A stretch of 34,699 nt of DNA from an uncultured Prevotellaceae bacterium (lineage in GTDB: Bacteria; Bacteroidota; Bacteroidia; Bacteroidales; Bacteroidaceae): positions 1-34,699 of the forward strand of contig OMXX01000038.1 in the NCBI GenBank assembly GCA_900315105.1. Direction: 5' to 3'. The translations under genes and the position numbers were made by a program. The notes below the pieces were generated by a model, which did no database searches, had not been told where the DNA came from, and saw only the letters and a list, made by a program, of their open reading frames with translations. Below, in pieces: positions 1 to 34,699 of the stretch (position 1 is the stretch's first letter; every line of letters starts with the position of its first letter).

Positions 1-95
1 CGGACTGCCCTATTAGGTATCGCTCCTTCAGAGCTCTTTCAACCACATGATAGTCAACAATATACAACTGAATAAATTCGTCGAACTCACGTTAA
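1..95. repeat. MITE-like palindromic element (family A), left part outside window
   Basis: Only one end of this element is inside the window. It finishes with the inverted terminal sequence TCGTCGAACTCACGTTA (79-94). The internal text (GGTATCGCTCCTTCAGAGCT followed by a TTTCAACC stretch) matches the reverse complement of the element at 33613-33800 over about 80 bases with scattered differences, so this copy lies in the opposite orientation. It is non-coding and lies downstream of glmM. A non-autonomous transposon or repeat-derived terminator are both possible; no transposase is visible nearby. Confidence 0.7.
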
Positions 96-112
96 TTAAT
101 AATTCGGACCGT

Positions 113-252
113 TCTTGTTCCGTTACACTTTCGCTATTCCTTCGCTCATCCTCCTAACCAAACTCGGTGAACCTCCGTTCTATGTTCGCTTCTGGAACGG
201 ACTTTCACCGAGTTTGGTTAGGAGGAACAACGGAATCACAAGGGACTTACTA
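113..252. repeat. Palindromic repeat (family B), 22-bp perfect arms
   Basis: The arms at 150-171 and 204-225 are exact reverse complements (22 bp, starting CCTCCTAACCAAACTCGG) separated by 32 bases. Flanking bases keep the family style (TTCGCT and CCTCCG words on the left, GGAGGAACAACGG words on the right). Related, more decayed copies lie at 5266, 8745, 17940, 18808 and 33830. It directly follows the family A element, an arrangement seen at all three A/B pairs in the window. Confidence 0.7.
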
Positions 253-270
253 CCTAAGAACGGCAAAGGA

Positions 271-303
271 AAAGGGCAATATCTACGAAAGACATTGCCC
301 TTT
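271..303 (-). terminator. Hairpin terminator downstream of glmM
   Basis: AAAGGGCAAT (271-280) and ATTGCCCTTT (294-303) form a 10-bp perfect stem with a 13-base loop. It lies 22 bases beyond the glmM stop. On the minus strand the stem ends in a short T run (CCCTTTTCC), so the U tract is modest; the near-symmetrical ends could let it act in both directions. Confidence 0.5.
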
Positions 304-324
304 TATATTATCAATTATAGTCGT

Positions 325-1713
325 TTACTGAAAAGAGTAAACAACTCCCATAATCTTCTTGCCAATGGCATCAGCCTCTTCCATTGAGTGTGCCTCAGAA
401 TAAACACGAATGATTGGCTCTGTATTTGACTTACGGAGATGTACCCACATATCAGGGAAATCAATCTTCACGCCGTCAATATCATTCACCTGTGCATCTG
501 GCTGAGCAGAATACATCTCCTTTACCTTTGCGAGGATTGCATCCACATCGGTACTTGGAGTAAGGTCTATGCGGTTCTTTGCAATGAAATACTCAGGGAA
601 AGTCTTACGAAGCTCACTAACCTTCACACCCTTATGAGCAAGAGAAGACAGGAAGAGGGCAATACCTACGAGGGCATCACGACCATAGTGGCTCTCTGGA
701 TAGATTACTCCACCATTGCCTTCACCACCGATTACTGCGTCTACCTCACGCATCTTTGTGGTTACGTTAACCTCACCTACGGCAGCAGCACTATAAACGC
801 CGCCATGCTTCTCCGTTACATCACGAAGGGCACGTGTAGAACTGAGGTTGCTTACAGTTGCACCTGGTGTATGCTCAAGAACATAGTCAGCTACACTAAC
901 AAGTGTATATTCCTCGCCGAACATCTTTCCATCCTCACAGATGAAAGCAAGACGGTCAACATCTGGGTCAACAACGATTCCGAGGTCATATCCGCCCTTT
1001 GCGAGCTCATCCATGATACCTGTGAGATTCTTCTCAAGCGGCTCTGGATTATGTGCGAAGTCACCATTAGGCTCACCATTCAGGAACTTATATTCCACAC
1101 CAAGCTTATCAAGGAGCTTTGGAAGGATGATACCGCCAACAGAATTGATAGAGTCAACCACAACGCGGAAACCAGCCTTCTTGATTGCCTCTACATCAGT
1201 AAGCTTAAGGTTGAGAACAGCCTCTACATGACGGTCATCAAAGTTTTCCTCAGAATACTTGCCCATATGGTCAACATCTGCATACTCAAATGCCTCAGCC
1301 TCAGCAATAGCAAGAACCTCGTTGCCATCATCCTTTGTAAGGAACTCTCCACGAGCATTCAGGAGCTTGAGAGCGTTCCAATGACGTGGATTATGTGAAG
1401 CTGTGATAATGATACCACCATCAGCACCTGCCATAGTTACGGCAAGCTCTGTTGTAGGAGTAGATGCAAGGCCGATATTGATAACATCATAGCCCATGCC
1501 CATCAATGTACCGCAAACCACGTTCTTCACCATCTCACCTGAGATGCGGGCATCACGACCAACTACAATCTTGTTTGTCGGGTTCTTTGTACTCTTACGT
1601 ATGAATGTAGCGTAAGCCGATGTAAACTTTACGATATCAAGTGGATTAAGGGTATCACCAGCAGGTCCGCCGATAGTACCACGAATACCAGAAATTGATT
1701 TTATCAGTGTCAT
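325..1713 (-). CDS. glmM: Phosphoglucosamine mutase
   Basis: A 462-residue alpha-D-phosphohexomutase. The family interconverts glucosamine 6-phosphate and glucosamine 1-phosphate on the route to UDP-GlcNAc for peptidoglycan and lipid A, in the cytoplasm. Visible family motifs are the phosphoserine loop TASHNP with Ser106, the metal loop DPDVDR, the sugar-binding loop GEGNGG and the C-terminal phosphate-binding loop RKSNTEP. Length is normal. The ATG at 1713 follows the upstream lipoprotein gene by 76 bases filled with 7-base repeats, so the two are probably cotranscribed from the promoter near 2690. A phosphomannomutase/phosphoglucomutase activity cannot be excluded from sequence, but Bacteroidales GlmM proteins have this size and layout. 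Confidence 0.88.
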   Translation of the reverse strand: MTLIKSISGIRGTIGGPAGDTLNPLDIVKFTSAYATFIRKSTKNPTNKIVVGRDARISGEMVKNVVCGTLMGMGYDVINIGLASTPTTELAVTMAGADGGIIITASHNPRHWNALKLLNARGEFLTKDDGNEVLAIAEAEAFEYADVDHMGKYSEENFDDRHVEAVLNLKLTDVEAIKKAGFRVVVDSINSVGGIILPKLLDKLGVEYKFLNGEPNGDFAHNPEPLEKNLTGIMDELAKGGYDLGIVVDPDVDRLAFICEDGKMFGEEYTLVSVADYVLEHTPGATVSNLSSTRALRDVTEKHGGVYSAAAVGEVNVTTKMREVDAVIGGEGNGGVIYPESHYGRDALVGIALFLSSLAHKGVKVSELRKTFPEYFIAKNRIDLTPSTDVDAILAKVKEMYSAQPDAQVNDIDGVKIDFPDMWVHLRKSNTEPIIRVYSEAHSMEEADAIGKKIMGVVYSFQ

Positions 1714-1715
1714 AT

Positions 1716-1792
1716 ATCTTATATTTTATTTTCTACTTTACACTTTCCTCTTTACTCTCTACACTTTCTACTTTACTCTCCCCCCTTTACTA
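1716..1792 (-). repeat. Heptad array upstream of glmM start
   Basis: Read on the minus strand, the gap between the DUF4827 stop and the glmM ATG is about eleven degenerate 7-base units such as AGTAAAG, TAGAAAG, TGTAGAG and TGTAAAG, decaying to AT-rich units next to the ATG. The first unit overlaps the upstream stop codon. The purine-rich units resemble repeated weak ribosome-binding sequences. Function unknown. Confidence 0.65.
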
Positions 1793-2503
1793 TATCCCTT
1801 TTTCGTATGTTATCTCATAATAACATGCATATACGTATCTGTCTGCCTCAGCCTGTCCCTGATCATGAGGAAGAATAAGACGCACCTTTGCAATTTCATC
1901 GCCATCATTTGCAGGGCGGCCAAGCTTTACGTAAGACAATGGCATAAGCAATCCCATCGGCACAATTCTATGATAAATGGAATTAGTGCCGTAAGTCCTG
2001 GCACCATATCTGTACATCTGTCCATGAAGCGTTGTATTACTATCCTCTACAGTACAAAACATTCCGTTAAATGTACCAGAAGCCCTACGCACTTCAAATT
2101 TCTCATAAAGCTGTTGACCATAATACACATCATCATTCCACAGCTGCAAAGAGTCACCATTAATATTATACTCCCTAAAACGAGAAATCACAGTTGCACT
2201 TTCTCCATCCTTCATTATGTTTCCACAACCACGTCTTACAATCTGCATATATATGCCATTATTAAAACGCACGAACTCATTCTTTGAGACATCGGTAATC
2301 GTGTCTTTCAAGAATTCCTCTTCTGAAATAACATTGATTTTCTTACCCTTTATCTCGCCAAAACTCGGGTTGTTGATAAAACGTGAGAGAGCAGAAAGTT
2401 CATAGTCACGCTGTTCTGCGTATGACGCATAGTCATCGCACGAAGTCATTGCCACAAATACTATGGCAAGCAATACAGTTACGATATAAAGTTTTTTCTT
2501 CAT
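1790..2503 (-). CDS. DUF4827-type lipoprotein
   Basis: A 237-residue exported lipoprotein. The start is the ATG at 2503; the upstream TTG codon is less likely. A charged N-terminus (MKKKLY), a hydrophobic stretch and a lipobox ending in TSC at about residue 22 give a type II signal peptide. The mature part resembles the DUF4827 family of Bacteroidales, which often lies next to glmM; its biochemical function is not known to me. It is first in a likely operon with glmM. The mRNA would start near 2682 and carry a hairpin leader element (2622-2688), then a second hairpin at 2522-2547 (arms AGCCAAATG and CATTTGGCT) just ahead of the start codon. Confidence 0.75.
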   Translation of the reverse strand: MKKKLYIVTVLLAIVFVAMTSCDDYASYAEQRDYELSALSRFINNPSFGEIKGKKINVISEEEFLKDTITDVSKNEFVRFNNGIYMQIVRRGCGNIMKDGESATVISRFREYNINGDSLQLWNDDVYYGQQLYEKFEVRRASGTFNGMFCTVEDSNTTLHGQMYRYGARTYGTNSIYHRIVPMGLLMPLSYVKLGRPANDGDEIAKVRLILPHDQGQAEADRYVYACYYEITYEKGI

Positions 2504-2621
2504 CAAATCTTTATTTTATGTCAAAAGCCAAATGCCAAAAGCCATTTGGCTTCTTGTTTCTTGTTATCAAGTGAAAAGCATTTACTGCCGATGGAATGAT
2601 TTGCGAGTGACAACGTGCATA

Positions 2622-2688
2622 GCACCTCGCACAAAGAAAATAGTGCGTGTCAGCCCCAAGGCTGGCGCACGTCTCCGATTTTCGAGTG
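2622..2688 (-). ncRNA. Structured 5' leader element, copy L1
   Basis: Read on the minus strand, the element begins immediately after the TTTG of the -7 box with CACTCG. It contains three nested stems: CTC+GAAAAT with ATTTTC+GAG, then GTGCG with CGCAC, then CAGCC with GGCTG around a TTGG loop. It aligns along its whole length with the copy at 5094-5164 and the tandem copies at 31504-31689, and the stems differ by compensating changes. It would form the 5' end of the DUF4827-glmM transcript. The first three paired bases may lie just upstream of the transcription start. Confidence 0.65.
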
Positions 2689-2696
2689 CAAAATTA
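2689..2696 (-). promoter_or_regulatory. -7 box for the DUF4827-glmM operon
   Basis: The minus-strand sequence TAATTTTG fits the Bacteroidetes -7 consensus TAnnTTTG. The best upstream TTTG is 24 bases away (2721-2724), longer than the usual 19-21, so the -33 part is weak. The start site would be near 2682. Confidence 0.5.
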
Positions 2697-2822
2697 ATAA
2701 ATAATCACGAACTATTATCACAAATAACAGTTAATAATTAATAATTTACAAACCTTTAGCCTCACAGAATGAATTATACTATAAAACATCCTTCCCTCTA
2801 GGAAGGCTTGGTTAGGCTTTTT

Positions 2823-3857
2823 TTACAGCAAATGTGCAAATGCCTTTACAGCCTTCTTTACTATTTCCTCAGCCTCTTCCACAGAGCAATAAAGTCTGCC
2901 ACCCGAAGCATTCTTATGACCACCGCCGTTAAAGAACTGGGCAGCCATCTCATTGCAAGGGAAATCATCCACAGACCTAAGACTCACCCAGATAGTATTC
3001 TGCTTGTCGGTATCCTCACGAAGCGAGATTGACAGGCGATGTCCCTTGAGTTGCAGAGGCATGTTCACAAGTCCCTCAGCATCTCCCTTCAGATAGTGGA
3101 AACGCTTCAAGTCCTGCTTTGTCAGTATGTAATACGATGCCCTGAGAGGAGTGAGTATTCTCAGCTTCTCATACAGCACATATCCCACAAGGCGCAGGCG
3201 ATAGTCGCTGAAGTTATTGAACACATTACGATATATCTTATCCTTGTCAATACCCTTCTCAAGAAGCAGACTTATGATATAGAATATCTCCGGACGGCTG
3301 GAATTGAACGTAAAGCCACCCGTGTCGGTCATCATACCGCAATAAGCCGTAACCGCCATCTTATGCGACATCATCTCATAGCCTCCCAACTGATATATCA
3401 ATCGGAATACCATCTCAGATGTACTACTCATCTCCGGACGTGAGATTGTCTGAACCGTAGGAACATCCGGATTAAGATGATGGTCAATAAGTACTTTCTT
3501 ACCCGGTGCTTTCACTAGAATCTCTCCCAACGCCTCAGTAATGCGTGAAGGCACATTGAAGTCGAGGCAGAAGATGGTATCGCACTCAGCAAACAGTTTC
3601 TCCACCTGCTCCGGACGCTTATCATAGCGCACTATGGTCTCTGACCCTGGCAGCCAATGAAGGAAGTCAGGGAACATATCAGGAACCACCACCGTGGCCT
3701 CCTTACCCTGCTGACGCATATATTCCGCCCATGTCAAGGTAGAACCAATCGCATCACCATCAGGGTTAGTGTGGCCGAGGACAAGCACACGCTCAGCCCC
3801 GGCCACAATATCACGAAGCTGAGATATTTCAGCCTCTGAAACGAGATTTAATTTCAT
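2823..3857 (-). CDS. nrnA: DHH-family phosphoesterase, NrnA-like
   Basis: A 344-residue protein starting at the ATG at 3857 (MKLNLVSEAE). An ATG 14 codons upstream would add a phenylalanine-rich stretch unlike the family. Motifs of DHH/DHHA1 phosphoesterases are present in order: GHTNPDGDAIGS near the N-terminus, CLDFN, LIDHHLNPD (the DHH signature) and, near the C-terminus, GGGHKNASGG of the DHHA1 substrate-binding domain. Family members degrade very short oligoribonucleotides and some hydrolyse pAp, using manganese, in the cytoplasm. It follows the nucleotidyltransferase gene on the same strand, separated by a large inverted repeat. The substrate (nanoRNA, pAp or a cyclic dinucleotide product) is not decided by sequence. 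Confidence 0.85.
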   Translation of the reverse strand: MKLNLVSEAEISQLRDIVAGAERVLVLGHTNPDGDAIGSTLTWAEYMRQQGKEATVVVPDMFPDFLHWLPGSETIVRYDKRPEQVEKLFAECDTIFCLDFNVPSRITEALGEILVKAPGKKVLIDHHLNPDVPTVQTISRPEMSSTSEMVFRLIYQLGGYEMMSHKMAVTAYCGMMTDTGGFTFNSSRPEIFYIISLLLEKGIDKDKIYRNVFNNFSDYRLRLVGYVLYEKLRILTPLRASYYILTKQDLKRFHYLKGDAEGLVNMPLQLKGHRLSISLREDTDKQNTIWVSLRSVDDFPCNEMAAQFFNGGGHKNASGGRLYCSVEEAEEIVKKAVKAFAHLL

Positions 3858-3893
3858 GAAAAAGAAATAAAAAAGAAAAAGAACACACACCTT

Positions 3894-4119
3894 CACCACA
3901 ACCCCTCACCTGCCCTACGGGCATCCTCTGGCACATACTCGGAGATACTCAATCTCCGACTTCCCCAAGGGGCGAGGTCCGAGTCACCTTTTTTCGCTAT
4001 GAGTAATCCCCATAAAGTTTCATTAGTAACTTCCCCCTCGCCCCTTGGGGAAGTCGGAGATTGAGTATCTCCGAGTATGTGCCAGAGGGTGTCCGCAGGA
4101 CGGGTGAGGGGCTGTGGTG
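3894..4119. repeat. Perfect 53-bp inverted repeat inside an operon (family F)
   Basis: Bases 3925-3977 are the exact reverse complement of 4036-4088, with a 58-base spacer. The similarity continues outwards imperfectly to about 3894 and 4119. Each arm holds its own smaller palindromes (CTCGGAGAT with ATCTCCGAG, and CTTCCCC with GGGGAAG). It lies between the nucleotidyltransferase and nrnA genes, so the RNA would fold into a very long hairpin that could terminate, stabilise or be cut by RNase III. A decayed single arm occurs at 25862-25905. Confidence 0.85.
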
Positions 4120-4138
4120 AGGGGCTGTTAGTTTCCTT

Positions 4139-5062
4139 TTAAAACAATTTGTTTGGATACACGCCCTCCTCAACAAGCTTCGCAATACGAGCTACTGTAT
4201 CTGGACGGTCCTCTGAATAAGTTACGCCAAACCACTTACTTGTAGTGTCGAGCACCTTACATGTAGCTGTGCCGTCGTTGATGAGCTTATTCACCATCAG
4301 AGGAATAAAGAACTCAGACTTCAGATTCTTGATGTTTGCCTCATCAGAAAGGAACTCCTTGAAATATTCCTCAGAATACTCGAAGTAGTCAGGAGTAAAG
4401 CCCCACATATTCATACTAACAGGAGCATTCTCATCCACGCGAACCCACTCGCCATCCTCCTTGTTGTCAGCACGATAAGCTACTGTACCATCCTCAAGAC
4501 GTGCAATCTTTGTACGCTCAACGCAAGTTGTAAGGTTGCCCTTCTCATCCTTTGAGCAAACGCCACGACTAACAGTTCCGTTCTCGCTCAATGTGTTGCC
4601 TACACGGAAACCTACCATAGCATACTGTCCCTTAGCACCCTCTGGGAGATCTGCAAGATACTTGCCGATAACTTTGAAAGCATCACGGTTGTAGAAGTCG
4701 TCGCAGTTGATTACGCAGAAAGGCTCCTTGATAACGTCCTTACCCATAAGAACAGCATGATTTGTTCCCCAAGGCTTCTCACGACCTTCTGGTACAGAGA
4801 ATCCCTCTGGCAGAGCGTCAATACCCTGAAAACAGAGTTCGCACTTGATCTTGCCCTCATACTTTGAGAGGATCTGCTTACGGAACTGCTCCTCGAAATC
4901 CTTACGGATAACCCATACTATCTTGCCGAAACCGGCCTCAATTGCGTCATATATACTATAATCCATAATGGTCTCGCCGTTAGGACCCAGACCGTCAAGC
5001 TGCTTCAAGCCGCCATAACGGCTTCCCATACCAGCAGCAAGGAGAAAAAGTGTTGGCTTCAT
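4139..5062 (-). CDS. Sugar-phosphate nucleotidyltransferase family protein
   Basis: A 307-residue protein whose N-terminus has the nucleotidyltransferase signature LAAGMGSRYGGLKQ (residues 8-21), followed by the conserved acidic INCDDFY motif that in this fold binds metal and nucleotide. These enzymes transfer a nucleotidyl group from an NTP to a sugar 1-phosphate. The sugar and nucleotide are not evident. The ATG at 5062 has a short AT-rich leader. The gene heads a probable operon with nrnA and has a strong promoter at 5165-5196 with hairpin leader L2 directly downstream. A role in cell-wall or surface-glycan precursor supply is inferred from the family only. Confidence 0.8.
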   Translation of the reverse strand: MKPTLFLLAAGMGSRYGGLKQLDGLGPNGETIMDYSIYDAIEAGFGKIVWVIRKDFEEQFRKQILSKYEGKIKCELCFQGIDALPEGFSVPEGREKPWGTNHAVLMGKDVIKEPFCVINCDDFYNRDAFKVIGKYLADLPEGAKGQYAMVGFRVGNTLSENGTVSRGVCSKDEKGNLTTCVERTKIARLEDGTVAYRADNKEDGEWVRVDENAPVSMNMWGFTPDYFEYSEEYFKEFLSDEANIKNLKSEFFIPLMVNKLINDGTATCKVLDTTSKWFGVTYSEDRPDTVARIAKLVEEGVYPNKLF

Positions 5063-5093
5063 AAATATTTGTTTTTGTTATTTTCTATTTTCG

Positions 5094-5164
5094 CGACTTC
5101 TTCGCACGAAGTAAATAGTGCATGTCAGCCCTTAAGGCTGGCGCACGTTTCCAATTTACGAATG
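5094..5164 (-). ncRNA. Structured 5' leader element, copy L2
   Basis: This is the second copy of the leader family, on the minus strand, starting right after the TTTG of the -7 box. Stems are TTC+GTAAAT with ATTTAC+GAA, GTGCG with TGCAC (one G-T pair), and CAGCC with GGCTG. Compared with L1, the outer pair C-G became T-A and a mid-stem A-T became T-A, so pairing is kept. It ends about 38 bases before the nucleotidyltransferase ATG, close enough to affect translation. Confidence 0.65.
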
Positions 5165-5196
5165 CAAAATTACTATTTTTTTTTCAAGTACACAAA
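5165..5196 (-). promoter_or_regulatory. Promoter of the nucleotidyltransferase operon
   Basis: On the minus strand, TTTG (5196-5193), 20 bases, then TAATTTTG (5172-5165) matches the Bacteroidetes vegetative promoter in both sequence and spacing. The start site would be near 5158. Confidence 0.7.
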
Positions 5197-5265
5197 TTTT
5201 CGCAAAAAACTTTTTCTGAGGTCTTTATTTTTCACTTTTCATTTTTCATTTACTTCAAGTCCGCT

Positions 5266-5360
5266 TATCTTTCGCTTCTCCTCCGCTTTTGGTCCGCTCC
5301 ATTGAATGGGATTTGGTTGGGATTTGCAACGGACTTACTACGGACTTGCAACGAAGGATC
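5266..5360. repeat. Decayed family B palindromic repeat
   Basis: It has words typical of family B: TTCGCTTCTCCTCCGC and GGTCCGCTCC on the left, and GGATTTG, ACGGACTTAC and ACGAAGGATCAACG on the right. The arms no longer pair perfectly. It is intergenic, between the divergent nucleotidyltransferase and the small plus-strand genes. Confidence 0.5.
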
Positions 5361-5403
5361 AACGAAGACATAACTGCCTTTGAATTGTCGCTTACTTTTA
5401 CAG

Positions 5404-5770
5404 AAAGAAAAAAAGAATTTTAATACCACTCTGCAACTCGTCACCCGCAGCGTTGTAATGCTGTATCTGCCAGATAGTTGCAGCGGTGATTCATTTCGTT
5501 TCACTCGTCACCCACTCTTCACCCTCACATAGCATAACCATTTGATATAAAACAACTTGCAGAGTCAATTCACTCGTCACCCCAAAATAGGTGACGAGTG
5601 GCAAGAGGGCAAATCGTGCGTATAACATTCATATTATCAATAAGATGCGCGGATTTCGGTGATGAGTTGGGTGACGAGTGATATAGGTTAAATTAGCGCT
5701 GTAAGCCTCAATGAGACAACAACTTACAGCGTTACGGGTGATGAGTGACGAGTTTTTTCAAAACTCTTTT
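5404..5770. repeat. ACTCGTCACC-rich inverted repeat block (family C)
   Basis: The block holds at least seven copies of ACTCGTCACC or close variants: direct at about 5436, 5502 and 5571, inverted at about 5590, 5657, 5669 and 5737. The centre is an 11-bp perfect palindrome, CACTCGTCACC (5571-5581) with GGTGACGAGTG (5590-5600). The two outer ends (A-rich run, GAATTTT or GAGTTTT, ACTCGTCAC, CGCAGCG or AACGCTG) are imperfect inverted copies of each other, as in a degenerate MITE. No supported gene lies inside. Confidence 0.6.
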
Positions 5771-5923
5771 TTGGAAAGCAAAATTGCAATCTACACATTA
5801 CAATTCTCCTTATTTCTTTTAGACTTGCGTATGCAATTCCTTCATTCAATCGTTGTTCATTTTTTCTATGCAGGAATGATGTCATGGAAATTTGTACAGA
5901 TTGAAAACTTTTACATGTTTTCC

Positions 5924-5954
5924 TTTGGCATATTAGATTTTTTGTTTACTTTTG
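5924..5954 (+). promoter_or_regulatory. Promoter P1 (shared module) for the 5984 operon
   Basis: TTTG (5924-5927), a 19-base spacer and TACTTTTG (5947-5954). About 40 bases around it, including GATTTTTTGTTTACTTTTGC, nearly match the promoters at 7607 and 25934. It lies inside the longer open frame starting at 5711 and so argues that translation begins downstream, at 5984. Confidence 0.75.
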
Positions 5955-5983
5955 CAATCAAGAAAAGAACAATATTCAAAGAA

Positions 5984-6373
5984 ATGAGGAAAGTACATAT
6001 AATAATGTTTGGATGTCACTTAGTCATCATGTTGGCATTCTCTATGCTTCTTCTGGGAGGGGTTTTGGGTGCAGAAACATTTTTAGCTTTCGTATATCCC
6101 GTCATTTCCTTTATTTTCCTTATAGCAGATATATTCTTTACTACCTTTACAACAGATTTGATTATTCATTTCAAAAAGGAAGCACGTATTCTGTTAATAA
6201 TCATACGAGACATTACTATTGTTCTATTATGTTTTTGGATGCTCTCATATCTAAAAAGCGATTTCATATTAACCTGGGGAACATTAAGTTATGCTTTTCC
6301 CAAGATAATAAAGATCATACTTTGCGACATAATAAACCGTCAGAAGTACTTGGATAAATTTATTAACATATAA
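5984..6373 (+). CDS. Small multi-pass membrane protein, unknown function
   Basis: A 129-residue hydrophobic protein (MRKVHIIMFG...) with about three to four predicted membrane segments, near residues 5-27, 32-52, 67-85 and possibly 90-108, and a basic C-terminus. I chose the ATG at 5984, not the in-frame ATG at 5711, because the promoter lies between them and the upstream part would be translated from a repeat block. The gene is AT-rich compared with the housekeeping genes around it. It ends two bases before the DUF2750 gene, so they form an operon. I do not recognise a family. Confidence 0.6.
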   Translation: MRKVHIIMFGCHLVIMLAFSMLLLGGVLGAETFLAFVYPVISFIFLIADIFFTTFTTDLIIHFKKEARILLIIIRDITIVLLCFWMLSYLKSDFILTWGTLSYAFPKIIKIILCDIINRQKYLDKFINI

Positions 6374-6375
6374 TA

Positions 6376-6795
6376 ATGAAAGAGAAAACGCCAATTAACG
6401 AACTAAAAATTTCGCCAAAGGAGATTGAGACTCTAATGTCCTGCAATCCAGATGTAAGATATAAATATACCATTAAACGTATTGCAGATACAGAAACCTT
6501 ATGGACATTAGGTGTAGATAATCAGACATTTGCAATTCAAAAGAGTGGAGAGGATTATTTACTTCCGATTTGGTCTTCAAAAGAATTTGCTATAACATTT
6601 GGCTCAACATTTATGAAAGAGTATAGATGTATTCCTATCTCTCTTGATAATTTCGAGGAAAATATTATTGATATAATCTGTGAAAATGGATATTTACTAA
6701 ACGTCTTTCCTACAAAAACAGAAGAAATCGGGAAAGTCGTAGGAATCAATGTTTTTTCAAAGGATTTATCAGCAGCATTGAGCGAGTACAATTAA
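6376..6795 (+). CDS. DUF2750-like protein
   Basis: A 139-residue soluble protein. The segment YKYTIKRIADTETLWTLGVDNQTF followed by an LLPIWSSKEFA stretch resembles the DUF2750 family, whose members are small cytoplasmic proteins of unknown function. There is no signal peptide or membrane segment. It starts two bases after the upstream membrane-protein stop. The low GC content and position in a cluster of small orphan genes suggest accessory, possibly transferred, DNA. A toxin-immunity role is a guess from context only. Confidence 0.7.
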   Translation: MKEKTPINELKISPKEIETLMSCNPDVRYKYTIKRIADTETLWTLGVDNQTFAIQKSGEDYLLPIWSSKEFAITFGSTFMKEYRCIPISLDNFEENIIDIICENGYLLNVFPTKTEEIGKVVGINVFSKDLSAALSEYN

Positions 6796-6989
6796 TCAGC
6801 TTGTCATGTAACAAAGAAAAGATGTCTGCTTATAAAATATTCGGATGGCAGCTATCCAAATATGATATTTGACAATTACTGTATTTTCTCACACCTCAAT
6901 CATTTTCTCTTACAAAGGTAAACGTAATTTCAAAATCGTGGTGACTGCTTTCTGTAAATAGCTATACTATCTTTGGAAAATTTACATAT

Positions 6990-7215
6990 CATGTGTACAA
7001 GTCCTGAAAGGACGGTATAGTATAGGGTAGTGCGGGAGCGCTACCATGTTTGGAATTGCTGTTTACGAGCCCTGTATGGGCGACATAATTTCATATTTCT
7101 CGGCATGATAGGAAATTATATCGCACCTACGGCGCTCTCTAAAAAAATGGAACTTATGCTACGTGGGTTACACCCACGCCTATGCTATTTCGCCTTTACA
7201 AGGCTATTCTGGAAC
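6990..7215. repeat. REP-like region with several small palindromes
   Basis: The stretch is a chain of short hairpins: GTCCTGAAAGGAC, an AGCCCTGTATGGGCGACATAAT segment, and CGTGGGTTACACCCACG followed by CCTATGCTATTTCGCC and an AAGGCT end. The words resemble REP-type palindromes that IS200-like (RAYT) transposases mobilise in other bacteria. No such gene is in view. It overlaps the 3' end of the broken gene at 7185. Confidence 0.55.
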
Positions 7216-7436
7216 TTTTCACCATACAGAGCTTCTATCCAACATTTATTCTCTTTTGCCCATTTCTCTAATTCTGAGATCTGGACTCCCTTGCAAGACG
7301 TTGTTCCCGCAAGCGCCTGCATTGATTCAAGCACTCTTCTTGCGATAGAGGATGCGCTTTCATAAATGCCATGAATATGCGTTTCTGCTCTATTTGCTCC
7401 TTGTGATAGTTGTTTAGTTCCGGCATTTTGTTCCAT
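7185..7436 (-). pseudogene. Probable frameshifted small gene
   Basis: Two overlapping minus-strand frames each look protein-like over a different part. The frame starting at 7426 reads MPELNNYHKEQIEQKRIF and continues to EECLNQC, then turns into an arginine-rich tail. The other frame carries ALAGTTSCKGVQISELEKWA and ends after EALYGEKFQNSLVKAK at 7185. Joining them near 7318-7325 gives one sensible soluble protein of about 80 residues. A good promoter lies upstream (7500-7531). A sequencing error, a true frameshift, or two unrelated frames are all possible. I recognise no family. Confidence 0.4.
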
Positions 7437-7499
7437 TGTTTTATAGTGCCAAAGCACAATTAATAATATTCACATTCTTTGCTTTCGCAATCTTGAGTG

Positions 7500-7531
7500 C
7501 AAAAATAAACAAATTCCTGTAATTCTCCAAA
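7500..7531 (-). promoter_or_regulatory. Promoter for the broken gene at 7185
   Basis: On the minus strand TTTG (7531-7528), 20 bases, TATTTTTG (7507-7500). The transcript would begin with GCACTCAAG, similar to the GCACTCG start of the leader family, but the rest does not match. Confidence 0.6.
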
Positions 7532-7606
7532 TTTACCGCCATAATTTTAACGTTAAACATCAAACAAACGAATAATATAGTCCTTCCTTAACTTTTCCCA
7601 GTTTTC

Positions 7607-7638
7607 CTTGGCTGATTTGAGATTTTTGTTTACTTTTG
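7607..7638 (+). promoter_or_regulatory. Promoter P2 (shared module) for the 7670 operon
   Basis: CTTG (7607-7610), a 20-base spacer and TACTTTTG (7631-7638). The region TTTTCCTTGG ... GATTTTTGTTTACTTTTGCA nearly repeats P1 and P3. The ATG follows 31 bases after the box. Confidence 0.75.
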
Positions 7639-7669
7639 CATGACATAAGTTCCAATAGTCCGACAAAAA

Positions 7670-7948
7670 ATGGAAATAAACTATAATCAGTATGTTATCA
7701 CGACAAAATATGTCATAAATAACAACTCACCAATCATTAGAGTTATGCACGAAGAAGATGGAGATTGGCAATTTCTTGGAAAAGAAGAGAATCTTAGCGA
7801 ATCGGATGCCTTTGTCCTTTCTTTAGAGGAAATCCTATGCTTAGACAATACCCTTCAAGACGTGTTATCCCTACCTTTAGGAAAGCAAGCATACCGAACA
7901 AGTCCCAAAGACAATTGGATTGTTTGTGATATAGATGATGAAAATTAG
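7670..7948 (+). CDS. Small acidic cytoplasmic protein, possibly immunity-like
   Basis: A 92-residue protein without signal peptide or membrane segment. The middle HEEDGDWQFLG followed by an acidic stretch, SLEEILCLDN and LSLPLGKQAYR recalls small single-domain proteins (DUF2185-like) found near toxin loci, but I cannot assign it firmly. It has its own shared-module promoter and is followed 12 bases later by a lipoprotein gene, so the two probably form an operon. It is AT-rich, like the other small genes here. Confidence 0.65.
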   Translation: MEINYNQYVITTKYVINNNSPIIRVMHEEDGDWQFLGKEENLSESDAFVLSLEEILCLDNTLQDVLSLPLGKQAYRTSPKDNWIVCDIDDEN

Positions 7949-7960
7949 AATGATATAATC

Positions 7961-8422
7961 ATGAAATTAACGAGAATAATAGCCATAATAGTAGCAGTTA
8001 TCACGATAGGATGTAGCTCAAATCGTACCATATCGTATGGTGCTGATATTGGTGATTCTATATTTGTATATATACGAGACTATCCTTCTGATGTTTCCAA
8101 AACACATACTGGTGGTATTTCTGTATATTATAATCATTGGGATTTTCCATACTTATATTATATGGAGAATGACAGTATAAAATACCAAGATGACTTTGAT
8201 GTATTTGAAAAATGTCAAATAAAAAGATCAAAAAATAAACTTACAATCATAAAAAACATTCAAAGTTCAGAGTTGTTCAGGCAAGAAGGTCTTGATAGCG
8301 TTGTACTTCACAAAGTCAGTAATTCCTATATAGATGACAGACATAAAAGAAAATACATACGGAAAGGACACTTTTACGATTATTATCTACAATGGGAAAA
8401 ACAAAATGAGTCCCCTAAATAA
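7961..8422 (+). CDS. Hypothetical lipoprotein
   Basis: A 153-residue protein with an N-terminal type II signal peptide: basic MKLTR, hydrophobic IIAIIVAVITI, then a lipobox ending in GC at residue 18 with SSNR after it. The mature part has many aromatic and charged residues and no motif I recognise. It is the second gene of the pair started by the promoter at 7607. The stop is followed within 50 bases by a family A repeat. The start ATG at 7961 is supported by the signal peptide. Confidence 0.65.
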   Translation: MKLTRIIAIIVAVITIGCSSNRTISYGADIGDSIFVYIRDYPSDVSKTHTGGISVYYNHWDFPYLYYMENDSIKYQDDFDVFEKCQIKRSKNKLTIIKNIQSSELFRQEGLDSVVLHKVSNSYIDDRHKRKYIRKGHFYDYYLQWEKQNESPK

Positions 8423-8470
8423 TCCGTTTTATATAAAAGGCGGAATGAAAAGTATAAAAAAAACATATAT

Positions 8471-8711
8471 TAACGCCAGTTCGATGAATTTAAGACTGCG
8501 AGGGCTGAAAGCCCGACATCTAATAGGGCAGTCCGTAAGGGCTGTTATTAGGTAGATGCGTGATTAAAGGAGCGCTGTAAGTGCGACACCTGAAGACTTT
8601 AGATGCCGGTCCTACAGACCTCATCCCTATAATATCGGCAAATATAACAGCCCTTACGGACTGCCCTGTTAGGTGTCGCTCCTTCAGAGCTAATCCGTCG
8701 AACTTACATTA
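8471..8711. repeat. Degenerate family A element
   Basis: The ends are TAACGCCAGTTCGATGAATT (8471-8490) and AATCCGTCGAACTTACATTA (8692-8711), worn versions of the family A terminal repeat. Inside, GGGCTGAAAGCCCGACATC and TAATAGGGCAGTCCGTAAGG pair with TTACGGACTGCCCTGTTAGG further right. It is inverted relative to the copy at 33613. It lies between convergent gene ends (lipoprotein and tamL). Confidence 0.7.
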
Positions 8712-8744
8712 CTTTAGGGGTGTTCATCTTCTGTTAATATTCCC

Positions 8745-8875
8745 TTGTCCCTCCGAACCAAACTCGGTGTAACTCCGCTCTAAAATAGTATCTTCACCGA
8801 CTTTGCACCGACTTTGCACCGACTTTGGTACGGAGGTAGAGCGAAGGATCATAGGAGGAACGACGGAGGGAAATG
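8745..8875. repeat. Family B repeat with three 11-bp tandem units
   Basis: The right half holds CACCGACTTTG repeated three times in tandem (8793-8825) and then GTACGGAGG; the left half has CCTCCGAACCAAACTCGGTG. The same 11-mer is triplicated in the reverse orientation at 17940-18090. It lies 34 bases after a family A element and runs up to the tamL stop. Confidence 0.7.
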
Positions 8876-8879
8876 CTTC

Positions 8880-11369
8880 TTAGAACGGATATCCGATGGC
8901 GAAGTTCAGACATTGGCTTTTGGAGAAGCGAGAGAAGTTGAAATATCCACTCTTGGAGTCATAGCGCGGGTCGTGTACGACGAAGCCCCAGTCAATTCGC
9001 AGGACGAAGAAATCAAGGTCGTATCTGATACCCACACCAGCACCTACGGCAAAGTCGGTAAGGAACTTGCTTGCATCAAATTTCTTGCCTACTCCATCGC
9101 CAAGAATATCATATTCTATGGATTTCTTTGCATCGCTAAATGTCCATACATTTCCTGCATCCACGAAAAGAGCACCATAGAGAGAACCGAACAGACGAGG
9201 GCGGTATTCAAGATTGAGAACGCATTTCAAGTCACCCACGTTTGATACATACTGATAGTTTCTCAAAGAATCAGGCAAGGAAGACCTTCCCGGTCCTACG
9301 GATCTTGCAGAGAATGCCCTTATGGAGTTTGCGCCACCCACATAGTAACGCTCGGAATATGGCGCTAAGGTAGAATTGCCGTAGCATTTCAACACGCCAA
9401 GCTGAGCATGAGCCACAACAGACGAATGTTCGTCGAGCATCCACGTCTTTCGCCAATCCACATCAAACTTCAGGAACTGCGAGAAAGGAGTCTTGAAACA
9501 GGTCTTGTCCTTCTCGTTCCAGCTTCTTCCCAGAAGGGCATAGCCAAGAGCGATGAGGTTGGAGGACTCTGTTATCGTGGCTGAAAGATAGATCGGATTA
9601 TGATAGTTGGAAGGTGAGGTATATTTGTAGTTATACTTCATCTTCATAAGGTAATAATCGTTCATGGATGCAAGGAGCACAGGCGATTTCTTCACCTTCT
9701 CGTTATAGTCCTCAGACACCTCCGCCAGTCGGTCGTACTCCACGATGAGAGGCGAGAACTGATGTACGGATTGCGAAGCCGGCTGTATGGTATATGCAAG
9801 TTCCCCGGAAAGAATATGCCTTCTGAAGAATCCGCTTCGGTTGATAGTCTCACGAGCCACGGTTATCATAGTAGAAGGGGTATTCATCCAGCGACGACGA
9901 TGTTTCTTCAAAAACGTCGGCATAAGGAGTCGTGGCATTGTCAAGGTCATATCGCCCGAAATCTCATAGTTAGCACCATTATCGCCACTACCTCCTGTCT
10001 GGAACTCATAGCTTCCTGCCAGATTGAAGCCCAAGACCTCACCTCCACGGAAAGCGTTTCTCTTTGCAAAGCCAAGACTCGCACCCGGGCCCATTCTACC
10101 CGATGTCTTTCCAAGATAGTTAGCCTGAAGGGTTACATCGTATGGCTTGTCGAGGATACAGTTCACCGTCATATCAAGAATACCAGCTCCACGGCGTTCC
10201 TGGCCGTCACGGGTTAGCGACCTTACGGTATCAGGAACTGTCAAAACTGTTCCGTCAGGTCTTAGTTTCTTCTTGAACTCAATACTCGTACTTGCATATA
10301 CGCCCTGACCTATGAAACGGTTCAAGGACTCCTCGTAGAGGTCCTGAGAATAGAGTTCGCCAGAGCGGAGCTTCATATCAGAAAAAATCACACGACCACG
10401 AATAGGCGATTTCTTGCCATGAAAGTGCAGGGTGACATGACGACGGCTGGTAGAATCGGTTAGCTGTTCCTGATTCTGTCTGCGAATATTCACGTCAATC
10501 TTGCCAATCATCCATTTCCTGGTAGCATCATCGGGGAGAGAGTCAACCATGTGAACCTGAAGCTGCACCTTTTCAGGCACTTTCACGGTATCAGCAAGAT
10601 ATGAGGTATATGACTGATTGTAATAGTAATAGCCATGATTTCGGAAGATGGAGGCTATGCGTGAACGCTCGGCATCAAGAGCAGCGACATCAAACGGATC
10701 ACCAACCTTTATCTTCGGCTTGTCGGCAAGAATGAGGTTTACGGCATCCTGCGGGAAGTTATGATAGCTGATCGTATCAATAGTGTATAGCGGTCCCATA
10801 TCCACGGTATATGCCACCTTCGCCGTTCGAGGACGTGCCACGGTATCGGTTTTCGTTGTCTTTGCCTTGCCATACACTATGTCATAATCCACATTTCCAC
10901 GGAAATAGCCATGATTCTGGAGCACGTTCTCGGCAACAGACACGCGAAGCTCAGGGTTCACATTACCCATAAGCACAGGCGCCTTACCGAATGTCTTGCC
11001 CATCCACTTTGCAAAACCGCTTTTCTTTCCCTCGCAGGCATTATGAATCCAAAGGGCGTAAGGAATGGTGCGATAGTAAGAAGAACCGAACAGGGCACCG
11101 TTAGGAGCGGTTGCAAGAGCCGCCTCCACTTCTGCCTGTGTCTCAATGAAATGCTCGCTGTTATCATGATTCTGATAGTCGATAGGCTTCAATCCTGTGA
11201 ATAGCTGTTCGCCCGGCTCAAGGTGGGTTGAGCAGGAAGCGAGAAGAAGGAGAAAGAGGACAACGGCCTCTCCCCCCGCCCTCCCCCGTAGGGAGGGAGC
11301 CGGAAGGCGGAGGGGGAAGTTAATAAGAACCCCGAAAACGCGTTCTATATATTTCCAAATATTATTCAT
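8880..11369 (-). CDS. tamL: Translocation and assembly module lipoprotein TamL (Omp85/BamA family)
   Basis: An 829-residue outer-membrane protein. I chose the ATG at 11369 (MNNIWKYIER); a TTG three codons earlier is less likely. A type II signal peptide ends in LLASCS with Cys46, giving the lipidated TamA form typical of Bacteroidetes. POTRA-like segments follow in the N-terminal half, then a C-terminal beta-barrel ending in a terminal aromatic (NFAIGYPF) as expected for a BAM substrate. TamL partners TamB in moving outer-membrane proteins or lipids across the periplasm. The start lies 13 bases after the tamB stop. Oddity: residues about 22-36 (LPAPSLRGRAGGEAV) are encoded by a GC-rich palindromic repeat placed inside the signal peptide. 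Confidence 0.87.
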   Translation of the reverse strand: MNNIWKYIERVFGVLINFPLRLPAPSLRGRAGGEAVVLFLLLLASCSTHLEPGEQLFTGLKPIDYQNHDNSEHFIETQAEVEAALATAPNGALFGSSYYRTIPYALWIHNACEGKKSGFAKWMGKTFGKAPVLMGNVNPELRVSVAENVLQNHGYFRGNVDYDIVYGKAKTTKTDTVARPRTAKVAYTVDMGPLYTIDTISYHNFPQDAVNLILADKPKIKVGDPFDVAALDAERSRIASIFRNHGYYYYNQSYTSYLADTVKVPEKVQLQVHMVDSLPDDATRKWMIGKIDVNIRRQNQEQLTDSTSRRHVTLHFHGKKSPIRGRVIFSDMKLRSGELYSQDLYEESLNRFIGQGVYASTSIEFKKKLRPDGTVLTVPDTVRSLTRDGQERRGAGILDMTVNCILDKPYDVTLQANYLGKTSGRMGPGASLGFAKRNAFRGGEVLGFNLAGSYEFQTGGSGDNGANYEISGDMTLTMPRLLMPTFLKKHRRRWMNTPSTMITVARETINRSGFFRRHILSGELAYTIQPASQSVHQFSPLIVEYDRLAEVSEDYNEKVKKSPVLLASMNDYYLMKMKYNYKYTSPSNYHNPIYLSATITESSNLIALGYALLGRSWNEKDKTCFKTPFSQFLKFDVDWRKTWMLDEHSSVVAHAQLGVLKCYGNSTLAPYSERYYVGGANSIRAFSARSVGPGRSSLPDSLRNYQYVSNVGDLKCVLNLEYRPRLFGSLYGALFVDAGNVWTFSDAKKSIEYDILGDGVGKKFDASKFLTDFAVGAGVGIRYDLDFFVLRIDWGFVVHDPRYDSKSGYFNFSRFSKSQCLNFAIGYPF
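11265..11316. repeat. GC-rich palindromic repeat (family E) inside tamL signal peptide
   Basis: GGCCTCTCCCCCCGCCCTCC with CCGTAGGGAGGGAGCCGGA after it. The same text recurs, inverted, at 11466-11506 and twice at 16691-16835. Here it is translated in frame on the minus strand as part of the tamL signal peptide. Confidence 0.8.
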
Positions 11370-11382
11370 TTGAATCAACTAT

Positions 11383-14300
11383 CTATTTTACTCCTTCAGC
11401 CTTTACACTATCTACTTTTACACTATCAACACCAAACTTAACTCCATTCACTTCTCCCTGTCGCGCTCCGGCTCCCTCCCTACGGGGGAGGGCGGGGGGA
11501 GAGGCCACGTTTCCTAGCCTCCTCCTCATCTCCAAATTCTTATCACCAAACTGGAAGATATCCCTGAAATTCTGCAACTTACGTTTCCACATATAACCGG
11601 CGCCATACTGACCTACATAGCCTTCGAGGAAATCATATACGGCACGTTTGTAGAAGAGCTGGAGATACTGGTTGGAGATATCGGAGGTGCGATACTGGAG
11701 TTCCACATTATCAAAGAACGTATTGTTCTGACCGCTTACATCAGAGCCTGTGGATATCTTTCCACCTACAGAAACAGAAAGGCGGTTGTTCCAGAAACGC
11801 TTTGCGAACTTGAACGAGTAGTCGGTATGCATCCTACCTGTCTCGTCAGAGCTTGTCTCCATACCTACGGAGAGGTCGAGAGTGCGGAGGGCAGAGCCGG
11901 CTATCTGGTTGATTTCCTGTTGCAGGAATGAGCTGAGAGCCGAGTTCATGGTGAAACTTGAGGTGTTGTTCTCCGTGAGATACATACCCGTGGTGAGCAT
12001 CGTCACGGCACGTTTTCCGCGTTCCTCAAGCGTCAGCATACTGAGTTCATCACTAACGTATGAATCTTCCGGAGCCTCAATGACGAACTCAAGTCCCATA
12101 TCTTGAAGAGTCTTTGAGAGTACCACGCCACACTCGAAGAGTACGGATTTTTTCACGCCGTTCTCCTCCACCATGGCCTTGTTCTTCTCCTTCGCCGTGA
12201 TGCTAAGACGAGGATTCATGATATCGCCCGTAAACTCAATATACGAGTCAGGGGATATCTCGAATGTCTTCAGAGGAATTACAGGCAGAGAATACTTCAT
12301 CTCACCTGATGATATGGTGTATCTTCCTGTCATTGAGATATCACCACCTATATATTTCATTCTGAGACTTCCGCCTCCGAGGATGTCAAGGTAGTTGGTG
12401 TGGTTGGTGTTGAGCCAGCAAGTAACATGGGCACCTTCCTGAACAGTAACCGACAGATCGACAGACATACCATCCACCTCCGGACGATTCACAACCAAAG
12501 GCTCATCGCCTGAGAAGTCGGTAAACGTTACGAGTTCCTTTAGGCGGTTATCGGTTGTGATAGGAGAATCACGGAGGATATAATAAAGGTCGCTCTTTGA
12601 GAGTACGGTGAGATTACCCCTTACCTTCAGTTCTGAAAGCTCGCCGTTTATCCTTCCGAAGAAGTTCACGTAGCCCTTACCATAAGCCTCAGAGCGACGG
12701 CTTTCCTTCGCATCAATAAGCAGGAAGTCCCTCGCACGCATACGCATGTTCAGGCTGATATGATCAAGGTCGGAGAAGTCTATATCACCCATTATCACGA
12801 GTGGCTGATCGTTATTGGCATACATCTGGAAGTTTTCAAGCAAGAGTTTTGAATTGGTGATGCGAACTGGGTCGTCATCAAACTTCATCGTTATGCCGTA
12901 AGGAACAGAAATGAGAGAGGCCCCCTGCAAGTAGATATCACCATTAACAACAGGCTTTAAAACAGAACCGCGTACCGTGAGCTGTCCTTCGCCTGTTCCC
13001 TCAAGACCTATGATCTGATCTGGCACGAAACCGTTGGCTATATTCAACGGCAGTTGCTGCATGTTCACGTCAAGGTCGATGCCTCCACCTTCCTCAACAT
13101 ATTCCTCTGGATTATAGCCACCAACAACGGTAGCCACCTCCGTGCCGTCTTTCAGCAGGATTCCGTCAATATGGTGAGTACCGTCTTCCATAGGCATATA
13201 CACGAACTCGGAAGATATATTACCTATGCCGCAGTTCTCATATACAAGGTCCTTGAATTCCACAGAACTTGAAACGGAGAGATCATTCGGTGTCTGTATG
13301 ACGTGGAAGTCACCATCCATAATACCACCCATCTGAGGCATGTAAGGAATTACAGACACAATCTCGGCAAGATTAAATCTGTGCAAAGAGAGCGTCACAT
13401 CCTGAAGAGCCTCAAGATTATCATCATCCGTATATACCAGCAAACCCATGCCGTCGGCAGATTTCAGTTTAAGGTCGGCAGAGAGTCGCATATTTGGCGA
13501 GAAAAGGATATAGTTATCAGAATTTACGCTGAACGGCTTATATCCAAGCACATGTTTCCTGTCCTCAAGTGAGATGCGGATACCTCGTGTTTCCATCACG
13601 GCAAGAGCGCCTAAATCAAGGATTCTCTGCTTTCGGGCATCGTCGATTATCAGGTCAACTGATGTTCCGTTTGGAAGGAGAGAGCCTTTTGCCTGAGCCG
13701 TGAACACATACTGCGGATTATCCTTGCCGTTCTCCACATCCACCTTATATCTGATCTGTTCAGAATCTGAAGTGAGGACAGCCTTTATCCTATCAAGTTG
13801 CAAGGACTCTGTTTTAAGCGTATCAATAGTCATCTCACCATTGATACCAGTAACAGGTGAGATTCTGAAATCTGCAAGAACCTGCTTCACGCCTATGTCG
13901 AATCGCTTCATAGCATCTGCCACAGGATTATCCCTGCCAAGTGACAGATAGACCTTACCCTGAGGCAACTTACTACGGATATCCTTCTCACTAATGATAC
14001 GTTTCTCCCATTGACGCATTACCTCTTCCATCAATACATCAGAAACCTTCATCAGTTTCTTGTAGCCACCACTAAGGTCGGCTTTCAAGTGGAAGTCTCC
14101 GCAATCTGCTACGGCATGGGTAGTGTCAGTACGTGTAAGGAGGTCGATGGTCATATCATCCGGACGATATGCCTGCACAGAGTCTATGATTGTAAGGTCG
14201 CTCAGATTTCCCACCACCTTATAGTACTCGTCCATATCGGTGGCCAAATCAAGATGAGCACAACCGGCAATAGTCAAAGGAGCCTCTGCAAGATAGAGGC

Positions 14301-16185
14301 GATAGAGGTCGGCCTTGTTAAGTTCCGTGGTTATCGTAGCATCCACCTTCTTGCTAAGAAGGGCATCAAAACCGATAGTTCCGTCAAGAAGCGGATTCCT
14401 TGAAACAACCGTTGCATGAGCCTTGCCGCCAGACAAGTCTGCATCAAGCTTCATATTGTTGAGATTCCACTTGCTATATGCGAAATTAGTCACGGAAGCC
14501 TTAGCATTTATCTTGGTGCGAGGCGAGAACACATCAGTTCCCACGCCAGTAACATCAGCCTTGCCTGTGAAGCCGCCAAGTCCCATGCCCTTCACAAAGT
14601 GTCCCAAATGTAATCCGTCGGCCTTCAAATTGGCTTTGTAGGCCATTGCCTTTGCATTGAAGTTAGCCTTACCGCTCAAAGAGCCCTTACCCTCAGTAGC
14701 GCGGAAATCAACATCATATATCTGACCTCTTATCTTCGCATCAGCCACGGCATGAACGGCAGGTATGCCTATCATCTTCGCCGTACTCTTGTCGAGCATG
14801 GTCTTCACAAAGTCGAGGTTATAGGTCTGGGCATCAAGATGAACATCGGATACGAGTTTGTTCACATCCATGAACTTCTCCGCATATCCGTCAGCTTTCA
14901 CGAGGAATGCCCCCGGAAGCTGAGCGTATGCGCTCTTGATATCCACACGGTTCATATTGCCATTGGCAGAAAGCTTGATGGCAAGCGGTTTCCTCGGCCA
15001 TTGATCCATGAACGGTTTCGGCATATCGCCCATACCCATTCCGAGCAATATATCCTCACTTCCGAGTGAGGCATCGGCATCCACATACACCTTACCCGGA
15101 TTGATAGAATCCATCACGTTAAGGTCAACAATGGCATTTGCCTTCAGCGTTGAGGTTGCAATATCAGCATTAACGTCACGATTGAGGGCAAGGTCGAAAT
15201 CGGTCGTGAGTTTAAGGGAATCCATAGCAAGATTTCCCGTCAGGGACTTCACCCCGATACCGCATCTCTCCATCATCTGGCATTGCCTTATCCTCAGACT
15301 CATCTCCATGGCATTCACCGAGTCCTTGGCTGCAAGGAAACGCAGGGAGTCTATGCCCAACCCGATATTCGTGAGCGCTATATGGTTAGCATCCAGTCCT
15401 TTAAGGCGAGGCTCAAAGTTGTTGTCATAATATATTGCGCCTTTCTGCCAATCCAAAGATGCGAGACTATACTCTCCCTTGAATAAATCGAAGAACCCCT
15501 GCTTTGCACTCACCTTGCCAAGCACAGCCTTAAACTGAAGCGTATCGCCCGGCATGTGTATCGTAGCATCTGAGTTTTCAATAGCCAACTCCTCGGCACT
15601 TATCTTCCAGAATGTCTCGCTCTTCGTTGTATCTTCAGGAACGGTATCGCTTAGCTCCACGTTTATATGGGCATCAGCAAGATAAATCTTAGCAAGATCA
15701 ACCGTCTCTTTTCCGAGGTCTATATTCGCAGGACTATTTTTCTTCTCCCTCCCTTGGGGAGGGTCGGGGTAGGTCAAACTCAATTCCCCTACTCTACCTT
15801 TCACCCTCGCCTCATGCACAAGGTTGGCGGTATTCATCTTCAGCTCATAGATGTCAAGCTGGTCAATATTCACCTGACTATCAAAAAGAGGCAACAACTG
15901 CACATCCACCACAGCCCTTTTCAGATCGGCTATAGTATCCTTACATTGAGGTAAAGAATCATTCTGCTGAATAACCTTCACGCCGTCCACCCCGAGATTG
16001 AGCGGGAAGACGAGGCAAACGCGCTCCACGCTGACCTCCATTCCCATCTCCTTAGAAGCATAGGCAGCAACGGTCTTTACCGCCCAGTTCTGAATAGGTG
16101 GAAGATAGAGTGCAACGGCAAGAAGCACGATTAAAATGAAGGGAGTGAGTACTATACCAATAGCCCACTTCATGTATTTATTCAT
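11383..16185 (-). CDS. tamB: Translocation and assembly module protein TamB
   Basis: A 1600-residue protein. The start is the ATG at 16185 (MNKYMKWAIG), because the promoter (16209-16239) places transcription downstream of the earlier ATG at 16233. One N-terminal membrane anchor (residues about 6-28) precedes a very long periplasmic region of repetitive beta-strands, the AsmA-like/TamB fold that makes a hydrophobic groove bridging the two membranes. The DUF490/TamB C-terminal domain lies in roughly the last 450 residues. It is upstream of tamL in the same operon. Oddities: residues about 138-153 (TYPDPPQGREKKNSPA) look repeat-derived, and the last 40 residues are encoded by a family E repeat plus short GTGTAAA-like repeats (VDSVKVDSVKAEGVK). 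Confidence 0.88.
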   Translation of the reverse strand: MNKYMKWAIGIVLTPFILIVLLAVALYLPPIQNWAVKTVAAYASKEMGMEVSVERVCLVFPLNLGVDGVKVIQQNDSLPQCKDTIADLKRAVVDVQLLPLFDSQVNIDQLDIYELKMNTANLVHEARVKGRVGELSLTYPDPPQGREKKNSPANIDLGKETVDLAKIYLADAHINVELSDTVPEDTTKSETFWKISAEELAIENSDATIHMPGDTLQFKAVLGKVSAKQGFFDLFKGEYSLASLDWQKGAIYYDNNFEPRLKGLDANHIALTNIGLGIDSLRFLAAKDSVNAMEMSLRIRQCQMMERCGIGVKSLTGNLAMDSLKLTTDFDLALNRDVNADIATSTLKANAIVDLNVMDSINPGKVYVDADASLGSEDILLGMGMGDMPKPFMDQWPRKPLAIKLSANGNMNRVDIKSAYAQLPGAFLVKADGYAEKFMDVNKLVSDVHLDAQTYNLDFVKTMLDKSTAKMIGIPAVHAVADAKIRGQIYDVDFRATEGKGSLSGKANFNAKAMAYKANLKADGLHLGHFVKGMGLGGFTGKADVTGVGTDVFSPRTKINAKASVTNFAYSKWNLNNMKLDADLSGGKAHATVVSRNPLLDGTIGFDALLSKKVDATITTELNKADLYRLYLAEAPLTIAGCAHLDLATDMDEYYKVVGNLSDLTIIDSVQAYRPDDMTIDLLTRTDTTHAVADCGDFHLKADLSGGYKKLMKVSDVLMEEVMRQWEKRIISEKDIRSKLPQGKVYLSLGRDNPVADAMKRFDIGVKQVLADFRISPVTGINGEMTIDTLKTESLQLDRIKAVLTSDSEQIRYKVDVENGKDNPQYVFTAQAKGSLLPNGTSVDLIIDDARKQRILDLGALAVMETRGIRISLEDRKHVLGYKPFSVNSDNYILFSPNMRLSADLKLKSADGMGLLVYTDDDNLEALQDVTLSLHRFNLAEIVSVIPYMPQMGGIMDGDFHVIQTPNDLSVSSSVEFKDLVYENCGIGNISSEFVYMPMEDGTHHIDGILLKDGTEVATVVGGYNPEEYVEEGGGIDLDVNMQQLPLNIANGFVPDQIIGLEGTGEGQLTVRGSVLKPVVNGDIYLQGASLISVPYGITMKFDDDPVRITNSKLLLENFQMYANNDQPLVIMGDIDFSDLDHISLNMRMRARDFLLIDAKESRRSEAYGKGYVNFFGRINGELSELKVRGNLTVLSKSDLYYILRDSPITTDNRLKELVTFTDFSGDEPLVVNRPEVDGMSVDLSVTVQEGAHVTCWLNTNHTNYLDILGGGSLRMKYIGGDISMTGRYTISSGEMKYSLPVIPLKTFEISPDSYIEFTGDIMNPRLSITAKEKNKAMVEENGVKKSVLFECGVVLSKTLQDMGLEFVIEAPEDSYVSDELSMLTLEERGKRAVTMLTTGMYLTENNTSSFTMNSALSSFLQQEINQIAGSALRTLDLSVGMETSSDETGRMHTDYSFKFAKRFWNNRLSVSVGGKISTGSDVSGQNNTFFDNVELQYRTSDISNQYLQLFYKRAVYDFLEGYVGQYGAGYMWKRKLQNFRDIFQFGDKNLEMRRRLGNVASPPALPRREGAGARQGEVNGVKFGVDSVKVDSVKAEGVK
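11466..11506. repeat. Family E repeat inside the tamB C-terminal tail
   Basis: CTCCGGCTCCCTCCCTACGG with GGGAGGGCGGGGGGAGAGGCC after it, the inverse of the copy at 11265. It is translated in frame as SPPALPRREGAGARQG near the end of TamB. The two copies flank the tamB-tamL junction and could pair in the mRNA around the tamL start. Confidence 0.8.
15737..15780. repeat. Small GC-rich palindrome inside tamB
   Basis: CTCCCTCCCTTGGGGAGGGTCGG forms a short palindrome and is translated on the minus strand as the low-complexity segment DPPQGREKK. It resembles family E in composition but is shorter and not identical. Confidence 0.45.
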
Positions 16186-16208
16186 AAGAATAATCTTTGA
16201 TTTGCCCA

Positions 16209-16239
16209 CAAAGATAATGCAAAATTTGCACACAACAAA
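16209..16239 (-). promoter_or_regulatory. Promoter of tamB-tamL
   Basis: On the minus strand TTTG (16239-16236), 19 bases, TATCTTTG (16216-16209). Transcription would start near 16202, 17 bases upstream of the chosen tamB ATG. It is divergent from the rluA-like promoter 20 bases away. Confidence 0.7.
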
Positions 16240-16258
16240 GACTTTTACATCTTTTTTC

Positions 16259-16289
16259 TTTGATATCCCGACAAAAACAAGTAACTTTG
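16259..16289 (+). promoter_or_regulatory. Promoter of the pseudouridine synthase gene
   Basis: TTTG (16259-16262), a 19-base spacer, then TAACTTTG (16282-16289). The transcript would begin at the heptad hairpin that starts at 16299. Confidence 0.7.
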
Positions 16290-16298
16290 CATCAAAAA

Positions 16299-16388
16299 GG
16301 TGTTGGGTGATGGGTGTTAGGTGATTGCGTATAGTATTTTTGCGAACATCAACAAACCACCATCACCTATCACCTAACACCCAACACC
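16299..16388 (+). repeat. Heptad inverted repeat forming the 5' leader
   Basis: The left arm (16299-16325) is built of GGTGTTG, GGTGATG, GGTGTTA, GGTGAT; the right arm (16362-16388) is ATCACCT twice followed by AACACCC and AACACC. The arms can pair almost fully over 27 bases. The right arm ends 9 bases before the ATG at 16398, so folding would crowd the translation start. Confidence 0.7.
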
Positions 16389-16397
16389 CAGAATATT

Positions 16398-17204
16398 ATG
16401 ACTCCAATTTACGAAGACAACCATATCATTATCGTCAGCAAACAGAGTGGCGAGATAGTTCAAGGCGACAAGACAGGCGATACTCCATTGTCAGAAACCG
16501 TCAAGGACTATATCAAGGTCAAGTATCAGAAGCCGGGGAATGTTTTCCTTGGCGTTGTGCATCGTCTTGACCGCCCCGTTAGTGGATTGGTGATGTTCGC
16601 TCGCACAAGCAAGGCTCTTGCCCGTCTCAACGAGATGTTCCGTGTGGGAGATGTTCACAAGACATATTGGGCGATTGTGCCAAGAATAAGCCCATCTCGG
16701 CCTCTCCCCCCGCCCTCCCCCGTAGGGAGGGAGCCGGAAGGCAACAACCATCCCAATCTTAATACATCAGCAAATCCCAATAGTCGAATCGGCTCCCTCC
16801 CTACGGGGGAGGGCGGGGGGAGAGGCCGAGATGGGGCTACCCTCCTTACCCACTGGCTCGTTCGCAACGAGAAGCAGAACAAGTCGTATGCCTATGACCA
16901 TGAGGTGAAGGATTCAAAGAAGGCGCAGCTAAGCTACCGTATTCTTGCCCATTCCGACCGTTATAGCCTTGTAGAGGTACAGCTATACACAGGCCGTCAT
17001 CATCAGATTCGCTGTCAGCTTGCGAAGATAGGACTACCTATCAAAGGCGATCTCAAATACGGCTCTCCACGCAGCAACAAGGACGGCTCTATCTGCCTCC
17101 TTTCCAGATACATGGAGTTCGTTCATCCTGTAAGTAAAGAGACGGTACGCGTTACCGCCCCATTACCCGATGATGCCCTTTGGCAAGCATTCAAAAACGT
17201 ATAG
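16398..17204 (+). CDS. RluA-family pseudouridine synthase with repeat-encoded insert
   Basis: A 268-residue RNA pseudouridine synthase. It has the catalytic motif HRLDRPVSG with Asp58, and later the family segments LYTGRHHQIRCQLAKIGLPI and GDLKYG. Such enzymes isomerise uridines in rRNA or tRNA; the target here is unknown. Relative to the family, the loop between HKTYWAIVP and THWLVRNEKQNKSYAYD is enlarged by about 50 residues (roughly 98-147). This insert comes from two inverted copies of a GC-rich repeat and stays in frame with no stop, so the protein may still fold with a proline- and glycine-rich surface loop. It has its own promoter and a heptad hairpin leader. A membrane-protein gene follows 30 bases downstream. 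Confidence 0.85.
   Translation: MTPIYEDNHIIIVSKQSGEIVQGDKTGDTPLSETVKDYIKVKYQKPGNVFLGVVHRLDRPVSGLVMFARTSKALARLNEMFRVGDVHKTYWAIVPRISPSRPLPPPSPVGREPEGNNHPNLNTSANPNSRIGSLPTGEGGGRGRDGATLLTHWLVRNEKQNKSYAYDHEVKDSKKAQLSYRILAHSDRYSLVEVQLYTGRHHQIRCQLAKIGLPIKGDLKYGSPRSNKDGSICLLSRYMEFVHPVSKETVRVTAPLPDDALWQAFKNV
16691..16835. repeat. Family E inverted repeat inserted in a coding sequence
   Basis: Bases 16691-16736 and 16790-16835 are exact 46-bp reverse complements (beginning CCCATCTCGGCCTCTCC) with a 53-base spacer. The whole block sits inside the pseudouridine synthase gene and is translated without a stop as RPLPPPSPVGREPEG ... IGSLPTGEGGGRGRDG. The matching repeat is found at tamL and tamB. Confidence 0.85.
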
Positions 17205-17234
17205 AACAGAAGTGTCAATTTTAAACAAAAAGCT

Positions 17235-17906
17235 ATGGGACCATTAGTTGTACTTTTCATTTGGGCAGTTTTATTCTGCATTATATCATTAATACTCGGA
17301 TTACTGGGCATTATTGCAGCTCAGTTATATAGTCATTATAAAAAAGTAAAAGTAAGGTTTATTACATGGTTCTTTGCTCCAGGAATACTCCTTTTCTTTT
17401 TTGCAGGCATCAACTTTGCTGTAAGTGTGTGTTATGGTATAATAACGGATTCTGACATAGGAATAGGCGACTATGCAAGCGAAAACATCAACAAGAAATA
17501 TCATCTCTTTTGGATAGACATGCCCGACTGGAGAATTGACACAAGAGATGATTCCTACTCTGGTCTTTGTGAAGTCAAGGCATTCAACCATGTACAGGAA
17601 ATATTGGAACATGACGATACCATCGCATTTACATCAAAAATAGATGATCAATATGTCCTTACTCAGTTGAATGCGAACAAGGTTGAATATGCGGTTATAG
17701 ATTCGGCCTCAACAACTGATGTTCTTTGGAATAAATACACAAAGACGAGAGGCATAGACAGAGATGACGTATATACTTGCGATGAATATTACATAAGATA
17801 TAGGAAATATTTCTTAATTGCTGTTCTCGCACTCAATATATTCCTATTCTACTTCTTCTTCAAGAAGTTCAAAAAATTTTGGAAAATACTATTTCTGAAG
17901 AAATAA
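17235..17906 (+). CDS. Hypothetical membrane protein
   Basis: A 223-residue protein with two N-terminal membrane segments (about 5-30 and 43-68), a hydrophilic domain of about 115 residues with many Asp and Tyr, and a third membrane segment (about 192-212) before a lysine-rich end. No motif is recognised. The ATG at 17235 lies 30 bases after the pseudouridine synthase stop and no separate promoter is evident, so it may be cotranscribed. It is AT-rich compared with that neighbour, which fits a later arrival. Confidence 0.6.
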   Translation: MGPLVVLFIWAVLFCIISLILGLLGIIAAQLYSHYKKVKVRFITWFFAPGILLFFFAGINFAVSVCYGIITDSDIGIGDYASENINKKYHLFWIDMPDWRIDTRDDSYSGLCEVKAFNHVQEILEHDDTIAFTSKIDDQYVLTQLNANKVEYAVIDSASTTDVLWNKYTKTRGIDRDDVYTCDEYYIRYRKYFLIAVLALNIFLFYFFFKKFKKFWKILFLKK

Positions 17907-17939
17907 ACATTTGGGCAATACCTTGCTTTTAGCATCGCT

Positions 17940-18090
17940 ATAACTTCGCTCTTCCTCCGTTGATCCTCCGTACCAAAGTCGGTGCAAAGTCGGTGCAAAG
18001 TCGGTGAAGCCCTTATTCTGGATAAGAGGGAAAGCGGACCTACATCGAGTTTGGTTCCTTAGAAGAACGGATTTACATCGGACTTAGAGG
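17940..18090. repeat. Family B repeat with inverted 11-bp tandem units
   Basis: CTCTTCCTCCGTTGATCCTCC leads into three tandem CAAAGTCGGTG units (about 17974-18006), the reverse complement of the unit at 8793-8825. The right side has CGAGTTTGGTTCC and AGAACGGATTTAC. It lies between two convergent gene ends. Confidence 0.65.
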
Positions 18091-18131
18091 CAAGGAAGAA
18101 ACTCCAAAGTGAAAATCAGAAGAACGACAGT

Positions 18132-18569
18132 TTAGCTTACAAGAACTTTTTGTCTGTAACCTTCATATTCCTCCACAGCATATCTGAAATAGTCAGGAAT
18201 AGGGATTGACTTATTGGTCTTTGTATCAAAGCAAACCATTGTTGTAATGCAGTCGCATTTTATCTCCTTTGTCCTGTTATTAAATGCCTGCTGATGAAGC
18301 GTGAAACTCTTGTTGCCCATACGGGTAATGGATGTCCGAATATATATTTCCTCCGGGTAATATACAGGAGTAATGAAATTTGATTCTATATGTGCAACGA
18401 CAATGGCGAGATGCTCATAGATATCCTTACCCACCACATCAAAAAGATATTGGGACTTGCTCATATCAAAGAGCGAAAAATACACGTTGTTATTGACATG
18501 CCCAAAGCGGTCAACGTCAGAAAACCTTAATTGTGCTGGCATCTGATGCCTAAAAGTCTTATCTTCCAT
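18132..18569 (-). CDS. Acyl-CoA thioesterase, hotdog fold (4HBT/YbgC type)
   Basis: A 145-residue protein with the hotdog thioesterase signature: RFSDVDRFGHVNNNVYFSLF near the N-terminus, including the catalytic-type Asp and the HVNN motif, followed by a long helix and VVAHIESNFITPVYYPEE. Family members hydrolyse acyl-CoA or acyl-ACP thioesters in the cytoplasm; the acyl chain preferred here is unknown. Length is typical. The gene stands alone between a family B repeat and a 488-base intergenic region. A -7 box lies at 18598-18605. Confidence 0.82.
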   Translation of the reverse strand: MEDKTFRHQMPAQLRFSDVDRFGHVNNNVYFSLFDMSKSQYLFDVVGKDIYEHLAIVVAHIESNFITPVYYPEEIYIRTSITRMGNKSFTLHQQAFNNRTKEIKCDCITTMVCFDTKTNKSIPIPDYFRYAVEEYEGYRQKVLVS

Positions 18570-18597
18570 TTTTGTTCTATTTACCTGATTTTCACCT

Positions 18598-18605
18598 CAA
18601 AAGTA
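18598..18605 (-). promoter_or_regulatory. -7 box of the thioesterase gene
   Basis: The minus-strand TACTTTTG matches the -7 consensus and lies 29 bases before the ATG. No TTTG is found at the usual distance upstream, so this is a partial promoter call. Confidence 0.45.
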
Positions 18606-18807
18606 CATACAAATGACTTTTCGAAGAAAGAAACGACAAAGAAAAAATCCGAAATGTCATTCTTTGAAGATGAACTGCATATACATTCTATTTTTTTGCG
18701 CACACAACAAGAGTAGTGTGCATGAATAGCAAGACGACAAGACACAATAATGTTTTCTGACAAATAATAAAATATAGATTTCCACACCATTACGCCCAAT
18801 AATATAC

Positions 18808-18910
18808 CTTCGCTATTCCTTCGCTACAAGTCCGCTTTAAATCCGTTCCTTAGAATGGGAGGAAAATGGGATTTGCAAGGGAATTACATAGGCCTTGCAT
18901 GGGACTTGGG
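18808..18910. repeat. Decayed family B repeat
   Basis: CTTCGCTATTCCTTCGCTAC, AAGTCCGC and AATCCGTTCC on the left and GGGAGGAAAATGGGATTTGC, GGGACTTGGG on the right are family B words in degraded form. It fills the middle of the gap between the thioesterase and the aspartic protease; the rest of that gap holds promoters only. Confidence 0.5.
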
Positions 18911-18951
18911 CTTTTCTCTCTTTTTTTAAACGAAAATTCCACAAATTTTAC

Positions 18952-18982
18952 TTGCTTATCTAAAAGGAAATTTGTATTTTTG
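18952..18982 (+). promoter_or_regulatory. Promoter of the aspartic protease gene
   Basis: TTG (18952-18954), a 20-base spacer, TATTTTTG (18975-18982). The leader would be about 70 bases long. Confidence 0.65.
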
Positions 18983-19057
18983 CAAGCGTAAAAATAGTTA
19001 TGACTAAATTAAGATAAAAAATTGAGTGTTGTTTCTGAAAATATTAAATTATAACAT

Positions 19058-20224
19058 ATGATGAAAAAATCATTCCTTAGTGCATTTCTGATAATTGCAG
19101 GGGTTATGACATCCTTTGCAGAGGGGAACAATGGCTTTGTCATTCCTCAAGAGAAATTTGTTGATACACTTGATATTGATGTGACGGGTTGGCAAATTAC
19201 TGTTCCTGTGAAAATAGGCGGACAAACATTCCACTTCCTTTTAGACACAGGTAGTACAAACACATTCCTCCCTTCTGCCAATTTTCCAGGTGTTTCTTCA
19301 ACAGAAAAAAACACTACTGTATCGGGACTTCATGGAGAAGCAACAGATAAGGAACTTAACATCAGCGAAATGCAGATTGGAAGTCTGAATTTCAACAATG
19401 TCCATGCCAGTATTTACAATACTCCTATGGTTGAAGGAATATTGGGATATGATTTACTTCAGGCTGGTCTCATTGCTAAGTTCATGATTAAAGACAAGAA
19501 AATCATCCTCACCAATGACCCTTCCATTTTCAAGAATGAGAAGGGGAAACATATTTCATTCGTCAAAGACTCCAACAGCCCTATAATTATTACAGAACCA
19601 ATTAAAGGTTTCAAAACTCCTACTCTATTAGACACAGGAAATCCAGAGGCGTTTTTCATGAGTATGGACTATTGGAAAATATTCATTTCCACCCCTAACA
19701 ATGTTACTGAGGATGTAAAAAGACAGGTGGTATGGCTAAATTATGACAACATTTGGGAGTATGCTAAAAAATATATCGGACCTGAGTTCTTCTTCAAATT
19801 TGATGACATAAAGGTACAAGGTCTCAATTTCTATCAAGTAGCAGGTCACACCACAGATGCGCCATTCTCTATATTGGGTGTTCGTTTACTGTGCGAGTTT
19901 GATTTCATTGTCAATGCCAAGAAAAAAGAAGTTGTCTTTTTAACAGACCAGAAAGATTTCAATCCAAGCACCTATGGTGCCCAGTTCAGAGTTGTAGAGA
20001 TTCCTGATGACCCGAAGAATTACATTTCATGTCTCAATCCTGATTGTGAGTTAGCAAAACTCGGTGTTTTGCCTGGGGCAACTATTGATGAGGTTGACGG
20101 CATTCAGATAGACAATAACAAGACATTAATGAAGCTATGTAAAGAAAAAAAGCCTCATCGTGTCAAGTTAACCAATCCTGACGGAAAGGTAATAGAGGGT
20201 GATTCAATTAGTTTTGATTACTAA
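19058..20224 (+). CDS. Secreted retropepsin-like aspartic protease with PDZ-like C-terminus
   Basis: A 388-residue protein. A signal peptide (MMKKSFLSAFLIIAG...) ends near residue 21-22 (FAEG). Two aspartic protease motifs are present in one chain: LLDTGSTNTF with Asp63 and LLDTGNPEAFF with Asp192, each with surrounding beta-rich sequence, so the chain could form an active site alone. The last 65 residues (about 322-388), including LGVLPGATIDEVDGIQI, look like a PDZ domain that could bind substrate or partner. Location is probably periplasmic or surface-exposed. It is monocistronic, with its own promoter and a terminator-like hairpin after it. Substrates are unknown. Confidence 0.78.
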   Translation: MMKKSFLSAFLIIAGVMTSFAEGNNGFVIPQEKFVDTLDIDVTGWQITVPVKIGGQTFHFLLDTGSTNTFLPSANFPGVSSTEKNTTVSGLHGEATDKELNISEMQIGSLNFNNVHASIYNTPMVEGILGYDLLQAGLIAKFMIKDKKIILTNDPSIFKNEKGKHISFVKDSNSPIIITEPIKGFKTPTLLDTGNPEAFFMSMDYWKIFISTPNNVTEDVKRQVVWLNYDNIWEYAKKYIGPEFFFKFDDIKVQGLNFYQVAGHTTDAPFSILGVRLLCEFDFIVNAKKKEVVFLTDQKDFNPSTYGAQFRVVEIPDDPKNYISCLNPDCELAKLGVLPGATIDEVDGIQIDNNKTLMKLCKEKKPHRVKLTNPDGKVIEGDSISFDY

Positions 20225-20241
20225 AGTGTACTATAAATCCT

Positions 20242-20294
20242 ATAACCCACACCTCCACCCAATTAATTGCAAATTCCTTGGCGGTGTGGGTTAT
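20242..20294 (+). terminator. Terminator-like hairpin after the protease gene
   Basis: ATAACCCACACC (20242-20253) pairs perfectly with GGTGTGGGTTAT (20283-20294). The loop is long (29 bases) and the following TTAATATG is only weakly T-rich, so termination may be partial. Confidence 0.45.
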
Positions 20295-20412
20295 TTAATA
20301 TGTCGCAAATCATAGAAAAATCGAAAAAATTAGTTTCTTTGCAAAAAATTTTTACTATATGGGGTAATCATTCTTCATGCTTGGTTGTATTAAAGATAAA
20401 CAGCAACAAAAA

Positions 20413-20925
20413 ATGATGAAACAAAAAGAACAACAGTTTGAACAGCTTTTCCATTCTGAATACGATAGGATGTACCGAGTGGCATATATCCTGTTGGGCG
20501 ATGAGGACGAGGCAAAAGATGCCGTACAGGATGTCTTTGCAAGTCTGTGGGATGGTACTGTGGAGCTGCGTGAAGAATCTCAACGATCGTTCCTTCTGAC
20601 TTGTGTCAGGAATCGCTGCCTCAACATAATTGCGCAATGGGAGAGGCATAGAAAAGTTGAGACTCAGATAGCAGACACACAAGATCTGGAATTCCCAGAA
20701 CCATGGCAAGGAAGGCCAGATGATGAGCTAATAGAGATAATACGCCACTATATCGACGGATGGCTCACCCCACAGACAAGTAAAATCATCCATATGCACT
20801 TCGACGACAGGAAATCCTATAAGGAGATATCCAGCTCGCTCGGCATCAGTCTATCAGCCGTAAACAAGCACTTAGTGCAAGGAATGAAAAAACTGCGTCA
20901 AACTTTTAACCGCAAAGAAGCATGA
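20413..20925 (+). CDS. ECF RNA polymerase sigma factor
   Basis: A 170-residue sigma-70 factor of the extracytoplasmic-function group. Region 2 is visible as FHSEYDRMYRVAYILLGDEDEAKDAVQDVFASLW and region 4 as the helix-turn-helix SYKEISSSLGISLSAVNKHLVQGMKKLR. I prefer the ATG at 20413 (MMKQKEQQF); an in-frame ATG at 20377 would add 12 residues. It overlaps the next gene, an anti-sigma factor, by ATGA, and the TonB receptor downstream carries an STN signalling domain. This is the layout of trans-envelope signalling systems in Bacteroidales, where such factors usually switch on their own operon. Confidence 0.88.
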   Translation: MMKQKEQQFEQLFHSEYDRMYRVAYILLGDEDEAKDAVQDVFASLWDGTVELREESQRSFLLTCVRNRCLNIIAQWERHRKVETQIADTQDLEFPEPWQGRPDDELIEIIRHYIDGWLTPQTSKIIHMHFDDRKSYKEISSSLGISLSAVNKHLVQGMKKLRQTFNRKEA

Positions 20926-21491
20926 AAAAAGAAGAACAAATCAGAATGCTCCTAAATTCAGAGCAATATACAGAAGAGCAACTTGATAAGATGCTCGAAG
21001 ATTCCCACATCCCTGCCCCTAATGTGGATAAGGAGTGGCAACGTTTCAAGACAAAGACACAGGCTAAACAGTCAAAGCAGCACAAAAACAAGCCTATGCA
21101 ATGGGCTGCCACATTAGCCATCCTTGCTGCACTCTCAGGCATTTCATACGCCGCTATCTATCACTTCGTATCTGCAAAAGAAGATACAAATGTAACGACA
21201 ACAACTGTGGTGGATGAAAAAGAGAATGCCATTAAGACTGCAAGTGTAGAAGAAAAGACAGACACCGTAAGGACTGCCCAGAACTTCAACAACGTGCAGT
21301 TGGCTGAAATAATGAACCAGATCTCTAAAGACTTCGGCGTAAAGGTCATCTTCGCCAACGAGAAGGCTCGCACCATACGCCTCTACCTCTCATGGGAAGC
21401 CGATGACACCATTCAGGAGATTATCAACCGTATCAACCACTTCGAGAAAGTGCACCTCACTCTCTCCGACGAAACAATAACTATAGATTAA
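20922..21491 (+). CDS. Short anti-sigma factor with DUF4974 domain
   Basis: A 189-residue single-span membrane protein. A cytoplasmic N-terminal part (residues 1-58) presumably holds the sigma factor, one membrane segment follows (about 59-81), and the C-terminus (about 125-189, VQLAEIMNQISKDFGVKVIF...) is a DUF4974 domain, related in fold to STN domains. The central FecR domain of ordinary FecR proteins (about 300-400 residues) is missing, making this a miniature version. It overlaps the sigma gene by four bases. The DUF4974 part is placed in the periplasm, where it could contact the receptor's STN domain. Confidence 0.8.
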   Translation: MKKEEQIRMLLNSEQYTEEQLDKMLEDSHIPAPNVDKEWQRFKTKTQAKQSKQHKNKPMQWAATLAILAALSGISYAAIYHFVSAKEDTNVTTTTVVDEKENAIKTASVEEKTDTVRTAQNFNNVQLAEIMNQISKDFGVKVIFANEKARTIRLYLSWEADDTIQEIINRINHFEKVHLTLSDETITID

Positions 21492-21582
21492 ATGCCTCTC
21501 CTGAAATCCTAAAAGGAGAAATGGCAAGTAACAAACGTTAGCCCGACGATTTGTTTTAACATTCGCTTGGCTACATAAATCA

Positions 21583-23136
21583 ATGAAGAAAATGAAAGAA
21601 AAGCTATTATTTATGATATGCGGCCTTTTGGCTATGATGAATGTTCAGGCCCAGCCACTATTGAAGACTCACGTAGAAACGGGTGATGTGGAGGGTGTAC
21701 TCGAAGGTAATGACCTCGCGTGTTATTATGCCATTCCCTATGCAGCACCTCCAGTTGGCGACTTGCGTTGGAAGGCTCCCCAACCAGCAAAGTCATGGAA
21801 GGGTGCGCTCAAAGCAAAGGAGACAGCCAAGTGGCCTCCGCAGCCGGAAAAGAGTTATGTGAAATACGACATGATGGACGAGGACTGTCTCTACCTCAGC
21901 GTGGTAACTCCTGCCAAGAAGGAGAACGAGGCTCTGCCCGTGATGGTATGGATTCATGGTGGCAGTTTCCGTACTGAGCATTATGGCGGCGAACTATGGC
22001 AGAGTCTTGCCCGTCGTGGCGTTGTCACCGTGTCCGTGGCTTATCGTGCCGGTGCACTTGGCTATATGGCACACGAGGAACTGGCAAAGGAGAATCCAGA
22101 CGGACATTCCGGAAACTATGGCATACTCGACCTTATCTTTGCCCTGCAATGGGTACAGCGTAACATCAGCAACTTTGGCGGCGACCCTGCAAAGGTAACT
22201 ATCTTTGGCGAGTCAGCAGGTGCCATGTGTTGCAATATCCTCTGTGCATCACCTCTGGCAAAGGGATTGTTCCGTGCGTGCATCAGCCAGAGCGGAGCCT
22301 TCATGTTGCCGGGCGACGTTGACCAGCCAACGGCTCAGACACTGGGTAATATGTTCATGAACCAGTTGCAGAAGAAGAGCATCGCAGAGATGCGCCAGAT
22401 GGATGCTAAGTCACTCACAGGCAATGACGTAAACTTCATGGGCATTACCCCTATCATCGACGGCTACGTTATGACTGCCCCAATCTACGAACTCTACCAG
22501 CAGGGCAAATACAACGATGTGCCTGTACTGATCATGCACAACAGCGACGAGGCTGCCACGGAATTTGACTCCGTTAGCGAAGAGATGTATAACCAGCAAG
22601 CCGCTCAGTTGCCTGGCACTTGGGGCGACACTCTGAAAGCCTATTACCCTGGCAGTACTGCCGAGCAGCGTCTTTACAGCCTCCGCGACATAGGTCGCGA
22701 CCTTAATTTCGGATGGCCTGCATACGCTTGGGCTACCTTGCAGAAAAAAACGGGAAAGAGTCCTGTCTATATGGCTTACCTCGCCCAGAAGTCTGACACT
22801 ACCATCTATGCCAAGGGCAACCGCCGTGGTGCCGCTCATTCCGATGACATCATGTATCTGCAAGGCGCATTCGACAAGAAGGCTGACAGATTTCCGCAGG
22901 AGAAAAAGGTTAGCGACCTGATGCAGCAGTATTGGGTGAACTTCGCCAAGACTGGTGGCAATCCTAACGGTGAAGGACTACCTGCCTGGCCTTTGTTCGA
23001 CGAGCAGAAGCCTACCGTGATGCAGTTCAACAACGGTGCATCACTCATCAATGTGCCAAACATGAAGGGCGTATCCGTCATAGATCGCTTCTTCCAGCAT
23101 GTCCGTGAAATGAAGGTGAACATAGTCAATCGATAG
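21583..23136 (+). CDS. Secreted type-B carboxylesterase
   Basis: A 517-residue alpha/beta hydrolase. A signal peptide ends near residue 24 (NVQAQP). Typical carboxylesterase/lipase B motifs are EDCLYLSVVTP, the oxyanion loop HGGSF (125-129) and the nucleophile elbow FGESAGA with Ser211; an Asp/Glu in the SDEAATEFD region and the His in GAAHSDDIMY complete a plausible triad. It would hydrolyse ester bonds in the periplasm or at the surface, for example acyl groups on glycans or aryl esters; the substrate is unknown. It sits between the anti-sigma factor and the TonB receptor, implying that it processes the imported ligand. Length is normal. Confidence 0.85.
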   Translation: MKKMKEKLLFMICGLLAMMNVQAQPLLKTHVETGDVEGVLEGNDLACYYAIPYAAPPVGDLRWKAPQPAKSWKGALKAKETAKWPPQPEKSYVKYDMMDEDCLYLSVVTPAKKENEALPVMVWIHGGSFRTEHYGGELWQSLARRGVVTVSVAYRAGALGYMAHEELAKENPDGHSGNYGILDLIFALQWVQRNISNFGGDPAKVTIFGESAGAMCCNILCASPLAKGLFRACISQSGAFMLPGDVDQPTAQTLGNMFMNQLQKKSIAEMRQMDAKSLTGNDVNFMGITPIIDGYVMTAPIYELYQQGKYNDVPVLIMHNSDEAATEFDSVSEEMYNQQAAQLPGTWGDTLKAYYPGSTAEQRLYSLRDIGRDLNFGWPAYAWATLQKKTGKSPVYMAYLAQKSDTTIYAKGNRRGAAHSDDIMYLQGAFDKKADRFPQEKKVSDLMQQYWVNFAKTGGNPNGEGLPAWPLFDEQKPTVMQFNNGASLINVPNMKGVSVIDRFFQHVREMKVNIVNR

Positions 23137-23174
23137 GATGCTAACGATATAAGTAACGTAAATTCGTAATCAAT

Positions 23175-25766
23175 ATGTCTTTCACAATAAATATAATCAA
23201 GAAACTCCCCTTTGGGGGGTTGGGGGGCTTATTCCTGTTATTCCTCCTTTTCGCCTCAACGGCAGCAAAGGCACAAAGCCTGACGCATACCTTCCGCAGC
23301 ACGTCTCTCTCCGACGCGCTCATCTGGATTGATAATGCTCAGAGCAATTACAAGATACATTTCATATTCGATGAACTAGAGGACTTCACCGTTACCACCT
23401 CAATACGTAATGCCTCTGTTGAGGATGCCGTAAGACAGGTTATCGGTTTCTATCCCATGCACACCACCTTCGAAAGAAAGGATATCTACATCGAGTGCGT
23501 ACAGAAGTCTGGTACCAAGCTCTCCGGTCACATCGTTGATGAAAAAGGTGCTCCAATGCCATTTGCCAACGTATCACTTCTGTCTGTTGCCGACTCCTCT
23601 TTCATCACTGGCGGCGTGAGCAACGAGAATGGTGATTTCGTCATTCCTTGTCAGATGAAGCACATCATAGCCAAGATTAGCACCATAGGCTACAAGACCG
23701 TAATACGCAATGCTGCCGTAGGCAAGATGGGCACTATCACCCTCCAGCCTGAGACCTACACAATCAAGGGCGTGGAGATCAAGGGCGAGATTCCTCAGTA
23801 TAAGATGGTGACTGGCGGAATGGCTGTCGATGTGCAGCACTCCGTACTTCACGACGTAGGCACAGCCGATGACCTCCTATCCATGATTCCTATGGTTCAG
23901 AAACGCGATGGCAAGTTCGAGGTTCTTGCAAAGGGTGAGCCAGAAATCTACATCAACAACAAGAAGGTGACTGGCACAAACGAACTGAAGATGCTGAAAT
24001 CCGCCGACATCAAGAATGTGGAGGTTATCACCGCTCCGGGTGCCAAGTATAACGCAGAGGTAAATGCGGTAATCCGTATCAAGACCTTGAAGCCACAGGG
24101 CGATGGTTTCAGCCTTTCTCTCTATAACCAGTCACGCCTCAACAACAAGTGGTATAACTATGACGACCTCACTCTGAAATACCGCACCAACGGACTGGAA
24201 GCATTCGCCAACATTGCCCTCGACAACGGCAACTACAGTACAGAGCAAGATGTTGACCAGGAAATCCACATCAGCAAGGATTTGTTCAATGCCAATGCAA
24301 AAATCCCTGTAAGGAGCACATGGACCACGCTTTATTACAAGGCAGGTCTCAGCTACGACTTCAATACTGACCACTCCATCGGTTTCAGCATCTCTTCACA
24401 ACATATCTTCTCCAGCATTTTCAAGACCGATATGGAGCAGCACTATACGAAGAACGGAGCGTTCTACGGCGACGTGTTTCTGGAAACTGATATCCGCGAA
24501 AAGAACAAACCTGTATGGGAACTCAACTCCTACTATGTAGGCAAGGTGGGCAAGTTAGGTATCGACTTCAATGCCACCGTTCTGCGTAATTGTTCAGAGA
24601 ACATTAACTATCAATACGAGCATAGTGAGGAACTCGGTAGCCGTCCTATCACCACAACCACCGACGACAAGAGCACTATGGCAGCAGGCAAGCTCGTGCT
24701 GACATATCCTGTTTGGAAAGGTGAGCTAACTGGCGGTTCTGAGGTTACGAGCACACAGAGGCACGGCAACAACCTCAACGCGGAGGGCATCATTCCAGCA
24801 TCCGATACCGAGCGAGAAGAAAAGAACATCGCCGGCTTTGCAGAATATCAGATACAACTGGGGCAATGGCACATGAATGCCGGACTGCGCTATGAACACG
24901 TATCAACCAACTACACCTCATTCGGCGTCAAGCAGGAAGAGCCAAGCCGCACCTACAACGACTTGTTCCCTACCCTCTCAGCCGCTTGGCAGAAGGGCAA
25001 GTGGGGTGCTCAGCTAAGCTACACCAAGCGCATCACACGCCCGCAATACAGTCAACTGACCTCAATGGTGGTATATGACAGCCGTATGCTCTACGAAGGT
25101 GGCAACCCTATGCTGCGCCCTTCCATCCGTCAGGGCATCGACTTCATCCTCACCTATGCGTGGCTGAACTTCGCAACCGGTTTCACCCGCGAGAATGATT
25201 TCTTTACCCACACAGGTAAGATATACGACGAGGAGAACGAGATCATAATCCTTACGCCCGAGAACTTCGACCACCAAGACCGTGTATATGCCACTCTCAC
25301 GGCATCACCTAAGATTGGCATCTGGCAGCCTATCACTACCCTGCACTACTATCAGCAGATGTTCGATTCCGAGAAGTATGGTGCTCCAAAGAAGCTGAAC
25401 AAGCCAGAGTTCTCCGCACGCCTACAGAACTGGTTCATCCTCGGCACCACCGCCAAGGCATTGCTCGACATCAACTATACTGGCAGCAACCACTGGGGAA
25501 TGATGTATCGCGGCACCAGCTGCTCTGTCAACGCCCGTGTGCAGAAGACATTCCTCAAGGGCAACCTCATTGCCACCCTGTATGCCGACGACATCTTCCG
25601 CTCTGCACGCAACAACATGATCACCTACTACGGCATCGGTACCACCAGCAATAAGATATACACCTACACTCAGGCAGTAGGCGTAACCATCAGCTACAAC
25701 TTCAACGCTACAACCAGCAAGTATAAAGGTACCGGTGCAGGTAACGATGAGAAATCACGTCTGTAA
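23175..25766 (+). CDS. TonB-dependent receptor with STN and carboxypeptidase-like domains
   Basis: An 863-residue outer-membrane receptor. A signal peptide ends near KAQ at residue 34. Residues about 45-108 resemble an STN domain (signal to the anti-sigma factor), about 115-195 a carboxypeptidase-like regulatory beta-sandwich (LSGHIVDEKGAPMPFANVSL), then a plug-like region (to about 300) and a large beta-barrel. No SusD gene is adjacent, so it is not a classical Sus pair. The barrel resembles the outer-membrane beta-barrel family of Bacteroidetes. The signal peptide includes LPFGGLGGL, encoded by a CCCCTTTGGGGGG repeat. It is last in the sigma operon, with a terminator 35 bases downstream. 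Confidence 0.85.
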   Translation: MSFTINIIKKLPFGGLGGLFLLFLLFASTAAKAQSLTHTFRSTSLSDALIWIDNAQSNYKIHFIFDELEDFTVTTSIRNASVEDAVRQVIGFYPMHTTFERKDIYIECVQKSGTKLSGHIVDEKGAPMPFANVSLLSVADSSFITGGVSNENGDFVIPCQMKHIIAKISTIGYKTVIRNAAVGKMGTITLQPETYTIKGVEIKGEIPQYKMVTGGMAVDVQHSVLHDVGTADDLLSMIPMVQKRDGKFEVLAKGEPEIYINNKKVTGTNELKMLKSADIKNVEVITAPGAKYNAEVNAVIRIKTLKPQGDGFSLSLYNQSRLNNKWYNYDDLTLKYRTNGLEAFANIALDNGNYSTEQDVDQEIHISKDLFNANAKIPVRSTWTTLYYKAGLSYDFNTDHSIGFSISSQHIFSSIFKTDMEQHYTKNGAFYGDVFLETDIREKNKPVWELNSYYVGKVGKLGIDFNATVLRNCSENINYQYEHSEELGSRPITTTTDDKSTMAAGKLVLTYPVWKGELTGGSEVTSTQRHGNNLNAEGIIPASDTEREEKNIAGFAEYQIQLGQWHMNAGLRYEHVSTNYTSFGVKQEEPSRTYNDLFPTLSAAWQKGKWGAQLSYTKRITRPQYSQLTSMVVYDSRMLYEGGNPMLRPSIRQGIDFILTYAWLNFATGFTRENDFFTHTGKIYDEENEIIILTPENFDHQDRVYATLTASPKIGIWQPITTLHYYQQMFDSEKYGAPKKLNKPEFSARLQNWFILGTTAKALLDINYTGSNHWGMMYRGTSCSVNARVQKTFLKGNLIATLYADDIFRSARNNMITYYGIGTTSNKIYTYTQAVGVTISYNFNATTSKYKGTGAGNDEKSRL

Positions 25767-25800
25767 TAAGTTCGTATTACTATCAAGTTTATGTTAATAG

Positions 25801-25832
25801 TCCTCACATCCAAAAGGGTGTGGGGATTTTTT
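25801..25832 (+). terminator. Intrinsic terminator of the sigma-receptor operon
   Basis: TCCTCACATCC (25801-25811), loop AAAA, GGGTGTGGGGA (25816-25826) with two G-U pairs, followed by six T. This is a classical plus-strand terminator. Confidence 0.85.
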
Positions 25833-25861
25833 CGCAAGGCTCAACATGGCCCTCTAAATCT

Positions 25862-25905
25862 GACATATATTCGGAGATATTCAATCTCCGACTTCCCTGC
25901 ATAGT
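25862..25905. repeat. Decayed single arm of family F
   Basis: CATATATTCGGAGATATTC followed by AATCTCCGACTTCCC matches the arm at 3925-3977 with a few changes. No partner arm lies nearby. Confidence 0.55.
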
Positions 25906-25933
25906 GGGATTTTTACTACTTTCTTACGATTTC

Positions 25934-25965
25934 CTTGGATGTATTGGATTTTTTGTTTACTTTTG
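25934..25965 (+). promoter_or_regulatory. Promoter P3 (shared module) for the 25994 gene
   Basis: CTTG (25934-25937), 20 bases, TACTTTTG (25958-25965), in the extended context TTTCCTTGG ... GGATTTTTTGTTTACTTTTG shared with the promoters at 5924 and 7607. Confidence 0.75.
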
Positions 25966-25993
25966 CAATTGAATAAAATATTCTTTATCAAAG

Positions 25994-26824
25994 ATGAAAC
26001 AAAGACTTTTCAATCTATTCGCATTTTTACTTCTGTGCACATGTATAATGGCACAGGACATTGATAATGCCAACAAACTAAATTTCACGCCAAAGGTCTG
26101 TGTTGGTGACAATTTTGATTATAGTTATGTGAAAGCCACAACTGTCGATGAAAAAACAGACACCATAGCTCGCAATTTCAATCTTACCGTCAGCGAAATC
26201 AACGATACCACAATCGTAATGAAACTCTATTTCATGAAATCGACAAATAGCAAAATGGATGTTGAAGATTCAAACAATCCTATGACTGGCGTCATGAAAA
26301 AAAGTATGAACAAATTGACATCACAAGAATATAAAGTGGCAATCGACAAAAAAACAGGCAAATATCTCGGCATATATGGTGGCAAGGTTATTGGACATAA
26401 TCTTGCTGTTGAAATAATTGATTCCCTTACAAGCATGTCAAGAAAAATTGATACAGATATCTCTATATCTGACAATGACAATGGAGCTTTGCGTGCCAGC
26501 TTAGCATATCTTATGAACCCAGAGAGTATGTTTGAGGAATTGGTCGACGTATTTTGGTTTGGATATATCGCTTCATATCCCGAAAAGACAAGAAAAGACA
26601 TAAGCAAAAATATCAAAATAACAGATGAAGGAATAATATACACAGAAGAAAACAAAGCTGAAAATTCCTCAGAGGACATAAGTGTAAAAATATCTTTAGG
26701 CAAAGACAACATGCTATGTTCATTCAACTCAATAGAACATGAGCAACAACAGATTTATGAAGAAGATGGTTCTAATCACATAGAGAACCATACAACAATT
26801 ACAAAAATAGAAAGAATTAATTAA
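25994..26824 (+). CDS. Secreted protein of unknown function
   Basis: A 276-residue protein with a cleavable signal peptide (MKQRLFNLFAFLLLCTCIMAQ, cut near residue 21). Cysteines at 16 and 18 lie within the hydrophobic part rather than in a clear lipobox. The mature part is hydrophilic, lysine- and aspartate-rich, with probable beta structure (FNLTVSEINDTTIVMKLYF) and no motif I know. It is monocistronic, AT-rich and driven by the same promoter module as the small genes at 5984 and 7670, which suggests a shared origin or regulation. Confidence 0.65.
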   Translation: MKQRLFNLFAFLLLCTCIMAQDIDNANKLNFTPKVCVGDNFDYSYVKATTVDEKTDTIARNFNLTVSEINDTTIVMKLYFMKSTNSKMDVEDSNNPMTGVMKKSMNKLTSQEYKVAIDKKTGKYLGIYGGKVIGHNLAVEIIDSLTSMSRKIDTDISISDNDNGALRASLAYLMNPESMFEELVDVFWFGYIASYPEKTRKDISKNIKITDEGIIYTEENKAENSSEDISVKISLGKDNMLCSFNSIEHEQQQIYEEDGSNHIENHTTITKIERIN

Positions 26825-26889
26825 CTGTAAAATCCGCGGTCCACCATTAGGATAAAGAAGGACATATAATATTGTTTTAAATCATATTT

Positions 26890-26910
26890 TAACGTGAGTT
26901 CGACGAATTC
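26890..26910. repeat. Solo family A terminal repeat
   Basis: TAACGTGAGTTCGACGAATT is identical to the left end of the element at 33613, but no matching right end is found downstream. It is probably the remnant of a deleted copy. It lies 44 bases beyond the end of the small RNA at 26954. Confidence 0.6.
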
Positions 26911-26953
26911 TATGAATGACAGCAATATTCATAAAACACAGACGTTTCGTAGC

Positions 26954-27048
26954 AAAAAAATCGTTCACCATGTTTCACAACACGGTGAACGTTTCAATTG
27001 CAACTAATATTCAATCATAATGGGCGAACTACTAAAACTTCCCCATTA
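26954..27048 (-). ncRNA. Candidate small RNA of about 95 nt with intrinsic terminator
   Basis: Minus-strand transcript from the promoter at 27055-27085. A 5' stem-loop is formed by TAATGGG (27048-27042) with CCCATTA (27024-27018), extended by GAA with TTC. The 3' end is the hairpin CGTTCACC+TGTT with AACA+GGTGAACG (26962-26991) followed by seven U (26960-26954). One stem position is a G-U pair in the minus-strand RNA but an A-C mismatch in the plus-strand RNA, supporting this direction. No reading frame longer than a few codons is inside. The target is unknown. Confidence 0.7.
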
Positions 27049-27054
27049 CGAGTG

Positions 27055-27085
27055 CAAAGATAACATTTTTTTTTAATATTGCAAA
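27055..27085 (-). promoter_or_regulatory. Promoter of the candidate small RNA
   Basis: On the minus strand TTTG (27085-27082), 19 bases, TATCTTTG (27062-27055). The transcript starts after GCACTCG, the same initial bases as the leader-element family, though the rest differs. Confidence 0.75.
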
Positions 27086-27180
27086 CGTTTTCAATAAATC
27101 TTTTGCAAATTAGTGTTATTTCACACTTTTATTTAGTATAAAGACGGTTTTTTGAGCGAAAAAATGCGATTTTTTAGTCA

Positions 27181-27270
27181 AAAGGCAAAAGACAAAGGAC
27201 AAAAGTCAAAAGCCAAGGGATATAGCCTTAGTCCTTCGACTTTTGCCTTTAGACTTTAGACCTTAGACTA
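27181..27270 (-). repeat. Self-complementary heptad array at a gene 3' end
   Basis: About thirteen 7-base units: on the plus strand AAAAGGC, AAAAGAC, AAAGGAC and similar, then after a short centre TAGTCCT, TTGCCTT, TAGACTT, TAGACCT. The two halves are complementary, forming a long imperfect hairpin. It overlaps the stop codon of the membrane-protein gene at 27268 and may serve as its terminator. Confidence 0.65.
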
Positions 27271-27846
27271 TTCATTTATCTCTTTTATGATCTGATTCGC
27301 GTTGTCGATGATTCGGAAGAACAGGCACAGGCCTATAATTCCACCAGCAACTATTCCGACGCCAAGACCGGCAGCCAGTGACCAGAACATCTCCATATTG
27401 TCGGAGAAACGGAAATACGTCTCAACAAACAGCCATATCAGCCAGATAGGCAAGAGCGCCACGCAGTTTATAAGGGTATAGCGCTTATAACTACTCTTGA
27501 AACGCGATACTCGCTGAGCCACCTCCAGTATGCTCGCATTCATCATTGCCTTGTCGGATATCATCCTCTTATAATATACCTCCATCGACATACAGTATAT
27601 CATAAAGATATCCGTTACGATGACAAACAGCCACGACAGTCCCAGATTATAGTGGAAAGCCAACGGTGAGATACAGACCGTTATGAGTCCGCACACAACA
27701 GCGGTAAACATCTTCCGCTTGATATCACCAGTATGGGCATTTATGACACTATGTATGAGCTTGTCATTGACAATAGTCTGATTTTCAACCTTTTCCTTCA
27801 GAATGGTTATCTGGGAGCGCAGCTCCTCTAAATTCAGTTCTTCCAT
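27268..27846 (-). CDS. Four-helix membrane protein in sigma-factor operon
   Basis: A 192-residue protein. Residues 1-30 look like a coiled coil (LEELRSQITILKEKVENQ); membrane segments follow near 48-66, 71-89, 123-143 and 155-177, and the tail is charged. I recognise no known family, and it is not a FecR-type or zinc-finger anti-sigma factor. It starts five bases after the ECF sigma gene stop, so it is probably cotranslated and could hold or control that sigma factor at the membrane. That role is inferred from position only. Confidence 0.72.
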   Translation of the reverse strand: MEELNLEELRSQITILKEKVENQTIVNDKLIHSVINAHTGDIKRKMFTAVVCGLITVCISPLAFHYNLGLSWLFVIVTDIFMIYCMSMEVYYKRMISDKAMMNASILEVAQRVSRFKSSYKRYTLINCVALLPIWLIWLFVETYFRFSDNMEMFWSLAAGLGVGIVAGGIIGLCLFFRIIDNANQIIKEINE

Positions 27847-27851
27847 AGTTC

Positions 27852-28334
27852 TTACTTGTTGTTTTGGTTAATTAACTGTTGCTTGATGCGGAAGAGCTTC
27901 ACACCGACATTCTGTGGAGTAATGCCAATGACAGCAGCAATCTCGTCATACGACATATTCTCCAGCCACATCAGCACAATGGCCCTGTCCACCATTCCAA
28001 GCTTCTGAATACGTTCATGAAGTTGTCGTATCTGCTTAGTGTCGGCATCGTTATCCTCATACAGATTTACATCCATTGTGAGGGGGATTGCCTGCACACG
28101 GCGTTTCTTCTTACGTTCAGCAGATATACAGGAGTTAAGCGTCACACGATATACCCATGTCCCAATCTTACTCTCATGCCGGAATGCCTCATAGCCTTTC
28201 CACAGGTTGACAAGAGCCTCCTGAAAGAGGTCGTTAACCTCTTCCTCATCATTAGAGAACATATAGCACACAGTATATATGGTGCCTTTCTGCTCGCGAA
28301 CAAATTGCGCAAATTCCTTTTCGATACTATTCAT
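27852..28334 (-). CDS. ECF RNA polymerase sigma factor
   Basis: A 160-residue sigma-70 factor. Region 2 is FVREQKGTIYTVCYMFSNDEEEVNDLFQEALVNLWKGYEAF, and region 4 has the helix-turn-helix MSYDEIAAVIGITPQNVGVKLFRIKQQL. I chose the ATG at 28334 (MNSIEKEF) for alignment with the domain start; the in-frame ATG at 28355 is also possible. Regulon unknown. It is followed by the four-helix membrane protein, a common two-gene layout in Bacteroidales. No clear consensus promoter is seen in the short gap upstream, which may mean autoregulated transcription. Confidence 0.87.
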   Translation of the reverse strand: MNSIEKEFAQFVREQKGTIYTVCYMFSNDEEEVNDLFQEALVNLWKGYEAFRHESKIGTWVYRVTLNSCISAERKKKRRVQAIPLTMDVNLYEDNDADTKQIRQLHERIQKLGMVDRAIVLMWLENMSYDEIAAVIGITPQNVGVKLFRIKQQLINQNNK

Positions 28335-28404
28335 CGTCGTACTTGTTTTAACCATTTGACGCGCGGTCACAGCAATTTATTACATGAACTTGAATTTTTT
28401 TCAT

Positions 28405-28435
28405 AAAAAAAGCTCACCACTATAAAATGGTGAGC
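28405..28435 (-). terminator. Intrinsic terminator of the GH5 gene
   Basis: On the minus strand GCTCACCA, loop TTTTATAG, TGGTGAGC (stem 28412-28435), then seven T (28411-28405). It lies 18 bases after the stop codon. Confidence 0.85.
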
Positions 28436-28452
28436 CCGAACGTTAGATACGT

Positions 28453-29814
28453 TCACTTGAGTTTTGTACCTGCTATGGTGTACTTCGCATCACCATTAGC
28501 AATGATCACCTTGCCTTTATGTATTAGTTTCTTTGGTTTCAATATCTTGGAAGACGAGGTTTCTGAAATACCATCAATGGAAGTATAGCCATCATTGCCG
28601 TAGTAACCCTTTATAATGGCATCCTTCAGGTCAGGCATAGTCCATTTCAGATTCTGGCGATCCTCACGGTCCGACAGCATCATCCAATAGAATGTAGCTA
28701 TACCCGCCTTCTTGCACTCCTCTACGAAATACTTAGCAAAATTCACCTTGTTCTGCTTGTACGATGTAAAGTAGTCATCCACATACTCACCATTCTCATC
28801 CTTCACATGGTCATTCGTAGTGCCCCACTCACCGAAGATCACAGGAGCCCTGTTCTGAAGATACTTCTTGATATCACTCAGCATCGTGGCACACTCAGTC
28901 ATAGTCCATGAGAGATTATTCATATTCGGATAGTAATGAACCTGGAAAGCAATATGATTCTTTGCCTCATCTTTAGGATACTCAAGATTCTTCAAAGGTT
29001 CAAGCAGATGCTCATTCCAGTTGCCAGAGCCATTGCTTGCGCAGTATGAGTTTATAATGAGGTTGCGATATGAGTTATTACCACCCGTGGCACGAACAGC
29101 ATCAACAAACGACTGCGCATACAGGTTAACCGCCTTGTATGAGTCTGCCGCAGAATCGGCATTATACTTTCCAGGAGCTGCAAATGAAGCAAAGCACCAT
29201 GAACCGTAATCATCGAGAATCTCATTATATCCCTCAAACAGCAGATGCTCGTCATAGTCCTTAAACTCCGTGGCAATCTGCTTCCAGAGGTCTTCGAAAG
29301 TGTCCTTATACTTATTATAATTAGCGGTAGAAGCACGCAACCATGCCGTTGTAGCCTCACCAGTATCGTGATGCACATTGATGATGCAATACATACCGTT
29401 ATTCACCACGTAGTCAACAATCTCCTTCACACGAGCCATCCACGCAGCATCCACCTGAGTAGGCGACCATGCAGAAAGGTCCCAGTTGAGGTCATTAACC
29501 TTAACACCCATGTGAGGATACCAAGTCACGGGAACACGGATAGCGTTGAAGCCCGCATCCTTGAACATCTTGATCAAAGCCTCGGTAGTGACTGGCTGTT
29601 TCCATGCCTTCTCGTAGTCAGAAGTCTTGCGTTGCGTATACTTCTCAATCCACATATTAGTTGTAGAACCCGAATTGGCATCAAGGGTATTGCCGAGATT
29701 CCACCCGACACGCATATTCTTAACGGCAGAAGTAGCGGTCTCAAATTCCTGAGCCAACACCTGCACAGAAGAAGCCAACAGCATAGAAGCTGCGAAAAGT
29801 AAAGATTTCATCAT
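28453..29814 (-). CDS. Secreted glycoside hydrolase family 5 (endoglucanase-like)
   Basis: A 453-residue enzyme. The signal peptide (MMKSLLFAASMLLASSVQVLAQ) is cut near residue 22. GH5 landmarks appear in order: MRVGWNLGNTLDA, AIRVPVTWYPH, IINVHHD, the acid/base LLFEGYNEI with Glu198, and the nucleophile VIFGEWGTT with Glu329. The fold cleaves beta-1,4-glucans or related beta-glycans such as xyloglucan or mannan; the exact substrate is undecided. The last 25 residues (KKLIHKGKVIIANGDAKYTI, then AGTKLK) form a short C-terminal tail common in Prevotella secreted proteins and perhaps a secretion or sorting signal. The gene stands alone, with a heptad array against its ATG. Confidence 0.85.
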   Translation of the reverse strand: MMKSLLFAASMLLASSVQVLAQEFETATSAVKNMRVGWNLGNTLDANSGSTTNMWIEKYTQRKTSDYEKAWKQPVTTEALIKMFKDAGFNAIRVPVTWYPHMGVKVNDLNWDLSAWSPTQVDAAWMARVKEIVDYVVNNGMYCIINVHHDTGEATTAWLRASTANYNKYKDTFEDLWKQIATEFKDYDEHLLFEGYNEILDDYGSWCFASFAAPGKYNADSAADSYKAVNLYAQSFVDAVRATGGNNSYRNLIINSYCASNGSGNWNEHLLEPLKNLEYPKDEAKNHIAFQVHYYPNMNNLSWTMTECATMLSDIKKYLQNRAPVIFGEWGTTNDHVKDENGEYVDDYFTSYKQNKVNFAKYFVEECKKAGIATFYWMMLSDREDRQNLKWTMPDLKDAIIKGYYGNDGYTSIDGISETSSSKILKPKKLIHKGKVIIANGDAKYTIAGTKLK

Positions 29815-29884
29815 ACAAAAAAATCTAACATCTTAATGTTTAAGGTCAAAGGTCAAATGTCAAAAGGTCTTAGGTCTTAGGTCG
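29815..29884 (-). repeat. Heptad array ahead of the GH5 start
   Basis: Minus-strand units CGACCTA, AGACCTA, AGACCTT, TTGACAT, TTGACCT, TTGACCT continue with decaying AT-rich units up to the ATG. Upstream of these, units of the AGGTGTC, GGGTGTT, AGGTGCT type extend to about 29925. The 7-base register is kept for about nine units. Confidence 0.65.
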
Positions 29885-29935
29885 AAAGGAAGCACAAACC
29901 GCCAGCACCTAACACCCGACACCTGAATTCGGGGA

Positions 29936-29943
29936 CAAAATTA
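29936..29943 (-). promoter_or_regulatory. Possible -7 box of the GH5 gene
   Basis: The minus-strand TAATTTTG fits the -7 consensus, but no TTTG is found at 19-21 bases upstream (the nearest is 12). The rest of the 29944-30259 gap shows only short hairpins and no supported gene. Confidence 0.35.
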
Positions 29944-30259
29944 CTCATATCTACACAAAACGTTATGACCTTATTTAGCAAAACATGACACTTTCTTGAT
30001 GTCGGTCAATAATTATCCGCGAAAGAACCACCAACACATTATTATATATATGAATGCCCCCCGTTTTTTTAACGCCAACCCACTTGCTTTTGCCTGTTGA
30101 GCCTTTGGTGCGTCCGTATTCATGATGGAAAAAACTTCGCGACATAGCGAATTTCATTTGTAAAATCCTACAGAAAATCCTACGTTTATTGCAATCCGTA
30201 TTGTGATTCTGTAAAAAATGTTTCGTTTACAATTATCGTCTATTTTTTTTCGAAAAATA

Positions 30260-30291
30260 TTTGGTTGAATTAGCAAAAATACATAATTTTG
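30260..30291 (+). promoter_or_regulatory. Promoter of the BspA-like gene
   Basis: TTTG (30260-30263), 20 bases, TAATTTTG (30284-30291). It gives an AT-rich leader of about 120 bases with an AAAGGAAA sequence close to the ATG. Confidence 0.7.
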
Positions 30292-30418
30292 CCAATGTAA
30301 AAACGCTAATAGCTGGGAAAAATCCATGAGAGCATAAAAAAATGCAACTAATAAAAACAGGGGTAAAACTCAGCTTAATATAATAAAAAAAGGAATCACA
30401 TTCTAAAAGGAAATAGAT

Positions 30419-31078
30419 ATGAAACGCATTATTTCATTCATATTGGTAACTTTGCTAACTGTAATGTCAGCGTTCGCAAATATTGCAGAAGGTGTCTCTG
30501 GAGACTGCAAATGGGTTATTGACGATGATGGTAACCTGACAATCTCTTCAGAAAGTGACGACGATATAGCAGATCTCGGAACATGGGCAGGTGATTCAGC
30601 TCCATGGAGCGACTACAGGGAATCTATCACCACAGTAGCATTTTCTTCTCCAGTCAATGCTAAGACATGCACCTACATGTTCAAGGGTTGCACAAACCTG
30701 AATGCGGTGTATCTCGACAACTTCTATACTAGTGAGGTTACAGATATGAGTTTCATGTTTGCCGACTGCGCTTCACTTGAGGTCATTGAGTTCGACATGG
30801 CAACATCTGTAGAGGATGATATGTTGCTTGAAAAAGGTAGGTTCACCCCATCTCGCGACAATTTCCTCACCGGTAGCGTAACTAACATGGCAGGTATGTT
30901 CGAGGGTTGCAAGTCATTGCAGTCTTTCTACCTTCAGAATCTTGATGTTCATAGCGTGACAAATTTCAACGATATGTTTGCAGGCTGTACTTCTCTTGAG
31001 AACAAGAACCTCAAAGCTCTTGCAGCAAACAAGAACGCTAACGATTCATCACTCACCGCTATCAACGACATCGAATAA
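30419..31078 (+). CDS. Small BspA-like (DUF285-type repeat) surface protein
   Basis: A 219-residue secreted protein. The signal peptide ends near residue 20-23 (SAFANIAEG). The mature part has repeats of the type YMFKGCTNLNAVYLDNF, FMFADCASLEVIEF, GMFEGCKSLQSFYL and DMFAGCTSLENKNL, matching the DUF285/BspA-like leucine-rich repeat pattern used by surface proteins for binding host or bacterial partners. With about four repeats it is much shorter than classical BspA proteins and has no evident cell-wall or CTD anchor. The ligand is unknown. It has its own promoter and a strong terminator. Confidence 0.78.
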   Translation: MKRIISFILVTLLTVMSAFANIAEGVSGDCKWVIDDDGNLTISSESDDDIADLGTWAGDSAPWSDYRESITTVAFSSPVNAKTCTYMFKGCTNLNAVYLDNFYTSEVTDMSFMFADCASLEVIEFDMATSVEDDMLLEKGRFTPSRDNFLTGSVTNMAGMFEGCKSLQSFYLQNLDVHSVTNFNDMFAGCTSLENKNLKALAANKNANDSSLTAINDIE

Positions 31079-31133
31079 GGAATCATAAATGGTGAAATAA
31101 GGATATAATTTAAGTAAGATACGGATATCTAGG

Positions 31134-31179
31134 CTCTCAGGGTGGCTCGATTATGATGCACTCTGAGAGTTTTTTTTTT
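31134..31179 (+). terminator. Intrinsic terminator of the BspA-like gene
   Basis: CTCTCAGGGTG (31134-31144) pairs with CACTCTGAGAG (31159-31169) with one G-U pair, followed by ten T (31170-31179). Confidence 0.88.
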
Positions 31180-31218
31180 GCTGTCCGCTATAATCATTAT
31201 CTTGAGTTTTTCGAAGAC

Positions 31219-31280
31219 CCACGGAGCATAGGGAAGGAACTTGCTTAGGCTCATCAAGCAAAAGCAAGTGTTCGCTGTGG
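31219..31280 (+). other. Unassigned stem-loop in intergenic region
   Basis: ACTTGCTT (31239-31246) pairs with AAGCAAGT (31262-31269); further out CCAC and GTGG could close a second stem. No promoter with correct spacing is obvious in front. The rest of 31180-31470 shows no supported gene. Confidence 0.3.
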
Positions 31281-31472
31281 TTAATCCCCAAAAAGGAAAA
31301 CAGATGTATCGGATATATCGGAAAAGAATGATTGCGATATTAATGTGTCATTGATGAAAAATAACTTTGGAGTAATCGAAAAAACGTGAAATCACGATAA
31401 TTGGCAAAGGAAATGCCCGGGTAGGAGAAAATGTGAAAAAATCATACGAATTGCTTTTTCGGGTAAAAAAAC

Positions 31473-31503
31473 TTTGCAATATAATGTTTATGTATTAACT
31501 TTG
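31473..31503 (+). promoter_or_regulatory. Promoter directly in front of the triple hairpin array
   Basis: TTTG (31473-31476), 19 bases, TAACTTTG (31496-31503). The first repeat unit begins at the next base, exactly as in the single copies at 2688 and 5164. Confidence 0.7.
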
Positions 31504-31689
31504 CACTCGGAAATCAGAGACGGGCACCACTTTACAAGTGACTATCCCTATTTCCTTCGTGCGAGGAAGCACTCGGAAATCAGAGACGGGCACCACTTTA
31601 CAAGTGACTATCCCTATTTCCTTCGTGCGAGGAAGCACCCGGAAATCAGAGACGGGCACCGCTCTGCGAGCGACAAACCCTATTTCCAT
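31504..31689 (+). ncRNA. Three tandem copies of the structured leader element (L3)
   Basis: Period 66 bases: units start at 31504, 31570 and 31636. Units 1 and 2 are identical; unit 3 differs. Each has GGAAAT pairing with ATTTCC, GGG with CCC, and an apical hairpin CACTT-TAC-AAGTG, which in unit 3 is CGCTC-TGC-GAGCG: both sides changed together. The outer CTC/GAG pair is kept in units 1 and 2 but lost in unit 3. It is homologous to L1 and L2. A second promoter (31735-31765) lies between it and the histidine kinase, so it may be a separate transcript or a long leader. Confidence 0.75.
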
Positions 31690-31734
31690 ATATTTGTCGT
31701 TCGTCACATTATTCGTGCAACTCATCACTCAAAG

Positions 31735-31765
31735 TTGGTCGTTTAAAGGCGATTCCGTAATTTTG
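31735..31765 (+). promoter_or_regulatory. Proximal promoter of the two-component operon
   Basis: TTG (31735-31737), 20 bases, TAATTTTG (31758-31765). It gives a leader of about 130 bases that ends in a short run of CACCCAT-like 7-base units before the ATG. Confidence 0.65.
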
Positions 31766-31900
31766 TAAACTAAAATTAGTTTATAGGTGTTGGATGTAAA
31801 GCAGAAAGGCATAGAGAGAATTCCCATTCGTGATAATGTCGTAATCAGCAAGCCTTGAACAAAAAAACACAACATCACCCATCACCCAATAAAGGCAATA

Positions 31901-32944
31901 ATGGCAAAGAATATCAAACTGCAACTGAAACAACTCTACGTTGCCACATTCTTAGGTGTCGTAGTTCTTCCCTGTATGAGAATATGCACCGATGTCTATC
32001 GTAATGTGAAATACTGGGAAGTGAAGAGCCCTGGGTTTATTGCCTTCGACGTGATAGCAACGATTGTCGTATGCTATGTGTTCCTGTATATTCTTGGATG
32101 GTGGACGACATATACTCAGAAGCATCAGTCAAGTCTGTGGAAAGGGTATGGCGTAACCGTTGCCATTTCCTTTGCTGTTATCGGTTGCGATGCGGCAGTA
32201 AGGGCTTACCTGCAGTATCACGCATTCTACTCAATGAAGGAAATGAGCGTGCCTCTCGTAGTCTCGTCACTCTTTGGCTGTATCTGTTACGGAATTCTGC
32301 GTCATAGCATAGATGAGGAAGAAAGGAGAAGATTGCAGATAGAACAGGCCGAACTGAAGAATGAACAACTTAACTCCGAACTACGTGCGCTTAGAGCTCA
32401 GTATCACCCTCATTTCCTGTTCAATGCGCTTAACACTATATACTTCCAGATAGGACCAGAGAATGAGACTGCACGCCACACCATCGAGCTTCTCAGCGAA
32501 ATTCTGCGTTATCAGGTTAACTGCGGCAGTGAGAAAGTTCCGCTGCAAAAGGAGATGGAATATCTGGAGAAGGACATAAGTTTCCGCAGACTGAGATGCT
32601 CTGACAGACTTAGCCTCAAAGTTGATTTCAGTATGATGGAAGATAATCAGAACGACATGATATATCCGCTTATGTTCACTCCCCTCATTGAGAACGCATT
32701 CAAATATATAGGAGGCAACGAACTGAATATTGACATCAAGATGTTCAAGACAGAAAATCAACTGACTTTTTCCATTATCAACTCGGTTCCGCCCATCGAT
32801 GCTCAGATGCCTCCAAAGCCAAAGACAGGAACCGGGCTGGACAACCTGCGCCGACGATTGTCGCTGTTATATCCAGACCATCACACACTTGAAATAACGA
32901 GAAATAACGACTTTTACTCAGCAAAATTGACATTGACTCTATGA
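31901..32944 (+). CDS. Sensor histidine kinase, LytS/YehU type
   Basis: A 347-residue membrane kinase. Four probable membrane segments occupy residues 10-135, followed by a short coiled coil (EEERRRLQIEQAELKNEQL). The His_kinase (PF06580) motif YHPHFLFNALNT holds the likely phospho-acceptor His171. The ATPase part has LIENAFKY (N box) and GTGLDNLRRRL (G box). Such kinases work with LytTR regulators to sense envelope or metabolite signals; the ligand here is unknown. Its stop overlaps the regulator start (ATGA). Upstream lie a proximal promoter and the triple hairpin array. Confidence 0.87.
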   Translation: MAKNIKLQLKQLYVATFLGVVVLPCMRICTDVYRNVKYWEVKSPGFIAFDVIATIVVCYVFLYILGWWTTYTQKHQSSLWKGYGVTVAISFAVIGCDAAVRAYLQYHAFYSMKEMSVPLVVSSLFGCICYGILRHSIDEEERRRLQIEQAELKNEQLNSELRALRAQYHPHFLFNALNTIYFQIGPENETARHTIELLSEILRYQVNCGSEKVPLQKEMEYLEKDISFRRLRCSDRLSLKVDFSMMEDNQNDMIYPLMFTPLIENAFKYIGGNELNIDIKMFKTENQLTFSIINSVPPIDAQMPPKPKTGTGLDNLRRRLSLLYPDHHTLEITRNNDFYSAKLTLTL

Positions 32945-33615
32945 TAACATGCTTTATAGTTGACGATGAGCCTATTGCCCGTCGAGGACTCAGAGAATAT
33001 ATCACGCGCGAAGGCGACATCAAGATTCTTGCAGAATGTGAGAATATCATTGAGCTTCGTATGCGTCTGCAGGAGATGTCGCCAGATATAATATTCTTAG
33101 ACATCGAGATGCCATACGCATCAGGCATGGATTGGCTTAGCACCGCCAACACATCGTCTCTCGTCATCCTTACCACTGCATACGAGCAGTACGCCCTCAG
33201 AAGCTATGACTTCAACGTAACCGACTATCTTCTCAAGCCGATTCCTTACGAACGTTTCTCAAAGGCCATAGTCAAGGCAAGGAAATTGCTCCAGAAAGAT
33301 TTAGAAACTGAAGGTGTAGATTATATAGTGGTCAAGGTGACTCAGACAAAGAGACATAAGATTCTGTTCCGTGACATCACCTATATTGAGGCACGGCAGA
33401 ACTATTGCAACATACATCATCGCGATGACACCCAACTAATGGTTCGCACCACAATCTATAGTATTCTTGAACAACTGCCTTCAGATATGTTTTGTCAGGT
33501 TCATCGCTCATTCATAGTCAACAAAACGAGAATAACGAGTATGGATTCAAACCGTATCAATATCGGAGGTGTCTCCATCCCAGTCTCACGAACCTACAAA
33601 GAGAAGCTATTGTAA
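32941..33615 (+). CDS. LytTR-family response regulator
   Basis: A 224-residue response regulator. The receiver domain (residues 1-118) has the acidic pair DDE at 8-10, phospho-acceptor Asp54 in IIFLDIEMP, and a conserved Lys in YLLKPIPYERF. A LytTR DNA-binding domain follows (about 128-222), including the segments DITYIEARQNYCNIH and FCQVHRSFIVNKTRI. It acts as the partner of the overlapping histidine kinase. Targets are unknown. Its stop codon TAA is the first three bases of the family A repeat at 33613, so an insertion may have set the present C-terminus, although the length is normal for the family. Confidence 0.88.
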   Translation: MITCFIVDDEPIARRGLREYITREGDIKILAECENIIELRMRLQEMSPDIIFLDIEMPYASGMDWLSTANTSSLVILTTAYEQYALRSYDFNVTDYLLKPIPYERFSKAIVKARKLLQKDLETEGVDYIVVKVTQTKRHKILFRDITYIEARQNYCNIHHRDDTQLMVRTTIYSILEQLPSDMFCQVHRSFIVNKTRITSMDSNRINIGGVSIPVSRTYKEKLL

Positions 33616-33800
33616 CGTGAGTTCGACGAATTTGCCCACTTGTATATTATTGAATATCACGTAGTTGAAAGAACTCTGAAGGAGCGACACCTAAAAGGGC
33701 AGTCCGTTAGGGCATCTACCGAATAACAGCCCTTACGGACTTCCCTATTAGGTGTCGGGCTTTCAGCCCTCGCGGTCTTGAAGTCGTCGAACTCACGTTA
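33613..33800. repeat. Complete family A MITE-like element (188 bp)
   Basis: The perfect terminal inverted repeats TAACGTGAGTTCGACGA (33613-33629) and TCGTCGAACTCACGTTA (33784-33800) enclose internal inverted segments (GGAGCGACACCTAAAAGGGC against CCTATTAGGTGTCGGGC, and GCAGTCCGTTAGGGC against GCCCTTACGGACT). The whole could form a cruciform or RNA hairpin. It is non-coding. TA at both ends would fit a TA-targeting transposon, but this is not proven. Confidence 0.8.
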
Positions 33801-33829
33801 AATTATTTGTCTCAACTAATAATCAACCT

Positions 33830-33935
33830 CCACTCTGCCTTCATTGTTCTTCAGCCTTTCTTCCTATATTTAACTATAGGATCATAGGAGGAAGAGCGGA
33901 GGATCATAGGAGGTACATAGGAGTTACCTAAGCCC
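33830..33935. repeat. Family B repeat next to a family A element
   Basis: CCTCCACTCTGCCTTCATTG and TTCCTATA on the left, TATAGGATCATAGGAGGAAG and GGATCATAGGAGG on the right. Imperfect arms meet around ATATTTAACTATAG. It follows the family A element by 30 bases. Confidence 0.55.
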
Positions 33936-33947
33936 TACCCCACAACA

Positions 33948-33994
33948 AACAATCAGCAACTGTCTCTTTTTTTGCAAGACAATTGCTGATTGTT
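33948..33994. terminator. Strong hairpin, possible terminator
   Basis: AACAATCAGCAA (33948-33959) pairs with TTGCTGATTGTT (33983-33994), and after one mismatch TGTCT pairs with AGACA. The loop contains seven T. A TTTTT run follows eight bases after the stem on the plus strand. It may end the two-component transcript after reading through the repeats. From 34000 to 34348 I see no gene or clear element. Confidence 0.45.
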
Positions 33995-34348
33995 AGACGC
34001 TTTTTGGTAATTTTATGACAAATTAGTATTCCTCTTCGTCGAAGAAGACACCCTATTATGCTGAATATCAGCAACATAACCATTTTTAACACAATTCCCG
34101 ACAAACTTATTTGACGGTTAAAGGAGGTAAAAGGCGAAAGAGAGCATAATATTACAATTATATAAAGTCTATGTATTTATACCTTAATTATTCTAAAATT
34201 CACAAACAATAGTCATGTGGACTCGTTTTGTCGTCTGCGTTCATCGAAAACATAAAACTTTATCGATAATGGGACTCACGTAACAAGGAAATATCCCTCT
34301 CACATAAATTATTCCTCTAAAATGAGTGATTTTCTCAGATCTTATTTG

Positions 34349-34488
34349 TACCTTTGCCATGTCATTGATGATTTTTTGCTCGTCTTGAAACGCAGCACTT
34401 AGGTAAGTGAAAAATCTGACATGGCAAAATCCTGGGCAACTTTTTGTTGCCCAGGAACTTATAAAGAAAGTTAAACTAAAGTGCTGCG
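34349..34488 (+). ncRNA. Unassigned multi-stem structure, possible RNA or small palindromic element
   Basis: CGCAGCACTT (34391-34400) is the perfect complement of AAGTGCTGCG (34479-34488). Between them lie a perfect 10-bp hairpin, CCTGGGCAAC-TTTTT-GTTGCCCAGG (34431-34455), and a small AACTT/AAGTT hairpin (34456-34472). A separate inverted repeat, TTTGCCATGTCA+GATTTTT (34353-34376), pairs with 34410-34428 and overlaps the first stem, so the two are mutually exclusive or form a pseudoknot. A -7 box TACCTTTG (34349-34356) is present, with a poor -33 part. Confidence 0.5.
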
Positions 34489-34612
34489 GAATTTAGGTAT
34501 AATATAGTTGATAATATGTATAAATTCAAAATTACGCATGCAGGGAAGGTGGAAAGAAGCAATAATAATGTGAAAATCGCAAAAAATCCAATGTCATTCG
34601 AAAAATAATTGT

Positions 34613-34620
34613 TATTTTTG
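34613..34620 (+). promoter_or_regulatory. -7 box of the gene at the window end
   Basis: TATTTTTG matches the -7 consensus 33 bases before the ATG at 34654. No good -33 TTTG is at the usual distance. Confidence 0.5.
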
Positions 34621-34653
34621 TGGCATAAAATAATCAGCAGACTTTTAGATGAT

Positions 34654-34699
34654 ATGAAGAATTTGCTTATTTCCCTGCTGCTCTGTATCCTGGCAATGG
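34654..34699 (+). CDS. Start of a secreted protein, truncated by the window
   Basis: The frame reads MKNLLISLLLCILAM and leaves the window. The basic start and leucine-rich stretch are a signal peptide; the Cys could belong to a hydrophobic core. Nothing more can be said about the product. The ATG is preceded by a -7 box. Confidence 0.5.
   Translation, partial: MKNLLISLLLCILAM

Follow-up and report, generated by a model that had tools for sequence, protein, structure and literature searches.

The three tandem hairpins examined here are best read, from the comparisons below, as a member of a high-copy family of hairpin repeats embedded in promoters, and not as a dedicated sensor that serves the histidine kinase operon in three doses. 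The comparison establishes (i) a family with paired arms, (ii) its placement in promoters, (iii) a patchy expansion, (iv) filled and empty sites, and (v) differing unit numbers at one site; the element falls within a known kind, the small dispersed palindromic repeats. Probably, it is a nonautonomous REP/MITE-like hairpin element that lodges behind -7 boxes and is carried as a 5' leader, mostly as a tolerated passenger. Under this model, the triplet would be a tandemly amplified copy of a lineage-specific, noncoding, dispersed hairpin element of ~65-80 nt, copies of which would sit in one orientation directly 3' of the TAnnTTTG of pre-existing sigma-ABfr-type promoters; RNA would probably start at S1 or one to two bases from it, and the element would become the host gene's 5' leader. 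Insertion that duplicates a few target bases (TTTG/TTTGCA) may account for the movement of copies, which an enzyme or a replication-repair route could spread (each a candidate only), and unit number may shift by slippage or unequal exchange. What keeps the arms complementary could be structural selection, template switching in the DNA, or the two together; most copies would have at most mild effects on expression. We refer to the whole 34,699-nt stretch of DNA analyzed as the window.

The initial annotation had described three tandem hairpin units of 66 bases, and these were confirmed at 31503-31700 (Table 1). The sequence also bears out what it had said of unit 3, in which both arms of the apical stem are changed, CGCTC/GAGCG replacing CACTT/AAGTG, while the outer stems GGAAAT/ATTTCC and GGG/CCC are retained. 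A run of three 66-nt copies, the first two the same letter for letter, is no chance repeat, and the element recurs in the genome of a near relative. It directly follows TAACTTTG, in agreement with the annotation, which had put the array on a promoter's +1 side; this is one of 45 occurrences of TANNTTTG in the window, where 27.3 are expected. A -33 TTTG and a -7 consensus TAnnTTTG are named for Bacteroides fragilis promoters (PMC7366714), and the Flavobacterium TAnnTTTG box is described as spanning -12 to -5 (PMC9723704); an RNA start is therefore expected at, or within 1-2 bases of, S1. In that case the transcript would, we infer, lack the outer GCAC of unit 1. The count of five units in the window also held: the other two are single units on the minus strand, one of them upstream of a gene (4139-5062, -) with a weak Pfam match to NTP_transferase.

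Table 1. Hairpin units, promoter elements, and neighboring genes in the window
Feature	Position	Strand	Remarks
TTTG, possible -33 box	31473..31476	+	19 nt 5' of -7 box, by eye
-7 box TAACTTTG of sigma-ABfr-type promoter	31496..31503	+	Consensus TAnnTTTG (PMC7366714)
Hairpin unit 1	31503..31568	+	From sequence and family covariation
Unit 1 outer arms	GCAC 31503-31506 / GTGC 31559-31562	+	
Unit 1 S1	GGAAAT 31509-31514 / ATTTCC 31550-31555	+	
Unit 1 S2	GGG 31522-31524 / CCC 31546-31548	+	
Unit 1 S3	CACTT 31528-31532 / AAGTG 31536-31540	+	Three-base loop
Hairpin unit 2	31569..31634	+	Sequence identical to unit 1
Hairpin unit 3	31635..31695 (66-nt repeat to 31700)	+	S3 allele CGCTC/GAGCG; 3' outer GTGC arm lost
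Histidine kinase gene with PF06580	31901..32944	+	Downstream of array
LytTR response regulator gene (PF00072 + PF04397)	32941..33615	+	
Single family unit	5102..5167	-	Directly behind TAATTTTG; upstream of gene 4139-5062 (-)
Single family unit	2627..2691	-	Directly behind TAATTTTG; upstream of DUF4827 gene 1790-2506 (-)
TATCTTTG promoter, empty in window	16209..16216	-	79-nt element copy in G001 (C52:14174, -)

The nearest genome compared, G001, holds 27% of the window's sampled words. A blastn search against it returned 20 matches at E<=10, with E below 0.02 for 15. The covariance-model search of relatives that the initial annotation had proposed was productive: a model built from 19 units (R1) returned 83 matches in G001 at E<=1, of which 74 remained at E<=1e-5. 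Over 92 sources R1 gave 135 matches, and 130 of these, with the five weakest rows omitted, were examined; they form 94 arrays of one to five units each, not all independent, as sites common to the window and G001 are counted twice. A genus scan at E<=1e-5 found matches in at least seven of 100 genomes, three of which have many (at least 52 in G001, at least 52 in G072, and at least 34 in G002, with at least one in each of four others); up to 52 candidates per genome were scored under stricter filters, and the counts are thus lower bounds. At the family level, at least three of 201 sampled genomes had matches, with 25 candidates scored per genome. The string TANNTTTGCACTC occurs 96 times in G001, 178 times in G072, and 74 times in G002, and 9-45 times in each of 18 other genomes. 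A pattern scan of genome contigs yielded 35 stretches, 30 from Bacteroidales/Prevotellaceae MAGs; the other five have neither the -7 box nor the 3' half and look like chance. Where records with the pattern have names, they are MAGs of Prevotellaceae/Bacteroidales, and several carry RUG isolate names. The array had no blastn match in phage and plasmid collections, viral contigs gave 0 matches to the exact pattern, and in the openly licensed literature we found no earlier description matching the element.

Two observations concern variants and relatives of the family. Five G002 loci (L129, L130, L133, L134, and L138) have a second core type, built around GCGACCACGAGCC, that resembles the first in its outer arms and in where it sits; it is mixed with the first type in four of the five arrays, and the first S1 letters are common to both core types in L129 and L133, and not in L130 and L134. 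Separately, the unit and upstream flank at L299, in a genome placed in another genus (G260), are nearly identical to those at L118 of G072 (score 54/60), which may reflect either recent transfer or binning contamination.

Placement in promoters is close to uniform. TAnnTTTG was flagged directly upstream of 88 of the 94 arrays; the six others comprise two at contig ends, one 5'-truncated match behind TAACTTTG, one (acpP) with TTACTTTG, and two (L098 and L141) without a box. The distance from the -7 box to the element is constant across arrays. We assessed placement in G072 using 80 stretches (1,594,228 bases) chosen by contig number, a few of them included for known matches; promoter context played no part in the choice. 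This sample holds 32 units in 25 arrays. TAnnTTTG precedes 24 of the 25, the exception being acpP with TTACTTTG; all 25 have a same-strand ORF start within 450 nt downstream, and in none does the array midpoint fall inside an ORF of at least 100 aa. TTTGCA occurs 1683 times in the same sample, 1056 times within ORFs and 627 times outside, and TAnn accompanies 310 of the latter; for 254 of these there is a downstream ORF as well. Against this background (254/627), the observed placement has a binomial probability of ~6e-9 (calculated by hand), so that a preference for TTTGCA combined with loss from genes explains the placement in part, but not fully. At the other end of the arrays, TTGCA follows the last unit within 40 nt in 44 of 93 cases, compared to 11 of 93 for windows placed farther downstream. 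Whether insertion is targeted to open promoters is a question that the fixed position behind the -7 box raises. In its boldest form, which we regard as unlikely, the family would be a class of element that targets the transcription start: it would enter the DNA opened by sigma-ABfr RNA polymerase behind the -7 box, oriented along transcription, and would immediately be read into RNA as a 5' hairpin with a protective or regulatory role, so that it could spread over essential genes without breaking them.

The genes behind the element are diverse. Twenty of the 58 listed downstream ORFs were run against NCBIfam, and 17 matched. The curated cut-off of at least one model was reached or exceeded by atpD, acpP, carB, pyk, cysK, an aldolase gene (cbbA), hisG, leuA, rlmN, xerD, and a MATE transporter gene, while ftsZ (294.4 vs. 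295.2), leuS, lon, nqrA, cysE, and rmuC fell short of it, in most cases since the gene runs past the end of the locus. No common pathway links the 17 matched ORFs. The initial annotation had read the triplication as dosage, that is, several binding sites tuned to one ligand or regulator; with unrelated genes downstream, matches in at least seven of 100 genomes, and both presence and unit number varying between relatives, this interpretation did not hold up. Similarly, although the array does lie upstream of the histidine kinase/LytTR pair, where it might act as a cruciform or DNA operator, many unrelated genes have a copy of the element in front of them too, and such a role is extremely improbable. 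Nor does the element resemble a riboswitch or other Rfam family, as it has no single-pathway association and no match at gathering score over the array; the two Rfam matches within 31300-31900 (E 4.4 and 4.8) fall far below that score. Elsewhere in the window, at 7000-7045 (-), Rfam Acido-Lenti-1 matches at 39.6 bits, above its gathering score of 37.

Each array might instead be a stand-alone sRNA gene, in a paralogous family like FopS, with the downstream gene served by its own promoter. FopS and GibS of Bacteroides thetaiotaomicron are described as a multicopy RNA family, with FopS driven from sigma-ABfr promoters in Bacteroidota (PMC11697453), and a second -7-like TAATTTTG does lie between the array and the histidine kinase gene (31758-31765, +). 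However, a simple scan of 31300-31950 at this locus found no terminator-like site, for many copies a start codon lies no more than 100 nt past the end, and, comparing by description, FopS members are stand-alone intergenic, antisense, or 3'UTR sRNAs, whereas the element's copies lie directly before genes (PMC11697453). We consider this explanation very unlikely. Directly after the second TAATTTTG is a palindrome, TAAACTAAAATTAGTTTA (31766-31783, +), a possible operator. As for the effect of such leaders on expression, in Prevotella bryantii a -9 kcal/mol hairpin placed ~20 bp before the start codon (-21) is reported not to have lowered protein (PMC3155529), suggesting that leaders of this sort can be tolerated.

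The initial annotation took the difference between units 2 and 3 to be a compensating change within the array. The paired arms are real, but both S3 alleles are found at other loci (CACTT at L055; CGCTC at L051, L054, L065, L068, and others), and the change need not, therefore, have arisen here. For the family as a whole, the covariation statistics are clear. The 19-unit alignment has 95.0% of its cells paired, compared to 80.0% when shuffled, and double changes in 13 of 19 pairs. With 129 distinct units the values are 94.3% and 76.9%, with double changes in 18 of 19 pairs and 397 double-change cells versus 99, and sliding the partner by one to three columns lowers pairing to 30.5-46.7%; this alignment was fitted to the model and its rows are related, so the figures lean upward. 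RNAalifold, given the fitted alignment of the 32 G072 units, predicted 17 pairs, nine of them with double changes. S1 varies by locus (50 distinct strings in 130 units), and one S1 pair shows all four Watson-Crick types (G-C 37, A-U 29, U-A 28, and C-G 20), while the CC and GAC at the foot of S3 are invariant in 19 units. Stems in homologous copies do not, overall, vary without compensation, although some one-sided breaks were seen: 55 pairings of shared sites gave 662 pairs that were the same, 80 changed on both sides, 57 broken, and 10 G.U steps, totals that are not pure orthologue counts because they include second units for which the upstream 60 nt is the element itself. The acpP copies in L063, L242, and L292 are shared by relatives, with changes that are partly compensated; such shared copies could mean retention for function.

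Folding of individual sequences was less distinctive. The minimum-energy RNA fold of 31509-31700 has a z of -2.40, with four of 200 shuffles folding as well, and it does not contain the S1 stems of the units; the S1' of one unit pairs with the S1 of the next, twice. We hypothesize that this junction pairing would let neighboring arms correct each other. Four single units folded as DNA were only a little better than shuffles (z -0.86 to -1.99).

Selection on RNA is expected to favor G.U over A.C. At 14 stem pairs, a count that leaves out the four outer pairs and the weakest pair, we found 32 G.T and 26 A.C cells; all 15 S1-S3 pairs gave 35 and 38, and the outer stem 5 and 34. The acceptor stems of 22 control tRNAs had 9 G.T versus 2 A.C, while anticodon stems (2 versus 1) were uninformative. 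The RNA-specific signature thus appears to be absent, G.T being about equal to A.C, which weakens the inference of an RNA function from covariation alone; with nonindependent rows and small controls, it is no proof of a cause at the DNA level. Of the annotated claim that selection acts on a folded RNA or cruciform, the covariation is borne out in 129 units, but the excess of G.T over A.C is not seen. Template switching at inverted repeats yields multi-base compensated changes that keep stems paired, as in the element (PMC8794818). Covariation alone is for this reason no proof of RNA function, and DNA template switching could also couple the arms; it is, however, a mutational process and not an element family, and only a candidate cause here. 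These data bear most directly on the idea of an RNA leader regulon, in which an RNA-binding protein or global factor would bind the hairpin and co-regulate dozens of genes, with array length setting the strength. The very high covariation (129 units), the invariant bases at the S3 foot (19 units), the constant distance to the -7 box, and the partly compensated changes at shared sites are consistent with such a regulon; the G.T count at 14 pairs, set beside that of the tRNA acceptor stems, the patchy distribution (at least 7/100 genus and 3/201 family-sample genomes), the absence of a common theme downstream, and presence or absence that differs between relatives argue against it, and we judge it rather improbable.

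Comparison of promoters between related genomes identified both filled and empty sites. In the cleanest case, TATCTTTG in the window (16209-16216, -) runs straight into the native leader, while in G001 the same box is followed by 79 extra bases and then by that same leader. The triplet of the window corresponds to two units in G001; both genomes are drafts, and assembly could have altered the number of units where repeats are identical. The promoter was located in the compared part of G072 for 16 of 63 G001/window arrays: eight carry a unit or its remains (window 2627 and L064 being one site), and eight retain the promoter without a unit. Seven of these eight empty calls lie within model-searched stretches, and the one at the atpD site, L163, was made by eye. 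Two empty sites (L051 and L055) have other sequence in the leader, and after TTTG four of the eight read something other than CACTC. An apparent target duplication, TTTG/TTTGCA-like, is present at several sites, with an irregular length of 3 to >10 nt (by eye). A comparison of atpD across other members of the genus (30 loci) gave no polarity of gain or loss, the promoters being unalignable at ~80% gene identity.

The empty sites also bear on whether the arms were copied from the target at insertion (snap-back), in which case S1 would be native sequence. S1 is locus specific and often repeated just after the element; its match to its own 3' flank is 5.39/7, versus 4.98 for permuted flanks (62 arrays; 0 of 10000 permutations as high), and the empty L068 site in G072 has the same AGAAATCA. 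However, the exact locus S1 is missing from seven of the eight empty G072 sites (by eye), the native bases at the window/G001 site differ from GTCAAA, a recurrent family S1, and a piece of the core used as a control likewise exceeded chance in matching its own flank (0.0022). Copying from the target is largely refuted by the empty sites, and we give it hardly any credence.

A PF01797 search of 24 genomes identified no mobilizing enzyme for the family. This Y1 transposase domain was present in 15 of the 24, several of which were element-free in the genus scan, and R1 matched in none of the 12 Y1 loci searched, out of 24 Y1 places; a RAYT/Y1 transposase was rejected as the mobilizer on both counts. 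A transposase that binds terminal repeats would not tolerate locus-to-locus differences in S1. The irregular duplications, the variable S1, the lack of a unit near the Y1 genes searched, the shared copies with partly compensated changes, and the RNA fold of the array without the S1 stems of its units all count against a mobile-element reading. One G001 locus (L256, C3) has a Y1 transposase gene with short palindromes of its own, of the CCCTGAAAGGGC type, on its flanks and, by eye, resembles an ordinary REP-RAYT locus.

Among known systems, REP/REPIN sequences with their RAYTs (PMC3116915, PMC2817692) are described, like the element, as short, high-copy, extragenic palindromes with a patchy distribution between species (PMC3733652); they also form dimers, clusters, and subfamilies with different stems, and the CGTC-tagged REPs likewise seem to be without a dedicated transposase (PMC3733652). 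The element differs in its length (66-80 nt vs. 20-40 bp; PMC3733652), in having no GTAG/CGTC tag at its foot (the consensus unit ends are, by eye, GCACTC and GTGCGA), in being fixed in its orientation and in its place after the -7 box, and in that no unit lies near Y1 transposases (12 loci), the flanks of the Y1 gene in G001 showing a different repeat. With bacterial MITEs, such as that of Porphyromonas gingivalis (PMC4596501), the element shares noncoding sequence, inverted arms, and a high copy number, and it probably has a short target duplication; the P. gingivalis MITE also contains a minisatellite (PMC4596501). MITEs have target duplications of constant length, and those at several sites of the element are irregular. 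Terminal inverted repeats, which typify MITEs, are present in the element as the outer and S1 arms and are variable between loci; in contrast to a MITE, the arms vary by locus yet stay matched, the copies are placed in promoters, and no parental transposon was found (PF01797 searched).

Some Prevotellaceae appear to carry one structured 5' leader on dozens of genes, including ftsZ, atpD, and acpP, by way of repeat spread. If so, their genes would offer a naturally occurring test of what 5' hairpins do to the stability and translation of mRNA, in a phylum described as initiating translation without a Shine-Dalgarno sequence (PMC3155529). Further, covariation, which is usually taken as proof of RNA function, is found here in a repeat that behaves like mobile DNA.

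Other repeats were observed in the same regions. A different dispersed repeat, beginning GCAAATCATTCCATCGGCAGTAAAT, occurs in leaders after promoters at ~2558-2604 (-) of the window and at ~4850-4896 (-) of G001 C52, and the G001 counterpart of the site at window 5167 has this repeat, together with an GGTGATGGGTGTTA-type repeat, in place of the hairpin. A family of large inverted and direct repeats, beginning GCCCTTACGGACTGCCCTGTTAGG, is located at 1-100, 8465-8717, and 33608-33806 of the window.
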